Shown: piece after piece, positions 1 to 59,850 of the stretch | How positions within the stretch are numbered: position 1 is the stretch's first letter | Layout: every line of letters begins with the position of its first letter | IMG/VR virus record: IMGVR_UViG_3300030098_002885 | Span: 1 to 59,850 of that record | Direction: 5' to 3' (one strand) | Origin: a virus | Length of the DNA: 59,850 bases | Notes under the pieces: model-generated | Database searches by the model: none | Seen by the model: only the letters and a program-made list of their open reading frames with translations | What the model was told of the DNA's origin: nothing | Position numbers and translations under genes: made by a program

Positions 1-10
1 AAGTATCCTC

Positions 11-208
11 TCAGCTTTTGTTATCATCATGCGTCCCTTCTAGATGCACCGATGCGGCGGCTAAAAAGAACCCGATGATAGGCAAGGATACCGTTGTTTG
101 CATATACATTCCAGACACCTCGCCATCTAGTACTATCAATCCTAGTACCATCAATGCGAACAGCATCCAGCACATATACGCGAGGGCCATGCTAATAAGT
201 TTCATCAT
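11..208 (-). CDS. small two-TM membrane protein
   Basis: A 65-residue hydrophobic protein. Two likely membrane segments lie at about residues 5-27 and 38-54, followed by a short polar, acidic tail. The start codon overlaps the stop of the regulator gene upstream (TGATG arrangement), so the two are translated together. Its last 20 bases overlap the probable true start of the HNH gene if the window is circular. No family is recognised. A holin, an inner-membrane superinfection-exclusion protein or another membrane accessory are all possible; nothing in the sequence decides. Confidence 0.55.
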   Translation of the reverse strand: MMKLISMALAYMCWMLFALMVLGLIVLDGEVSGMYMQTTVSLPIIGFFLAAASVHLEGTHDDNKS

Positions 209-618
209 CAGCCATCCCCCAACACTGTCTGCAAGTCTATCAGTATACTCTCTATTGCAGATAGCGACCTGTGCGTAGATGGTTTTATTGTATCCTCATC
301 TAATTGCACAGGCGTTCCCGTAGCGATAGACATAGCCCGAATTCTTTGGGCCACTTTAAGCCTCAGATAATCTGCTATCCCTTTAGGGACTGCGGTGCGT
401 CCACTAGACCAGTTATGGTACACGCTTTTAGTAAGCCCGAACAAAGCCCTTAATTCCTTCGGCTCCATATCAATGGCTAACATGCTGATCCTTAACTGGT
501 CAGGCGACATGGTTCTATTAGTTTGTCTAGGGTCCTCAGTCGGAATACTTTCCAAGAACCCTGCGTTCCTACGGCTTCGGTTAAACCGTGCATCTAATAA
601 TTGGTCAGGAACTCTCAT
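208..618 (-). CDS. XRE/Cro-like helix-turn-helix regulator
   Basis: About 136 residues. The middle (roughly residues 40-90) reads as a Cro/CI-type helix-turn-helix with the sequence LTKSVYHNWSSGRTAVP, where the second helix and following turn look like a recognition helix and wing. I start it at the ATG at 618, preceded by GGTGGG; a TTG four codons upstream (630) is also open. It sits near the end of the leftward MoxR-VWA operon and may control that operon or the divergent promoters at 5.9-6.3 kb, but this is inference. A full-length temperate repressor is not implied, since no lysogeny genes are visible. Confidence 0.65.
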   Translation of the reverse strand: MRVPDQLLDARFNRSRRNAGFLESIPTEDPRQTNRTMSPDQLRISMLAIDMEPKELRALFGLTKSVYHNWSSGRTAVPKGIADYLRLKVAQRIRAMSIATGTPVQLDEDTIKPSTHRSLSAIESILIDLQTVLGDG

Positions 619-670
619 ATCACCCACCAATATTTGAACATGTTCACGATTAAATCTACGATCTTATCCA

Positions 671-1195
671 TTATCTTACCCTCTCATACGAGCGACCAAC
701 TTTCCTTATGCGATGCTGTTTGCATAGAACCCGAACCCCACGCTCGTAATCAGTTTCGAGTAATGTTTCACCGTCCACCTTGGACATGAAAGCCGCTTTC
801 AGTTTTCTACCTGACATCACATCACCCTTTTTTATGCTGTCGAGTAGAACCTTAACCGCCTCTAATTTGCGGCGGCGTTTCATCAACTTCATCTGGTATG
901 CCGAAATAGCTTTGCACTCCGTCTGCACCGTCTGCACTACGGCGGCTTCGGTCTTACGCCTTTCCGCTTCAGCCTTCCTAAATTTCTCTTGGAGTTTTAG
1001 GAACTCAGCCCGCCGAGGATTTGATTCCCGATGATCAAGGAACCATGGGATGGTGAGAAGTAGGTCCATGTCTGTGTCTACGTCTGTGTCTGTGTCTACA
1101 GGTTTAGTTGCAGATGGTGTTACCTCAGTCGTCTGAGCTTTTTTATGGCGGGCCGTTATCTTTGCCCCAAGGTTTTCAATATGTTTACTGTGCAT
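671..1195 (-). CDS. hypothetical protein with Asp-Thr repeat, coiled coil and possible winged-helix tail
   Basis: A 174-residue protein of no recognised family. Residues about 33-44 are a run of alternating Asp and Thr/Val. A long charged helix rich in Lys, Glu and Arg (about 60-115) is likely a coiled coil. The C-terminal 55 residues (GDVMSGRKLKAAF onward) have the spacing of a winged-helix unit. The start overlaps the end of the upstream gene by 11 bases, with GGAG just ahead of the ATG. The Asp-Thr run is encoded by a DNA segment that recurs almost unchanged in the giant virion protein gene near 24.9 kb. Confidence 0.55.
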   Translation of the reverse strand: MHSKHIENLGAKITARHKKAQTTEVTPSATKPVDTDTDVDTDMDLLLTIPWFLDHRESNPRRAEFLKLQEKFRKAEAERRKTEAAVVQTVQTECKAISAYQMKLMKRRRKLEAVKVLLDSIKKGDVMSGRKLKAAFMSKVDGETLLETDYERGVRVLCKQHRIRKVGRSYERVR

Positions 1196-1844
1196 TGAGC
1201 TTCTCCAAAATTTTATCTTCGTGCGCTACGAATTTGTCTGCCATGTCTTTTCCATACTTGTCTACAAGTAGCCAATCTTCTGTCTTGTAGGCAGTCATGC
1301 TGATAGGTCCCTGCGTCTGCATCGTTCCTATCACCTCAGTCTTAGACTTAGGAAACCATTCGCTTTTGTTATTGATGGCGATAAGGAAAGCCTTATCTGT
1401 TTCCTTAGACTGCATCCCGTAGAACACCACTTGTGTCGCAGGGGCATGGTCTTTAGGAACCCATCTTTTCTTGGACACACTAGTGTCTAACTTGTCGGCA
1501 AGCCTCTCTATCGTTTTCTTATAATCATCTTTTGAGATGGTGTGTACTGTCTGCTCATCAATATACTTCGTACCACACCAGTCCACGACAAAACGGGCTT
1601 TCCATTCCGCATCTGTAAAAGTATTCGCGTCTAGAGCGGCCTCTATATTCTCCACCTTAGACAGGCTTTCCGATATGCCCAATGGTGTAGGCTTGATGAA
1701 CTTAATGCTGGCCCCGTACTGTGCATGGACATGATGGAACAGTATCCATAGAGGTTCTGTGTTGTTGACCTTTGAAGTCCGACCACACTTGTCGTTGGTG
1801 AACCCTATCGCAGGGAACGTATTTAAGTGATCAAAAACTGACAT
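1185..1844 (-). CDS. hypothetical protein in the MoxR-VWA operon
   Basis: 219 residues from the ATG at 1844. That ATG has a clear AAAGGA Shine-Dalgarno about 8 bases upstream. The same AAAGGAAAAAA-ATG type of leader is seen at 5626 and 5842, which is why I prefer it to the longer reading from 1898. The protein is mixed alpha/beta with Trp-rich patches (EPLWILFHHVHAQYG, WKARFVVDWCG). There are no membrane segments and no motif I recognise. Its place directly after the VWA gene suggests a substrate or adaptor of the ATPase/VWA pair, but that is context only. Confidence 0.6.
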   Translation of the reverse strand: MSVFDHLNTFPAIGFTNDKCGRTSKVNNTEPLWILFHHVHAQYGASIKFIKPTPLGISESLSKVENIEAALDANTFTDAEWKARFVVDWCGTKYIDEQTVHTISKDDYKKTIERLADKLDTSVSKKRWVPKDHAPATQVVFYGMQSKETDKAFLIAINNKSEWFPKSKTEVIGTMQTQGPISMTAYKTEDWLLVDKYGKDMADKFVAHEDKILEKLNAQ

Positions 1845-1890
1845 GATTTTTTTCCTTTCATAATCTGTCATTGAAGCTGACTGCTTCATG

Positions 1891-1920
1891 TAGGCCACTC
1901 GATTTCTATCGAATGACCTA
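1891..1920 (-). ncRNA. intergenic RNA hairpin with AGAA loop (copy 1)
   Basis: Read as minus-strand RNA this forms a 13-bp stem closed by an AGAA tetraloop. Two of the pairs are G-U, which pair only in the minus-strand transcript, so the element is oriented with the operon. It lies between the VWA stop (1936) and the next start (1844) and lacks a following U-tract, so it is more likely a processing, stability or translation-control hairpin than an intrinsic terminator. A near-twin lies at 4067-4092. Confidence 0.55.
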
Positions 1921-1935
1921 CCTGCTGTAGTCAGA

Positions 1936-4014
1936 TTAACCTGCTACCTTTTGCCCGTGTTTCTGGCTCTCCGCAATCAAGGTATCAAGAACCCTAGTGG
2001 ACAACTCTGAACCATGAGCGCGGTCAACTGCTACCTTAAACACATGCGACACATCTAACCCTATGCCTACACCAATGGCCTCAACTCCCCACTTCTCTAG
2101 GAGATGTGTAATGGAAGCGCAAACGTGTGACACACCGCCATCAGTTAGCACAATGACCACTTTACGTTCTTCTTCACGCTTCCTGATATGCAACCCAGCC
2201 CATGCAAGGGCCTCTTCTAGAGGGGTCCCCCCATTAGGGGACAGCTTGGATATGAAACCGCAACGGGCCTTCCAGTTCTGATTGAAGTCTTTTAACAGGG
2301 ACCCTCCGACACCCTCTACTCTCATCTCACCCCATTCGTTATTGGTATCGGTTTTACCTTCAACAAGGGTTGCACCCCCACTCGCGCTACCATAAATGTA
2401 ATCGTTATCAGGCTTGCCGTTCCCGTCTACATACACGGCCCTTTCACCATTTGCGAGTTCATACCGCCGTGTTTCTATCTGGGGGAATGATATGAGGTTG
2501 AACGGTACGCTAGCCTCTTCTAGCGCATCACCTATCACCGTTGCGAATTGCTTAACGGCATGAATTTGAGTGGCATGCATAGAAGAAGAGATATCGCACA
2601 GGATAGAAACACAGGTTCTATACCCATCTTTTTTCCAACGCTTATTGAATACCGTTGTTGAGCCACGGCGTAGTGCGGTCAGTTTACGTTGGTCTAAACG
2701 TCCAGCTTCTTGGTTCTTCTTAACCCCATGGCGGTCAGGGTTGGTCAGTAATCGGCCCAACTTATTTTTCGCAACGGCAGTTTGTGACAGCATTTCCTGT
2801 CTGATTTTGTTGACCTGTTTTACCCATCTTTTGTATGTGGGACGGGTAGGCAGTGGTTCCTTGATTAGAAGTATTTTATCAGCGTTGATAATACCTACGT
2901 TGTAATCCTTACCATGCCAGTCTTTTACGTCTGACTGGGTACGGTCCTTAATTTGGTCAACTAGGTCAGTGATGTCACGGCCTGTGTCCTCAGGGATTTG
3001 ATCATCCTCTAATGGGTTGGGCTTGGGGGCATTAGGGTTGCACCCTTCGCCTTCCTTTGTCTTGTCATCACTGGGGTTGTCATCGACAGGCTTATCATCG
3101 ACAGGCTTATCAGGATTGCCCATACGCCCATCATCATCAGGATTGTCATCGACAGGCTTATCAGGATTGCCCGTGCGTCCATTATCATCAGGGTTGTCAT
3201 CGACAGGCTTATCAGGATTGCCCATACGCCAGTCCTCATCATCATCATCATCAGGATTGTCATCGACAGGCGTATCATCAGGATTGTCATCGACAGGCTT
3301 CTCAGGGTTGCCGCGCGGCGGTTCTGGTAATTCCTGTTCACCTACAATATCCCGAAACCAAATAGCAATTTCTAGGATATCTGCCACGCCTGTAGCGGCC
3401 TCAATTTTCTGCACCGTCAGATCAAAAAATGCTTCAGCGGTCATGGTCTCCCCGTCCACTTCAACAGTCACTAGAGAGGCCCCTGTATTGATTTCTGCCT
3501 CAATTTTTGGAAGGCATCCATACAATGAATGGTAGGCTTTTAAGTTCACTAGGTATCCCCAGTTCCTCAAGTCGGTGATGGCAGGGACACCCTTGTTCGC
3601 GCAGTAAACCGTCAACGCCGTCAGGGACTTTTTAGCGTTCCCGAATTTGTGCTTGGCGATTAGCTCACGTTCCTGTCTAGGGTCCTCAAAACAGTTGACC
3701 AGTCTAGATACCTTCTGTGCTACGGCATCTTTCCATACAGCTATATCGGTATACAAGTTATGACCCATTTCATGGATGGCGTACCCATGAAAAATATCCG
3801 CTTCAAAACGCTTTAGCAGTGCAGTTGCTGGCAAAAATGGAAAGGATATTTCAGTGTGCAGTTTCCCTTTCCGATCATAGTTCCAGATAGTGCCAGCGGT
3901 GTTTCCCTTGGCAAACACATCAAGGGTTCCAACATCTACACCAGCATTAGTCAGACTGGTATGAATGGATTTTTGTAAACCGTTGAATAAGTCCTGTGCT
4001 ATTACATCTCTCAT
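1936..4014 (-). CDS. CobT-like protein: metal-site N-domain, Asp/Pro repeat linker, C-terminal VWA
   Basis: 692 residues. The N-terminal part has a zinc-type HEMGH motif (81-85) followed by NCFEDPRQE (107-115), as in phage CobT-like proteins. A linker of about residues 235-340 carries imperfect repeats of GNPDKPVDDNPDD. The C-terminal part is a von Willebrand A domain with the MIDAS motif DISSS (from Asp474) and the strand VVIVLTDGG. Proteins of this build pair with MoxR/CobS-type AAA+ ATPases, and that gene lies directly upstream. In cobaltochelatase the pair works with CobN, which is absent here, so a chaperone or remodelling role is at least as likely as cobalt insertion. Expressed leftward from the promoter near 5.9 kb. 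Confidence 0.85.
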   Translation of the reverse strand: MRDVIAQDLFNGLQKSIHTSLTNAGVDVGTLDVFAKGNTAGTIWNYDRKGKLHTEISFPFLPATALLKRFEADIFHGYAIHEMGHNLYTDIAVWKDAVAQKVSRLVNCFEDPRQERELIAKHKFGNAKKSLTALTVYCANKGVPAITDLRNWGYLVNLKAYHSLYGCLPKIEAEINTGASLVTVEVDGETMTAEAFFDLTVQKIEAATGVADILEIAIWFRDIVGEQELPEPPRGNPEKPVDDNPDDTPVDDNPDDDDDEDWRMGNPDKPVDDNPDDNGRTGNPDKPVDDNPDDDGRMGNPDKPVDDKPVDDNPSDDKTKEGEGCNPNAPKPNPLEDDQIPEDTGRDITDLVDQIKDRTQSDVKDWHGKDYNVGIINADKILLIKEPLPTRPTYKRWVKQVNKIRQEMLSQTAVAKNKLGRLLTNPDRHGVKKNQEAGRLDQRKLTALRRGSTTVFNKRWKKDGYRTCVSILCDISSSMHATQIHAVKQFATVIGDALEEASVPFNLISFPQIETRRYELANGERAVYVDGNGKPDNDYIYGSASGGATLVEGKTDTNNEWGEMRVEGVGGSLLKDFNQNWKARCGFISKLSPNGGTPLEEALAWAGLHIRKREEERKVVIVLTDGGVSHVCASITHLLEKWGVEAIGVGIGLDVSHVFKVAVDRAHGSELSTRVLDTLIAESQKHGQKVAG
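3066..3311 (-). repeat. coding minisatellite in the CobT-like linker
   Basis: Four imperfect in-frame copies of a roughly 51-base unit encoding GNPDKPVDDNPDD plus a short variable tail (DGRM, NGRT, or DDDEDWRM). Copies differ by insertion of whole codons, mostly Asp. The encoded stretch is acidic, Pro-rich and surely unstructured. The nucleotide repeat is strong enough to allow slippage or unequal recombination. Confidence 0.85.
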
Positions 4015-4066
4015 TTTTCGTTTTCCTTTTCTACTCTACTTCACTTGATGCTAAAGGTGCATCGTA

Positions 4067-4092
4067 TGCGGCCCCACTTCTGTGAGACCGCA
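4067..4092 (-). ncRNA. intergenic RNA hairpin with AGAA loop (copy 2)
   Basis: Between the ATPase stop (4106) and the VWA start (4014). As minus-strand RNA it makes an 11-bp GC-rich stem with two G-U pairs and an AGAA tetraloop, the same loop as the hairpin at 1891-1920. There is no U-tract after it. The matching loop and the wobble pairs that work only on this strand argue for a functional RNA element in the operon, such as differential mRNA processing between ATPase and VWA. Confidence 0.55.
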
Positions 4093-4105
4093 CGGCGATA
4101 AACCC

Positions 4106-5626
4106 TCAGGAATTCCAGTCGATAATCCCATCACCGTCAGCGGCAGAATTCGCGTTTACCTCATCTGCGATTTCCTCGCCTGATGGTTCAACGAATTCTT
4201 CACGCCTGATCAGGGCTTCAACTTTTGCCTGATTTACTTGCTCAGAGAACAGGCCCCGTCCTACTTCGTAATCGTCAGGGGTGACGTTCCCTACCATCGT
4301 GACCTCAAAGGCCTCTTCAGCGGTAAACCCGTTTAGCACCGCCACTACAAAGGCCGTGAGGCCTCGCACTGATGGCATTAGGTTGGATGCCTGACCTTCC
4401 AGCGTTGCAGTCCTGAGGACCCTACCCATGGAGACCACTTGCTTTGCGGCGGCAACTGTCACCTTGGTATTTGAAGCAATTATTTTCGCTTCAATATCCG
4501 CTGTAGGGGCCTCAACTTTTACAGTGAAGGAATGTCTATCGGTCAACGAGGTATCCATTACCTTCGTACCGATAAACCGCCCGTCAGGGTCCCCAGTGCC
4601 GTTGGTATTGTCGGCAGTGATGAAAATCACACCGTCTGCAACGGGGACCTTTTCACCTGTTTCGGGAATGGTGATGGAACGGCCTTTACTCTCTAAGACC
4701 TGATTGAAGTAAACGAGGTCATCAGGCGAGGCCCTTGTGATTTCATCCAACAGAATGACCGCCTGAGGTTGGCGAATGGCATTGGTCAGCATACCATCTT
4801 TCCAATAGGTGGACCCGTCAGGCGCGGCCTGATATCCCCCGTTAATCTCCAGCCTAGACATCGTCCCGTCAAAGGTCAGCGCATAGAAGGGCCGTCCCGT
4901 GATGGATGCGAATTGTCTAGCGGCAGAGGTCTTACCGCTCCCAGCAGGGCCATAGAACCAACCCACAAATTTGCCGTGGGTTTGGTATCCCCCCAGCATT
5001 GCGAGAACCTTTGCGACTAATGGGTCCCACTGATAATGTGGGTCAAAGTCGTCAGCATCCCCAGCATCAAATATTTTCACTGGGAAGGCTGGCATGTCTT
5101 TTAACCCGAACAATTCGGGTGCAGATTTGTCTGCCTCTGCGTTCACGGTTTTGACCCGATTAGCAGGGGCCGATGCCGATACCGCTGGAGCGGTCCCGTT
5201 CCCAGCAACTGGAACTTCGACAATTTTCTCCACGACTTTCGGAGTGCGAGAGGCCGTGATCAACTCCGCAATACGGCCTTCCAATTCCTTGAACGGCAGG
5301 GCCATCACTGCCTCTAACTCTGCATCGACTTCAACAGGCTTTTCGGTGATGGTTTCGGGAACGGCCTTAGGGCCTTGTGGGATATCATCCACCGCAACGG
5401 CTGGCATTGCGGATTGCACGGCAGGGGCCATGGCAGGGGCCTTTGTCCCCTTTGGCTTGCCGTAGTCGGCAGGGTTGATACCTACCTCGACTGCTAAGTC
5501 TGTCAGTTGTTGCGCTGACAGAAGGTGAATTTTCACGCCGTCGAATTGCGGCAGGGTTTTGATGGTGTTAGACAGCACCGACTTTAAAGCCGTGCGCTGT
5601 TCGTTGGTGTATGAAAATTGGTTCAC
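4106..5626 (-). CDS. MoxR/CobS-like AAA+ ATPase
   Basis: 506 residues. After an Ala/Pro-rich N-terminal region (1-165) comes an AAA+ module with Walker A GPAGSGKT (226-233), Walker B VILLDE (290-295) and a sensor-1 Asn in FITADN (340). The pattern of the CobS/MoxR group is clear, including the PETGEKVPVADGVIFITA beta-hairpin region. These ATPases form rings that act with a VWA partner, and the VWA gene follows directly. Start chosen at the ATG at 5626, with AAAGGAAAA upstream. Phage copies are often labelled cobS, but the substrate is not fixed by sequence. Confidence 0.88.
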   Translation of the reverse strand: MNQFSYTNEQRTALKSVLSNTIKTLPQFDGVKIHLLSAQQLTDLAVEVGINPADYGKPKGTKAPAMAPAVQSAMPAVAVDDIPQGPKAVPETITEKPVEVDAELEAVMALPFKELEGRIAELITASRTPKVVEKIVEVPVAGNGTAPAVSASAPANRVKTVNAEADKSAPELFGLKDMPAFPVKIFDAGDADDFDPHYQWDPLVAKVLAMLGGYQTHGKFVGWFYGPAGSGKTSAARQFASITGRPFYALTFDGTMSRLEINGGYQAAPDGSTYWKDGMLTNAIRQPQAVILLDEITRASPDDLVYFNQVLESKGRSITIPETGEKVPVADGVIFITADNTNGTGDPDGRFIGTKVMDTSLTDRHSFTVKVEAPTADIEAKIIASNTKVTVAAAKQVVSMGRVLRTATLEGQASNLMPSVRGLTAFVVAVLNGFTAEEAFEVTMVGNVTPDDYEVGRGLFSEQVNQAKVEALIRREEFVEPSGEEIADEVNANSAADGDGIIDWNS

Positions 5627-5650
5627 TGTATTTTCCTTTCCGAACCGTTT

Positions 5651-5842
5651 TTAGATCATGCCCATGTCGGCAAGTACTGCGAATTCAACGTGGGACATTT
5701 CTGGCATTGCGTCTGCTAGACCTTCGCATCCCTCGTGCTTCGCCCACGCATATTTTTCTGCGTGATCTTCGCAAAGGCCCTTGGCTAGGCCTTCCTCATA
5801 GAAGCCTTCTAACTGGGCTTCGACTTGTGGGTGCATACTCAT
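5651..5842 (-). CDS. small acidic hypothetical protein
   Basis: 63 residues, Glu-rich, no membrane segment, no known motif. First gene of the leftward operon, 24 bases ahead of the ATPase gene. The start at 5842 has a strong AAAGGAAAAAAC leader. The sequence has two predicted helices (EAQLEGFYEEGLAKG and CEDHAEKYAWAKH). It could be a small regulator or cofactor of the ATPase. Confidence 0.6.
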   Translation of the reverse strand: MSMHPQVEAQLEGFYEEGLAKGLCEDHAEKYAWAKHEGCEGLADAMPEMSHVEFAVLADMGMI

Positions 5843-5879
5843 GTTTTTTCCTTTCGGTTGGTTTAAAAAGTGTACCTCT

Positions 5880-5907
5880 AATATAGTCGTAATAACTGTA
5901 AATTCAA
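5880..5907 (-). promoter_or_regulatory. sigma70-like promoter of the leftward MoxR-VWA operon
   Basis: On the minus strand TTGAAT (5902-5907) and TATATT (5880-5885) are separated by 16 bases, about 40 bases ahead of the first gene. The same hexamer pair occurs upstream of hsp20 (46782-46810). An 8-bp inverted repeat, ACTGTAAA at 5895-5902 and TTTACAGT at 5924-5931, overlaps the -35 side and could be an operator. Confidence 0.5.
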
Positions 5908-5940
5908 GGCTTATGACGTAGTTTTTACAGTTTTCTTACA

Positions 5941-6228
5941 GCCTAACCAATTCCACTTAACCCAGTCGGAAACCCTTGGGGGATAGGGGCCAGCACAGTT
6001 TGCCAACGCTAGGCCTGTAATCTCAGACAGCCCGAAATGCTAGACAGTGTAGACAGACAGTCCCATGTCTAGCGGCCCTACCCGTGCAATGCTTCCGGGG
6101 ACCCGGATACCCGGCGCGAATTTTCCGGGCCGATCAGTCCAGCCGCCCTAGACAGTTTGACGGCCTTGGCAGACTGGGCATCCCAAGACACTGTCGAACC
6201 CCGGATTCGGTTTCTGCCGAGGCGAGGA
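5941..6228. other. GC-rich non-coding block with TAGACA inverted repeat
   Basis: About 290 bases with no convincing gene and visibly higher GC than its surroundings. It contains GCTAGACA at 6039-6046 and its exact inverse TGTCTAGC at 6066-6073, another TAGACAG inside the loop (6050) and one more at 6149. Several CCGGG/CCCGG runs at 6100-6135 could fold. Lying between divergent promoters and next to the iteron element, it may be a regulator-binding or origin-accessory region. Confidence 0.45.
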
Positions 6229-6256
6229 TTGACTGTGAACCTAGTGCCTATATTTT
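6229..6256 (+). promoter_or_regulatory. candidate rightward promoter for the structural genes
   Basis: TTGACT (6229-6234) and TATTTT (6251-6256) are 16 bases apart; an overlapping TATATT lies at 6249. It lies about 200 bases upstream of the first rightward gene and points toward it. A run of T-rich DNA follows (6279-6303). Supported only by hexamer match and position. Confidence 0.4.
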
Positions 6257-6315
6257 TGAGGGCTTAGAAAAGATGTTTAAATTTTTTTTATTTTTTTATT
6301 TTTAGGGGGCCAGAG

Positions 6316-6440
6316 GATGATGACAGTGATGACACCGATGACGCTGGATTTCTATTTAGCTTTCCCTTATATTATTAATAAATTAAATTATTATTATAAT
6401 TAATAGGATTAGCGTCATCCTCGTCATCACTGTCATCATC
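6316..6440. repeat. iteron inverted repeat around AT-rich core (copy A), possible origin
   Basis: The left arm (6316-6345) and right arm (6411-6440) are inverted copies matching at 27 of 30 bases. Each arm carries three GATGAC hexamers (GTCATC on the other arm) at an exact 9-base spacing: 6319, 6328, 6337 and 6414, 6423, 6432. The 65-base centre is almost pure A/T. Repeated protein sites flanking an easily melted core is the build of a replication origin. A second copy lies at 58170-58334. A bidirectional terminator or silencer site is the main alternative. Confidence 0.6.
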
Positions 6441-6453
6441 AGCGAAGGACCTC

Positions 6454-6945
6454 ATGGCTAGACGAATAAAAAAACGTCCCGATCAGTTACAGAGACTAGA
6501 CAGAGAACTCAACAAGATTGAGGAAGAGGAGAACTTATTTCAGCACCCCTCGTTCCTTGGTAACCAACGGCAATTTATAGATAAGCTATACACCAAGCTC
6601 CCTTCTCTGGCTGACCGTCTTGTTACTTATCTAGAAGCAGTTCCTGAGAGGGTCGTTAGTTCTAATGGAACCGTACAGATGCTGGTCCCAGAGGGAGCGG
6701 CTCTTACGGATGGGCAGTTACAGCTATATAAAATGATCCTTCAGAAGGGGCTACCTAACCAACAGCCTGTGAATATGAATGGAGACCAGACCCAACGGGC
6801 TGATGGTAAAGTTCATATCACTATCAATCAGAGTGGTCCTGAGATTGATTTTGAACAGACGGGCGAGGTTATCCAAGGAGTAAATACAGGCCAAGCTAAA
6901 CAGGTCGGTACTCTCTCCTTTAAGAAGCCAGAGGTGTTGAACTAA
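6454..6945 (+). CDS. putative terminase small subunit
   Basis: 163 residues, charged and helical at the N-terminus (RRIKKRPDQLQRLDRELNK), then a mixed region with a C-terminal beta-rich stretch (KVHITINQSGPEIDF). No direct motif was recognised. The call rests on its place as first rightward gene, two small genes before terminase large subunit, and on its size. AAGGA stands 8 bases before the ATG. It could equally be another DNA-binding early protein that touches the iteron element immediately upstream. Confidence 0.45.
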   Translation: MARRIKKRPDQLQRLDRELNKIEEEENLFQHPSFLGNQRQFIDKLYTKLPSLADRLVTYLEAVPERVVSSNGTVQMLVPEGAALTDGQLQLYKMILQKGLPNQQPVNMNGDQTQRADGKVHITINQSGPEIDFEQTGEVIQGVNTGQAKQVGTLSFKKPEVLN

Positions 6946-7211
6946 TGATGGCATTTGTGATCACGGCTTTTGTGTGGACTAGTCATCCCACATTGCCCCT
7001 TGGGTTTATTGGTTCTAATCATATGTACAAGAGCCAAGCCATGTGCGAAGCGGAGAAGGATAAGAACGAAGCTGAATTTATAGCTAGTGTGGGAAACCAT
7101 ATCCTGACCTCTACTAACCCCCCACTTAAAGTTAATAAAATATATAAGTTGATTTGTATGACCCCTATAGAGATAACCCGTCTTAATACTTTATTAGGTC
7201 ATAACAAATGA
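6945..7211 (+). CDS. small exported two-cysteine protein (family copy 1)
   Basis: 88 residues with a hydrophobic N-terminus resembling a short signal or anchor (residues 2-12), then a small domain. It carries MYKSQAMCE, in which an aromatic residue is followed exactly six positions later by Cys, and a second Cys about 37 residues on (KLICMTP). The same [YF]-x-[TSR]-x3-Cys spacing is found in three other small proteins at 7208, 42582 and 45460. The start overlaps the upstream stop (TAATG). Function unknown; a disulfide-bonded periplasmic protein is plausible. Confidence 0.6.
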   Translation: MMAFVITAFVWTSHPTLPLGFIGSNHMYKSQAMCEAEKDKNEAEFIASVGNHILTSTNPPLKVNKIYKLICMTPIEITRLNTLLGHNK

Positions 7212-7432
7212 AGGAACTAGTGATCTTAATAGTTATGTTTTTTCCTGATCCCCTCCATACAGGCCCTGATGCTCTTACTATTAACTCGTTTAACGGGACC
7301 CCGTTGGTCTTTAATACTGAAGACGATTGTGAAGAGTGGATTTGGGGAGACCTAGAAAACCTAAAAGCCTACGGTCTCTCTCAATATCCCGAAGCCGTGT
7401 CGGTCAAATCAATTAGTTGCGTCTATCCATGA
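7208..7432 (+). CDS. small exported two-cysteine protein (family copy 2)
   Basis: 74 residues. A short hydrophobic N-terminus (MKELVILIVMFF) is followed by FNTEDDCEEW, with the aromatic-to-Cys spacing shared by the family, and ends in KSISCVYP, giving the second Cys. It overlaps the upstream gene by 4 bases and its TGA overlaps the terminase start. Paired with copy 1 directly upstream, it looks like a local duplication that has diverged. Role unknown. Confidence 0.6.
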   Translation: MKELVILIVMFFPDPLHTGPDALTINSFNGTPLVFNTEDDCEEWIWGDLENLKAYGLSQYPEAVSVKSISCVYP

Positions 7433-8748
7433 CCCAAGAGATCACGTTTGAAGCCCATCACGGGCAACAACTAGTCTTATCTGATGAACATCGGTTTATG
7501 ACTCTGGTCTGCGGTAGACGCTGGGGCAAGGATCACCTTGCTTGTATTAAGATACTTTCCCATAGCTTATCTCATGTCTCTCCTAGAGGAGGGAAAATTT
7601 ACGCATGGTTAAACCCTGTCTATAACCCTCAAGGCAAAGAAAGTTTTCGCGTCTTTAAAATGTTCGCGGAGAGTGGAGGTCTCATACAGAAGAGTATCGA
7701 AACTCCCCCCATGGAAATCCGATTAATTAATGGAGATAAGGTTGTATTTTTTTCTGCTGATCAGCCTGACAACCTTCGTGGTGGTCAGTATGATGGCGTT
7801 ATCATAAACGAGGCTGGGCTTATCTCAGACTTAGAGGACCTCTGGGCAGGGCCTATCGCGGCTATGTTATTAGACAGAGCAGGGTGGGCATGGCTTCAAG
7901 GGACTCCTAAAGGTAAAGGCCCTCTACATAAGTTCTTTCTTAGGGGACTACCCGATAAGACTGATCAAGGGAAACCTAATCCTTGGAAATCTTTTAGGTT
8001 CCCTACCAAGACTAATCCTTTCATTCCCCCCGAAGAGTTAGACAGACTCAAAGACGAGCTACCAGAAGATATCTTTCAACAGGAATTTTTGGCTGAGTTC
8101 TTAGACAGTGGAGGGGCTGTCTTTAGAGGGCTTGATAAGATGAGGAGAAACAGTGAAAACACTAAATTATTACCTCAAGCAGACATGTGTCGAGTTGGTA
8201 TCGACCTTGCTAAACATACTGATTTTACTGTTTGTATTGCTCTGGACCCTGCCAGTAATGTTATTGGCTTTGATAGGTTTAATAATCTCGACTGGAATAT
8301 CGTCACAACAAGGATTGAGAGATTCTGTTCGCGTTTTCGGGGAACGGTGGTCCTTGATGCCAGTGGAGTGGGTGATCCAATCTACGATAACCTTGCGGCA
8401 AAAGGCCTTGCTATTCGACCAGTTAAGTTCACTAACGAAAAGAAAACTCAGATGGTGCAAAACCTTATGCTCCTCATTGAGGAAGAAATCCTGAGAGTAC
8501 CTTGGCCTGACCATAGTCATGGGCAAGACAACATCACTGAGCATATATGGCAAGAGCTAGAAGCCTATAGTTATAACATCACGGCAACAGGCCGCATTAG
8601 ATACGAGGCTCCAAAAGGGTTCCATGATGACTGTGTGACCGCCCTCTTCTTAGCGGCTTCTGAGCTTGCTCCGCAGATGGCTTCCCACCACATGTACCAA
8701 GCCTTAGATGTAAATAGGGAAATAGGTCAGGCTTCTCACGATTACTAG
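7429..8748 (+). CDS. terL: terminase large subunit
   Basis: 439 residues from the ATG at 7429, whose ATGA overlaps the upstream stop; a TTG at 7417 is a weaker choice. The N-terminal ATPase has a Walker A-like GRRWGKD (29-35) and Walker B VIINE (124-128). The RNase H-like nuclease has VGIDLAKHTDF (Asp259), VVLDASG (Asp310) and GFHDDCVTAL near the C-terminus. It packages DNA into the prohead through the portal encoded downstream. The usual Ser/Thr after the Walker Lys is Asp here. Length is typical for a phage terminase. Confidence 0.92.
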   Translation: MTQEITFEAHHGQQLVLSDEHRFMTLVCGRRWGKDHLACIKILSHSLSHVSPRGGKIYAWLNPVYNPQGKESFRVFKMFAESGGLIQKSIETPPMEIRLINGDKVVFFSADQPDNLRGGQYDGVIINEAGLISDLEDLWAGPIAAMLLDRAGWAWLQGTPKGKGPLHKFFLRGLPDKTDQGKPNPWKSFRFPTKTNPFIPPEELDRLKDELPEDIFQQEFLAEFLDSGGAVFRGLDKMRRNSENTKLLPQADMCRVGIDLAKHTDFTVCIALDPASNVIGFDRFNNLDWNIVTTRIERFCSRFRGTVVLDASGVGDPIYDNLAAKGLAIRPVKFTNEKKTQMVQNLMLLIEEEILRVPWPDHSHGQDNITEHIWQELEAYSYNITATGRIRYEAPKGFHDDCVTALFLAASELAPQMASHHMYQALDVNREIGQASHDY

Positions 8749-8807
8749 ACAAATAACAGTAAACATCTTATTATCTTCGCTAAGTTTCTCTTTATTTGGG
8801 TGGTGTG

Positions 8808-9005
8808 ATGCACGGCAATCCTCGTTTGAAGACAGGCCATCAACGGTTGCGTTCTCCTACTAAGCGTACTACCAAGGCTTCTCCTGCTCGGAAACTCAAG
8901 AGGTCTGTTGGAGGGAGCAAACAATGGGGGTTAAAAACAATGGCGAAGAGTGATGCTACCCATAACGCCCCTCGCCTTCATAAAACAATTTTACCCCCGC
9001 ACTAG
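8808..9005 (+). CDS. small basic protein between terminase and portal
   Basis: 65 residues from the ATG at 8808; a TTG at 8796 would add four residues. Strongly basic (many Lys, Arg, Ser, Thr) with no hydrophobic core, so probably unstructured and able to bind nucleic acid. It ends 8 bases before portal. Family not recognised; a minor virion or packaging-associated protein would fit the position. Confidence 0.5.
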   Translation: MHGNPRLKTGHQRLRSPTKRTTKASPARKLKRSVGGSKQWGLKTMAKSDATHNAPRLHKTILPPH

Positions 9006-9013
9006 AGGTTAGA

Positions 9014-11257
9014 ATGGCTAGAAAACCAACCAATGTAGGAGAGCAATCTGGTATTGATAGTGTTGTTAACCCTACTGACCAGATACACGACAACATAGCA
9101 GAGGGAAGAATTGCAGAAGCAGACCCCAGACAGATGGGTCCTTATGTTGACCCTGAGGTAGCTTTAGAGAACGCACGGATTGATTTAATTAAAGATGCAG
9201 TAAATGAGCAGACTGCATATGACGAGCTAGATAGAACGGGGCCTATTTATGATCAAGCATTGGTTGACGAACTTAACGCAGAAGATGAAGACCCTGTTAC
9301 TCAAGTTAGGGTTGAAGTCGAAACTCCTACTGTGCTTCCTGACCAGCAAGGTCCTGAGGCTGTTGGTAACGCTCTCAACCGCGATGACAACGCGGCTGAA
9401 TGGCTGGATCAAGAAACTGAACGGAAACTCGTAGACTACGCAAGAGCGCATTTTGACTTATCTTACGATAGGATATCAGACCGCTACCAGTACTGGCGGG
9501 ACTCAGAAGTCACCCATGATATCTATGTTCCCGCCAGTATTGTGGAGAGGTCCAATTCATCACAGAGATCATTTAATACAGGTAGTATGTCTCAGGCCGA
9601 AGCCTCTGGTCGATACTCCAAGGGCAAGACTAAGGTTATTGATTCCATCAAGACTCCTTACTCTCGCGCAATCAGCGACACGATTTGCACATACAACTTG
9701 GCAATCTTTGGTGGCGCACCTCCATTCAAATTAGAGTCTAGTGGCCCTGACGATCAGCGCAGAGCCGCCAAGATTCTAGAGCATCAACTACATAGGAACA
9801 TGCGAAAGGTAGGTTATGAACAAAGACTCTATCAAATCTTTCTTGATAACAACCGCTATGGCATGTCGCCAGTCGCCTGTTTCTACGGCGTTGATGGTAA
9901 TGTTCCTGTTAATATTGACCCTTGGGCCTATTTCCCTGATCCTAGAGTAACCAGCCAAAACCGCCACGAAGCAGAGTTTGTTGGGTATAGGTCTTGGGCT
10001 TCTCGTACTACGCTTCATAGACGTAACCATTACCAGAACCTAGATCGGCTGGAACAGAACAGGCCTTCTACCTCTTGGAGGTCTAACTCTTATTTGAAAG
10101 AGGTTATCCGAGGACAGTCTATTGACCCTGCCCTTGCTAGTGCCTCTGAAGAATTAAGTGGAGCAGGATCGAAGATTGGATACGCTCACATCTTAAACAC
10201 TTTATATGTGTACTGTGATCCAAGACGGTTCAACATCCCTGCACCTTTCGGACTTTATAGGATCGTCATTGCAGACGAGACTGTGATTATTCAGTTCGAT
10301 AAGTCTCCCTACCCCCATGACCAGATACCCGTCATCCACGGCGAGGCAAACTACGATGCCCATCGTACTTTTGCTACATCCCTTTACGATCTCTTAATGC
10401 CTCTTCAGCGTTATCAAGATTGGCTACTCCGTACCCGTGTTGAAAATGTGCAGAGCATTGTACAGAACCGTTTGGTTGTTGATCCGAACCGTGTGAATAT
10501 TAGGGATATCCTTGATCCTAATGCGGCAAGACTTATCCGTACTCTTCCGGGGTCTAACCCTTCTGAGGCTCTGATGCCTCTAACTATTCCTGATGCCACT
10601 AGGAACTATTGGCAAGACATGGATACCGCAGGGCAACTTATGCAGAGGGTAGCGGCGGCTAGCGACACAGCGCAAGGAATTCAAGCAGAGACTCAGCGTA
10701 CTGCTACTGAGATTGCTCGACTTACTTCTCTAGGACAACAACGGTTAGGGATGCAAGCACGGCTACTTTCTGCAAGCACAATGAGACCTCTGGTCCGTCA
10801 GATGGTCAGTAACCTTCAGTACTTCCAGATTGATGGCGGAACTGTATCTCTCCAAGAGGAAGTAACTCCTGAGAATCCTCAGGGTATGGTCTCTTATAAC
10901 AGGTCAGAAATACTTGGCGATTTCGATTATGTTGTGGTAGACGGTACGTTACCCACTAGCCCAGAAGAGAACTCCGAGAATATTACTAGGGCTATTAGGG
11001 TGTTGACAGAGACAGGTGCGTCCCAAGGATGGGATATGAGTAAATTTGTAGAACGTCTGATTGAGAGCTTCGGCTTCTCAGATGTAGAGAATTGGAAGGC
11101 GGCTCCTCAACAGATGATGCCAGATGAGCAGATACAACAGGAATTAGCGGCAGGAAATATCCTTCCAATGCAACAAGCTCAACAGGAGATGGGAATAGGA
11201 CAACCTCCTATTGGCCCAGAACCTGATCTTGCCGCTCCAGCAGAGGTGATGCCTTAA
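9014..11257 (+). CDS. portal (head-tail connector) protein
   Basis: 747 residues. After an acidic N-terminal extension (1-140) the core shows typical podovirus portal features: VNIDPWAYFPDP, a repeated-strand clip region, and a long helical stem/crown with RVAAASDTAQGIQAE and QRTATEIARL (about 550-585). The C-terminus is Gln/Met/Pro-rich. It sits between terminase and scaffold and forms the dodecameric ring through which DNA enters and leaves. AGAGG precedes the start. The N-terminal acidic extension of about 140 residues is long for the family. Confidence 0.85.
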   Translation: MARKPTNVGEQSGIDSVVNPTDQIHDNIAEGRIAEADPRQMGPYVDPEVALENARIDLIKDAVNEQTAYDELDRTGPIYDQALVDELNAEDEDPVTQVRVEVETPTVLPDQQGPEAVGNALNRDDNAAEWLDQETERKLVDYARAHFDLSYDRISDRYQYWRDSEVTHDIYVPASIVERSNSSQRSFNTGSMSQAEASGRYSKGKTKVIDSIKTPYSRAISDTICTYNLAIFGGAPPFKLESSGPDDQRRAAKILEHQLHRNMRKVGYEQRLYQIFLDNNRYGMSPVACFYGVDGNVPVNIDPWAYFPDPRVTSQNRHEAEFVGYRSWASRTTLHRRNHYQNLDRLEQNRPSTSWRSNSYLKEVIRGQSIDPALASASEELSGAGSKIGYAHILNTLYVYCDPRRFNIPAPFGLYRIVIADETVIIQFDKSPYPHDQIPVIHGEANYDAHRTFATSLYDLLMPLQRYQDWLLRTRVENVQSIVQNRLVVDPNRVNIRDILDPNAARLIRTLPGSNPSEALMPLTIPDATRNYWQDMDTAGQLMQRVAAASDTAQGIQAETQRTATEIARLTSLGQQRLGMQARLLSASTMRPLVRQMVSNLQYFQIDGGTVSLQEEVTPENPQGMVSYNRSEILGDFDYVVVDGTLPTSPEENSENITRAIRVLTETGASQGWDMSKFVERLIESFGFSDVENWKAAPQQMMPDEQIQQELAAGNILPMQQAQQEMGIGQPPIGPEPDLAAPAEVMP

Positions 11258-11526
11258 TGCCTAAACGGACTAGTGGAGAACTAAAAGCAGGGTTTGAGAA
11301 ATTACGGAAGGAACCTTTCTTCCAAATTTACACTGAATCCCTGACAGGAGAATTTAACCGAGTACTTCAAGCTCTTATGCAAAATGCAAACTCGGATGAG
11401 AAAGAGCTTAGAGTATATGCAAGTGTAATGAGCGCATTTCAAACTGCGTTGAATTTGCCTGATCTTTTGATCAAGCAAGCTGAAACGGAAGAGGAACTAG
11501 AGAATGGCCCCTACGAACAAGAGTGA
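11257..11526 (+). CDS. hypothetical head-module protein
   Basis: 89 residues, mostly helical and charged, no Cys, no membrane segment. Starts inside the portal stop (TAATG) and overlaps the scaffold gene by 23 bases, so it is translationally coupled to both. Position suggests a head-assembly factor. No family recognised. Confidence 0.6.
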   Translation: MPKRTSGELKAGFEKLRKEPFFQIYTESLTGEFNRVLQALMQNANSDEKELRVYASVMSAFQTALNLPDLLIKQAETEEELENGPYEQE

Positions 11527-12640
11527 GGCAGAAGTCACTGCCATGAAGAACAAAGGTTCTGGTGCAATCACCGATCCTAATCAAGCGGCGAACCCCCCTG
11601 AGAACGCCCCTCAACCTCCGTCAGACGCAGAGGCCAACCCAGATAAGGATGGGCTTCGTGCGGCAGACAGGTTGTATGCTAACGACAGGTTAGAAGCCGA
11701 CTACGATTTTGAGGTGATGCAGGATGTTGATCCTAGAGAGGATCGTCAACCTGAGGATGCGAACCAGCAAGAGCTTGGCGAGGATGCCGAGGGTGCTATT
11801 GATCGTATGCTCAAGATTAAATATCGGGGCAAAGAGGAAGAGATTCCCGAAGCAGATGCGATTACCATGGTTCAACAATTCAAGATGATGGACAACAAGT
11901 ATGGTCCTATCCTTGAGTTGGCTCGTAAGCTCTCGGAGCAAACGGGGGAGAAAGACCCCGAACGAATCGCATTAATGATGGCGCAGAACTTCGGTGCGTT
12001 ATCTCAAGGCGTGGACAATTCTGCTTCTCCTCAAGAAGCTCCTGTCCAAGCACCTCAGGTTAACCCAGAAGTTATGCAGATGCAGAATCAAGCTAGTAAA
12101 GAGGATGCACGGCAAAAGGCTCAAGCCTTCTTTGATGATAATGGGTTGACTCCTACAGAGGATGCCATGGCTTCTATGCAGAATATGATTCTGTATGGAG
12201 ATCAAATGTCCACGATAGCTAGTATGTTGCCATCCATGATGTCAGATATTGAGGCTTTCAAACAACAACAAGCCCAGAATGTGATACAAAGCCAGCGCAG
12301 TCTAGTGGACTCCACGGCTTCTGCTACCGCTCAAGAACTAGGGATAGACACTGAACAAGAGTTCAATGACTATATTAGTTGGGTGGAAGAGCAGGAGCAG
12401 TTCATTCCGGGATACAAAGAAATCATTAGTGCAAATCCTAAAGCGATGGATAAGTCCATTCGGGATTACCATGCTATTGCTACTGGAAATAGAAATACGC
12501 AGGAGCAAGCGGCTATGAAGCGTAATGTCGAAAAGACTATTCAACGTGCTGGAGGAGAAACGGTTGCCAGTCGGGGTAGTGATGCTCCGGGAGGTCCTCC
12601 TCCTAAGGACTTTAATGATGAGATAATGAATCTAATTTAA
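11504..12640 (+). CDS. putative scaffolding protein
   Basis: 378 residues, highly acidic and Gln-rich, low in aromatic residues, with long predicted helices (120-165, 190-260) and a Gly/Pro-rich tail. This composition and the position between portal and major capsid protein are those of a phage scaffold, which guides prohead assembly and then leaves or is degraded. No sequence motif proves it. The gene is followed directly by the capsid promoter. Confidence 0.7.
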   Translation: MAPTNKSEAEVTAMKNKGSGAITDPNQAANPPENAPQPPSDAEANPDKDGLRAADRLYANDRLEADYDFEVMQDVDPREDRQPEDANQQELGEDAEGAIDRMLKIKYRGKEEEIPEADAITMVQQFKMMDNKYGPILELARKLSEQTGEKDPERIALMMAQNFGALSQGVDNSASPQEAPVQAPQVNPEVMQMQNQASKEDARQKAQAFFDDNGLTPTEDAMASMQNMILYGDQMSTIASMLPSMMSDIEAFKQQQAQNVIQSQRSLVDSTASATAQELGIDTEQEFNDYISWVEEQEQFIPGYKEIISANPKAMDKSIRDYHAIATGNRNTQEQAAMKRNVEKTIQRAGGETVASRGSDAPGGPPPKDFNDEIMNLI

Positions 12641-12643
12641 TTC

Positions 12644-12672
12644 TTAACAATTAGATTTGTTTTTGCTACAAT
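12644..12672 (+). promoter_or_regulatory. strong sigma70-like promoter for the major capsid gene
   Basis: TTAACA (12644-12649) and TACAAT (12667-12672), each 5 of 6 to consensus, with ideal 17-base spacing. It lies in the 173-base gap before the capsid start, giving a leader of about 135 bases that holds no gene. With the terminator after the gene it forms a self-contained capsid transcription unit. Confidence 0.65.
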
Positions 12673-12813
12673 TCGATCACTACACAGGCTTACCTAGGTT
12701 TGCCGTTTAGCAGTCAAGACCCGATCAAGGAAACTCACTGTTATTCCGCTAGATAACTTCGGAGCCACCGTAGCGAATTTAATCTTTAACCCTCAAACGC
12801 CATGGAGGTTTTT

Positions 12814-13992
12814 ATGGCTACATTAGGTATGAGGGGTACTGGTTCGTTTGCGGCGGATCATCGCCCCGAAAACTGGAGACAGAAGTACTTGATGCTGGAG
12901 CCTAACGGTTCTGCACCTCTTACTGCTATCCTCTCCATGCTCCCATCTGAGAAAACAGATGACCCGGAGTATCACAACTTCCGTAAAGACATGCCCAACT
13001 GGACTGGCACGGTGAAGGTCGGATCAGGTGCTATTGGTAGTACCAGTGACACTGGTTTGGAATTCGGCGCATCTGCTGATGCTGAGTTCTGTCGGGCTGG
13101 ACAACTCTGGAAGAACGCTTCAACAGACGAAGTCTTCCGAATCACTTCTATCACTGGAGCCGAGGCCGTCATTGAACGCGGTGTCGGTAATAGTGGTACG
13201 GGTGTAAACATGACAGCCGCCGATGTGATCTATATGATCGGTAATTCAAACGCTGAAGGTGCGGCATTGCCGAGTGCCATCAGTTATGATGCCTCATCTA
13301 CGGAGAACTACACGCAGATTTTCCGTACTCCATATAGCATCTCTCGTACTGCTATGCACACCAACTTCCGTACTGGGGACCAGTATCTTGAAAAGAGCCG
13401 TGACGCTCTTAAAGAGCATATGGTTTCCATGGAACGTGCGTTCATGTTCGGTAAGAAAAGCACTGATGCGGCGGCTCTTACGGAACGTACTACCGAAGGT
13501 ATTTTCACCTCTGTTACAACGAACATGAGTGATGCGGCTTCGGCTTTTGCCACCAACAATAAGGTGACGGAAGCTGAACTGGATACGTTCTTGGCAGAGA
13601 AAGCCTTCGCTTTCGGCTCCAGCGAGAAGCTGGCCCTCTGCGGATGGAAAGTTGCTAACTTCCTTCAGCAGATCGGTAAAGCTCGCTGGCAACCAGTAGA
13701 CTATAGCGACTCCTCTTATGGTATCTCTCTTCAGACCTATAAGACTTTCGCTGGAACTCTACAGGTTAAGACACACCCCATGTTCCGTCAGATCAGTGGT
13801 TTCGAGAACAACATGATTATTCTCGACACCAAGGACCTTCGCTATCGGTTCATTGACGATACTCAACTTTTGAAGGATCGTCAGACCGCTGGTGAAGACG
13901 GAGTAACGGACGAGTACCTCACCGAGTGTGGTTTGGAACTTCTCCAAGAGAAAACCCATGCGGGTATTCTCAACTGGAGTGTTGCGCCGTAA
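12814..13992 (+). CDS. major capsid protein, SU10/HK97-like
   Basis: 392 residues from the ATG at 12814, chosen because GGAGG stands 5 bases ahead. The sequence has the SU10-type (DUF5309-like) pattern: a beta-rich N-terminal part, ENYTQIFRTPYSISRTA, the spine-like helix KSRDALKEHMVSMERAFMFG (about 195-215), and a C-terminal part ending in EYLTECGLELLQEKTHAGI. It forms the icosahedral shell. It has its own promoter and a strong terminator, as expected for the most abundant virion protein. Confidence 0.85.
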   Translation: MATLGMRGTGSFAADHRPENWRQKYLMLEPNGSAPLTAILSMLPSEKTDDPEYHNFRKDMPNWTGTVKVGSGAIGSTSDTGLEFGASADAEFCRAGQLWKNASTDEVFRITSITGAEAVIERGVGNSGTGVNMTAADVIYMIGNSNAEGAALPSAISYDASSTENYTQIFRTPYSISRTAMHTNFRTGDQYLEKSRDALKEHMVSMERAFMFGKKSTDAAALTERTTEGIFTSVTTNMSDAASAFATNNKVTEAELDTFLAEKAFAFGSSEKLALCGWKVANFLQQIGKARWQPVDYSDSSYGISLQTYKTFAGTLQVKTHPMFRQISGFENNMIILDTKDLRYRFIDDTQLLKDRQTAGEDGVTDEYLTECGLELLQEKTHAGILNWSVAP

Positions 13993-14018
13993 CCTAAGGC
14001 TAGACAATTCCTAGACAA

Positions 14019-14060
14019 AACGGCCTCTAAAGAGTATTCTTTGGAGGTCGTTTTTGTTTG
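14019..14060 (+). terminator. intrinsic terminator after the capsid gene
   Basis: An AACGGCCTCTAAAGA arm pairs with TCTTTGGAGGTCGTT around a GTAT loop, 15 positions with two mismatches, followed by TTTTTGTTTG. A classic rho-independent terminator. Two TAGACA hexamers (14001, 14012) lie between the capsid stop and the stem. Confidence 0.85.
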
Positions 14061-14077
14061 TGGACATGGAGTCTTAG

Positions 14078-14530
14078 ATGCCAGCAAGGAAAAAGAAAGA
14101 TACTCAGCCCAACACTCCCAAGGATCAAGTCTTCTACACTAAGAAGATGAAATCTATCACTATACGAAATAAGGATTATGTCTTCTACAAAGGTAGGTTA
14201 GAGGTTCCCCATGAGATCGGGGAGCTTATTAGGCAGACTAGTCATTATGCAAACGGGTCTCTCCTAGCTTCCGAAGAGTCGATTCTGGTGAATGATCAAT
14301 TAGAAGCGAAGGCTAATTATGAAGAGTTGGTGGCTTTAATGGAAGATGCTAAAGGGGAGTATGTCTTTCGTGTTAATGTACGTCCTCACCTGACTATTCC
14401 TATTAGAGGGGAGAATGTTATCTTTAATGACCATTACGCTGTGGTTTCTGAAGAGCAAGCCGAGTTGTTACGGACTCACCCATTCCTCAATCAGGGTAAG
14501 ATAACTGAGGTGACTGTAGAGTTGCGATGA
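14078..14530 (+). CDS. hypothetical head or decoration protein
   Basis: 150 residues with a basic N-terminus (MPARKKKD) and a beta-rich body. It follows the capsid terminator, with GGAG before the start, and overlaps the next gene by 4 bases. In this position tailed phages usually encode a head-completion, decoration or adaptor protein. No motif allows a firmer call. Confidence 0.5.
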   Translation: MPARKKKDTQPNTPKDQVFYTKKMKSITIRNKDYVFYKGRLEVPHEIGELIRQTSHYANGSLLASEESILVNDQLEAKANYEELVALMEDAKGEYVFRVNVRPHLTIPIRGENVIFNDHYAVVSEEQAELLRTHPFLNQGKITEVTVELR

Positions 14531-15246
14531 GTACATCACTTAATATTAGTCAATCTAGCGATAGAGGGGATTTCTCTGGCGGTCTTTATCTTGCACAAAA
14601 TGCTATGCAAGAACTAGGGGACGCAGAGGCTTCTTACTTTATTACTGCTAACCAACAAAGATTCCTTAATTACGCTAATCGTGTAGTCACAGATGTAAAT
14701 CGTCATCCAATGTTTCTGGATTTACTGGATGGGGCTTACGATGATCAGCAAGGTTCTATCACTGCTGACAGCCAAACCCTAGTTCTTACAGGAACTCCTA
14801 CGGTAACCTTCAACACATATACTCCAGTCAAAGTAGCTGGTGCAGGGTTTAGTGCTGAGAGTGGAGGGCAATCCGCAACTACTGCTGGAGACCTCTACAC
14901 TTTTGTAATTCGCCAGACTACCGACAGTTCTGGTAATACAGTCTCAAACTCTTGGAGATTAGCAGACACGGCTGGTGTTACAGTTACAGATGCAGTGGTG
15001 TCCCATCCCTACAAAACGAGAATAAAACGATATACTGAGTTAAGCAGTGATACCTATAGACCTATTGATGACGAAGTAATGGTTTTAGGTATCAAGAGTT
15101 ATTTTATGAAAGATGATTCTGACACTAATAACGCAGGGCTAATTACGTTAGCGCAAAATGAATATACGCTTTCAATGAATTCGTGGTTAGGCTCTATTGT
15201 TAATGTTCAAGGGAACCTGACGGTAGAAATTAGCGAGTACACCTAA
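14527..15246 (+). CDS. putative head-tail adaptor (tail tubular A-like)
   Basis: 239 residues. The N-terminal half is helical (YFITANQQRFLNYANRVVTDVN), the rest beta-rich. Located between head genes and the large nozzle-like protein, overlapping both neighbours, which is where podoviruses place the adaptor that sits under the portal ring. Assignment is by position and size, with no diagnostic motif. Confidence 0.5.
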   Translation: MSTSLNISQSSDRGDFSGGLYLAQNAMQELGDAEASYFITANQQRFLNYANRVVTDVNRHPMFLDLLDGAYDDQQGSITADSQTLVLTGTPTVTFNTYTPVKVAGAGFSAESGGQSATTAGDLYTFVIRQTTDSSGNTVSNSWRLADTAGVTVTDAVVSHPYKTRIKRYTELSSDTYRPIDDEVMVLGIKSYFMKDDSDTNNAGLITLAQNEYTLSMNSWLGSIVNVQGNLTVEISEYT

Positions 15247-18239
15247 TGCCTCGTAAGCTATTTCCTTACGGTAAGTTCCTCGGCTTGGATTCGATTACCA
15301 GCTTCGACAACATGAGCGAGCGTTACCAGCACATATTGAGTAACGCTTATGTAGATTTTAGAGGACAAGTACACAAAGGCCCCGGCTTCACGGGCGCACC
15401 AAACTCCGCAACCTCAGGTGTTAGTGGTGTTGTTGCGGGTGCGGAAGACACACTTTCTTATACCTACAGACCAAGTGGGGCTAGCGTAACAATGCCCTCC
15501 CAAATGGGTACATGGGCAGAGGGTGACGCTAAAGGTAAATTTGCTTACTCCCACTGCACTGTAGTTCACACAAGGAATAACATCCTTCGGGGCTACTTTG
15601 GTGGTGTCTCAAGATGTATCTTTCACCAAACGAATTCTTCGGATTACGATGATATCTACACCTTCATTACATGGGCAGTTAATTATCTATACGGTGGGGC
15701 AAATAATACAATTACTCTCGCCGCTAGTGGACAGAATCACGGACTCCAAAACGGAGAGAAGGTCTATTACCTACCCCTTGGCACAACTTCCAGTGGTGAG
15801 GATCAATTACCGCTGGTGCGGTATCTCAATCTTATTGTCGGTAAAACTTATTATATTTGTAATAGGACTGATGAGACTGTCCAACTGGAAGAGACTCCCA
15901 GCGGTGGAGCTATCAGTAATATTGTTAATGCCTCCTACGACAGCCCGAATGATGCCCATGCTCTAATTCCTTTTGAGCGAAGTAGTATATGGTATGGGGA
16001 GAATGAGGCTAACTTTAATACAGGGACAACGAATAGGTTTAATTATTCTTCTTCTATCCCCGATTTTTATATAGGGGATTCCTCCCGTATCGCTGGGTAT
16101 GAATATCAGTGGGTTGAGTTTCAAGACCTTCGCGGAGATGCTACAGGGAATTCCAAGTCTTGTGGCATAGAGTGGAACTGGGTTACTGCCGCCGCCAATT
16201 CTGCGGCAGAGTCATCCTCTGATACGACAGGGTTCTACCACGGCTGGTCTGATTATACTTCCTCAAAGACGCTTGTTCCTATCAATTACCACCCCCCTGC
16301 TTCTGCTCGCTTCCTTCGTGATACTTATTTCTTTATGCGTGGATGGGACCCCATTATGTATGTTGGGGGAACGGCTGATACATCAACCGGGACCGTCAAC
16401 CGCTGGCGGTATGCCCGTAACAATGTCGAGATGACGTATGTCATTGGGGAAATCTCTGCGGGGGGTGTATGTACGGAGAGTACAACTACCATAGGAAACA
16501 CGATAGCTGATGGACAGAAGTTGACGGTGGGTAATTATCTTGATCGGGATGACTCTGCCACAGGCTTCACGGCTAAAACAGGTCTTGAACCCGACATGGT
16601 TTATACGGTCTCTGACTTTGCCATGAGTGGTGACCAAGCTACGTTCCGTTTAAAAAAGCCAGACGGAAATTACTTTTCTCATGTAGCAAACACTAGTGCC
16701 GCTTACTATGCCTCGGTCACTCTCTTAGGGGAACTTGGAAATTTCCCAAAGGGGGGTTCTGCTGTTGTGATCCAAGACAGACTGGTTGTTGCTGACCTAA
16801 TTGGTACTGGTGTAAATAATTCACGAAGGGACACTGAACTTCACATTAGCGCATTAGGGCGGATTGACGATTGGAGAACTAACACCAGTGGTGGGGATAC
16901 GGCTCTAGCTACGGATGGGGCTGTCATTGATGTTCGTAACCAATTCCAAACCCGCGACAGGATCGTCGGCCTTGGTGTATTAGAAGGGGACAAGCTAGTC
17001 GTCTTTGGGCAGAACGAAATCTTAGTTTATATTACAGACACAGACATCAATAAGTGGATATTGGCTACTGACTTCCGTGTGAACATTGGGTTGTTTGGAC
17101 GTAATACAGTTGTCAACGTAGGACAGGAACTTCTCTTCTGTAGTAAGTATGGCATCCACACTCTTCGCCGTGCAATGTCTGGTTTGACGCTTGAGAGTAA
17201 ACTTCTATCCGCGCAGATAACGCCTTTATTTACGCAACGAGTAGCAGAGTGTCACCCCAATACGAATGTCGGTAAGTATAATGATGAGGACACTTCCGAC
17301 TCCTTTGATGCCTCATTTGGACCCGGCCTACAACTTGGCTCGGTGGCGAATAACCTACCAGCATCCGATGCTTCCTCTCAGACCACCGAGCTAGTTGATG
17401 CAACTAAACTACACGCCAACGGTACACCTATACGCGATGGCTTTGCTAACTGGCCTTTTGCTTACTTAGAACCTCAAGCGTTCTTTGATGCGGATATAGG
17501 AATCTATCATGTGTTCTTTCCCGATCCTTTAGAGCCGCATAAGAAGGCCTCTAGTATCTCTATGACCTACCAACCCAAGCCCACTGGTCAGGCTATCCAT
17601 ATTAGTTTTTCTTCTTCTCCTTCTTCCCATGAAGGTCCAACTTGCGGGTCATATATGCAAGTTATGGCGGATGAGTATCGGTATGACCGTACTAACCCAA
17701 CTAGCGGCGAGGTTGTATCCCAGTGGTACAACAGTGGTGTGGCAAACACTGTCACGGGAGCAAACTATTATGCGCTATATACGGGAACTGATTTAGAGGA
17801 TACCAGCGCAGTCTCCCAGTCTTACTCTGCCTCTGGTTTATTCGGTAAGTTTGGTAAGTCCCAAGGCTTCGATTTTAGGACACCTACCCTCTGGCAAGGC
17901 ACACCAGATACTTATAAATATTACAAAAGATTCGTCTTACGGTGTTGGCAAGACGAAGGAATTACGACCTCCCCCAAAGATTATGAAGCTACGCTTACTT
18001 TAAAATTTTATGATGAAGCTAATAATCTACGGGACACTCGTATAATCACACCCCCTCCAAAAGATAGGGTTGCAACCTACGATGCTGGGACAGGGGATAC
18101 TAATTTTACGGGGGTAAGACCTGTTGAAGTTCCACTAGCTATCAGAGCTAAAGGTCTTAGCGTACAGGCAACTACAGCGGCTGGGGTAGAAGGCCAAGTT
18201 GTGATTACTGATTTTGGCTTAATAGTTGATACAAAGTAA
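15246..18239 (+). CDS. putative tail nozzle protein (tail tubular B-like)
   Basis: 997 residues, almost entirely beta-strand. The centre holds the stretch VGLGVLEGDKLVVFGQNE followed by VNIGLFGRNTVVNVGQELLFCSKYGIHTLRR (about residues 575-650), a propeller-like pattern typical of podovirus nozzle proteins. The start overlaps the adaptor stop (TAATG). It would form the tube tip to which fibres attach. Longer than the roughly 800-residue T7 protein. Confidence 0.6.
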   Translation: MPRKLFPYGKFLGLDSITSFDNMSERYQHILSNAYVDFRGQVHKGPGFTGAPNSATSGVSGVVAGAEDTLSYTYRPSGASVTMPSQMGTWAEGDAKGKFAYSHCTVVHTRNNILRGYFGGVSRCIFHQTNSSDYDDIYTFITWAVNYLYGGANNTITLAASGQNHGLQNGEKVYYLPLGTTSSGEDQLPLVRYLNLIVGKTYYICNRTDETVQLEETPSGGAISNIVNASYDSPNDAHALIPFERSSIWYGENEANFNTGTTNRFNYSSSIPDFYIGDSSRIAGYEYQWVEFQDLRGDATGNSKSCGIEWNWVTAAANSAAESSSDTTGFYHGWSDYTSSKTLVPINYHPPASARFLRDTYFFMRGWDPIMYVGGTADTSTGTVNRWRYARNNVEMTYVIGEISAGGVCTESTTTIGNTIADGQKLTVGNYLDRDDSATGFTAKTGLEPDMVYTVSDFAMSGDQATFRLKKPDGNYFSHVANTSAAYYASVTLLGELGNFPKGGSAVVIQDRLVVADLIGTGVNNSRRDTELHISALGRIDDWRTNTSGGDTALATDGAVIDVRNQFQTRDRIVGLGVLEGDKLVVFGQNEILVYITDTDINKWILATDFRVNIGLFGRNTVVNVGQELLFCSKYGIHTLRRAMSGLTLESKLLSAQITPLFTQRVAECHPNTNVGKYNDEDTSDSFDASFGPGLQLGSVANNLPASDASSQTTELVDATKLHANGTPIRDGFANWPFAYLEPQAFFDADIGIYHVFFPDPLEPHKKASSISMTYQPKPTGQAIHISFSSSPSSHEGPTCGSYMQVMADEYRYDRTNPTSGEVVSQWYNSGVANTVTGANYYALYTGTDLEDTSAVSQSYSASGLFGKFGKSQGFDFRTPTLWQGTPDTYKYYKRFVLRCWQDEGITTSPKDYEATLTLKFYDEANNLRDTRIITPPPKDRVATYDAGTGDTNFTGVRPVEVPLAIRAKGLSVQATTAAGVEGQVVITDFGLIVDTK

Positions 18240-18323
18240 GAAAAACCTTATACTACTTCATACTTAATGTATTCTACGAGGCAACTGTCAGACGAGAATA
18301 TCTAAACTTGATTGGATATTTGA

Positions 18324-18839
18324 ATGTTGCCGTTAGAGAAATACGACTCTCCAGATAAGTTTATTCCTTTAACCCCCACCGAAGTTACTTGTGGGTGCGG
18401 TAAGAACCCAAGGTCTGACAGCTTGGCTTATAAACGTGACATGTATGATATAGTTTCTCTTATGTCTGCCTGTCCTCACTATGGAGGGTGGCCTCTTCGC
18501 TCTATTAAAAGAGTGATTGCTCCTGCTGTTCTTCTCAACCAATACAAAATCTTTCGGTATGCTAAGAAGCCTGTCGGGTTTGTGACTTGGGCATTTTTCG
18601 ATGAGGAAGCGCATAACTCCTTTGTCCATAACTTCCGACTACTCCGACCATCCGATTTCCACTCAGGTAACAGACTGTGGATTATGGATGTTTGCACCCG
18701 TGCCGATGCGCCTAAAGGTTTGCCTCGGAAGATGATCCGCTACCTTCGTGAGCGGTTTGCTGATAGGGTTTATCAGGGCGGGGCCTTCTGGAAGAAAGAT
18801 AACAAATCCCACAAAGGTGTGAGGTCTGCTTATGTTTGA
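18324..18839 (+). CDS. HlyC-like toxin-activating lysine acyltransferase
   Basis: 171 residues matching the layout of RTX toxin-activating acyltransferases (HlyC, ApxC). Seen in order: CPHYGGWPL with the catalytic His52; IAPAVLLNQYKIFRYAKKP; VGFVTWAFFDEE, equal to the conserved SWA strand; a Ser-Gly-Asn-Arg-Leu-Trp block ending WIMD with catalytic Asp122. The His-to-Asp distance is 70 residues against 69 in HlyC. HlyC moves a fatty acyl group from acyl carrier protein to internal lysines of a pore-forming protoxin. Here no toxin is present and the gene lies between the tail nozzle and three internal virion proteins, so a virion protein is the likely substrate (inference). It overlaps the next start by 8 bases. 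Confidence 0.8.
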   Translation: MLPLEKYDSPDKFIPLTPTEVTCGCGKNPRSDSLAYKRDMYDIVSLMSACPHYGGWPLRSIKRVIAPAVLLNQYKIFRYAKKPVGFVTWAFFDEEAHNSFVHNFRLLRPSDFHSGNRLWIMDVCTRADAPKGLPRKMIRYLRERFADRVYQGGAFWKKDNKSHKGVRSAYV

Positions 18840-19986
18840 CTGGCGTAGACCGATGTGGACGGACAATCCACTTCAGAAGCCGTGGGAAGAGTTAGGCTTT
18901 AATGAGTACGAGGCTAGACACTGTTGCTTTGGGTCTGACGGTGGTGAAGATGGTGGGGCTGATGACCAAGACGGTGGCCTCACTGCTGAAGATACTTCTG
19001 GTTCAGTTACAGGTACAGATGCAAGTACCGAAGCTGATGGTCAGGAGATGGATGACTTCGATGCTTATGGAGAAGCCTACACTGACGAACACTCAGCCTC
19101 TATGGGTAACGAGAGTGCGACTGAAGGAGAACAAGGCGAGGAAGCTGGTCTAACTAGTGTCTGGGACCCCGAGACAGGTAAAGAGTACGGACAACAACGC
19201 AGTGAAGGTTTCTGGGGAGGTATGGAAGTTACAGACCCCACAAAGAGTAGCTGGGGCGGTAAGGTTCTTGACGCTTTTCTGAGTATCTTTAAGACTATCC
19301 TTGTAACCAAAGTTCCAGCCCTAGCTATCCCTATAGGGTTGTATAACATATCTAAAGCTAAGACTGTGGGAGAGGCTATACCTAGTATCATTGGTATGGG
19401 AACGATGCTTCCCGGAAATGTGGGTAAGGCGTTCTCCAACGTAAGCGCGGTCTTAGGTGCGGCATCAGCGGCTAAGAAGGGAGCCGACTTTGTTACAGGC
19501 GATTTATTAGATAAGCCTGACCTTATGGAACCTGTAAATCAAATGATGGCTGGTGTTAATCGAAACCTAGGGCTGAATACCCCGAACCCTGCTCATATGA
19601 ATATTTGGGGAGAACTCGGTATTAGAGGTCCTAACGATGGTAGTGGTCAGGCCCCTCCTCCTTCCTCTAGTGGTGGTACTTCTACAACAGGGGCCAGTGA
19701 TCCCTTTGGAGGAAACTACGGGTCAGGTGATGACTCTCCCGACCCAGAACCGATAAAGAGAATTTTGGCAGAAAACGTACCAACACGGACATCAACTCCG
19801 TTGATGACGAGTTCAGTCTCGGAGACCATGCCCTTGAGTATGACCTCCTTCGGTGATCCTGAGGGCAAGAGACTTCCGTATGGTATGACTAGCCCCTTCT
19901 CAGGGGTGACTGATAGTTTGGACGGAGCCTCTATTGGCTCCTTATATGGGTCCCCTAGAGCGGGACGAATGAGAGCGGCGGCATAG
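18832..19986 (+). CDS. putative internal virion protein with acidic N-terminus and hydrophobic centre
   Basis: 384 residues. Residues 35-120 are very rich in Asp, Glu and Gly. A hydrophobic stretch at about 145-170 (LDAFLSIFKTILVTKVPALAIPIGLY) and a second, Gly/Ala-rich one at about 180-220 could enter membranes. The tail is Ser/Pro/Gly-rich. Translationally coupled to the acyltransferase upstream. The build suits an ejected protein that inserts in the host envelope, and it is the nearest candidate for acylation. No family recognised. Confidence 0.55.
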   Translation: MFDWRRPMWTDNPLQKPWEELGFNEYEARHCCFGSDGGEDGGADDQDGGLTAEDTSGSVTGTDASTEADGQEMDDFDAYGEAYTDEHSASMGNESATEGEQGEEAGLTSVWDPETGKEYGQQRSEGFWGGMEVTDPTKSSWGGKVLDAFLSIFKTILVTKVPALAIPIGLYNISKAKTVGEAIPSIIGMGTMLPGNVGKAFSNVSAVLGAASAAKKGADFVTGDLLDKPDLMEPVNQMMAGVNRNLGLNTPNPAHMNIWGELGIRGPNDGSGQAPPPSSSGGTSTTGASDPFGGNYGSGDDSPDPEPIKRILAENVPTRTSTPLMTSSVSETMPLSMTSFGDPEGKRLPYGMTSPFSGVTDSLDGASIGSLYGSPRAGRMRAAA

Positions 19987-19993
19987 GTGCATC

Positions 19994-21457
19994 ATGGGTG
20001 TTTTTGATAAAGTAACTGATTTCTTTAGTAAGCCAGCAGTCCGTATAGGCTTGGGCGTAGCTTCTGCGGCTGGCGGGGCTGGCCTCTTCGATAGCTTTGA
20101 CAATAGCGATGAAGGGGGAACGGATTGGTCTAATGTTCTTACCACAGGGGCAGGGATAGGCAATCTAGTTAGTGCGGCCTCTGCCAGAGATGCTTGGTCT
20201 ATTCCTCAAGCGGCTTTAGGTGGTTATGGAGTTCTTCAGAAGAACAAGATCGGTGGTATAGGAAACTTCGGAACTTTCGGACAAAGCTACGATAGAGTTA
20301 TGAAAGCACCTCCGGGATTTGGTTCTGGCGTAAGCGCATTTTTTGGGGGTCAACAGCCCGGTCAAACTGCCATCTCAGCACCTATCAGCCTTGTAAAACC
20401 ACGTCCTCAAGTGGATGCTAACACCACAACTTCACAAGGGGACGGTGTACCGATCATTCAGAGTGAGGAGGATCGGTATGCCGCACCCCTTCTTACTACT
20501 ACTTCTTCTTCTACGACGGGCGGCGAGCAAGTTAATCGTAGTAGTTTAGAACAAAGAAAAGCGGCTTTTCGTGCGAATACCGTGGCGAAGCCATCGGGTA
20601 TGTTGCACGATGGGACAACTCACAACAGTGATGGTTTTATGAATCCGCTGAGAGACCAGAGGAACAACTTATCTGGTGGTGAGGGAACCCCACGCCTTGG
20701 GGGAGGCCATGATATTGATACACTATCATCACCTGAGTCTCCTTGGATATCAGGTCTACAGCCCGGAGACTTGAGGCAGGGGATTAACACCAACCTTCAA
20801 GCAGACTCCCTCGGTCCTGCCCTTAATAATAGTATCGAACAAAGAGTCAGTGCCGTTCCTTCTGCACATCTAGGGCAATCAGCGGCTCAACGTATCGCGG
20901 GACAGGTAGCGGAAAACACACAGAAGGCGGCATCTAAAGACTTTAAAGGCTTTATGAATAATGTGTTCCAGAAAGCTATGGATAAACCTCTAGCTACTTT
21001 AGCTATAGCTAACGCTATTATGACTTCTTTTACGGATACCCGTGACGAAGATGCCGCTTCTGCATACGCAACGGAGATGGCTTATTATCGTCAACGACTA
21101 GACCCATCTTCTGGATTCGCCCAAGAATGGCAGGGTGCTTATATCCAAGATAAAGAGGATGAACTTGATAAACATTTCGCTAAAGCGGAAGCCGATTTTA
21201 CGGCAACCATGGCTCGTAGAGGTATGAACGACACTACTGTCGCCGCTTCTGGTAGAGCTTCCCTTGCCAAAGCGAAAGCTAAACTTAAAGCGAATATTAA
21301 GTCTGATGCTTATCAAGCCTATGCCAACTACCAAAGAAGCCTGATGCAAGCAGAGGCTTACGCTGGTAAGAACGCTCTCGCGGCGGCTAACGTAGCTCAA
21401 GGTTCTGGGTCTAACTTCCAAAATGCGGCGGCGGCGGCTGTTAAATCTATAGTTTAA
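19994..21457 (+). CDS. putative internal virion / ejection protein
   Basis: 487 residues. The N-terminus has a glycine-zipper segment (IGLGVASAAGGAGLF, about 18-32). The middle is Thr/Ser/Pro-rich and disordered. The C-terminal 150 residues form long Ala-rich helices (FAKAEADFTATMARRG onward) ending in an Ala-rich tail. This resembles small T7-type core proteins that assemble a channel across the outer membrane. Position just before the giant protein supports the call. Confidence 0.55.
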   Translation: MGVFDKVTDFFSKPAVRIGLGVASAAGGAGLFDSFDNSDEGGTDWSNVLTTGAGIGNLVSAASARDAWSIPQAALGGYGVLQKNKIGGIGNFGTFGQSYDRVMKAPPGFGSGVSAFFGGQQPGQTAISAPISLVKPRPQVDANTTTSQGDGVPIIQSEEDRYAAPLLTTTSSSTTGGEQVNRSSLEQRKAAFRANTVAKPSGMLHDGTTHNSDGFMNPLRDQRNNLSGGEGTPRLGGGHDIDTLSSPESPWISGLQPGDLRQGINTNLQADSLGPALNNSIEQRVSAVPSAHLGQSAAQRIAGQVAENTQKAASKDFKGFMNNVFQKAMDKPLATLAIANAIMTSFTDTRDEDAASAYATEMAYYRQRLDPSSGFAQEWQGAYIQDKEDELDKHFAKAEADFTATMARRGMNDTTVAASGRASLAKAKAKLKANIKSDAYQAYANYQRSLMQAEAYAGKNALAAANVAQGSGSNFQNAAAAAVKSIV

Positions 21458-21467
21458 GGAGGGCGGT

Positions 21468-22172
21468 ATGCCTGAGTGGACAACGGTAGTAGATAGGTTA
21501 GGCACTCTTGCAGGGGGGATGCAACATGCCCTTAATGCCAAAGAGAAAGCTGAAGCCGCAACTCGTTATGATAGGTGGCATGACTTAGAGAAGTTAAATG
21601 CTAAGTACGCTCTAGCTAATGCTATACAGGGAGGTCAGAATTACAGAGCGGAATTACAGGCTCTGTCGAAAGCCCAGCCTAAACCTATTACTTGGTCCGA
21701 AGATTCAAAGATTACTGATGCAGTCAGTGAGGCAGTGACTACGGCTTTTACCCATCCTTTAGGGGATGGAAATGCTTCCGACCTCTTCTCTGGTGATGAA
21801 CTTACTTCAGACGCTCAACCTTTGTATGCCGAGCTTTCTGGAATGGCAGAAGAAGCCTTACGTTCTCGTCCTGATATTCTTAAAGACCCTAGTAAAGTAA
21901 AGGCTTTCCTTAATCAGTGGATGCAAGATTACGCTCCTATTGTGACTGATGATGCTCGTCCATGGTATCGGGGGTGGTTTGGTGACCAGCCTAGTTACAC
22001 TTTCGGTGGTTCTGTGGGTGCAGAGATCAATAGGATTAGACAGAGCCTTCAGCGTATTACGTCCCCTTCGCAAAGACGTAAGGCTCTGCAAAAGGTTCAA
22101 CAAGATTTAGCTAAGAAGTATCCTCCTCAGACAGCAAGAATCCTATTCCAGCGAATATCAGGCGGCATGTAA
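21468..22172 (+). CDS. putative internal virion protein, helical
   Basis: 234 residues, mainly helical, with no membrane segment. GGAGGGCGGT precedes the ATG and the stop overlaps the giant protein start (TAATG). The C-terminus has a repeated basic/Gln helix (RRKALQKVQQDLAKKYPP). By position it is part of the internal core that is injected with the genome. Family unknown. Confidence 0.5.
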   Translation: MPEWTTVVDRLGTLAGGMQHALNAKEKAEAATRYDRWHDLEKLNAKYALANAIQGGQNYRAELQALSKAQPKPITWSEDSKITDAVSEAVTTAFTHPLGDGNASDLFSGDELTSDAQPLYAELSGMAEEALRSRPDILKDPSKVKAFLNQWMQDYAPIVTDDARPWYRGWFGDQPSYTFGGSVGAEINRIRQSLQRITSPSQRRKALQKVQQDLAKKYPPQTARILFQRISGGM

Positions 22173-25100
22173 TGGCTGACAATACGGACGACCTCTTTAC
22201 CAACCCGACAACACGGGCGGCTTCAGATCGGCTTGAAGCCTCTAAGAAGCAACTAGAGGGGATGTACCCCGCTGGTAAGGCACAGGCTTTCTTGGATGCT
22301 ACCCGTCCTAAGACAGGACCTTTTGGGCAAATTAAAGGGTCTGGTATGGCGGATGGTCTTGCTGAGATTGCCAGCGGGTTCCCAGATTATGCACCTCTTG
22401 CCGGGGAGAAGGGAACCACAGGAACCGTCCAAGGCCCTGATGATATTCAAGATGGTGATTTTTCTGATTCTTTTGCTCGCGCCCACAGCAATGCTTGGAA
22501 AGATGTTGGTATAGGCTTAACGGCTGTCCAAGGAAACGAAGACGATCTTATGGTATCTCTAGAGCAGAAGTACCAGCGGAGGGCAAATGGTCTAGATGTA
22601 GACCCAGAACTCTGGACAGCAGAAGCGAAGACATGGTCAGAAGGGGCTAAACAATTCTTCACAGGGAAACACCGTTTCTTTGATCGTGATTACTGGGGGA
22701 ATTTTGCTGGTGGGCAACTACCTATGCTGGAAAGCATGGCAGTCGGCACAGGGGTAGGGGCCAAAACAGGGGCTATGTACACTGCTTGGGCAGGGCCTAA
22801 AGCATTGATTGGTGCAGGGGGAGGAGCCTTAGTTGGTGCGGCTGGAGGAAGTGGCGCACATGTATATTTACAGACTCTTGGTGGGACACTCACTGATGCA
22901 TACTTTATGTATCGTCAGAAAGGGTTCGGAGGACGAGAGGCATACGAGAAAGCTAGAGAAGTTGCGGATGTGGATGCCGCTAAGTCTGGCGCGATAGCCT
23001 CTTTAGCTGTCTTCGTTGCTCCTCTACGTCTAGCTAGTGGTGCGACAGCAACAGCAGGACGAGCCACTGTTAGTGGGATTAGTCGCGCTGTCCCTAGAGT
23101 TATATGGTCTGCCCCCGCTGGAGAAGCTGTAAAGACAACTATTAAGAAGCAGTTACTTCAACAGACTCTAATCGTGCAACCATCCTTAGAGTTAGTGGAT
23201 ACGGTCACCTCTAATGTTATAGCAAAAAATTCTTATGACCCTGCCAGAGTTCTTCATCAAGGCTCCGTTGATGCCGTTGTAGGCTCTATCCTCTTTGACA
23301 TCCCCACTACAGGGGGTGGGATGATGTTCCAGAGGTACAAACGGAGACAGGCTTTAGGCCCTAACGAGGACGGAACTCCCGGAACTGACGGCGAAAATAC
23401 TTTTGTGTATGCCCCTGCGTTTGATCCAGAACCTGATCAATCCGCTCCTCTCGTCCCTGCTCCCCTTCAGTTGGAGGGGCCAAGATTCCAAGTCATGCCA
23501 CAACCTGACGGCACATTTGTGGTCAGAGATAGGAACGAGTCTCAGGTCTATGAGACAGGAACTTTCTTGGCTCCTGAGACCAAAGACCAACTTCAGTCTG
23601 GGCTAGACCAACTCGTTCAACAACTACAACAACTAGAACAACGAGCTAATATAGCCGAAGGCCAAGGCCGTCCTGATGCGGCTATAGCGAAAATCTACGA
23701 AAAGATACGAGAAGTTGAAGCTCAGATAGAGGCTCAACAAGCCTTAGTAGACGGTAAACCTACTCCGTCAAACGAGGAAACGGCTGTTGACCTATCCATG
23801 GTTTTCGATAATGAGGCTGATGCTCAAGCTGAAGCGGAAGCTCGTAACCAACATGCGGCTAGTGAGTGGGCTAGCCCATGGTTCCCTGAGAATAAAACCA
23901 GTCGGGCTAGTTTTGTCCAAGAACAGATTGAACGTCTAGCCGCCAAAGATGCAGAACTTCGTCAGACAGAGCCTGAGTACACAGGCGATGTGAAGTTTGA
24001 TAACGCTATTAACTTCCTTCAGTGGTTGGGGGAAGCAGACGCTATTATAGATCGGATCAATGCTCTCCCCATACAAGAACGAAACTCCCAGAAGAACCAA
24101 GCATTGTATGCGGATGCTAAAGAACGCCTGTGGTTACTGAAAAGTCTGATGGACCCAGTGCGGATTGCTACTCGTCCTAACAAGATTTTCACCTCTAAAG
24201 GAATAACGTATCGGGTCTGGCTAGATCGTAATGGAGAAGCCTTCCAGCCGAAACCGGGGAACCCCAACTGGATTAGGGTGTACGATCAGACTAACAAAGC
24301 GAAGGGGTATCGTGATGTATCAGTAGCTTCTGGGGAGTTGGAGGATATCTCTGTCCCGTTACCTACTAATATGTTGTTGAATGACCCCGATCATCTGAAA
24401 CGTATCTATGAAGTTAAGCGTAGGTTTGATGAGACCTTACAGCTTCCTCCCTCAGAGTTGAGACTGACTGATCAATCGGACCCCCGTGCGCCTGATGCTA
24501 GTGTTATCCAGACAGATGTAGATCAGCAAAAGGCAGACTTTGATGCCGCCAATGAACTAGCGGAACAACAGAAAGCTGAGAGGGAAGCCAAAGAGGAAGC
24601 TGATAACGAATCTGAAGCACGTTTTCTTGAGCGGAGTAAAGAGGTTTTAGAACGCAAAGGGGCAGAGGCCGAGGCAGTAAGCCCTGATGTAGGAGAAGCG
24701 GCGGCTCTTTCTCAAGCCTCAAGACCTTTTGCCGTACCAGCGGCAGGACCCGACACTATTCTGGTAGGTACTGGGGATGTTAGAACTATTCCCATATCAC
24801 AGGGTGCAGTCCGTAATGACTGGGAAGTGGAGGAAGCTGAAGCTGAAGCTGAAGACGCTCCAGCCCCGGAAGCTGTCGTAGACATAGACACAGACGTAGA
24901 CACAGACACACAGACAGCCGCTGTAAAAGCAGACGTTCCTTTAGAACTCTTGGAGTCTATGGATGCGGAAGAACTCGCCCAAGCAGACGCGGAATCTGCG
25001 GCCCGAAAAGAAGTAGAGCGCATAGAAGCGTTTGCCAAAGAGCATGATTTGGAAAGCGTCTATGATATGGCTAGAGAGAACGCCAATCAGACCTCAACAG

Positions 25101-28100
25101 AGGGTACTTGGGACCAGCGTATGGCTGGCGTTATTGAACGTAATAAGAAACTTGCTCCTTACAATGAAGGGAAGAACGTCCTTAACGAAGATACTAATAT
25201 GGATTCTCTCCCCTACCTCAATAGTATTATAGGGTCCTTCCAAACGCTCATGGAGGACGGGACATTTGATTCTCCTCTAACAGAAAAAAATGAACTAATT
25301 CCTAAGGAGACCTACGACTTATACCGCTCTCAGAAATTCGGGGAAGGTATAAGAAGCATTGAAGAGGCAGTGCCTAAAACCCTTGAGGCTAAGACTGATA
25401 TCCTCATTAAGAAGTATGAGAAAGCTCAAGGAAATACCCCCACTAGGACTGGGCCGCTGGTGGATGCTCTCGTTGGTGCAGTACAAGGTAAGAAGAAGCC
25501 AGCCACTAAGAAGATTTATGTCTACGTCAAATATAAAGGCGAGACTAAGTTTGTACCTCATCAAGTTTTTGAGGAAGCGGAGGATGCAAAAGACTCTACA
25601 ATTATGTCAGAGGTTGAGGCTGAGATTGATGACCTAAAGCAACAGGGTCACAAAGCTAAAAAGAGTAAGAAACCGTTCCCTCCTAATGTTCAATATAGTG
25701 TTCGTCCAGAACCCCTCATTGAAAGGGTCTTGGCGTTTGTCCCGCAAGCACAGAAGAAACGAGTAGCTAAAGTTCTTCAGATGTATTCGGATGCTCTCGG
25801 CCCAGAGATGGATAGTGTTAGACTCATGTCTCTGGCTCAATGGCTTTCTGATGTTGATCCTTCTACCCCTGCCGAAACAGCGGCCTTGTTAGCGCAGTTC
25901 GTAAACAAGTTAGATGGACATGTCGAAAGAATCATAGCCATCAATACAGACCTTGATACCGCCACTATCCTAAATGAATTAAGCCATGAGTTAGTTCACT
26001 TAGCAGTAAAGTTAAAGAACCTTCCCGAGGCGGGGATGATCGAATGGTATCGGGCCTTACCTGAGAACACTTTCTATAAACAGAAAGTTAATACTACGGA
26101 TGCCTACAAGAACTTACCTGAGGCTAAAAAAGCTGAAGAGGTTCTCGCTATGGTGCTGGCTGAGATGTCTACTCAACGCTATGGCGGAAGACTCCATAGA
26201 GAGAGCGGATTCCAATATCTATTACGCCAGATACTTCGGATGTTCAATGAACTCTACGACACAATAACTGGGACCAATATGGTCAACAGGTTCTTAGAGA
26301 ACATCAGGAGTTATGGCGTAGATGTGAACCCTGTCAACCCCATGGAAGAGTTCGTCAAAGCAAGTCGAGATGCTTATGCGAAAGAAGCGTGGGGAGATGG
26401 CAGAGCGGCGGCAAGAGAGGAAGGAGAATCCGCTATTAACCCTCACCCCGCAGGAACCACAGAGTATCGGTTCTGGAATATGGGGCGGGATAGTATTCTT
26501 CTCCAGAACAAGGGCCATACAGAGCAAGAGAATGAGGTGCAGTTTTCTATCATCAATGATCCTAACCCTGTAGGGAAAGGTAAGATTGGCCTCGTCTATA
26601 ATGCTATGGAGGAATCGGAAGCTCCGAAGCCTACTCGCAAAGTCTACAAGTTAATGAGGTTGTTCAAGTCTAAGAAGGGTTTGATTTACCCCTTATTTGC
26701 GAGAGCTTCTACAGGAACTCGTAGTACCGAAGCACAGGCCTTCACCATGGGTGAGTGGTACAGAGCAGAAATCCAGAAGCCAAACGATTTAGCAGAACGT
26801 CCGGGAATTCATTCACTAGGCTTGCCTATCTTTGAACAGGGCAATGTCATAATGAAAGCCGACAATGATATTCGTGTGTGGGCAGAAGTAGAAATTCCCA
26901 CCATGAAGAAGGCTACACAGAAAGAATCGGACTCTACTGCAATCCTCAGTAATGGACAACGTGAAGGGATTAGAGAGCGGTTAATAGGGCCTAACGAAAG
27001 CTACAACTTTAAGACTAACCCAAATGCTAAAGTCGGAGCGGCAGGACTGTGGCCCATCTCTGGTTCTATGAAGATCATTCGGTTCTTGGGGAATGAGAGT
27101 ATAGCTAAGATTCTTACGGACGCAGGGCAGAAAGAATATATCCCTAGTCAGAAGTCCTTGTGGTCAGATGCAGATGCGGCAAAGATGACAGAGGAAGCTC
27201 TCAAAGTCAGCGAAGCCGTTAAGAACGCTACGAATGTAGAAGAGTTTATTCCATGGAGTGAGCTAGACCCCACAGGACCTCCTGTCAATTTGACTGAGAT
27301 GGAACAAGTGTCTGTGCAGTACAGTGTAATTCCGCAACACAGACGAGCGCAGAGAGCTAAACCAGCGGGACAACCCCAACAGACTGTGGGCGGTACAGAT
27401 TATAGGTCACTGGACCTAGACAAGACCTCTGCATCTGTGAACGCACTGAACTTCAATGTAGCTGATGTGTGGGAAGAGGTAGTTGCAGACTATGGCCCAG
27501 AAGGAAAAGCTCTGTTAGATCGTCTAGCGGCAGAGAATAATGGGCAAGAGGTTAGACCTCGCGGCAATGCGTTCTGGTTGAAGTCCCTACAACTGCCAGA
27601 CAGAGCAAGGTTCTGGTACGAGATTAGTAGTGAACGGTTCCTAGACGTATTCAAGAAATTTAACAATCCTCAGTTCATTGCCAAATTCATAGACACGGTA
27701 GCCGCTACATCAGTCTTGGCTGGGCCATTAGATAATATTCTTCGGGCGATCTCAGTGACTGCCGAGATGTTCCAGAATAAAGGGATAATGACCGACCTAA
27801 CGGATAAGGGCCAAGGGGCTGGCGTTAATAAAGCATTATCAGATGACCGACTCCCCGGAGACAAGACCGGGAACTTCGCTGGTACTATGAACTATTTAAT
27901 GGGGCTTACGGACACCATACCTCTAAGTACTAATGATAGACAGGTAGCGGCATACTTTAATACGAATGGCGATGTTCTGGCTAATGCTCCTAAGACAGCA
28001 GTAGATGCTCAAGGTAATAGGGTTAAGGTTCCTTCCTTATATGACATGTTGTCTGAGTTCCACATCCGACTAAGGGATCGTTTGAACCAAGAGCTTTTAG

Positions 28101-31100
28101 AGCGGAACCCCAACGCAGAGCCTTTCGAGACATGGCAGTTACAAGCCTTAGGCTGGATTGCTATTCGGGCTGAGTTGAACGCTAAGAAAGGAGATGTGTC
28201 TCAATACGATGACTATGATCAAGTCATTGAGGTGGCTTTTGATCGTATGGATAAGGCTGGTATTAATGTCTCTGCGAGAGAATTATCGCCAGCCGTTCTT
28301 TCGGACCCCAGAGTTCCTTACGCTCTTAGGGATACCCTCCAAGATTTTGAGCAGAGGCCTACCGCTACTGTAGAAACCCTAACAAAGAATACCCCTGTCG
28401 GTAAGGCTTTCGATGTTGTAGCTGACATACTACCCACGCTAGAGAAGACTACGCAGTACCAGAAAACTTTAGATGGTATTCAACGTAGAACTCTTTCCGC
28501 TCTAAAGAACAAGGGAAGAGGGGAAGCTATCGTTACTGATCTCTGGCAAGGCATCACAGGTTCCTCTGAGAAATTATCTCGTATGGATATTGGTATCGGA
28601 ACTTTTGAGGGTGAGCCTAATTGGAATGTCCGTCTACCTTTAAAAGGTATGAATGATGAGCATCGTGGGGTGTTCCTATCTATATTAGGTTTAGTATTCC
28701 AGCAGTCTGCTATGGCGGCTCACCAACTTCTACCCGCCAGACCTAATAGAAAAGCGCGGGATGGGTACACCAGAACTTATAGGGTATTTGTTAGTACTCT
28801 GGATCGGGACAAAATAGGTCAAAACGAGATTGCTCAGTTAGATTCGGCTTTGGGGATACCTCTTAGCGCACATCGTCAAGCTAACGGGTGGACTATTGAT
28901 TTCATGGTTGGAGGGTTTGAAGGTGTAACCCTCAATCGTAGAATAATTACCGATGCTATCAACCGTACTGACCTTAAAGACCTAGGTGATATCTTCATAA
29001 GTCCCATGGATTATCGTGCCGTTCCGGGATTAGACTATGTAGAAGCCGAAGCAAACGAACACTGGTTAGACCCCCAGACGGGTGCTATGGTGCAGATCGG
29101 GTACGAAAAGCAAATTCAGAATTTTGTGGAAGGAATTCATAATGTCGCAATCGCGGAAATCTCAGGCCTCGACACAAGGGTCAACGTCAGGGAAGCGAAA
29201 GCCTTCTTTGAAGGCGACCACGCAAACCTCTACTTCTTCAGAAAGTTCAAGTCAGGTAAGATCGAAAGGAAAGATGTACCCAAGTCTGTCCTTAAAAGAG
29301 CAGAAAAAATTAGGGCTGAACACAGACGGAGAGTTGATAATCTCCGTAAGGTAGAGGCCAAGCTCTTAGCCCTCTTTGGGGAACAAGAACTGCAACAGCA
29401 GAACTTCTTAAAAACGGTACTTCCTAAAATATGGGATCAGCTTTCTAAAGATCAGCAAGAAGCCCTTGGCAGACCCTTCACTCCTGTCCCAGAGATAGCG
29501 GCAGAGAATCAAACTGAAAGCGCGAGTGAGCTATTCAAGAACTATGAAGAGGTTAGCAGGGAATACTCTATCCTAGACAGTAAGTCTCAGGCCGAACAGC
29601 GTCAGATGATGAACCGCCTGACTCGCGGTACATGGAACTTCACGAATATCTTTACTGGTTCTGCTAAAAGAGTTCGCCAATTAGCGGGTAACGTGAAATC
29701 TGCATGGACGCTCTCTAACATATTAGAGCGTGACCAATATGGTAACGTAGACGTAGGCGAGATGGGGTATGCACCTGAGGATGTAAACTCCCAGATCGAA
29801 CAAATGTCTGCTCTCTATAATAAAGAATACAGTGATATTCTGAGAGGTATGACTGAGGAACAGAAACGTGCGCTTCCTCATATCATGCGCGGTAGGGATG
29901 CATATCAAGACAAAGCGACAGGGAAATGGAAGATACCTCTTCCTAAAGGATTCCCTAAAGCTAAAGCTACTCAAATGCGAAAACTTTTAGACCGTATGTG
30001 GGCGGAATTGTCTGCTGTCTATGTTAGCCAAGGCTTAACACCCCCTCCTAAAATAAAGAACTACTTCCCTCAACGCTACCAGTTGAACGGTACAATGGAT
30101 GGTTTTGCAAAAGACCATGTCATGGAACTGTTCTTTGAGTCTGTCTTTACAGGGGCGTTTACCAATGGGCGGCAGAGGGCTAGAGCAGAAGAGGCGGCAA
30201 AGACTGTTGTAGAAAAGATTAAGAACGAACACTATCAACCCGTATGGGGAAATAACTTAGACCTACGGGACGATCAAGATATTGCACAACAGCGTAAAGG
30301 TGCATACAGCCTTACTTCCCCAGAGCTTCGCCGTCTTATTAATCTTGATCCTTATGCTGAACAAGACGTAATTATGCCTGATGGTTCTATCAGAACTCTA
30401 CGGTTAGTAGACTTCTTAGACAATGATACTGGCATGATTATGAATGGCTACATCACGAACATGGTGCGGAGGATTAACTTCGCTAACAGGTTCGGAGTTG
30501 ATGGCAGAATTGTGGCAAACTTCGTTAACCAGTACCAAAGAGATGTGTTCAATAATCCTCTACATGAAGGGGTTCGGGTAAATCCCAGAGGTGAGATTGT
30601 CTACTATCGTAATAAAGATGGAAGTATGCGACTCCATTTAGGTAACCCTGTCCCCATGACGGACCCTAACACACCCCGTGTTCGCGGTAAGATTGACGCA
30701 GACCTTATTGCCGCAGGGATGCCGCCTCTAACAGGGCAACAACGCCAGACTATAATGACTCTCATTAGGGGTAATATGGGGATCATTAGTACAGGAGAGT
30801 TTTATCGTACTGTAAAAGAGCCTATGAACGGGCTGAAGTTTTTCGGAAACCTAAGTCTCCTAGGAATGTCTGCTTGGTCTTCTATTATGGAGCCTATGAT
30901 TATAGGAAGCAGACTAGGGACACTGCCTATGCTGTACGGCCTCGGCGCACAGATACGAGAAATCCTTCGGGTCCCTGTAAAGACAGTTAGGTCCATAGGT
31001 AAAACGTATGCAGATGGGCCGCAACCTAGTACCAGAGATCGGTGGAGTAGGTTCCGCGAACACTATGGATATGACCAAACTGATACCAAAGAGTTTGCTA

Positions 31101-32119
31101 AAGACTTGGGTATTATCTTTGAAGATATGCAGTACGTCTTACAAAACGCTGTAGAGGACTTAACCTCTGTACGATGGGACAAGATGAACAATGTCTTCTT
31201 CCGCGCTAACCTTCTACAGCCTTTAACAGAGATGCAACAAGTAGCCGCTCTTAAAGCTAGTATTCAAGCCTTAGACACTTGGGCGAAGCAAGCTCGTAAA
31301 GGGAATAAGACTGCTATCAGAAATCTTAAAGAGGTTCACGCTTGGGATTATAAAACTAATACAGACCTGTTAGGTAAGTACACGAAGCATGACCCCACTA
31401 ACACCTCTAATGCTGTAGCTAGAGCGGCTCTTCGTCAGATGAACCGTCAGATTATTATGGCTCCAAGTCCGGGGAAAAGACCCCACTGGATGAATGATCC
31501 ACGGTTTATGCTCATTGCCCACATTAAGACATGGGTGTTCACTTTTAACAACACTGTACTCCAACGCTCTTGGAGAGAGTTAATTAAACATGGGAACCCT
31601 TCTCCCTTAATATGGTTGGCAGGGTTTGGTTTCTTGAGTGCTTGGGCCTACGAGCAACGTGAATGGGTGCGATGGGGAGAGGAAGGAAACCCCTATCTAA
31701 ATCGTATAGGTCTAGGTAAAGATAATCAGGCAGAACGCACAATGTACCTTGCGATAGAACGGGGTAACATGGCGGGTCCCTTACAGTTTGCGATAGACAT
31801 GTATACAGGGTCTAGACTAGGAACCTTAGACTTAGGCCCCACCCTTATCCCAACTCTTAATGTTCTATATAGAACTGTAGGGGGTACAGGACGGACCCTT
31901 AACGCTCCATTTACAGACGATCCTAGGAAAGAGTTTAGGGCTGGTTTGAATGATTTAACCCGTGGTCTCCCTATGATTAACGCTATGGGACAGTACAGAA
32001 TTGACGCTATCAATACCATTTCTGGTTATACCCCTAGGGGTAGCGGGTCATCTAGTACAAGAGGAAGGGCTTTAGGAGGTCGGCGCAAAATAAAACGGCG
32101 TAAGTTAGGGTCGAGGTAA
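22172..32119 (+). CDS. giant internal virion protein (polyvalent-type) with HExxH peptidase motif
   Basis: 3,315 residues, one sixth of the genome. Seen in order: a Gly/Ala-rich hydrophobic region (about 187-310); Gln/Glu-rich coiled coils (470-530); an Asp-Thr repeat near 905-915; a zinc-peptidase motif HELVH (1272-1276) followed about 45 residues later by EEVLAMVLAE, the gluzincin arrangement; a domain with KVYKLMRLFKSKKGLIYPLF and RPGIHSLGLP (about 1490-1640) of the kind seen in phage polyvalent proteins; a helical domain near 1830-2060; and a C-terminal region rich in Trp and helices (3100-3250) like LPD-type domains. Such proteins are packed in the capsid and ejected. No RNA polymerase motifs were recognised. 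Confidence 0.75.
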   Translation: MADNTDDLFTNPTTRAASDRLEASKKQLEGMYPAGKAQAFLDATRPKTGPFGQIKGSGMADGLAEIASGFPDYAPLAGEKGTTGTVQGPDDIQDGDFSDSFARAHSNAWKDVGIGLTAVQGNEDDLMVSLEQKYQRRANGLDVDPELWTAEAKTWSEGAKQFFTGKHRFFDRDYWGNFAGGQLPMLESMAVGTGVGAKTGAMYTAWAGPKALIGAGGGALVGAAGGSGAHVYLQTLGGTLTDAYFMYRQKGFGGREAYEKAREVADVDAAKSGAIASLAVFVAPLRLASGATATAGRATVSGISRAVPRVIWSAPAGEAVKTTIKKQLLQQTLIVQPSLELVDTVTSNVIAKNSYDPARVLHQGSVDAVVGSILFDIPTTGGGMMFQRYKRRQALGPNEDGTPGTDGENTFVYAPAFDPEPDQSAPLVPAPLQLEGPRFQVMPQPDGTFVVRDRNESQVYETGTFLAPETKDQLQSGLDQLVQQLQQLEQRANIAEGQGRPDAAIAKIYEKIREVEAQIEAQQALVDGKPTPSNEETAVDLSMVFDNEADAQAEAEARNQHAASEWASPWFPENKTSRASFVQEQIERLAAKDAELRQTEPEYTGDVKFDNAINFLQWLGEADAIIDRINALPIQERNSQKNQALYADAKERLWLLKSLMDPVRIATRPNKIFTSKGITYRVWLDRNGEAFQPKPGNPNWIRVYDQTNKAKGYRDVSVASGELEDISVPLPTNMLLNDPDHLKRIYEVKRRFDETLQLPPSELRLTDQSDPRAPDASVIQTDVDQQKADFDAANELAEQQKAEREAKEEADNESEARFLERSKEVLERKGAEAEAVSPDVGEAAALSQASRPFAVPAAGPDTILVGTGDVRTIPISQGAVRNDWEVEEAEAEAEDAPAPEAVVDIDTDVDTDTQTAAVKADVPLELLESMDAEELAQADAESAARKEVERIEAFAKEHDLESVYDMARENANQTSTEGTWDQRMAGVIERNKKLAPYNEGKNVLNEDTNMDSLPYLNSIIGSFQTLMEDGTFDSPLTEKNELIPKETYDLYRSQKFGEGIRSIEEAVPKTLEAKTDILIKKYEKAQGNTPTRTGPLVDALVGAVQGKKKPATKKIYVYVKYKGETKFVPHQVFEEAEDAKDSTIMSEVEAEIDDLKQQGHKAKKSKKPFPPNVQYSVRPEPLIERVLAFVPQAQKKRVAKVLQMYSDALGPEMDSVRLMSLAQWLSDVDPSTPAETAALLAQFVNKLDGHVERIIAINTDLDTATILNELSHELVHLAVKLKNLPEAGMIEWYRALPENTFYKQKVNTTDAYKNLPEAKKAEEVLAMVLAEMSTQRYGGRLHRESGFQYLLRQILRMFNELYDTITGTNMVNRFLENIRSYGVDVNPVNPMEEFVKASRDAYAKEAWGDGRAAAREEGESAINPHPAGTTEYRFWNMGRDSILLQNKGHTEQENEVQFSIINDPNPVGKGKIGLVYNAMEESEAPKPTRKVYKLMRLFKSKKGLIYPLFARASTGTRSTEAQAFTMGEWYRAEIQKPNDLAERPGIHSLGLPIFEQGNVIMKADNDIRVWAEVEIPTMKKATQKESDSTAILSNGQREGIRERLIGPNESYNFKTNPNAKVGAAGLWPISGSMKIIRFLGNESIAKILTDAGQKEYIPSQKSLWSDADAAKMTEEALKVSEAVKNATNVEEFIPWSELDPTGPPVNLTEMEQVSVQYSVIPQHRRAQRAKPAGQPQQTVGGTDYRSLDLDKTSASVNALNFNVADVWEEVVADYGPEGKALLDRLAAENNGQEVRPRGNAFWLKSLQLPDRARFWYEISSERFLDVFKKFNNPQFIAKFIDTVAATSVLAGPLDNILRAISVTAEMFQNKGIMTDLTDKGQGAGVNKALSDDRLPGDKTGNFAGTMNYLMGLTDTIPLSTNDRQVAAYFNTNGDVLANAPKTAVDAQGNRVKVPSLYDMLSEFHIRLRDRLNQELLERNPNAEPFETWQLQALGWIAIRAELNAKKGDVSQYDDYDQVIEVAFDRMDKAGINVSARELSPAVLSDPRVPYALRDTLQDFEQRPTATVETLTKNTPVGKAFDVVADILPTLEKTTQYQKTLDGIQRRTLSALKNKGRGEAIVTDLWQGITGSSEKLSRMDIGIGTFEGEPNWNVRLPLKGMNDEHRGVFLSILGLVFQQSAMAAHQLLPARPNRKARDGYTRTYRVFVSTLDRDKIGQNEIAQLDSALGIPLSAHRQANGWTIDFMVGGFEGVTLNRRIITDAINRTDLKDLGDIFISPMDYRAVPGLDYVEAEANEHWLDPQTGAMVQIGYEKQIQNFVEGIHNVAIAEISGLDTRVNVREAKAFFEGDHANLYFFRKFKSGKIERKDVPKSVLKRAEKIRAEHRRRVDNLRKVEAKLLALFGEQELQQQNFLKTVLPKIWDQLSKDQQEALGRPFTPVPEIAAENQTESASELFKNYEEVSREYSILDSKSQAEQRQMMNRLTRGTWNFTNIFTGSAKRVRQLAGNVKSAWTLSNILERDQYGNVDVGEMGYAPEDVNSQIEQMSALYNKEYSDILRGMTEEQKRALPHIMRGRDAYQDKATGKWKIPLPKGFPKAKATQMRKLLDRMWAELSAVYVSQGLTPPPKIKNYFPQRYQLNGTMDGFAKDHVMELFFESVFTGAFTNGRQRARAEEAAKTVVEKIKNEHYQPVWGNNLDLRDDQDIAQQRKGAYSLTSPELRRLINLDPYAEQDVIMPDGSIRTLRLVDFLDNDTGMIMNGYITNMVRRINFANRFGVDGRIVANFVNQYQRDVFNNPLHEGVRVNPRGEIVYYRNKDGSMRLHLGNPVPMTDPNTPRVRGKIDADLIAAGMPPLTGQQRQTIMTLIRGNMGIISTGEFYRTVKEPMNGLKFFGNLSLLGMSAWSSIMEPMIIGSRLGTLPMLYGLGAQIREILRVPVKTVRSIGKTYADGPQPSTRDRWSRFREHYGYDQTDTKEFAKDLGIIFEDMQYVLQNAVEDLTSVRWDKMNNVFFRANLLQPLTEMQQVAALKASIQALDTWAKQARKGNKTAIRNLKEVHAWDYKTNTDLLGKYTKHDPTNTSNAVARAALRQMNRQIIMAPSPGKRPHWMNDPRFMLIAHIKTWVFTFNNTVLQRSWRELIKHGNPSPLIWLAGFGFLSAWAYEQREWVRWGEEGNPYLNRIGLGKDNQAERTMYLAIERGNMAGPLQFAIDMYTGSRLGTLDLGPTLIPTLNVLYRTVGGTGRTLNAPFTDDPRKEFRAGLNDLTRGLPMINAMGQYRIDAINTISGYTPRGSGSSSTRGRALGGRRKIKRRKLGSR

Positions 32120-32126
32120 ATAACAG

Positions 32127-35100
32127 ATGGCAATCAAGACTACTCGCTATGGCGTGGGAGATGAAATAAACAAGCCTATTGTACCTCCCTTAGAACAGGG
32201 AAAGACTTTTTCTTTTCCCTATAAAGCTACAGATAACCAGAACTCTATGTCTACTGAGGCGGGGGTCCACCTTCTAATCATAGAGGGCGGAAGACTTCTC
32301 TTTACCAATGATAGCGGCACATGGGAGCCAACCTTTGGGGCCACTGAGATTACTATCACATGGAATCACAGAGAGAAGCGACTGGATTATAAAGATGAAG
32401 CGGTCTTTATCTTTAATGCTTTTACCAAACAGAGTGAAGGTATGTCGCATTATAGATATGTCGCAACAGGAGGACAGACTACATTCTCTGGTGCAGATGC
32501 TGACGGTAATACCTTATCATATTCTGTAGCTGACGCGGTTCAAGTATTCCAAAACGGTAGCTATGTCCCGCAGACAGACTACACTGCGACAAGCCTCACA
32601 AGTATTGTCTTAGACACAGGAGCTTCCGCCTCAGACACTATTACTGTCTGGGCATTACAGACATTAGTGGATCAGACAGAGCTTGTGTCTGCTATTAATA
32701 GCACTAGTGCCTCTGCGACTTCTGCCACCACTTCAGCAACAAATGCTAGTAATGATGCAGATGATGCGGAGAAATGGGCTAACCATACTTTTAATACGTT
32801 ATTCACTCTGAGTGACGGAGTTACTACAGGCTACTCGGCAAAATCTAGGGCTGTAGATGCTGAGAGGTTTGCTGAGTTTACAATAGGGCAGACCTTCGCG
32901 GCTACTGGAGAGAATACTTCTACACATTATTCTGCCAAACACTACGCAAATGATGCCGCTAATTCTGCGTCTTCCGCCAGTACTTCCGCTACTTCTACCA
33001 CTAACAGTGCCGCCGCCGCCGCCGCTTCTGCTACTGCCGCGCAAAACGCACTGGATTCTTTTGAAGCAATATATCTTGGAGCGTCTGCTACTGACCCTAC
33101 TACAGACAGTAATGGTGACCCGCTTACGGTGGGAGACCAATACTTCAATACAAGTAATAACACGTTGTATGTGTACAATGGATCATCTTGGCAAACAGCG
33201 GGAACGCCCTATTCGTTGGCGGGGTTGTCTGACGTAGACAACTCTATGTCTCCTTCATCAGGACAGGTCCTTCAGTACGATGGGTCTGACTGGGATGCGG
33301 CTACCTTAAACCTTACGACAACTTTAGCATCTCTCACAGACACCAACTTAACCAGTATCCAAGATGATCAAGTCCTCCAGTACGACAACGCGAGTAGTCA
33401 GTGGAAGAACGCGACATTAAATTTAACCACTACATTGGCCTCTCTAACAGACACTAATATTAGTGGTATTCAAGACGATCATATTCTCCGTTACGACAGT
33501 GCAAGTGGTGAGTGGAAGAATGAGATACCCGGCTATCTTACAAGTTCTAACCCTCTTGCTTCTCTTAGTGATGTTGCGATGTACTCAGGACAAAGCTCTG
33601 GGGATGTCCTCGCATGGGACGGGAGTCAATGGGATGCTACTAGCGGTTATCTTACATCTATAAGTAGTCAGTCTATTGAAGACCTCAATGATGTAGCATC
33701 TATGACACCCAGTAATGGAGATGTCCTCACTTGGGATGGGTCTCAGTGGGGTGCAGAAAGCGGTCTTACAAGCGGTAGCTCTATTGAAGACCTTGCTGAT
33801 GTAGCGACGATGAATAAAGGTGCTAATGACCTTCTCTACTGGGATGGGAGTGAATGGTCTAATAGCCAAAACCCCGGAAGTTTCTTGACATCTATCAGCG
33901 GGTCTTCGATCAAAGATTTGAGTGATGTTAACTCTTCTATGTCCCCCAGCACGAACAACCTCCTCAAGTGGAGTGGGTCAGAGTGGACGGCAGATTCAAG
34001 CACCTATCTCACAAACTCTAGTTCTATCGAAGACCTGACTGATGTTGGATCATTCTCGCCATCTATGGGCGACCTTCTAAAGTGGAATGGCTCAGAGTGG
34101 AATATTGGGAACACCTCTCTTGCCGAGTTAACTGATACGAATATCTCATCCCCACAAGCTAATCAGTTTATTCGTTATGACAGTGCCAACAGTAACTGGA
34201 GAAACGAAGATGTAACTATCCCATCAACTATGACGGACCTCTCTGATGTTAATAACAGTATGTCCCCAAGCTCTGGGGACGTATTGACCTACTCAGGATC
34301 AGAGTGGAATTCGAGTGGTGACTTTCTTACTGGTAATGACAGTATTGAGAACCTCAATGACGTAGCCGCAATGACCCCTAGTACAGGAGACCATCTCTAC
34401 TACAACGGGTCACAGTGGACCAACGACAGCACCGTACTTACCACCTCTGACAATCTTGATGACCTCAATAATGTTCAGAATTCCATGGCTCCTTCGACAG
34501 GTGATCACCTATATTGGGACGGCAGTCAGTGGAATAAATCCACCACCACACTCACAACGACAAGTCCACTTAACTCCTTGACGGATGTTAATGCTGGGTC
34601 TCCCAACAATGGGGATAATCTTTCTTGGGACGGAAGTGCATGGGTCCCTGTAAGCTCTAGCGGCACTCTCGCTGGTTTAACTGACACTAGCATCAGTTCT
34701 CCCTCAACTGGACAAGGCTTGGAATTTAATGGTTCGTCTTGGGTTAACTCTTCTAGTTTCTTAGTTAGTACCAGTAACTGGAGTGCGCTAAGTAACGTAG
34801 ACAGTTCCACAGACACAGCCAGTGCCGGGGAGGGTATTAGATTTAACGGCTCGTATTGGATAGCTGGGTATCCTGAGAAATCAGAAATTAATGAGGACTC
34901 CAGTACTAGTTCGACAGGGAACATCTTATGGACGACCGCCACCTCTAGCACAGATGAATCGCTATATATAAGTAATACTTATTTAGCATGGAACGCTAAT
35001 GCTAAAGAGTTCACGCTTGGGTCAGGGGGAAAGTTTATTGCCCCTCATATTGACATCGCTCACGCTGAAATTGACCAGCTTAACAACTTCAACATTCCTA

Positions 35101-38100
35101 CATCTGGTGGTAGTTCTGGACAGTTCTTAAAGACAGACGGGGGAAGCCCCGTGTCCAACGTGACTTGGTCAAAGGGTACTATTCAAATCACTAACAATAC
35201 TACTGACTCTTCTGATCAGCCTGTCTTATGGAGTACACAGACAGGAGATGTAGATGAAATCTTCCACTCCAGTGGTAACCTAACGTACAACGCTCAATAC
35301 AATACCCTCAAATTAGGTAGCGGGATGATTGAAGCCGCGAGCATTAATTACCCCAATGGTAATCTTAGTATTGAGGGGATGGACTGGCCTAGCTCCGCAG
35401 GGAACAGTGGAGAGTTCCTACAAACAGACGGGAGTACCTCTCTAACATGGGCTTCTGCTGGGGGAATTACTGTCACAGACGATGTCTCAGGGAACAGTGA
35501 TCGCTCTCTATTATGGGCAAGTGGTACAGGAAGTCAGAACACAATCTACACATCTAGCGGTGAGCTAACATACAACCCTTATTATAATACTATGAATCTC
35601 TACTCAGGGACCCTTAATGTACAACACATTGAGTATGATAGCGGTAATCTTAGTATTGAGGGGATGGAATGGCCTAGTGGTGCAGGGTCTAACGGGCAAG
35701 TTCTAACAACAGATGGAAGTACCACACTCTCATGGACTTCAGTATCCAGCGGAGGTGCGTCTGCTATAGACGGCCTGAGTGACGCAAAGTCTGGCGGTAC
35801 TGGGTTCGGGAGCAGTTTGAAGCTAGGCGACTCTGGCACAGGAACTTTAAACAACGCATACTATAATGTTTTTGTTGGGATAGATTCTGGCACTGATATT
35901 ACAGAGGGAGATCACAATACTGCTGTAGGATATAGCTCTCTAAATTATGTGACAACTGGATACGAGAACACTTCTCTGGGTAGTTACTCAGGGGGTAACA
36001 TACTTGGCGGGTATTGTAATGTTACTGTAGGATATTATGCAGGGTATAACCTCAACAGTGGTTATGAAAACATCCTTATAGGGAAGAACGCTGGAAAGGA
36101 TATACAGACTGGCTACGACAATACAATCATCGGTAATTACTCTGGGTCATCAAGTCTGACTGGGGAGGTGTGGATAGGAGCCGCTGGATCAGAGCGGATT
36201 AAAATCAATAGTTCTGGCGAGATGACCGTCAACGCTTCCTTTACACTTCCGTCTAGCGATGGGTCAGCTAATCAGGTTCTCCAAACCAACGGGTCTGGGA
36301 CTGTGTCATGGGCAACTGCTGGTGGGGGTGCTTCAAGTCTAAACGATTTAAGTGACGTAGTATTTGATACTACAAATTTCAGTAACTCATTAATGTTAGG
36401 GGATACGCCTAGTGGCACACTTAACAATGCAGACTACAACACATTTGTAGGATTTGGAACTGGGTTAAACGTTACATCAGGAACCTATAATGCGGCTTTA
36501 GGTAAAGGTTCTCTCCTTAATTTAACATCGGGAGATAACAATGTTGCTATGGGACAAGAAGCCCTTAGTACCATCCAAACAACTGATGAGAATACTGCAA
36601 TAGGTAAGCACTCAATGAGGGCTACCAACGGCACATACAATACAGGGCTAGGCGCAGACTCAGGGTTTAGGCACGTTGGTGATGGAGCTACCTACATTGG
36701 ACATTCTGCTGGTCTTCAAATGTATACGGGAGACTACAATACTTATGTAGGTTACAAAGCTGGATATGGCGGTGCTTTATGGACTGCAACAGGAGACTAC
36801 AACATAGCTTTGGGTGTTGAGGCACTTGAAGGTGTTACTTCGGGAACGGGTAATATTGCTGTAGGCTACCAAGCTGGCGATAATATAACCTCTGCTGACT
36901 ATAACACGATCATTGGGTACGACTTAGACCCCGACTCAGCAACTACTGGAGGGGAAGTTGTAATCGGAACAAACACTCGCCGTATTCACATTGATAATTC
37001 TGGCGGCGTACAATTCAACTCAGCCTTTAGGTTTCCAACTGCTGATGGCACATCTAATCAGGTACTACAAACAAATGGATCAGGTGCTGTATCATGGGCA
37101 ACAGTCTCAGGTGGTGGGGGCGGTGGTGCTTCTGATTTAGATGATTTGAGTGACGTAAAGAAAGGCGGGACCGACTTCACAGACAGTATGATGATAGGAG
37201 CTACCTCAACAGGTACTCTATCATCAGCCTCAGATAATTTATTTATTGGTACTTCTGGAGCGGGGGATGCACTTACCTCTGGAACTTATAATATAGGGAT
37301 CGGTAACTTTAGCCTTAGTAGTGTACAGGACGGGGCTAGCAACATTGGAGTTGGTTACAGCGCAGGGCATAGTAATAATGAAAGTTACGGAATCTTTATT
37401 GGTCATCAAGCGGCTCAGTATGTAACTGGAGCTTCTCCTACCATTATAGGATACCACGCGGCGAGAGGGGTTAGTGGGCAGACTACAGCCGCATACACCA
37501 CAGCGATTGGGTTTGAAGCTGGGTACGGTGTCACAACCGCTCAGTTCGGTGTTCATCTTGGTCATAGAGCCGGGAAGTCTGTTACGACAGGTGGCTACAG
37601 TGTCAACCTAGGTGCTTTCGCTGGACAAGATACCAGCACAGGCGACAGTAATACCAATATCGGATATGAGGCTGGACGGCACGGCAACAATATAGGGAAC
37701 GTCTATATAGGAAGGCTCTCTGGACACGGTGTCAGTTCAGTTACGGGGGCTAACTATAATGTAGGTGTTGGGTACAACACTCTAACTGCTATCACCTCTG
37801 GTGAAGGTAATGTATGTATCGGCAAGGACGCTGGCGACAGCATAACGTCTGCCGATAACAATACCATCATTGGTACAGGGATGGACCCAGATTCAGCTAC
37901 GGCTGGTGGTGAGATAGTTATTGGCACGGACACCCGCCGTATCCATGTCGATAACACGGGCGCAGTACAATTCAACTCAGCGTTTAGATTCCCAGCCGCA
38001 GACGGATCAGCAAACCAAGTCCTAGAGACAGACGGGTCAGGCACACTATCGTGGGCTACAGTCTCAGGCGGCGGCGGCTCTTCTACTCTTAGCGGTCTCA

Positions 38101-38249
38101 CAGACGTTACGATCTCCACTCCTCAAAATGGACAGGTCTTGAAGTATGATGGCTCTGGATGGGTCAATGGAACGGATGCCGACAGTGGCGGTGGCGGCGG
38201 CGGTATTACAACTGGCAAAGCCATAGCGATGGCTATGGTCTTTGGATAA
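32127..38249 (+). CDS. giant repeat-rich tail fibre
   Basis: 2,040 residues. The N-terminal 180 residues match the T7 gp17-type attachment domain (GKTFSFPYKATDNQ, ITWNHREKRLDYKDEAVF, FQNGSYVPQTDYT). An Ala/Ser-rich coiled coil follows (about 195-310). Residues 365-900 are repeats of a LxDV-(20)-GDxLxWDGSxW unit. The rest alternates DGSxNQVLxTxGSGTxSWAT units with YNTxxG-type left-handed beta-roll repeats like those of trimeric adhesins. It ends in GKAIAMAMVFG. It is surely a trimeric fibre for host recognition. At 2,040 residues it is several times longer than T7 gp17. Confidence 0.85.
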   Translation: MAIKTTRYGVGDEINKPIVPPLEQGKTFSFPYKATDNQNSMSTEAGVHLLIIEGGRLLFTNDSGTWEPTFGATEITITWNHREKRLDYKDEAVFIFNAFTKQSEGMSHYRYVATGGQTTFSGADADGNTLSYSVADAVQVFQNGSYVPQTDYTATSLTSIVLDTGASASDTITVWALQTLVDQTELVSAINSTSASATSATTSATNASNDADDAEKWANHTFNTLFTLSDGVTTGYSAKSRAVDAERFAEFTIGQTFAATGENTSTHYSAKHYANDAANSASSASTSATSTTNSAAAAAASATAAQNALDSFEAIYLGASATDPTTDSNGDPLTVGDQYFNTSNNTLYVYNGSSWQTAGTPYSLAGLSDVDNSMSPSSGQVLQYDGSDWDAATLNLTTTLASLTDTNLTSIQDDQVLQYDNASSQWKNATLNLTTTLASLTDTNISGIQDDHILRYDSASGEWKNEIPGYLTSSNPLASLSDVAMYSGQSSGDVLAWDGSQWDATSGYLTSISSQSIEDLNDVASMTPSNGDVLTWDGSQWGAESGLTSGSSIEDLADVATMNKGANDLLYWDGSEWSNSQNPGSFLTSISGSSIKDLSDVNSSMSPSTNNLLKWSGSEWTADSSTYLTNSSSIEDLTDVGSFSPSMGDLLKWNGSEWNIGNTSLAELTDTNISSPQANQFIRYDSANSNWRNEDVTIPSTMTDLSDVNNSMSPSSGDVLTYSGSEWNSSGDFLTGNDSIENLNDVAAMTPSTGDHLYYNGSQWTNDSTVLTTSDNLDDLNNVQNSMAPSTGDHLYWDGSQWNKSTTTLTTTSPLNSLTDVNAGSPNNGDNLSWDGSAWVPVSSSGTLAGLTDTSISSPSTGQGLEFNGSSWVNSSSFLVSTSNWSALSNVDSSTDTASAGEGIRFNGSYWIAGYPEKSEINEDSSTSSTGNILWTTATSSTDESLYISNTYLAWNANAKEFTLGSGGKFIAPHIDIAHAEIDQLNNFNIPTSGGSSGQFLKTDGGSPVSNVTWSKGTIQITNNTTDSSDQPVLWSTQTGDVDEIFHSSGNLTYNAQYNTLKLGSGMIEAASINYPNGNLSIEGMDWPSSAGNSGEFLQTDGSTSLTWASAGGITVTDDVSGNSDRSLLWASGTGSQNTIYTSSGELTYNPYYNTMNLYSGTLNVQHIEYDSGNLSIEGMEWPSGAGSNGQVLTTDGSTTLSWTSVSSGGASAIDGLSDAKSGGTGFGSSLKLGDSGTGTLNNAYYNVFVGIDSGTDITEGDHNTAVGYSSLNYVTTGYENTSLGSYSGGNILGGYCNVTVGYYAGYNLNSGYENILIGKNAGKDIQTGYDNTIIGNYSGSSSLTGEVWIGAAGSERIKINSSGEMTVNASFTLPSSDGSANQVLQTNGSGTVSWATAGGGASSLNDLSDVVFDTTNFSNSLMLGDTPSGTLNNADYNTFVGFGTGLNVTSGTYNAALGKGSLLNLTSGDNNVAMGQEALSTIQTTDENTAIGKHSMRATNGTYNTGLGADSGFRHVGDGATYIGHSAGLQMYTGDYNTYVGYKAGYGGALWTATGDYNIALGVEALEGVTSGTGNIAVGYQAGDNITSADYNTIIGYDLDPDSATTGGEVVIGTNTRRIHIDNSGGVQFNSAFRFPTADGTSNQVLQTNGSGAVSWATVSGGGGGGASDLDDLSDVKKGGTDFTDSMMIGATSTGTLSSASDNLFIGTSGAGDALTSGTYNIGIGNFSLSSVQDGASNIGVGYSAGHSNNESYGIFIGHQAAQYVTGASPTIIGYHAARGVSGQTTAAYTTAIGFEAGYGVTTAQFGVHLGHRAGKSVTTGGYSVNLGAFAGQDTSTGDSNTNIGYEAGRHGNNIGNVYIGRLSGHGVSSVTGANYNVGVGYNTLTAITSGEGNVCIGKDAGDSITSADNNTIIGTGMDPDSATAGGEIVIGTDTRRIHVDNTGAVQFNSAFRFPAADGSANQVLETDGSGTLSWATVSGGGGSSTLSGLTDVTISTPQNGQVLKYDGSGWVNGTDADSGGGGGGITTGKAIAMAMVFG
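33215..37990 (+). repeat. tandem coding repeats of the tail fibre
   Basis: Two repeat classes in one gene. From 33215 to about 34870, some 14 imperfect units of roughly 100 bases encode LxDV...GDxLxWDGSxW. From about 35830 to 37990, three longer blocks each begin with an LSDV unit, run through many YNTxxG turns and end with a DGSxNQVLxT unit. Units diverge at the DNA level, so the array looks old rather than freshly expanded, yet homologous recombination between units could change fibre length. Confidence 0.8.
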
Positions 38250-38260
38250 GGAATTAAGTT

Positions 38261-38644
38261 ATGGCAAACCCTAACATAGTTGGTGTCACAAGTATTTATG
38301 GAAAGACGGCGGCGGCTACGAATATCGCTACAACGGGAACCGATATTGTAACGTGCGCGGCAAATAAAATCCTCAAGATCAATTCTCTTGTGGTCACCAA
38401 TGTAGACTCAAACGATTCTGGCCCCACCGATATTTCAGTGGCGGTGATTGGGGATGGTACGAACATGGCTAACGCTAGCCACTACCTAGCGAGAAACATC
38501 GTTGTCCCTGATAGCACCTCGTTGGTCCTTATCTCTAAGGACACATCAATCTACCTACTAGAAGGAGACAAGTTACAGCTAACCTCTAATGTGAACAGTG
38601 ATCTGGCTGGCTTCGTTTCTTACGAAGAAATTGACGATGCTTAA
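38261..38644 (+). CDS. putative virion accessory protein
   Basis: 127 residues, all beta, starting MANPNIVGVTSIYGKT and ending in IYLLEGDKLQLTSN. The pattern of a small beta-sandwich with a VPDSTSLVLISKDTSIYL edge is common among small phage structural proteins. It lies between the main fibre and the glycine-rich adhesin with 11- and 2-base gaps. A fibre-associated or decoration protein fits. Function is inferred. Confidence 0.55.
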   Translation: MANPNIVGVTSIYGKTAAATNIATTGTDIVTCAANKILKINSLVVTNVDSNDSGPTDISVAVIGDGTNMANASHYLARNIVVPDSTSLVLISKDTSIYLLEGDKLQLTSNVNSDLAGFVSYEEIDDA

Positions 38645-38646
38645 TA

Positions 38647-39780
38647 ATGGCGTTCAACTATTTTGATAACCATTCCATCGTAGGGGACAGGAAACAAGAT
38701 CGCGGCAAGGGCCTCAGTGATCTTGAGAGCAATCGTATTGATTCAGCACCCCATGTGAGTATTCACATAGAGGCTCCCTCTACTCCTAGCCAAACTGCGG
38801 GAACAATGACTGTAACTAATACAGCCGCTTATCCCCCCGTCGCTCTGTCAGGAACCTATGCTGGCTACTACAGTTTTGAGATTCCCTCCGGGGGTGACTA
38901 TGTGCTGTATGCCTGTGGGTCCATGGGGGGAGACATCACCTCGGGTAGTTATGCTAGCCATAATGCACACGGTTTCGGATATCAAAAATGTTACGAGTAC
39001 ACCTTCGACGGGGGCGAAACTATCTATATGATGGCGGGGCAAAGTGGGGGGATGCCTAGTGATAACACAGGTGCTGGAGGTGGAGGTATGTCTGCCATAG
39101 CTTTAAGTACTGGGTCAGACCCTTCTTCCTGTACCGCCTTACTCGTTGGGGGAGGTGGAGGAGGAGATGTTCGATCAGGGCTTCACACCAACTCCTTCGA
39201 TATTGATTGGCAGAGTGGGAACGATGGGGAGAAAGGGCATAACGGGTGCGCTGGCCCGGCAGGACTGAATATTGGAGCTTCTAACGCCGAGAACACCTAC
39301 CAGTCTGTAGGGAACGGATGCACTATGAATAACAACACTTGGTATGTTAACCAAGGCTCAAACAGATATCACCGTTTTGCCGGGTGGCATGGAGGTGGTT
39401 TCAACACTAGTGGGGGTGGTTCGTCAGCCCGTTCTGGCGGCTCCGCTGGCGCGGGATTCAAGCAAGGTTGTGTGGGGGGACAAGCGACAGGAACTGCTGG
39501 CTTCGGAGGTTTTGGAGGAGGCGGTTCATCTTCCACGAACTGTGGTTATGGCGGCGGGGCGGGGGGCTATACAGGCGGTATGAGTGGGGGCTACTCCAAT
39601 GGATGTGGAGGTGCTGGCGGCGGCGGTGGCTCTTACCACGCACCTAACATGACTGTCATCAATACCTATGATGGAAGACCCACTTCAAAATTACCGGGAT
39701 GTGTAGGGATTATAGCAAAGCCCTTCTTTCTGGTGGGGAGCGGCACTTACCCGAATAGTGATCTCCCAAGGGGGCTATAA
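38647..39780 (+). CDS. glycine-rich tail adhesin
   Basis: 377 residues. A short N-terminal segment is followed by a domain starting GDYVLYACGSMGGDI, with runs such as GAGGGGMSAIAL, LLVGGGGGGDV and GAGGGGGSYH spaced through it. This is the ALK-type glycine-rich architecture, also used by phage adhesins that expose polyglycine sandwiches. Several Cys residues (CAGPAG, CGYGGGAGG, CGGAGGGGG) could form disulfides. It probably caps the fibre and contacts the receptor. The downstream start overlaps its stop. Confidence 0.65.
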   Translation: MAFNYFDNHSIVGDRKQDRGKGLSDLESNRIDSAPHVSIHIEAPSTPSQTAGTMTVTNTAAYPPVALSGTYAGYYSFEIPSGGDYVLYACGSMGGDITSGSYASHNAHGFGYQKCYEYTFDGGETIYMMAGQSGGMPSDNTGAGGGGMSAIALSTGSDPSSCTALLVGGGGGGDVRSGLHTNSFDIDWQSGNDGEKGHNGCAGPAGLNIGASNAENTYQSVGNGCTMNNNTWYVNQGSNRYHRFAGWHGGGFNTSGGGSSARSGGSAGAGFKQGCVGGQATGTAGFGGFGGGGSSSTNCGYGGGAGGYTGGMSGGYSNGCGGAGGGGGSYHAPNMTVINTYDGRPTSKLPGCVGIIAKPFFLVGSGTYPNSDLPRGL

Positions 39781-40946
39781 TGAGAAGGAACGGTGGGTTC
39801 ATAAGAGAGAATAGATACGCCACTTCCCAGTGGGACGGTGAATTTAGTGGTATCTATGATACCCATGATCAGTTTCACGCCAAAGAGGAGGGTCAATGGC
39901 CCGCGATTCCTACATACGCAATAGCGACAGTCGGTAATGTGACGAGCGTCACAGAGGGTAACACGATCCAGTGGACCTTGACCTGTACTGGGGTGAAAAA
40001 TGACACTTGGGTTTACTGGACCATAGGCACAATATCAGGACCCACGATGGACCTAGCCGACTTTGACGGAGAAAACCTGATGGCGGCTCTTAATGGGTGG
40101 GAAGATAATCCAACCCAGACCGTGACAAGAACCGTTACAGCGGAACAAAATCCGGGAGATGCAGAGAGTAACAGCTTCCGAGTTTATATGAGGGTAGGGG
40201 GTTATGGTGGTACGGTAGTCGATCAGACACCTACGATAACCGTAGTCGATGCTATCGCATATGGGACGGACATAAGCTCCAGCTTCTACGAAATTTCTAA
40301 TAGGTTTATAAATTCCCAGACATACATGGGAAACAGTTCAGACTATAACGGCCCTTATGATGTTGGTGAAATACAACAATCAGCGTCAGGGACCAAACGA
40401 ATTTACCTTGGTGTGAAGGTGACTGCCTCTACAACGTACTACAATGATCTACCTATCGCTGGGGTCCAACATCTTAACTCATCCAATGTAGTTCAAAACA
40501 CATGGATTTTTAATGGCAGTTCCAGCACTTGGACAACCACAACAAGTCAAGTGACGGGGACTTCTACTGTAGGGATTGGAGGAGGTTCCTATACACCTTC
40601 TCAAGCCGCCAGCCTCACTTATAGTTCAATTTCCACAAGCGTTGGGACCACAAAATTTGGCCTCAGAAACAGCACAGGCTCTTGGTACACAGGGGCCGAC
40701 AATGGCATCACAAATATTACGACTGCTTGGACAGTGGGTAATGGAACGCTGAACCAGACCGCAACAAATAATTACTTATACCGAGAAACAAGTGGCTCCA
40801 CTAGATGGTCTACGGTGTTCTGTCGCAGTCCCACATTCTCAATAACTTCTGGCGATAGGATTAGGGTGGCCCACGCATTAACAGGTCCAACGAGTATGGC
40901 TTCAACTTATGATGATGATGATAGTCTTTGGATAGGGGTCTACTAG
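39780..40946 (+). CDS. putative tail/fibre protein with Ig-like domain
   Basis: 388 residues, beta-rich. Residues about 45-155 (VGNVTSVTEGNTIQWTLTCT to YMRVGGY) look like a Calx-beta/Ig-type domain. The rest is Thr/Ser/Gly-rich and ends in an acidic DDDDSLWIGVY. It starts inside the stop of the adhesin gene and shares its receptor-module position. Probably virion surface. Confidence 0.5.
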   Translation: MRRNGGFIRENRYATSQWDGEFSGIYDTHDQFHAKEEGQWPAIPTYAIATVGNVTSVTEGNTIQWTLTCTGVKNDTWVYWTIGTISGPTMDLADFDGENLMAALNGWEDNPTQTVTRTVTAEQNPGDAESNSFRVYMRVGGYGGTVVDQTPTITVVDAIAYGTDISSSFYEISNRFINSQTYMGNSSDYNGPYDVGEIQQSASGTKRIYLGVKVTASTTYYNDLPIAGVQHLNSSNVVQNTWIFNGSSSTWTTTTSQVTGTSTVGIGGGSYTPSQAASLTYSSISTSVGTTKFGLRNSTGSWYTGADNGITNITTAWTVGNGTLNQTATNNYLYRETSGSTRWSTVFCRSPTFSITSGDRIRVAHALTGPTSMASTYDDDDSLWIGVY

Positions 40947-40947
40947 C

Positions 40948-41244
40948 ATGAGATGGTCCTTACGCAATCAAGAACCTATAGATGAGTTACCTGACAGGAT
41001 CATCTTGTCTAACGGGGACACTCGACCAAGCTCTTCAGCTACAGCAGAGCAAATAGAAGATGCAGGGTGGAAAGAAGTTTTTGCTACCCACAATGATGAA
41101 ACGCATAGAGCAGAGTGGCGGGTAGGCCCTGATGGAGAATATGAGTGGTGTTACATAGAACTTACAGATACGGAGAAATATACGATCCGTCCTGACCTAG
41201 CACCTGACGCAGAGGAGGGAACGGATGTCGATAGTATCGAATAA
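40948..41244 (+). CDS. hypothetical protein downstream of the fibre genes
   Basis: 98 residues, acidic, rich in Trp and Glu, no membrane segment. It follows the fibre cluster by one base. Small acidic genes at this place are often fibre-assembly chaperones, but no motif supports that here. The last residues include the acidic DAEEGTDVDSIE tail. Confidence 0.5.
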   Translation: MRWSLRNQEPIDELPDRIILSNGDTRPSSSATAEQIEDAGWKEVFATHNDETHRAEWRVGPDGEYEWCYIELTDTEKYTIRPDLAPDAEEGTDVDSIE

Positions 41245-41270
41245 TTGTGATCTATGTGTGATGGTCATCG

Positions 41271-41432
41271 TTGCGAAAAGTAGGTAAAGTCTGGTATCCA
41301 AACACAAGGGAAGGTGAGCGGAAAGCACAAGAAGCCTTAAAGAATTTAAGACGAGCGCAGTCGAGCGAAAGGTTGAAGCATAGATTACTACGGCGCGGTG
41401 CGCCAAAGAAGAGAGATGAGCCATGGTGGTAG
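41271..41432 (+). CDS. small basic protein with TTG start
   Basis: A 53-residue frame opens at TTG 41271 and ends at 41432, overlapping the next gene start (ATGGTGGTAG). The product is strongly basic and helical (MRKVGKVWYPNTREG, then Arg/Lys-rich helix to KKRDEPWW). No ATG is available in frame, and no clear Shine-Dalgarno is seen. Support is the open frame filling the gap exactly and the stop/start overlap. Confidence 0.4.
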   Translation: MRKVGKVWYPNTREGERKAQEALKNLRRAQSSERLKHRLLRRGAPKKRDEPWW

Positions 41433-41983
41433 AAGTGATTGCTGGTATAGCCTTAATGAAACAAGGCGTAACCGCTATCAAAGACCTGATACATACAGCA
41501 GAGGATGTGAATGATATTACACATCATCTGACTGATATCCTCCGTGGGCATGAAGATGTTCAAAAGAAGTTTCACCATGCCAAGAGTAAACCTCTAACTA
41601 AATGGCAACTCTATTTTAAACAGACTATTGGTCGAAACACAGAGGATGAGGCCCACGATTCTTTAGCCGCCATAGCCGCAGAGGTGATGGAAAAACGACA
41701 GGCAGAGAGGGTATTACAGCAAGTAGAAAGGGCTGTGAATCGGCGTTTCCCCGGAGCTTGGGATGAGGTACAAGACTTATATAAACAGAGAAAAGAAGAA
41801 GCTAGACAAGCAGAAATAAAAGCCAAGCAAATGGCTAAGTTAAAAGCAGAACAAGAGAAAGAATTTTGGGACCATGTACTACACTGGATTCTTGAAGGTT
41901 TAAAATTAATATTAGTAATAGGTGGTGCAATACTAATGTTTTATTTAATTTGGATTAACCGTTGCACCTCTGGGACTTGTTAA
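41423..41983 (+). CDS. coiled-coil protein with C-terminal membrane anchor
   Basis: 186 residues. A hydrophobic N-terminus (VEVIAGIALMKQG) is followed by charged coiled coil (about 60-150), then a strong membrane segment near the end (LILVIGGAILMFYLIWI) and a Cys-containing tail. It opens the lysis region and is followed without a gap by a second membrane/coiled-coil protein. The pair resembles a spanin-like or membrane-linked lysis set, but a virion tail protein cannot be excluded. Confidence 0.45.
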   Translation: MVVEVIAGIALMKQGVTAIKDLIHTAEDVNDITHHLTDILRGHEDVQKKFHHAKSKPLTKWQLYFKQTIGRNTEDEAHDSLAAIAAEVMEKRQAERVLQQVERAVNRRFPGAWDEVQDLYKQRKEEARQAEIKAKQMAKLKAEQEKEFWDHVLHWILEGLKLILVIGGAILMFYLIWINRCTSGTC

Positions 41984-42361
41984 ATGTTGGAAGACCCTAG
42001 AACACTTTTTCAATTAGGCACAATCCTAGTTACTTTAGCAGGGGGCTGGGCTATGATCAGAGCTTCTCTAGGAACCGCGCAACGAGATTTGCGTAACCTT
42101 GAGGCCACCTTTAAGGAAAACATCAATGATCTGCACACCCGTGTAGACACTATTGAACAAGACAAAGGTGTGTTAATAAGACAGGCTGAGATTTTTGGGA
42201 CCATCCTAAGTCCTAAAGAATTACAGATTGCTAACCGTGAGATGGGAGCATTGTTGAATAGGGTACAGCAGTTAGAAGCTGACTTAAAATCCCACAAAGA
42301 TTTATATGACAGGTCACATAACAACGCACATAAGTATATAGCACCGCCAAAAGGAACCTGA
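41984..42361 (+). CDS. membrane-anchored coiled-coil protein (spanin-like)
   Basis: 125 residues with one N-terminal membrane segment (LFQLGTILVTLAGGWAMI) followed by a long coiled coil (about 30-110). This is the build of an inner-membrane spanin subunit, which helps disrupt the outer membrane after holin and endolysin act. It lies 3 bases before the small holin candidate. Assignment by architecture and context. Confidence 0.5.
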   Translation: MLEDPRTLFQLGTILVTLAGGWAMIRASLGTAQRDLRNLEATFKENINDLHTRVDTIEQDKGVLIRQAEIFGTILSPKELQIANREMGALLNRVQQLEADLKSHKDLYDRSHNNAHKYIAPPKGT

Positions 42362-42364
42362 TTA

Positions 42365-42538
42365 ATGAATAAGACCACTATGGACATTGGGATAGGAGCA
42401 GGGGCAATAGCTACTCCAGCATGGTTGACCACGGCTACAGGCGTGGGAGAGCTTATCATCGTTGGCCTTGGTATAGCGTTGGTAGCGGTTAGATTAATGA
42501 TTTCCCTCCGAGAGTGGAAATCTACCTCAAAGGATTGA
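42365..42538 (+). CDS. small holin candidate
   Basis: 57 residues from the ATG at 42365, three bases after the upstream stop. The N-terminal half is Gly/Ala-rich (IGIGAGAIATPAW). A strong hydrophobic segment follows (GELIIVGLGIALVAVRLMI) and the C-terminus is basic (LREWKSTSKD). This is the shape of a small class II/III holin, beside the amidase gene. With the 3TM holin at 45046 the phage would have two. Confidence 0.55.
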   Translation: MNKTTMDIGIGAGAIATPAWLTTATGVGELIIVGLGIALVAVRLMISLREWKSTSKD

Positions 42539-42563
42539 AATTGTGTAGACATGAATCTATACT

Positions 42564-42576
42564 TAGACACTGTCTA
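42564..42576. promoter_or_regulatory. TAGACA palindrome
   Basis: TAGACA and TGTCTA face each other with one base between, a perfect 13-base inverted repeat in the 43-base gap before the lysis gene at 42582. A further TAGACA lies at 42546. It may be an operator for the lysis genes or part of the genome-wide TAGACA pattern. Confidence 0.4.
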
Positions 42577-42581
42577 GAATT

Positions 42582-42797
42582 ATGTGGACAACAATAGTTT
42601 TTGTACTCTTGTTCCCCGGAACTGCGTGGCCTCTTGAAGATCGAAGGGGTCCGTATCAAACGAAAGAAGAATGTTTCATGCGGGGTGCAGAACTTATAAG
42701 GGATATATCGTTGGAGCTTCCTATAATCAAAGCGGAAGTTTCTTGTGAGAAAGATAGAGATAAAGAATGGCTAGGCGCAGATCAACCGATTATATAG
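42582..42797 (+). CDS. small exported two-cysteine protein (family copy 3)
   Basis: 71 residues with a signal-like N-terminus (MWTTIVFVLLFPGTAWP), then GPYQTKEECF, which has the family aromatic-to-Cys spacing of six, and KAEVSCEKD with the second Cys. The 3' end overlaps the amidase gene by 31 bases. Its place in the lysis cassette suggests an exported envelope protein. Confidence 0.6.
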   Translation: MWTTIVFVLLFPGTAWPLEDRRGPYQTKEECFMRGAELIRDISLELPIIKAEVSCEKDRDKEWLGADQPII

Positions 42798-43207
42798 TAA
42801 TTCATTGTTCCGATACTTACGAGACAATGGACATTGATGCGGCTACCATTAGGAGGTGGCACGTTGAGGAGCGGGGCTGGTCAGATATTGGTTACCATAA
42901 AGTTATTCTCCGGGATGGTACGATAGAACAAGGTCGCCCAGACACAGACAGTGGCGCACATGCAAAGAATTATAACTCTAAAAGTATAGCTGTCTGTATG
43001 GTAGGGGGGCGAGGTGATGACGACCAAGCTGAAGACAACTTTACCGATGCTCAATGGCAATCCCTTCAAGAGATAGTCATAGACTTACGAACACGCTGGC
43101 CTAATGCTACTGTCTTAGGGCATCGTGATCTAGATGGGGTCACGAAAGAATGTCCCTCTTTTGATGTGGCTTCTAAAATTAGCCAATGGGAAACCTCTCG
43201 TTGGTAA
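42767..43207 (+). CDS. N-acetylmuramoyl-L-alanine amidase, T7 lysozyme type
   Basis: 146 residues, a single zinc amidase_2 domain. Key residues seen: His13 in IVIHCSDT, Tyr43 in IGYHKVIL, His119 in VLGHRDLDG, Lys127 and Cys129 in TKECPSFDV, matching the T7 lysozyme zinc ligands and catalytic pair. It cleaves the bond between muramic acid and the peptide stem. No signal peptide, so it needs a holin. T7 lysozyme also inhibits T7 RNA polymerase, but no such polymerase is seen here. The start overlaps the upstream gene by 31 bases. Confidence 0.92.
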   Translation: MARRRSTDYIVIHCSDTYETMDIDAATIRRWHVEERGWSDIGYHKVILRDGTIEQGRPDTDSGAHAKNYNSKSIAVCMVGGRGDDDQAEDNFTDAQWQSLQEIVIDLRTRWPNATVLGHRDLDGVTKECPSFDVASKISQWETSRW

Positions 43208-43245
43208 TAGGCATGTTACTTGTTAGAGCAATGGAGTTTAGTCCT

Positions 43246-43359
43246 ATGGCATACGGAAAAAAGAAATCTTCAAAGTCACATGGTATGAAGCCGAAGTCTG
43301 ACGGAAAGAAAGACGGCATGACACCTAAAGCTAAGAAGAAAAAGAAGAAGGCTTATTAG
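43246..43359 (+). CDS. lysine-rich miniprotein
   Basis: 37 residues from the ATG at 43246, with GGAG nine bases upstream; in-frame ATGs at 43213 and 43231 would give 48 or 42 residues. Almost half the residues are Lys and the C-terminus ends in KAKKKKKKAY. There is no hydrophobic core. It is likely a nucleic-acid-binding or charge-neutralising peptide. The stop lies 2 bases before the next gene. Confidence 0.5.
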   Translation: MAYGKKKSSKSHGMKPKSDGKKDGMTPKAKKKKKKAY

Positions 43360-43361
43360 AG

Positions 43362-44759
43362 ATGGTAAACCTTGATGCCGCTAAGTGGTTAGGTTCAGCA
43401 TTTTGGAACGCCGCAACTCCCGATGCGATGAACATAAAACAGTTCACGCAAGACGATCTGTCCCAAGGCTCTCAAGACCTACTAAGAGATTATCTAGAAC
43501 ATTCCTACGATGTAAAGCGTGGAGGGAAACAAGGCTTTACCTACGGTGATATGAGTAAATGGTCAGGGAAACAGAGCAAGTTTGCCGATCCTGACCAAAG
43601 TCACTTCGATAATCTAAGTGGGATAAAGAATACTTTAGGACAGTTCCAAGCTGTCCGTAACCCAGACGGTAGCTTCTCTATAACAGATAGCTATGACTTT
43701 AATAAGCAAGATGAGTATGGTCGAAAGATGGATAGATGGATGGACTGGGGCGATGTTGCCGCCCGTCTTAATCCGTTTGAGACCGATAAAAGAATTACCC
43801 ATACTCCCGGAGGTAAGGAGCGCAGTATCCTACCTTGGGACGGGGACTTGTCGAACAGCAGATTATACGGTGCAGTTAGAACGCTTGGGCAAATGTCTGT
43901 CCCAGACAGACCGGGCGAGGTTAATAAGATTGGAGTAAACATAAGACTTCCGGGACGGAAGACTGTGGCAGAGCCTATTAACTCGGCTGTTAATCCTGAG
44001 TTAACTAATGTTCCAGACAAACCTATATGGCAACGTATGGGAGAGTTTCTGATGCCGTCAGCCCAAGCCGCTGAAAGGGCAGAGGTGGTGCGACAGCCAA
44101 ACGATGTGTTTACCCAGAAGCTAGAGACTGAGGGATGGCAAGGCGCAACAGTGTTATCTCCAGATGAAGAGTCTCAGTTTAGACAGTGGTTCTTGAATTC
44201 CCCTTTCCATCAAGAGTATCAAAACAGACATGGGCGACCTCCTAATATGGATGATCCAGACTACGATTATCGCGGTCTGTGGAAATCTTATGGCCCACAA
44301 GATGCGTTTAGTAAGGTCGAAGAAGCAGACGGACAATCCTATTACCACGGATATAGCCGCGCTCCTGATGGGGGTAAGTGGTTGAAAAATCCTAGCACCA
44401 ACCCCACAGCGTGGATGGAGGTTGCTATGTCAGGACTGAATCGTGATTTCTTACGAAGTAAGTATGGGATATTCAATGACGCACAACTGCATGATGCGAT
44501 CTCTAAAGCTAATACGCCACAAGGCCGTGCGGAATGGGCGAAGATTTACCAACAGAGCCAAGATTATGACGCAAATCAACAGGCTCAAAAGGTGGCGAAG
44601 GAGACCGCGCCAGTCACACAGACGGCAGGAGCCGAGCCAAACTTTGACAAACTATCTTTTGGACAAGCATTTAGACAAGCAATGAAGAACCCTGATATTG
44701 TTAAGAAGGGTAGGTTCATGTGGCGAGGAAGACCTTACGCCGCTAAATACGCTGGATAA
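43362..44759 (+). CDS. hypothetical protein with C-terminal FxWRGxxY motif, possibly virion-associated
   Basis: 465 residues, soluble, rich in Asp, Trp and Pro. The C-terminus reads LSFGQAFRQAMKNPD then FMWRGRPYAAKYAG. A similar ending (F-x-W-x-G-x-x-Y) recurs at the ends of many phage and conjugative internal proteins. The rest shows no catalytic motif I can name. Located among lysis genes, it could be a late virion component or envelope-acting protein. Confidence 0.5.
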   Translation: MVNLDAAKWLGSAFWNAATPDAMNIKQFTQDDLSQGSQDLLRDYLEHSYDVKRGGKQGFTYGDMSKWSGKQSKFADPDQSHFDNLSGIKNTLGQFQAVRNPDGSFSITDSYDFNKQDEYGRKMDRWMDWGDVAARLNPFETDKRITHTPGGKERSILPWDGDLSNSRLYGAVRTLGQMSVPDRPGEVNKIGVNIRLPGRKTVAEPINSAVNPELTNVPDKPIWQRMGEFLMPSAQAAERAEVVRQPNDVFTQKLETEGWQGATVLSPDEESQFRQWFLNSPFHQEYQNRHGRPPNMDDPDYDYRGLWKSYGPQDAFSKVEEADGQSYYHGYSRAPDGGKWLKNPSTNPTAWMEVAMSGLNRDFLRSKYGIFNDAQLHDAISKANTPQGRAEWAKIYQQSQDYDANQQAQKVAKETAPVTQTAGAEPNFDKLSFGQAFRQAMKNPDIVKKGRFMWRGRPYAAKYAG

Positions 44760-44773
44760 CAAGGACAAAAACT

Positions 44774-45046
44774 ATGTGGAATCAAATGTCGAAATGGTTA
44801 GGGTCCCAACAAGTGTCCCCTTTCTTTGGTGATGGACCTCCTATGGGACCATCCGCCGATGCTTTCCTTGAGACTGTTCCTCCGAAATGGAGAACTCCTC
44901 CTATGATGCCGATGCCCGACTTCGGTGCGCCCCCCACCCCTACTCCTATGCCAGAGTATAATTTAGATAGTCCCGAATTCATGCAGATGTTGATGGACGC
45001 TCTTAAACGGCAAAACATGGGACAGTTTAAAGAGACCCCTTATTAA
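44774..45046 (+). CDS. proline/methionine-rich small protein
   Basis: 90 residues. The centre is Pro/Met-rich and disordered (PPMMPMPDFGAPPTPTPMP) and the C-terminus is a short helix (SPEFMQMLMDALKRQ). No membrane segment. Its stop overlaps the holin start (TAATG), so the two are coupled. Function unknown; it could modulate the holin. Confidence 0.5.
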   Translation: MWNQMSKWLGSQQVSPFFGDGPPMGPSADAFLETVPPKWRTPPMMPMPDFGAPPTPTPMPEYNLDSPEFMQMLMDALKRQNMGQFKETPY

Positions 45047-45456
45047 TGTTTGGGCTGGCGGAAAGCGTAGTCGGTGTAGCTGGTAAAGTCCTAGATAAAT
45101 TTGTTGAGGACAAAGACCTCAAGACCAAGATCGAAGGCGAACTTAAAGGCCAGATGATCCAACTGGATTTGGCTCAAGCTCAAGCAAACGTCGAGGCCGC
45201 TAAACATCCTAGCCTGTTTGTGAGCGGAGCTAGACCAGCCATCTTATGGATATGTGCCTTTGGTCTGGGATGGCAGTTCGTGTTCCAGCCTGTCTTTGTA
45301 TGGGTTCTTGCTGTATCGGGAAGCGATATGGCTATACCCATAATCCCGACTGAGGGTCTAATGTCTCTGACACTCAGTCTTTTGGGATTAGGGGCAATGA
45401 GATCAGCGGAGAAGTTTAAGGGTAAGGCCAGAGAGAATATGCGGCGAACCCAATAA
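45046..45456 (+). CDS. 3TM holin, gene-transfer-agent type
   Basis: 136 residues. An N-terminal amphipathic helix region is followed by KHPSLFVSGARPAILWICAFGLGWQF, a second membrane segment (VFQPVFVWVLAV) and a third (LMSLTLSLLGLGAMRSAEKFKG). The PSLFVSGARP entry and the LGLGAMRSAEK exit are the marks of the GTA_holin_3TM family, found mainly in alphaproteobacterial phages and gene transfer agents. It would permeabilise the inner membrane for the amidase. Confidence 0.82.
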   Translation: MFGLAESVVGVAGKVLDKFVEDKDLKTKIEGELKGQMIQLDLAQAQANVEAAKHPSLFVSGARPAILWICAFGLGWQFVFQPVFVWVLAVSGSDMAIPIIPTEGLMSLTLSLLGLGAMRSAEKFKGKARENMRRTQ

Positions 45457-45459
45457 GAA

Positions 45460-45702
45460 ATGGTATATATCCTAGTCTACTCTTGGCTCACTACATATCC
45501 TTTAGATGCCCATGTAAGAGTGATTGCGGCATTTGAAAGGAAAGAACATTGTGAGGTAATGAGAGAGGAAGTGACACATAAGAACGATCACTATTCGTGT
45601 ATTGCCTCAAGCCTAGAATATAAGCCCATGCTTTCAGAGATAGAGAACTTTCATCTGTTAGCCAAGGACAACAAACATCTAACCTTACCCGTCCCTAAAT
45701 AA
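45460..45702 (+). CDS. small exported two-cysteine protein (family copy 4)
   Basis: 80 residues. A short hydrophobic N-terminus (MVYILVYSWLTTYP) is followed by FERKEHCEV, with the family aromatic-to-Cys spacing, and YSCIASS with the second Cys 16 residues later. It is the last gene of the rightward transcript, and its 3' end overlaps the convergent peptidase gene by 52 bases. Confidence 0.55.
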   Translation: MVYILVYSWLTTYPLDAHVRVIAAFERKEHCEVMREEVTHKNDHYSCIASSLEYKPMLSEIENFHLLAKDNKHLTLPVPK

Positions 45703-46250
45703 TAGCCACTGTCTAGATGAAAATGATCGTGGTGTAGGCGATCACTAATCGGAGATAGAGCTACTCCGAAGTGTAGACACGCCGACCTATGTAACGTAGA
45801 CAGAGGGGTACGGGGGGAGACAGTGTGAACCCTCCCATCATATTGCAATTTATGAATATCAATAGCGTTACCATACGCATGTTCTGATAGCGTGTTATTC
45901 TTCCTGTTCTTACGGCAAGACTTAACACCCATAGTCCATATCTTCTGAAGCTGATTAGCAGAGGACCAGTCTGCCAGATCGTTAGCTAGGTTACAGGTCA
46001 TGGTAAGAGGCTTGTCTATCTTGGTAGCCCCAAGCTGTCGGACTGTGACTGCGTTAGGAGTACGGCACACGCCTCTACCATCTCTAGCTTGAGTGAATTT
46101 AACACCTTTAGCTTTTAAGTCTGAGAGACAGCCTTCAGAGTTTATGGCGTAAAGTTGAGGGCGTAAATGGTCATAGAACTTTGGCCCAAAGGATACGGCC
46201 CCCACTAGGAGGGCCGCACCTACAAAGCATCCAGCTAAGAAGGATTTCAT
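45651..46250 (-). CDS. extensin-like-C family peptidase (second cell-wall enzyme)
   Basis: 199 residues with an N-terminal membrane anchor or signal (FLAGCFVGAALLVGAVSF). The body matches the extensin-like C-terminal family, related to M15 peptidases: CLSDLKAKGVKF, VRQLGATKIDKPLTMTCNLA, SEHAYGNAIDI with His124 and Asp131, and HHDHFHLD with His176 and His178 as further zinc ligands. Cys residues at 41, 62, 86 and 112 fit periplasmic disulfides. It is coupled to hsp20 by TAATG and shares its promoter. It probably cuts peptidoglycan peptides from the periplasmic side. Confidence 0.78.
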   Translation of the reverse strand: MKSFLAGCFVGAALLVGAVSFGPKFYDHLRPQLYAINSEGCLSDLKAKGVKFTQARDGRGVCRTPNAVTVRQLGATKIDKPLTMTCNLANDLADWSSANQLQKIWTMGVKSCRKNRKNNTLSEHAYGNAIDIHKLQYDGRVHTVSPRTPLSTLHRSACLHFGVALSPISDRLHHDHFHLDSGYYLGTGKVRCLLSLANR

Positions 46251-46720
46251 TAGGAGCTTTGGATTTCTATTACGCGAGGTTTCTTCTCCTCTGGCGTATG
46301 TCGATACACTCTAATGTTCAACATCCCATTATTAAGATCGCAATCTTCGACATGAACATCATCGGCTAACTGAAAACTCAAAGTGAATTTTCGTTCCGCT
46401 ATACCTCTGTGAAGTTCGGAATAGGTAGTAGGGTCAGCTTCCTCTTCGTTCCTACGGTCATCGTAGTGCTGATTAGTTTTGATCGTGAGGTTGTTGTCGG
46501 TCTCCGTCACATCAATGTCATCAGAGGAAAACCCTGCTAACGCCACCCTGATAATGTACATGTCAGGATGATCTGCACAGGCATCCACGGCTATGATGTT
46601 ATAAGGGGGGTAACTTTCAGCTTTGACCATCCGCATATTACGAGATAGTTCGTCAAAGATGCGGTCAAAACCAATGGAATAAGGGCGAAAAGAAGGCAAC
46701 GTAAGGGAGAGAGTATTCAT
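46250..46720 (-). CDS. small heat shock protein, Hsp20/alpha-crystallin
   Basis: 156 residues. N-terminal arm with IGFDRIFDELSRNM, then an alpha-crystallin domain (about 40-135) with YIIRVALAGFSSDDIDV, LTIKTN, IAERKFTLSFQLADDV and LNNGMLNIRV, and a C-terminal VIEI tail motif for oligomer contacts. Holds unfolding proteins in a refoldable state. AAGGAG lies 8 bases before the ATG but is paired in a predicted ROSE-like hairpin (46727-46744), so translation is probably temperature-controlled. Closest relatives by pattern are bacterial IbpA-type proteins. Confidence 0.92.
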   Translation of the reverse strand: MNTLSLTLPSFRPYSIGFDRIFDELSRNMRMVKAESYPPYNIIAVDACADHPDMYIIRVALAGFSSDDIDVTETDNNLTIKTNQHYDDRRNEEEADPTTYSELHRGIAERKFTLSFQLADDVHVEDCDLNNGMLNIRVYRHTPEEKKPRVIEIQSS

Positions 46721-46726
46721 CTAAAG

Positions 46727-46775
46727 ACTCCTTGTTAAGCGAGTTGAATGTAAGTGGTCCCGATTGGCAACCACT
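46727..46775 (-). promoter_or_regulatory. ROSE-like RNA thermometer in the hsp20 leader
   Basis: In the minus-strand transcript, ACUCGCUU pairs with AAGGAGU around an AAC loop (46727-46744), leaving one G bulged. This buries the whole Shine-Dalgarno AAGGAG. The bases opposite AGGA are UCGCU, which fits the ROSE rule U(U/C)GCU including the bulged G. A second hairpin with AGUGGU/ACCACU arms (46753-46775) forms the 5' end of the leader. ROSE elements are known upstream of alphaproteobacterial small heat shock genes. Confidence 0.7.
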
Positions 46776-46781
46776 ACTCAG

Positions 46782-46810
46782 AATATAGTCTTACGACTGG
46801 AACAATTCAA
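46782..46810 (-). promoter_or_regulatory. sigma70-like promoter for hsp20 and the extensin-like peptidase
   Basis: On the minus strand TTGAAT (46805-46810) and TATATT (46782-46787) with ideal 17-base spacing, overlapping the end of the HTH gene. The predicted start point falls at the 5' base of the first leader hairpin (46775). The same hexamers form the promoter at 5880-5907, and both have AC before TATATT. Confidence 0.6.
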
Positions 46811-47066
46811 GTTGTGATGAAGGAGACCCACCCTTACTGTGATCATATTCACACATGAAAGTTTCTATAGATCGCAATGTATTGAAAGTAGGGTTCCACT
46901 CAGGATTGTACATGTGTTGCAACGTGCTTGCAGACAGAGAACATTCCGTAGCCAATTTATAGGGGGACACATTATTCTCTAAAGCCCACCTTCGGATATT
47001 CTTTATGTACACCGAAATATCACAGACTATTGTTTCTTCAGTTCTATCATCTTGTTTAGATACCAT
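46791..47066 (-). CDS. XRE-like helix-turn-helix protein
   Basis: 91 residues. About residues 18-70 form a Cro-type HTH: IRRWALENNVSPYKLATE, SLSASTLQHMYN and the following helix NTLRSIETFM. It overlaps the DUF3310 gene by 40 bases and ends just upstream of the hsp20 promoter. It could regulate the replication operon or the palindrome-bearing promoter at 55.3 kb. Size and fold fit a Cro-like repressor. Confidence 0.65.
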   Translation of the reverse strand: MVSKQDDRTEETIVCDISVYIKNIRRWALENNVSPYKLATECSLSASTLQHMYNPEWNPTFNTLRSIETFMCEYDHSKGGSPSSQLELFQS

Positions 47067-47344
47067 TGGGCTTTCTCCAAGTCTTGTACACCGTTTTTAT
47101 ACCTGTATCTCCAGAGGTACTTAATAATGTTTCCCTGTAGATAATATTCAAATCCCTCATCAGTCGCCGCTTGGATAGCGTCTATCGTTTCTATCCCTGC
47201 CTTATTATAATGAGGGGGCGAGTTAACCATATCCTCGTTATCAGCTTGCAGATGACCTTTAGCTATGTGTTCTGCTCTAGCTTCTTGGATCATCCGCAAG
47301 TAATAATCGTGGTTACGCTCATTAGGTTTGGGTTCAGACCCCAC
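47027..47344 (-). CDS. DUF3310 (SaV-like) protein
   Basis: 105 residues from the GTG at 47344, chosen because GGGAGG lies 5 bases upstream; a longer frame runs back into the RNR gene without such a site. The domain is clear: VNSPPHYNKAGIETIDAI followed by NIIKYLWRYRYKNG and DLEKAQWYLNKMI. DUF3310 proteins are common next to phage nucleotide and replication genes; their biochemical role is not settled. Overlaps the RNR 3' end by 11 bases. Confidence 0.82.
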   Translation of the reverse strand: MGSEPKPNERNHDYYLRMIQEARAEHIAKGHLQADNEDMVNSPPHYNKAGIETIDAIQAATDEGFEYYLQGNIIKYLWRYRYKNGVQDLEKAQWYLNKMIELKKQ

Positions 47345-49016
47345 ATGTACCTCCCTTACCTGTGATTTCACAAACATCATTAGCTTCCATACCCTCTTCA
47401 AAGTTCTCACCAAGTTTAGCTTTGGCCTCTGCGTAAGGGACTACAGTTAAAGGCTGTCCACCTCTACTGCCATCAGGATAGCAAGTGAACCCACGCAGAC
47501 GATGAGCATACTTAGCTAATGTTTCAGCAAACGGACGGACTTTGTCAGGGTTGTTATGCTCTGTCCCCCATTCTGGGAGATTAATCGTAGAGCTAATAGA
47601 CATGTCTACAAAATCCTGTATGTCTGCTTGGAAAGAAATCCTACGCTCATACTCTTCTGCAAGGTTCAGACTGCTCTCTATCTTGTCAGGGTCTACCCCG
47701 TATCTTTCGATAACATTAACAGCCGAGGCATCCACATTGTATTGATAGTGCCACTTCTTGTTCTTCAAGAACCGCCGCTTGTACGCAACAGCGAACAGAG
47801 GTTCGATGCCAGAAGTGGTGCTTGCTAAAATAGCAATGGACCCTGTGGGAGCTATAGCCCGTCTAGCTACAGGTTGACTGACTGAGAGATCGTCAGCACC
47901 CCGTTGTGCTGTATGGTCAGACACTTTCTTGTAGACATGTAACCATCTACGGAGTTCTGGGGTAACGCCATAAGGCATCTTCCGTTGCATTAACCATTCA
48001 TGGATACCCATGAGGCCTAGGCCCAACCGCCTGTTCTTGTCCCTAACCTTATAAATCTGATCATAAGGGAGTTCGCTCTTAATGGTTCCGCATAAGAGAA
48101 ACTTTGTTGCAAGTTCTGTGCATAGGCTAAACTCTTTCAAGTTCTCTATACGAGACATATTAAGGGAGCCTAAGTTACATACGTCCCCGTCATCAGAGGA
48201 TGTTACCTCAGTGCAAGCATTGCGAAGAGTTTCTGTCTCCTGATCGAAGAAGTTAAAACTGAATCCGGGTTCTCCAGTACGCATTGCTTGTTCAACATTA
48301 GACATCCAGACACTAGACAGTTCTCCTGTTTCCCAGTAATCCGTTAACCATCTGGTGTTCCAGTTGATGCTGATGTTTGTCATATCCAGATCAGCTTCAT
48401 AATTAAAGTCAGCTTCCTTTGCTTGGGCCACCGTGATATCTGTCCCTTGTATAGGCTGGCTATGCCAATCTTTAACTTTAAGGAACTTTTCTACATCCGC
48501 ATGGTCACAAGAAAGTGAAGCATAAATAGCAGAACGGCGACTACCCCCTTGCATTACGGTTCTACCAATGTTGTTGACAGCCTTCATCAAATCTATAGGG
48601 CCACTAGCTATACCGCCCGTACCCCCTAACTCAGAGCCAGCCCCTCGTAGAACAGAGTAGTCAATCCCAATTCCCCCACCTGTCATTAGACACATGGTTG
48701 CATCGTGAACCGACTTAGCCCATTGCTCACGGGTATCATCAGTGCATCCCAACAGGAAACAGTTATTGAAAAACTTCCGTTTACGTCCTGCGTAATACAG
48801 ATATCTCCCACCGGGGATGAATCTCATCGTCCCGATCATCCATTTCAGTGTGTCTAGATCAGTCTTGTCTAGCAAACCAGTACACACATCATCCACTAAA
48901 GTGTTGGCTAGATCAGGCCAAGTCTCACACCCTTCATGGGCGTACTTATGGTTGAAAATTTCCTCTGAAAGATGGTCACGGAATACCGTAGTATCCGCTT
49001 TATAAGCGTTACTCAT
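47334..49016 (-). CDS. nrdJ: class II (adenosylcobalamin-dependent) ribonucleotide reductase
   Basis: 560 residues. Seen: redox Cys86 in FFNNCFLL, GGGIGIDYS, GGSRRSAIYA, the radical-site motif NACTE with Cys268, CNLGSLN with Cys280, IAPTGSIAIL, and a C-terminal Cys549/Cys558 pair that recharges the active site. The radical comes from adenosylcobalamin, so no NrdB partner is needed and none is present. It turns ribonucleotides into deoxyribonucleotides for replication. It lies between DNA polymerase and DUF3310, with AGGG ahead of the ATG. Activity would depend on host B12. Confidence 0.9.
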   Translation of the reverse strand: MSNAYKADTTVFRDHLSEEIFNHKYAHEGCETWPDLANTLVDDVCTGLLDKTDLDTLKWMIGTMRFIPGGRYLYYAGRKRKFFNNCFLLGCTDDTREQWAKSVHDATMCLMTGGGIGIDYSVLRGAGSELGGTGGIASGPIDLMKAVNNIGRTVMQGGSRRSAIYASLSCDHADVEKFLKVKDWHSQPIQGTDITVAQAKEADFNYEADLDMTNISINWNTRWLTDYWETGELSSVWMSNVEQAMRTGEPGFSFNFFDQETETLRNACTEVTSSDDGDVCNLGSLNMSRIENLKEFSLCTELATKFLLCGTIKSELPYDQIYKVRDKNRRLGLGLMGIHEWLMQRKMPYGVTPELRRWLHVYKKVSDHTAQRGADDLSVSQPVARRAIAPTGSIAILASTTSGIEPLFAVAYKRRFLKNKKWHYQYNVDASAVNVIERYGVDPDKIESSLNLAEEYERRISFQADIQDFVDMSISSTINLPEWGTEHNNPDKVRPFAETLAKYAHRLRGFTCYPDGSRGGQPLTVVPYAEAKAKLGENFEEGMEANDVCEITGKGGTCGV

Positions 49017-49027
49017 AGTTAGTTTCC

Positions 49028-51175
49028 CTACTTAGCTGAACCCCAAGTTTTCCCTACGCCGCCTTCGACTAGTTTGAATTGGGGGATGTTTGGATAAAAT
49101 TCTGTTGCGGCCCATTGCATTGTTGAAGCCATGATGGTCTTGGCATCTTCAACTTCTATGTCTGGAACTTCTGCAATGAGTTCATCGTGAACCACATGAA
49201 CGAGTTTAGCTTTTAAGTTGCCCCACGCTTTCGGAAATCTAGACAAACATAAAAGCATAATCTCAGCGGCCCCACCCTGACACGGGGTGTTAACAGATTT
49301 GGTGTAAAGCTGAGAGGAAGAGTACGGTGCATAGACACGCCCTTGGCTAGTCCATAGAAACCCACTATCGTCAGCTTGTTTTCTTGTCTGATTGATCCAC
49401 CGCTTGAGACCCGTGTATAGGTCCAACACATCGTGTTGAATTCTACCAGCCTCATTTGGGGTGGTCTGGTGTCCACTACTGGTAAGGCGTTGCGCCAAAC
49501 CTCGCGGTCCTTGACCATAGATCAATCCGAATATACACGCTTTGGCGGCAGATCGAAAGACTTTCCCTTTTCCTTCATCGCCAAAATACTCGTCCCCTAC
49601 ATCCTCAGGGAACTCACCGCGAAAACAATGTCTAGCTGTCATGGTATGCACATCTAAACCTTGTTCAATCGCATCCAGCAACACCTTGTCGTTAGCCATC
49701 GCCGCGGCAACTCGGACTTCGATCTGTCCGTAGTCGTAGACAACTAGACTGTGATTAGGTTTAGACACAAACAAATGTCTAAATTCTTTTGTGGCGTTAA
49801 TGGTCTGGAGTGCTGGCTCGGTAACAGAAAATCTACCTGTCTCTGTACCCCCGATCCTAAAGTTAGCATGGATGCGGTTGCTTATAGGATTGATGAACCG
49901 TTTGAAATCTGTCCCAAGGGTGGAACTATTCTTCTTAGCATCAGCCCAGTTCGCTAGAGCCAGCATAGGCTTACGGTTAGCAGGGGGAAGCATCTTGATA
50001 TGTTCTAGTATCTGCTCCTTCCCTACCCTTAATTGCCCAGTGTCTGTCTTGGGCCATCCATCTGTGTTGTATGGAGGGAAAGTTTCAAGATGCCATCTTA
50101 ACCATTTAGCAACTTGTAAGACAGAAGCAGGGTTCTCTATGGTAGGTGCGCCGTCTGCACTATGTTCGCTGAACGCTTGTAAGGTATCGACACGCCCCTG
50201 CTCATACTTAGCTTCTAGTAAGCTAGCCAAGTCTTTATGGGACTCCGCATCAAAACTTAACCCCGTTACCATAACTTCGTTAACGGCTCTAATACCAGAG
50301 CGCATAAGATCATAAACCCACTTACAATCTTCTTGAGGGGTACGCTTTATGGAGCAAACTTTACCATATTGAACGTGGTGAAGTTCCCATGTAGCAACCA
50401 CATCACCAGCCGCATAGTACAACTGACTTTGATCTAGAGGATCACGCCCCCAATCACTGGCTTGTTGAGCTTTGTTTGGTTCCTTATTAAGGATGAGGAG
50501 ACAGCGTGAAGCTAAATCCTTACGGATTTGAGTTATACTCTCCAGTGCCTGTGCCTGTAATAAGGTACAATGAGGATGTCTAGCAGGGGTGATGCCCATC
50601 TGGGTTAACATCTTCACATCGAACTGTGCGTTGTGAGCTAGCCAGACTACATTGTCTTTGTTAAGGATATCAGAGCCAAGCGTGTCTAGTAATTTAGGAG
50701 ACACCTTCCACCGATCTATAACAATTACATCGTTGTTGCCCCAGTATAACTGTAGAAGTCTAACCTGACCGACATACACATTAAGGCCCGACTTCTTAAC
50801 CTGTTTGGCAACAGCATTTAACTCCACCCTCAACCCATCAAGAGTGCGTTTAGATTTCTCACGGTCTATCCGCTCTTCGGGGGTACACTTAGCTGGGGTA
50901 GGAAATGCCGTAAAAGCTACTCTGGCGGCTTCGTGTTCCTTAAACTTTTCCTCATAACTAGTCAGCAGACTTTGAACAGCGGTGGTCTCAACATCGACAC
51001 TTATAAGTTGAGGTTCAGCCTTGGTGCTTGAACTAGTAAGGGTCCTAAGAGTTTCGATGATATTTTCTAATTCGCCATCATCGGTTATATAGCGAAGGTT
51101 CTTGCCTTCCATAAAATCGTGGAAGGTGGGGGTGGCTTGTGGGCCACTCCCCAGAACCTCTTCCAAAGAAGGCAC
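49028..51175 (-). CDS. polA: family A DNA polymerase with 3'-5' exonuclease
   Basis: 715 residues, GTG start overlapping the upstream stop (TAGTG). Exonuclease: SVDVETT (Asp61, Glu63), AHNAQFD (Asp186) and YAAGD (Tyr254, Asp258). Polymerase: motif A VVYDYGQIE (Asp481), motif B RSAAKACIFGLIYGQG with Arg541, Lys545 and Phe549, and motif C VHDELI (Asp664). No 5'-3' nuclease domain, so this is the main replicative enzyme of a T7-like replisome. Phe549 is the position of E. coli Phe762. A charged helical insert of about 60 residues lies between exonuclease motif I and the next strand (68-132), which is unusual. Confidence 0.92.
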   Translation of the reverse strand: MPSLEEVLGSGPQATPTFHDFMEGKNLRYITDDGELENIIETLRTLTSSSTKAEPQLISVDVETTAVQSLLTSYEEKFKEHEAARVAFTAFPTPAKCTPEERIDREKSKRTLDGLRVELNAVAKQVKKSGLNVYVGQVRLLQLYWGNNDVIVIDRWKVSPKLLDTLGSDILNKDNVVWLAHNAQFDVKMLTQMGITPARHPHCTLLQAQALESITQIRKDLASRCLLILNKEPNKAQQASDWGRDPLDQSQLYYAAGDVVATWELHHVQYGKVCSIKRTPQEDCKWVYDLMRSGIRAVNEVMVTGLSFDAESHKDLASLLEAKYEQGRVDTLQAFSEHSADGAPTIENPASVLQVAKWLRWHLETFPPYNTDGWPKTDTGQLRVGKEQILEHIKMLPPANRKPMLALANWADAKKNSSTLGTDFKRFINPISNRIHANFRIGGTETGRFSVTEPALQTINATKEFRHLFVSKPNHSLVVYDYGQIEVRVAAAMANDKVLLDAIEQGLDVHTMTARHCFRGEFPEDVGDEYFGDEGKGKVFRSAAKACIFGLIYGQGPRGLAQRLTSSGHQTTPNEAGRIQHDVLDLYTGLKRWINQTRKQADDSGFLWTSQGRVYAPYSSSQLYTKSVNTPCQGGAAEIMLLCLSRFPKAWGNLKAKLVHVVHDELIAEVPDIEVEDAKTIMASTMQWAATEFYPNIPQFKLVEGGVGKTWGSAK

Positions 51176-51870
51176 TACTCTAAATCTGGCTTACCAGTTT
51201 GAGCAGTAGCGTCTGCATTGAAAAACTCATCCTCTGTCTGCGAGGCAGGGGAAGAGGACACACTTTCAATCGGAACATACCGACTGATAGTCATAGTGGG
51301 GATCATCGTTTTACCCCCGTACTTCTTGTTCTGATATGAATCCACATCGAACAAGACCACAGGAACACCGCCTGAGGCTGTACCGTTTTTACAATCAAGC
51401 ACCCACTGCTTCATCATACGACCAATAGCGGATTGCCCACCTTTGGAAGATGTAGTGAATTGAGCGTTGATCTCCTCTGGCACACCATGAGCCGCCAGAA
51501 TTTTAATATCGAAACGGAAGTTCTCTGACCATCCGTCATTGTCCTGAGAATAAGGACCGTGATCAGGAAGAGTATCCTTACTAGGCAACTCAGTACCGAT
51601 CTTCACCCAATGCTCGTCAACGGGAACCCCGTCTTTCCAGCACATCCAACCGTGAGCCAACTCAGGCAAGTTCGGGACACCCTCAAACTTGTTCTCAGGG
51701 AAAGTATCTTGGTTCTTACCAATCAACCATTCACCCTGCTTGAACTTCACGAACTGAACTCCCTGCACGGACATACGATCAGCGAGAGAATCAATAGCGT
51801 TGACCAAGCTGTCTGCGAGGGCAACGTCAAAGGTGGCCTGACCACCTACTGCTACGTCTGTATTACTCAT
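51175..51870 (-). CDS. hypothetical protein, possible ssDNA-binding protein
   Basis: 231 residues directly upstream of the polymerase and coupled to it by TAGTG. The centre is beta-rich with many aromatic residues (WMCWKDGVPVDEHWVKI, GWSENFRFDIKIL), and the C-terminus is Ser-rich then acidic (TEDEFFNADATAQTGKPDLE), as in single-strand-binding proteins. No diagnostic OB-fold motif can be shown by eye. The location between nuclease and polymerase fits. Confidence 0.45.
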   Translation of the reverse strand: MSNTDVAVGGQATFDVALADSLVNAIDSLADRMSVQGVQFVKFKQGEWLIGKNQDTFPENKFEGVPNLPELAHGWMCWKDGVPVDEHWVKIGTELPSKDTLPDHGPYSQDNDGWSENFRFDIKILAAHGVPEEINAQFTTSSKGGQSAIGRMMKQWVLDCKNGTASGGVPVVLFDVDSYQNKKYGGKTMIPTMTISRYVPIESVSSSPASQTEDEFFNADATAQTGKPDLE

Positions 51871-51907
51871 TATGTCTAATACTCCATTTAGACTGGTTTA
51901 CACAAAG

Positions 51908-52987
51908 TCACTTGATAGTAATGTTAAGCCTTGGCGAATAGTCTCCCTCTGTCTGAAAGTCTTTAGGGTTAAGACCCTTCTCCTCAAACAGACTAGGACT
52001 ATATCGCGGTGGGCTTTTAGCACTGAAGGCTGTGACGGACCCCCAGTCCCCAGACACCTTGCGAGTGTCTGCTTCGCGCAGTACTTCCATAATTTCCTGA
52101 TCCAGTTCTTTTAATCGAACACTATCAGACTTGGTTACTGCATGAAGTTTCTTTCGTTGCACAGCTAAATCCCGAACACGGTGTTCAACTGCTTCAACGT
52201 AATTAGAGTTAGCGTGAGAAGGGATACTGTCAACCTCAATGCCTTGACATTGTTTACGCCAAGCACAGTACTGACACTCTTTACCACCCTCTATCTTCCC
52301 CTCAGGTAAAGGTAGATTGTCTAGAGAGTACTCATCCCATACAGATTTGGCACGTTGCTCTAGGTGTAGGGCAATGTTGGTATCCCTCTCCACTTTAAAT
52401 ATCTTTACCTGATTAAGGAAACTAGCATTGATATAAATAAGCATTGCGTAAGTAGGGGTATACTTACCGCCACTCTTTATGTAAGTAAGTTGCATCCCCT
52501 GTCTACACTGTAAAACATGGTTAGGTTTTGGCTGGTTCAAACTATCGAAAGGCCTAGGGTCAATACTCTTTATCTCCACATAAAGACAGGAAACTTTTAC
52601 GACCTCATCTTGAATAAAAATCTCAAAAGGTAACCCCTTCTTATGGACTATTAATCCATCAGGGGTGGCAGATTGTTTACCATGCACCAGTGTCTGTTGG
52701 TTATCACCAGACCATATAAGTTCTAAGCCTGAGGAACCTGTAAAGGGCAGACTGTCTTTTATGGTTTGCTCTAACCAATCTTCAATAATGTTCCCTCGTT
52801 CTGCCGCCCCTAAGTCTTGTATAAAATCAGGGTCTGGCTCTGCATTATGTTTAGAGAATACTAATCTACGGAGACATGTTCCTATCTCTGATGCACCGAC
52901 TGTCTGGTTACGGTCATGCCCACCCCATGTCTTACTCTGAGAGGACTTATTAATACCGTCATTAATAATGCTCTCAATATTAATCAC
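51908..52987 (-). CDS. PD-(D/E)XK exonuclease, Cas4/RecB-like
   Basis: 359 residues from a GTG at 52987 with AAGGAG 8 bases upstream. The nuclease core is visible: GASEIGTCLRRLVFS with the first Cys, AERGNIIEDWLE, SATPDGLIVH (motif II Asp) and LYVEIKSID (motif III E-x-K). A C-terminal ECQYCAWRKQC cluster with the early Cys would bind an iron-sulfur cluster, as in Cas4/AddB-type enzymes. Acts in recombination or DNA-end processing. It overlaps the zinc-ribbon gene by 8 bases. Confidence 0.8.
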   Translation of the reverse strand: MINIESIINDGINKSSQSKTWGGHDRNQTVGASEIGTCLRRLVFSKHNAEPDPDFIQDLGAAERGNIIEDWLEQTIKDSLPFTGSSGLELIWSGDNQQTLVHGKQSATPDGLIVHKKGLPFEIFIQDEVVKVSCLYVEIKSIDPRPFDSLNQPKPNHVLQCRQGMQLTYIKSGGKYTPTYAMLIYINASFLNQVKIFKVERDTNIALHLEQRAKSVWDEYSLDNLPLPEGKIEGGKECQYCAWRKQCQGIEVDSIPSHANSNYVEAVEHRVRDLAVQRKKLHAVTKSDSVRLKELDQEIMEVLREADTRKVSGDWGSVTAFSAKSPPRYSPSLFEEKGLNPKDFQTEGDYSPRLNITIK

Positions 52988-53120
52988 TAGGCTTCTCCTT
53001 TTTATCTTTGATTGCGTGGGTAGCAATAATACAAGGAGCGCAATAGGCCTTACCGCTAATCTTAACCGTTGCGTTAAGTACGCCACACTTACTACAGGGA
53101 ACGCCTGTTAACGTAAGCAT
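52980..53120 (-). CDS. small zinc-ribbon protein
   Basis: 46 residues from the ATG at 53120, with AGGAAC upstream. Two CxxC pairs (VPCSKCG and AYCAPCI) 15 residues apart form a treble-clef or zinc-ribbon. The tail is Lys-rich. A longer reading from 53165 lacks a ribosome site. Likely a DNA- or protein-binding accessory of the nuclease, to which it is coupled. Confidence 0.55.
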   Translation of the reverse strand: MLTLTGVPCSKCGVLNATVKISGKAYCAPCIIATHAIKDKKEKPSD

Positions 53121-53373
53121 TGAACAGTTCCTTTCCTTACAAGAAAGAAGAGGAGAGAGGTCCAAGAGTGAACAGCTATGCCACTAACAAGAACCCCTCT
53201 CCTAAGTTCGCCATACCATCCTTGTAGGAGCATTGAACGTACCACCAAGACGTTCTGTGCTTCGACTACCTTGTGGTGCAGGGAGGCAATACCACACAGG
53301 ATGATTAACGCTAGTGGCCCTAGCGATCTTACACGGCGAAAGGAATAAAACCGTGCTAGATTTAGTAAACTAT
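53121..53373 (-). other. 253-base gap with foldable sequence, no firm gene
   Basis: An 89-residue frame from TTG at 53377 crosses this gap, but its product is odd (no domain, Leu/Arg-rich) and has no ribosome site. The DNA has several inverted repeats: AGGAGAGAGG with CCCCTCTCC (53149 to 53204 region), CCACCAAG with CTTGTGGTG (53243 to 53278), and GCTAG-N5-CTAGC near 53311. A structured leader or small RNA is possible. tRNA was considered and no T-arm was found. Confidence 0.3.
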
Positions 53374-53775
53374 TCAAGCCGCGATCCTTTCGTCTTCACA
53401 CTCTTCCTCTTCTCTAAGTTTCTTGAGCCGTTGCTTCTTACGTCTAGCCAGAGATAGGTTTTCCTCAAGGGTTAATGCAACTTCCTCAGGCCACCACTCC
53501 AGCAAAACAGTTAGGTTACTAGCCGCCAAAGAGTTTTCTAGTAGTTCGTGATTATTCGTAGAGGGCCGTGAAAGACTAGCCTCTATACGAAGGGCTGTGT
53601 CTAAATATACTTTAGCCGCATTGGTATACCCTTTGGCCTCTGACTGAGCGGCATACATAAGAGCCTTCTCTACGGTAAGAGAGTTGCTGTGCTTGTCTCG
53701 CACAGGTGGTTTCCTACTGTAGTACTTATTATTTGTGGTATACCCTGAGGCATAGAAGGTGGTTGTGTCTGTCAT
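53374..53775 (-). CDS. hypothetical helical protein
   Basis: 133 residues. The N-terminus is Thr/Tyr/Ser-rich and likely disordered. Then come helices with Ala-rich pattern (VEKALMYAAQSEAKGYTNAAKVYLDTALRIE), much like a single TPR-type hairpin, and a strongly charged tail (RRKKQRLKKLREEEECEDE). Its start overlaps the helicase stop. No family recognised. Confidence 0.55.
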   Translation of the reverse strand: MTDTTTFYASGYTTNNKYYSRKPPVRDKHSNSLTVEKALMYAAQSEAKGYTNAAKVYLDTALRIEASLSRPSTNNHELLENSLAASNLTVLLEWWPEEVALTLEENLSLARRKKQRLKKLREEEECEDERIAA

Positions 53776-55166
53776 AACGCTTTCCCTTTATACGACTGGC
53801 TCATTATCTCTGCAAATATGTTTTCGTCTGGGTCTGTGATGCCGTCCACTACTTGGTTTGCCATGGCGTACTTACGGGTAAGACCACGGAATAAATTCTC
53901 ATCATAGGTATAGCGAGATATCATGTAATAATAGTTAGCTCCACCTCGCATCCCTGCCCTATGGATACGATCTTCTGCTTGTAACATTTCCATAGGGGAG
54001 AAAGACATCTCCACAAACAACATATTACTAGCGAACTGTAGGTTAAGCCCTAGGCCCCCTGCCCCTATAGTCATAAAGAGGATACGGTTGCCTTGCCTAA
54101 ACCTTTCAATCTCATGCTCCCGTTGAGTAGTGTCACCAGTGATTAAACTGGTACTGGTATTCTTGTACTCTCTAGCATGGAGAGACTTCACTACCTCAAC
54201 ATGCCTACCAAACACTACAATCTTTTCATCAGGGGCAGAGTACTCCAGCCAATTCGTTAACCATTCGTAGGCTTTCTCCGCTTTCTGTAACCCTAAGTCC
54301 TGTACCTCTTCTTGCCAGTCGATATATTGTTTTGGCTTAATTTGTACAGGTACTTGGGTGCGGATTTTCTCAGGCAAATCTAAACAATCTTGCTTGCGTA
54401 CCCGATGCATTAAAGGTTTAACAAGACTGCTTAGTTCCCCTGCGTTAGTAAGTCCATCCGATAGGTAACCAAAAGGCCCTTGTCTACCGTTACAGTAGCG
54501 TCTGGTAAACTTCCACCAGTCTTTGAAGGTGTGAGGGGCCGCAATTCTGAATTGAGTAAAGAGATCGACAGGGCGATTAATGATAGGAGTCCCAGTAAGC
54601 ATAAGAACCATAGGGATAGTTTCAAGCATCGCCTCAATATCTTTCGTCCTCTTGGCTTTGTGGTTTTTGATGTAAGTGCTTTCGTCAAGAACAGCAAATT
54701 CAAATCTAAACGACAAGGTTTTGATATATTCCTTAAACCTTTTTGTTCTGTGGTAGGAAACGAGAACAATCGAGTGATGGGGGTATTCGACATCAATACT
54801 ATCCTTAAAAATAACTATCTCTTTATCCCCACCAAAGATGCGATGCAACTCGCTCTTATGTTGGAGCATGAGACTAGCAGGGGAAAAGATTACAGTAGGT
54901 CCAGCATTAACCGCCTTCATTATAAGGGCGGCTCCAGCAGTCTTACCACTGCCCATCTCCCACGCTAACATCATGCGTCCATCAGACTTTAAGAAATGAT
55001 TAACGCCATCTATCTGATGTTGGAAAGGAGACAGCCAGAAGGTCTCGTCAACATTCATCAACCAGTCCAACCACCGTGGCGCAGAGCCATCGTTAATAGG
55101 ACGGGTGTCAACTTCAGCCAACCGCGCACGGTTATAATTCTTAATGAGGGTGGTACTGTCTGTCAT
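53772..55166 (-). CDS. SNF2-type superfamily 2 helicase
   Basis: 464 residues. Motifs in order: Q-like LSPFQHQIDGV, Walker A EMGSGKT (70-76), PASLM (motif Ia), DEST box (161-164), LTGTP motif III (190-194), a C-terminal RecA lobe with KIVVFGRHVEVVK, GLGLNLQFA (motif V) and QAEDRIHRAG (motif VI). The DEST box and the QAEDRIHRAG form are SNF2/SMARCAL1-like. Phage members of this type drive fork remodelling or replication restart. It is the first gene of the leftward replication operon. Confidence 0.88.
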   Translation of the reverse strand: MTDSTTLIKNYNRARLAEVDTRPINDGSAPRWLDWLMNVDETFWLSPFQHQIDGVNHFLKSDGRMMLAWEMGSGKTAGAALIMKAVNAGPTVIFSPASLMLQHKSELHRIFGGDKEIVIFKDSIDVEYPHHSIVLVSYHRTKRFKEYIKTLSFRFEFAVLDESTYIKNHKAKRTKDIEAMLETIPMVLMLTGTPIINRPVDLFTQFRIAAPHTFKDWWKFTRRYCNGRQGPFGYLSDGLTNAGELSSLVKPLMHRVRKQDCLDLPEKIRTQVPVQIKPKQYIDWQEEVQDLGLQKAEKAYEWLTNWLEYSAPDEKIVVFGRHVEVVKSLHAREYKNTSTSLITGDTTQREHEIERFRQGNRILFMTIGAGGLGLNLQFASNMLFVEMSFSPMEMLQAEDRIHRAGMRGGANYYYMISRYTYDENLFRGLTRKYAMANQVVDGITDPDENIFAEIMSQSYKGKAL

Positions 55167-55202
55167 CTACTTGCCTGTTTGTCTGGTCTAAAATCTAATA
55201 TG

Positions 55203-55231
55203 AATATAGGAAGCCTTCCCGGAAAGTGCAA
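55203..55231 (-). promoter_or_regulatory. candidate downstream promoter for the replication operon
   Basis: On the minus strand TTGCAC (55226-55231) and TATATT (55203-55208), 17 bases apart, about 36 bases before the helicase start. The spacer holds GGAAG-G-CTTCC, a short palindrome. The -35 match is weak. Confidence 0.35.
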
Positions 55232-55242
55232 CATTAAAACAT

Positions 55243-55281
55243 AAAAAAAGTGAGGCCCCTTAAATTAATAAGAGGCCCCAC
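55243..55281 (-). terminator. leader terminator / attenuator before the helicase operon
   Basis: In the minus-strand RNA, arms at 55270-55281 and 55250-55261 pair over 12 positions, with two G-U pairs, around an 8-base A/U loop, then seven U residues follow. It is oriented with the replication operon and lies between the upstream promoter (55337) and the first gene, so transcripts from that promoter must pass it. It either insulates the operon or acts as an attenuator. Confidence 0.7.
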
Positions 55282-55336
55282 CTGATGACAGACTACAGGA
55301 ATGTCGAAGGTAGGGAGAATAACCCCCGACAACCCA

Positions 55337-55365
55337 ATTATACCACTATATATAGTGGCTAGTAA
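55337..55365 (-). promoter_or_regulatory. promoter with palindromic operator in the spacer
   Basis: On the minus strand a perfect TATAAT (55337-55342) with a TG extended -10 and a weak TTACTA -35 (55360-55365). The spacer contains the perfect 16-base palindrome CCACTATATATAGTGG (55343-55358). A repressor bound there would block RNA polymerase completely. The phage encodes two XRE-like proteins that could bind it. The rest of the 252-base gap to 55419 holds no gene. Confidence 0.6.
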
Positions 55366-55418
55366 ATTCCTAACAACGGTACTATATTGGTAGTATTCAA
55401 TTAAAATGGAGTGGACAG

Positions 55419-56291
55419 ATGGACAGACAGACTGCGACTACTTTTCTGACTGATATCTATAAGCACCAGACCAGCGGTAAGTTGGTCTTTCATGCTTTTA
55501 GAGCAGACAAAGCGGAGACTTTCACGGCAGACCTAGGAGGAGATTTCTTTGACTGGGTTGAGCAACGTGAGAAAGCAGGGTGGGGCATCCACCTACGACA
55601 AGGCCGTATGGCTACACAAAGTCGGTCATGTACTAAGAAAGATGTGGAACAACTGTGTCACCTCTGGGTAGATATTGACCGACCTCAAGACAAAGTCTCT
55701 TTTGTAGAGAATGAAAATGATCCCATACCTACACCCACATTCCTTATTAACAGTGGGGGTGGTACTCATCTATACTGGCGGCTTGATAAGCCAGCCATGG
55801 GGATAGACTTGTTTCAAGTAGAAGAACTAAACACCAAGCTGGCAGACTATGTAGGTGGCGATCCAGCCCCCACGCACATTGCAAGCACTCTACGTTTAGT
55901 TGGGACGTTGAACCACAAGTATGACCCACCTGTGGAAGCCTCAATTTTGCGCCATAACAAAGATGCAGAGGTAAGCATTGACAGTATGGCAGATTGGTTG
56001 AAGCGTAACGAGAACCCTGTCGAAGCCTTTGCAAATAGACTGATAGGGAATGTTCGACAGACTGTGGATTGGAAGCTAGTGCTTGATAATCTATCAGTCG
56101 AAGGGCCAGCTAATGAGTTTGGTGGGCGTAACAACTGTGTCACCAAGTTGGCTGGCTGGTGGGCAAGACAGGGGATTGACCCTGATACCCAATTAAGAAC
56201 CTTACAACACCATGGATGCACCTTACCTGTGCATGAAATGGAGAGCATCGTTAACCGTATTTACCAGAAGGAGTGTGAGAGTAATGTCTAA
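55419..56291 (+). CDS. AEP-type primase (RepB-like primase domain)
   Basis: 290 residues. The archaeo-eukaryotic primase signature is readable: HLWVDIDRP with Asp85 and Asp87, then INSGGGTHLYWRLDKP (metal/nucleotide site with Ser112 and His117) and STLRLVGTLNHK (third motif). The C-terminal helical part (PANEFGGRNNCVTKLAGWWARQG) resembles the PriCT-type linker seen before SF3 helicases. It makes primers for the polymerase. The SF3 helicase gene starts 8 bases inside its 3' end, so primase and helicase, fused in P4, are split here. Confidence 0.78.
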   Translation: MDRQTATTFLTDIYKHQTSGKLVFHAFRADKAETFTADLGGDFFDWVEQREKAGWGIHLRQGRMATQSRSCTKKDVEQLCHLWVDIDRPQDKVSFVENENDPIPTPTFLINSGGGTHLYWRLDKPAMGIDLFQVEELNTKLADYVGGDPAPTHIASTLRLVGTLNHKYDPPVEASILRHNKDAEVSIDSMADWLKRNENPVEAFANRLIGNVRQTVDWKLVLDNLSVEGPANEFGGRNNCVTKLAGWWARQGIDPDTQLRTLQHHGCTLPVHEMESIVNRIYQKECESNV

Positions 56292-57813
56292 TTTACCACT
56301 GGCTCCGCTCCCTCCTACTACTGCAACGGAGAGAGTGAAGGCCTATGTGCAAGCGAAGTTAGCACAAGGGCGCAAACCATCAATCATCCCTCATCTTATG
56401 GATGTAGTCGAAAGCATTATTGAAGATCACATCAGGGCTAACGGCGAGGATATCCTATACACGGAAGATACATGGTTTATGTATCAGCCACGGGGGATAT
56501 GGGTGGAGCGCGATCCTGTATGGATCAAGACTATCATAGACAAGTGGCATCAGACAGTGATCGGCAAGACCCCAACGAAGAGTGTGCGGGGTGAGATACT
56601 AGAAGCCGTAATGCTACAGGTTAACAAGGTAGACATAGAGTGGGGTAAGATCGGTAACATTATAGTTACTGCTAACAACCAAGCCTATGATCTAGACAAC
56701 AATACTCCTGTCTCAGTACAGAAAACTTGGTACTTGAGGGAGGATAACCTGTTGGCTGTTGAGTGGGATGCAACCCAGACAGCCACCCCAATCTGGGACC
56801 AAACTGTAGATAAGATAATGAAGCACATCCCTGATAACGAGAGATCGGATGTTATTCAGCTTGTTGAGGAATGGATGGGTGCAACTTTAATGCGCCATAA
56901 CAAACCTCGCGCCTTATCTAAATGTTTGTTCCTATACGGGGAACGCAGAACAGGTAAGTCCACAATCCTAGATATCCCTAGACAAATCTTTGGAGAGACA
57001 CGGGCTACCGCAGTCAGCTTAGGAGAGACAGAAGGCTTTGGGTCTATGGCCCTATTAAATAAAGCTGTCTGGCTGTCTGATGAAATATCGGTAGGCGAAG
57101 TATTGAATGATTCAGTAATGAAGAGGGTCATTACAAACGAACCGATAAGCATCAAGGTTAAGATGAAAGCCCCGATAGAGACCAGAGTGAATATGTCTGT
57201 AGGTATGGCTGGTAACTCGTTGCCTGTGATTAAAGATACTTCGGATGCTGTGTATGATCGGATGTTATTCGTACCATGCGATACCGTTATCAGTAACGCA
57301 GAGGATGATCCGACACTCAGAGACAAACTCATTGGTGAGCTACCCGCTATCCTAAATAAAGTTATAGACAGACTGTCTGATGTAAGGGCCAGAGGTTACT
57401 TCAAGATTCCAGCATGTCTAACAGCTAAGACAGAGGAGATTAAGATTGACCAAGACCCGTTCAGCCAGTTCCTCACGGAAGCGTTTGTCAAAACCAATAG
57501 TAGTTGTGCGGTTGAGAACCCCGATATCCAGACAGCATACAAAGGTTATCTGGTTAAGATGTTTGGGGAGGACCATGCTCGTAATACTAAACTATCCCCG
57601 ACATTACTGTCTAAACGCATAAGCGAAGCGTACCCGTACTCATCGACTGGTAGGACAAAACGTGGTACAGTTCGCGCCAAGTATGGCATCCATTTTACCG
57701 ACCAAGGCAAAAGCTGGTTAGACGCTGGCCTCAAGTTAGAGGACAACTTCTATAAGACAGATCAGCAAAGATTAAAGGATGCCAACATAACGTCCCTGAC
57801 AGTACAGACATAG
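56284..57813 (+). CDS. SF3 helicase (phage/plasmid P4-type primase C-terminal)
   Basis: 509 residues from the ATG at 56284, which overlaps the primase stop. N-terminal D5-like region, then Walker A GERRTGKS (219-226), Walker B AVWLSDE (Asp266, Glu267), and motif C region VNMSVGMAGNSLPVIKD with the Asn sensor, followed by DRMLFVPCD arginine finger. C-terminal winged-helix-like region with TLLSKRISEAYP. Typical hexameric 3'-5' replicative helicase that can also melt origins. An origin-like iteron element lies 360 bases downstream. Confidence 0.88.
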   Translation: MSNLPLAPLPPTTATERVKAYVQAKLAQGRKPSIIPHLMDVVESIIEDHIRANGEDILYTEDTWFMYQPRGIWVERDPVWIKTIIDKWHQTVIGKTPTKSVRGEILEAVMLQVNKVDIEWGKIGNIIVTANNQAYDLDNNTPVSVQKTWYLREDNLLAVEWDATQTATPIWDQTVDKIMKHIPDNERSDVIQLVEEWMGATLMRHNKPRALSKCLFLYGERRTGKSTILDIPRQIFGETRATAVSLGETEGFGSMALLNKAVWLSDEISVGEVLNDSVMKRVITNEPISIKVKMKAPIETRVNMSVGMAGNSLPVIKDTSDAVYDRMLFVPCDTVISNAEDDPTLRDKLIGELPAILNKVIDRLSDVRARGYFKIPACLTAKTEEIKIDQDPFSQFLTEAFVKTNSSCAVENPDIQTAYKGYLVKMFGEDHARNTKLSPTLLSKRISEAYPYSSTGRTKRGTVRAKYGIHFTDQGKSWLDAGLKLEDNFYKTDQQRLKDANITSLTVQT

Positions 57814-57839
57814 GGAGACCCACAACGAGGCGGTAGATA

Positions 57840-57995
57840 ATGCTAACACGTTGGAAGTTTAACTGTTGGCTCAGACTGATGAGGTTCTTCGGAGGTCTGG
57901 GCCAGTACTGCTGGCATAAACATGAACGTGCATTGCGGTTAATGAGGATAGAGGAACGGAGAAGTGAAGCGTTCAAGAAAGAGGCTTATAAATAA
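57840..57995 (+). CDS. small basic amphipathic protein
   Basis: 51 residues from the ATG at 57840, with GAGGCGG upstream. Trp-, Arg- and Leu-rich helix (MLTRWKFNCWLRLMRFFGGLG) then a charged tail. Overlaps the next small gene by 32 bases. No family. The first half could be membrane-associated. Confidence 0.45.
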   Translation: MLTRWKFNCWLRLMRFFGGLGQYCWHKHERALRLMRIEERRSEAFKKEAYK

Positions 57996-58158
57996 AAGAC
58001 GGTCTGCTTCAGCCCAAGCCTTGGCCCACCCGTTGTATCACCAGAGGGTCATCCCCGACAAACGCCGTGTTGAAACCAATCGGCGGCTCCGACAAAGTGA
58101 CATACTGACGGCAGAGGCCAAGGGCGAACACGAAATTGACACAAAGTCTGTCGATTAA
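57964..58158 (+). CDS. small basic protein next to the iteron element
   Basis: 64 residues from a GTG at 57964, with GGAACGGAG upstream. Very basic (KRSRKRLINKRRS) with no hydrophobic core in the first half and an acidic tail. It ends 11 bases before the iteron element at 58170, so a DNA-binding role there is attractive but unproven. Confidence 0.45.
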   Translation: MKRSRKRLINKRRSASAQALAHPLYHQRVIPDKRRVETNRRLRQSDILTAEAKGEHEIDTKSVD

Positions 58159-58169
58159 AACTATAAACC

Positions 58170-58334
58170 GTCATCGCGTCATCGTAAGTGTCATCGTCTA
58201 AGCTATTGAAAACCTTTGGATGATGACAGTGATGACGAGGATGACGGTGTTTTATTATAAGCAAATATAATATATATAAATTTATATAAAAAAGAAAATG
58301 AGGAAAAGGTGTCATCAGCGTCATCACTGTCATC
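58170..58334. repeat. iteron inverted repeat around AT-rich core (copy B), possible origin
   Basis: Left arm at 58219-58247 with GATGAC at 58222, 58231 and 58240; right arm with GTCATC at 58311, 58320 and 58329, all at 9-base spacing. The 60-odd-base centre is nearly all A/T. Three more GTCATC lie just upstream (58170, 58178, 58190). The first 28 bases of the left arm equal the inverse of the right arm of copy A exactly. No gene fits this 260-base gap. Lies between helicase and resolvase genes. Confidence 0.6.
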
Positions 58335-58419
58335 GTATCTCTGGTTACCAGTTGTACACACACTCTTCCGATCAGACTGTGTGCTAGTAATCCCTTGATA
58401 AATTTCCTATAAGTATAAG

Positions 58420-58896
58420 ATGACAGACTATTCTAGAACCCTTGTCGGCGTAGACCTTGGCACGAAATCTGGCATTGCGTGGATACAAAACGGAAGTGTC
58501 TTCTCCAAGCCTCTTGATTTCTCTAAGGTTAGACAGATGGGTGCTGGTATGCGGCCCCTTATGTTACGAAGAGAGTTACTGTCTACGTTTGGGGAATTGG
58601 AGCCAGAGGAGGTGGTGTTTGAAAATGTACAGAAACATTCCGCCACCTATGCGGCCCAAGTGTATGGAGAATTGCGAGGGTGTCTAACCACTGTCTGCGA
58701 GGAGATGTCTATACCCTATCGCGGCATCGGAGTAACAACAGTAAAGAAGCACGTTACGGGGAGGGGGCTTTGTAAAAAGGAAGTGACCAGAAGATTTATG
58801 AAAGAACTCTGGCCCGACCTTTTTAAACGTAAGCTAACAGAAGATGAGGTAGATGCTTTGTCTATCCTAAAGTGTGCTATAGATAACGTGTACTAA
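58420..58896 (+). CDS. RuvC-like Holliday junction resolvase
   Basis: 158 residues with an RNase H fold: LVGVDLGTKSGIAW (first Asp11), VVFENV (Glu68 region), a GVTTVKKHVTGRG basic loop and DEVDALSILKC (last acidic pair). This is the RuvC/YqgF-type layout of poxvirus and phage resolvases. It resolves branched DNA before packaging. TATAAG is near the start. An inverted CACACA/TGTGTG pair flanks 58357-58382 upstream. Confidence 0.82.
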   Translation: MTDYSRTLVGVDLGTKSGIAWIQNGSVFSKPLDFSKVRQMGAGMRPLMLRRELLSTFGELEPEEVVFENVQKHSATYAAQVYGELRGCLTTVCEEMSIPYRGIGVTTVKKHVTGRGLCKKEVTRRFMKELWPDLFKRKLTEDEVDALSILKCAIDNVY

Positions 58897-58918
58897 AACT
58901 GGGCATTGAGAGATTCAA

Positions 58919-59170
58919 ATGAGTGACGATAATATTATAGAGTTTCCAGACTTAAAAAATAAGCGGTACGTTCTTGGGTGTCCTCAGTGTGACGGTACTT
59001 CATGGACTATAGTTTTGTCTGATGATCAAGTGCGCTTTGAAATGGATACTGTAGACGGGGAATTATTAGATGTGACGTTCACGCCTGATGAGGTCCCTGT
59101 GGTATGCGCGGAGTGCCAGTCATGTGGTCATGTCCTAGATTTAAATGCCACTGCTCCGAGTGTTCATTGA
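58919..59170 (+). CDS. small zinc-ribbon protein
   Basis: 83 residues with GCPQCDG near residue 20 and VCAECQSCG near residue 65, a CxxC/CxxC zinc ribbon separated by a beta-rich, acidic stretch. Probably cytoplasmic. Last gene of the rightward replication cluster. Family unknown; transcription or DNA-repair accessory roles are common for such proteins. Confidence 0.55.
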   Translation: MSDDNIIEFPDLKNKRYVLGCPQCDGTSWTIVLSDDQVRFEMDTVDGELLDVTFTPDEVPVVCAECQSCGHVLDLNATAPSVH

Positions 59171-59244
59171 TAAATTTTATTATATTTTTGTAAGATTTTT
59201 TATCCTGCCGCGTCACCGAGTCGGAGCTACATTATAGATATTCC

Positions 59245-59301
59245 TAGACAGTAGACACTCTAGACATAGACAACCCCTCACTATCTTTAAGATAGGAGGG
59301 G
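59245..59301. terminator. TAGACA array and hairpin between convergent genes
   Basis: Four TAGACA copies (59245, 59252, 59261, 59267) are packed in 28 bases. They are followed by a hairpin with arms CCCCTC-A-CTATC (59274-59285) and GATAG-GAGGGG (59291-59301) around TTTAA. It separates the rightward zinc-ribbon gene from the leftward HNH gene. There is no T-tract, so bidirectional termination is likely but not certain. The rest of 59171-59337 shows no gene. Confidence 0.5.
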
Positions 59302-59337
59302 CTGACAGAATCGGTCACACAAGCAGGAGGCTGAATC

Positions 59338-59832
59338 TTAATTGCTAGTTTCTGCCACCGCCCGACACCAGTCTATGAAAACATCCTGATCTAAGGGTCC
59401 TTTCATAAGGTTCACTCTCTTGCATACCAACTGCATATTATTTATCTCGTAATGTCCGTCGTTATCTATTCGATCAATAGAGATTATGCTGTGGTTCCCA
59501 TCCACCCCTTGGCTAGCGTTTATTCTCTTATGGGTCATAGGTATCCCAGTGATGGCACACTTACCCTCTTGTGCATCGTATAGGTCTAGTAACTGTTCGA
59601 CCTTTAAGTCCCACTTATAACTTCTATGGCCTACAGTATCTCTAGCCCTTGACGATTTAAGTTGTGAGAAAGCACGGCGAATGAACTTATGAGGGGTGCT
59701 TTCATGCATGTCAGATTTTTCTTTGTATTTGCATGTATTACATTTGATACCAGCGTAAGGCCTTCGGGGATGCTCCACCCTAAAGCTATCTATGGGGAGT
59801 GTACGGCTACACCCCCCACAGAATTTCTCCAC
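59338..59832 (-). CDS. HNH endonuclease, 5' end probably across the window junction
   Basis: 164 residues as read from GTG 59832. An N-terminal zinc-binding part has CGGCSRTLPIDSF and KCNTCKYK. The HNH core has CAITGIPMTH, SIISIDRIDND and NMQLVCKRVN. This type cuts dsDNA and is found as homing or packaging-linked endonucleases. No ribosome site precedes the GTG. If the window is circular, the frame runs on to an ATG at window position 30 with AGAAGGGAC just upstream, adding 16 residues and overlapping the small membrane gene. That is probably the true start. Confidence 0.8.
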   Translation of the reverse strand: MEKFCGGCSRTLPIDSFRVEHPRRPYAGIKCNTCKYKEKSDMHESTPHKFIRRAFSQLKSSRARDTVGHRSYKWDLKVEQLLDLYDAQEGKCAITGIPMTHKRINASQGVDGNHSIISIDRIDNDGHYEINNMQLVCKRVNLMKGPLDQDVFIDWCRAVAETSN

Positions 59833-59850
59833 AGGTAAGGAAAGTCTACG

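What the first reader, a model, noticed from the sequence alone, without database searches (positions are those of the whole stretch)
46727..46775. ROSE-like RNA thermometer controlling a phage Hsp20 gene
The leader of the phage small heat shock gene folds so that AAGGAG is fully paired, opposite ACUCGCUU with one bulged G. The UCGCU opposite AGGA fits the ROSE rule U(U/C)GCU exactly, including the bulge. A sigma70-like promoter sits so that transcription would begin at the first leader hairpin. ROSE elements are known from alphaproteobacterial heat shock genes; a phage-borne one would give virus protein folding help and a coupled cell-wall peptidase a temperature switch.
Basis: partly seen in the sequence, partly recalled or inferred. 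Interest (0 to 1): 0.85.

Follow-up and report, generated by a model that had tools for sequence, protein, structure and literature searches.

The report
ROSE-type RNA thermometer in phage Hsp20 leader
A short folded stretch of RNA in front of a virus's small heat-shock gene hides the ribosome-binding site in the way known bacterial RNA thermometers do, and nearly all related phage genes examined, including those of ocean cyanophages and SAR11 phages, carry the same fold, which appears to have gone unnoticed.

Summary
The Hsp20 leader (46776-46721, minus strand) holds two hairpins. The second pairs ACUC(G)CUU with AAGGAGU, one G bulged; the first is a YGCC...GGG hairpin with its own bulged G. 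Rfam's ROSE_3 (RF02523) aligns end to end, but at 23.2 bits it is below the 43-bit gathering score. Of 99 distinct viral Hsp20 leaders, 93 carry U[UC]GCU before the start codon; in genes with an AGGA Shine-Dalgarno the score is 83 of 86 Hsp20 against 8 of 126 others. All 13 further cyanophage isolates carry it. Hairpin 1 is in 80% of leaders against 0.7% of shuffles, with strong covariation. A covariance model built without the window finds this site as its only significant hit in the 59,850-base record. Similar elements precede viral dnaK in two contigs and a small phasin-like gene in three lineages. I judge it a viral variant of the short two-hairpin ROSE thermometer of Pseudomonas. Fold and conservation are shown. 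Temperature response is inferred: folding predicts closure but no sharp melting. I found no report of phage-borne ROSE in the open-access library searched.

The parts
46715..46776 (-). ROSE-type leader (two hairpins, SD, start codon), span of the full-length ROSE_3 alignment
   Evidence: RF02523 1-69, 23.2 bits, E 0.011, gathering score 43; own viral model R1 46774-46724, 24.9 bits, E 7e-5
46753..46775 (-). Hairpin 1: AGUGGU-U(G)CC-AAUC-GGG-ACCACU, bulged G at 46768
   Evidence: sequence; found by alignment-free search in 80% of 82 leaders, 0.7% of shuffles, with covarying stem
46727..46744 (-). Hairpin 2 (thermosensing): ACUC(G)CUU-AAC-AAGGAGU, bulged G at 46740, anti-SD UCGCU at 46742-46738
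   Evidence: sequence; conserved and compensated in relatives
46728..46733 (-). Shine-Dalgarno AAGGAG
   Evidence: sequence
46782..46810 (-). Putative promoter TTGAAT-17-TATATT, ending about 6 nt before hairpin 1
   Evidence: consensus scan, not above chance alone; in relatives TAAATA ends 2-6 nt before hairpin 1 in 48 of 57 leaders that have it
46250..46720 (-). Hsp20 small heat-shock protein, 156 aa
   Evidence: PF00011 E 5.6e-14; phrog_432 E 9.6e-35
45651..46250 (-). Extensin-like_C (peptidase-like) protein overlapping the Hsp20 stop by one base; possibly co-translated
   Evidence: PF06904 E 8.8e-25; same arrangement in L001, absent in L002

Best explanation
The leader is a ROSE-type RNA thermometer of the short two-hairpin kind. 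Transcription probably starts at hairpin 1 (inferred), which is stable and forms the 5' end. Hairpin 2 holds the Shine-Dalgarno against U(C)GCU with a bulged G in a short, weak helix, so ribosomes are kept off at low temperature (fold and its conservation shown; repression inferred). Warming melts hairpin 2, and translation of the phage Hsp20, perhaps with the overlapping downstream peptidase, rises (inferred from the experimentally proven Pseudomonas elements). Viruses have carried Hsp20 and this leader together and kept the fold under selection (shown by covariation).
For: Motif, fold and bulged G as described; full-length ROSE_3 alignment. 93 of 99 viral Hsp20 leaders with U[UC]GCU, 83/86 against 8/126 control genes, 13/13 in isolates fetched later. 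Hairpin 1 in 80% against 0.7% in shuffles. Covariation: 97.6% of cells paired, 246 double changes against 78 shuffled and at most 47 slid. Compensated SD changes in S-TIM66 and HTVC103P. SD more closed than in shuffles at every temperature, opening with temperature. Other heat-shock genes share it: viral dnaK twice. The same architecture is a proven thermometer in Pseudomonas (PMC3669281).
Against: Below Rfam's gathering score. RNAfold predicts only modest opening for the window leader (0.10 at 20 C to 0.21 at 50 C), and a competing closed fold with early codons. Hairpin 2 is weaker than in Pseudomonas (about -3.5 against -4.7 kcal/mol at 37 C). No experiment; host and its temperature range unknown.
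Confidence: 0.8

Rival explanations
1. The same fold is chiefly a protein-sensing switch: phage (or host) Hsp20 binds its own leader and represses translation until unfolded proteins titrate it away, as E. coli IbpA does, so the trigger is protein aggregation in infection rather than heat.
For: E. coli IbpA represses its own mRNA through the 5' UTR and needs R93 (PMC10474464). The R93 equivalent is kept in 93 of 97 viral Hsp20 proteins and the aromatic residue at position 34 in all 97.
Against: IbpA also needs basic residues at 97 and 98; the window protein has L and S there. R93 could be conserved for other reasons. The two mechanisms are compatible, not exclusive.
Confidence: 0.13
2. The hairpins only tune translation or protect the 5' end of the mRNA, without responding to any signal.
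For: Predicted melting is shallow; hairpin 1 sits at the likely 5' end.
Against: Simple damping would not need the specific U[UC]GCU with bulged G kept in 93 of 99 leaders, nor its restriction to heat-shock and phasin-like genes.
Confidence: 0.05
3. A chance resemblance in a short leader.
For: U[UC]GCU alone is short; 8 of 126 control genes carry it.
Against: Conservation and covariation over more than 100 viral leaders.
Confidence: 0.01

Closest known systems
Short ROSE-like thermometers of Pseudomonas ibpA (RF02523 ROSE_3; PMC3669281)
   Same: Two hairpins; U(U/C)GCU opposite the SD with bulged G; UGCC...GGG bulged-G hairpin 1; before a class A small heat-shock gene; about 60-nt leader.
   Different: In viruses; scores below the Rfam cut-off; weaker hairpin 2; in many relatives placed right after a T4-type late promoter core; also before dnaK and phasin-like genes.
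Classical ROSE of rhizobia (RF00435), three to four hairpins
   Same: Same 3' thermosensing motif U(U/C)GCU with bulged G.
   Different: Viral leaders have only two hairpins; the window's only ROSE-family match was RF02523.
Synechocystis hsp17 thermometer
   Same: SD-occluding leader of a small heat-shock gene.
   Different: A single short 46-nt stem-loop (PMC4166951), not a ROSE element; so cyanophages carry another thermometer type than the one described in cyanobacteria.
Phage lambda cIII temperature-responsive leader
   Same: A phage mRNA leader whose fold depends on temperature (PMC4166951).
   Different: Two exclusive conformations, translation favoured at LOW temperature, lysis-lysogeny gene; unrelated sequence and fold.
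FourU thermometers
   Same: SD masked in a short hairpin before heat-shock genes.
   Different: Four uridines opposite AGGA; here UCGC with a bulged G.

Membership tests
ROSE RNA thermometer (structural definition) | U(U/C)GCU anti-SD paired with AGGA, G bulged | tested here: met
   UCGCU at 46742-46738, bulged G 46740; 93 of 99 relatives
ROSE RNA thermometer (structural definition) | at least one further 5' hairpin in a leader of about 60-100 nt | tested here: met
   hairpin 1 at 46775-46753; 80% of relatives against 0.7% of shuffles, covarying
ROSE RNA thermometer (structural definition) | precedes a small heat-shock gene | tested here: met
   Hsp20 PF00011 E 5.6e-14
ROSE RNA thermometer (structural definition) | SD closed at low and open at heat-shock temperature | not testable with these tools
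   folding shows closure and only a gradual predicted opening; no experiment
ROSE RNA thermometer (structural definition) | leader is transcribed (start upstream of hairpin 1) | tested here: inconclusive
   promoter match at chance level in the window; TAAATA 2-6 nt before hairpin 1 in many relatives
Rfam RF02523 ROSE_3 | score at or above gathering score 43 bits | tested here: not met
   23.2 bits, though full length 1-69
FourU thermometer | four uridines opposite AGGA | tested here: not met
   UCGC opposite the SD

The most novel reading that the evidence does not exclude
ROSE thermometers are a standard, long-kept part of viral heat-shock genes in oceans and lakes and form a small phage heat-shock regulon (Hsp20, DnaK, a phasin-like protein), letting phages, cyanophages included, sense temperature with their own RNA independently of host regulators.
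Probability: 0.5. Interest if true: 0.8.

Novelty: new variant of a known kind. Interest (0 to 1): 0.64.

Why it matters
[quoted passage not shown] Finding it before nearly every viral Hsp20 examined, in phages of Synechococcus, Prochlorococcus, Pelagibacter, Methylophilales and Agrobacterium, gives a concrete, testable way in which aquatic viruses could respond to warming within an infection. It supplies a covariance model to look for more, and suggests that Hsp20 and its thermometer travel between cells and viruses as one unit. The dnaK and phasin-like cases extend ROSE beyond small heat-shock genes. Many of these cyanophages are in culture, so tests are easy.

Tried and rejected
Rfam at gathering thresholds found nothing in the window. 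A record-level search with RF02523 found nothing and its controls rang nowhere, so it was uninformative. A scan of genome contigs with the Hsp20 gave one partial relative only. The viral model R1 rang in none of 100 Pseudomonadota genomes at E 1e-3, and RF02523 only weakly in 3 of 75 genomes: a hint of specificity, not proof of absence, because the filters were strict. Weak R1 hits in G005, Ettore (201662) and G006 (72866) were looked at and set aside as probably chance. The record 'Pseudomonas phage Y7' (ROSE_3 69 bits) is marked UNVERIFIED and may be bacterial DNA; it sits in the survey set of 99 but I give it no weight as phage evidence. The promoter scan was not informative alone. First MAFFT alignments (A1-A3) misaligned hairpins and were replaced by a model-based one; counts on A5 therefore lean towards the structure, which is why the alignment-free test is given beside it. 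PMC8917201 only cites an RNA-thermometer paper in its reference list.

Full report
What was claimed and what is there. The Hsp20 gene is 46250-46720 on the minus strand (PF00011, E 5.6e-14; phrog_432). Its leader reads, 5' to 3', TTGAATTGTTCCAGTCGTAAGACTATATTCTGAGTAGTGGTTGCCAATCGGGACCACTTACATTCAACTCGCTTAACAAGGAGTCTTTAGATG. Hairpin 2 (46744-46727) pairs ACUC(G)CUU with AAGGAGU around a loop AAC. UCGCU opposite AGGA with one bulged G (46740) is exactly the ROSE rule.

Known-family test. No Rfam family reaches its gathering score in the window. With permissive settings on 401 bases, RF02523 ROSE_3 aligns end to end (1-69) at 23.2 bits, E 0.011, gathering score 43. A few viral relatives also align full length: L023 28.9 bits, Melnitz-3 34.1 bits and P-RSM1 21.8 bits. 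So the element resembles the short ROSE but is not a formal member of the Rfam family.

Comparison across viruses. Hsp20 searches gave 39, 80 and 50 viral loci, overlapping in part, and 505 phage records, 463 of them named as Synechococcus, Prochlorococcus or cyanophage. From 178 loci I took 99 distinct leaders; 93 have U[UC]GCU between -45 and -8. Among genes with an AGGA Shine-Dalgarno in the same DNA, 83 of 86 Hsp20 genes and 8 of 126 others have the motif within 28 nt upstream of it (Fisher p 3e-45). Some of the 'others' turned out to be real ROSE leaders: dnaK in L020, a phasin-like gene in L087/L089, and an Hsp20 with another start in L143.

Hairpin 1. An alignment-free search for YGCY...RG(G/A) with at least three outer pairs finds it in 80% of 82 dissimilar leaders and in 0.7% of dinucleotide shuffles of the same DNA; every one of the six stem positions uses at least three kinds of pair. 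The model-based alignment A5 (85 matches) has 97.6% of cells paired, 10 of 14 pairs with changes on both sides, and 246 double-changed cells (78 in shuffles, at most 47 when the 3' partner is slid). A5 was fitted to the structure, so one search is the cleaner test.

Hairpin 2. The SD limits variation, but where the SD changes the partner changes with it. S-TIM66 has AAGGUGG with CCA(CG)CUU, Pelagibacter phage HTVC103P has AAGGAU with AU(CG)CUU, and leaders with AGGAGG carry an extra pyrimidine.

Independent checks. Model R1 was built from 11 relatives without the window. It finds the window leader at 24.9 bits, E 7e-5; the next best place in the whole record scores 10.6 bits, E 0.95. In 26 of 34 phage records searched whole it rings, mostly once, at the Hsp20 leader (filters were strict for the named isolates). 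Thirteen cyanophage isolates fetched afterwards all carry the motif, and 12 match R1 at E 0.03 or better (loci).

Where transcription starts. Of 78 leaders with hairpin 1, 57 have TAAATA upstream or adjacent, and in 48 of these it ends 2-6 nt before the hairpin. From general knowledge this is the T4-type late promoter core, so hairpin 1 would be the 5' end of a late mRNA there. The window has TTGAAT-17-TATATT in the corresponding place, a match that is not significant alone.

Thermodynamics. Hairpin 2 of the window is about -5.3, -3.5 and -2.7 kcal/mol at 25, 37 and 42 C; the Pseudomonas-type hairpin is -6.5, -4.7 and -4.0 by the same calculation; the viral median is -3.7, -2.2 and -1.4. Over 95 leaders the SD is more closed than in shuffles at all temperatures, and the median open fraction rises from 0.17 at 10 C to 0.39 at 50 C (shuffles 0.37 to 0.49). 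For the window alone the predicted opening is small (about 0.10 to 0.21), and coding sequence offers a second closed fold. This supports occlusion; it does not prove switching.

More than Hsp20. ROSE-type leaders also stand before viral dnaK in G003 (L020, 40.5 bits; HSP70 E 7e-252) and in G049 (L212, 30.1 bits). They stand before small phasin-like proteins in G002/G026 (34.6 bits), G003 (29.5 bits) and L087/L089 (34.3 bits). These small proteins share 31-35% identity; one touches Phasin_2 at E 0.016, below the cut-off. In L020 dnaK, hsp20 and clpS stand in a row. These contigs are viral by IMG/VR's classification only.

Literature. [quoted passage not shown] Two-hairpin ROSE elements are proven thermometers in Pseudomonas (PMC3669281). 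[quoted passage not shown] the two cyanophage sHsp papers checked do not mention an RNA thermometer or the leader. Ten searches of the open-access library found no report of a phage-borne ROSE; subscription papers and preprints were not searched.

Mechanism. Shown: conserved two-hairpin fold, SD occlusion by the ROSE motif, selection on structure, link to heat-shock genes. Inferred: repression when cool and opening on warming; start of transcription at hairpin 1; co-translation of the overlapping peptidase, which the nearest full-length relative L002 lacks. A second layer, self-repression by Hsp20 as in E. coli IbpA (PMC10474464), is possible: the R93 equivalent is kept in 93 of 97 viral proteins, although the window protein lacks the basic residues at 97/98.

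Host. The portal's best relative is Roseobacter phage CRP-810 (33% identity), so an alphaproteobacterial host is a guess only.

Noticed in passing
L020:982-2943 and L212:782-2715 (-): Viral contigs with dnaK directly before hsp20, each gene with its own ROSE-type leader; in L020 a clpS follows. A possible phage chaperone cassette under RNA thermometers.
   Followed up: partly
L206:2015-2312 (-), L207:2197-2477 (-), L087:1151-1433: A family of small phasin-like proteins (73-80 aa, 31-35% identical) in three viral lineages, each with a ROSE-type leader; no clear Pfam or PHROG family.
   Followed up: partly
L048:487-540 (Prochlorococcus phage P-HM1): The annotated GTG start of hsp20 lies inside the ROSE leader; the in-frame ATG at 538, behind the SD AGGAG, is the likelier start.
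   Followed up: no
L054 (OQ572409.1, 'Pseudomonas phage Y7', UNVERIFIED): Carries a ROSE_3 at 69 bits, typical of a Pseudomonas ibpA gene; the record may be bacterial DNA.
   Followed up: no
window 1936-5626 (-): Two genes resembling cobalamin/porphyrin biosynthesis (CobS/CobT-like ATPase and partner) in the phage, E 2e-38 for the first.
   Followed up: no
L002:1318-2487: A tyrosine-recombinase-like gene lies upstream of the ROSE-Hsp20 gene in the nearest full-length relative, where the window has other genes.
   Followed up: no
L207:1888-2136 (-): A small gene resembling the RNA polymerase omega/Rpb6 family (E 9.5e-5, below cut-off) follows the phasin-like gene in viral contig G003.
   Followed up: no
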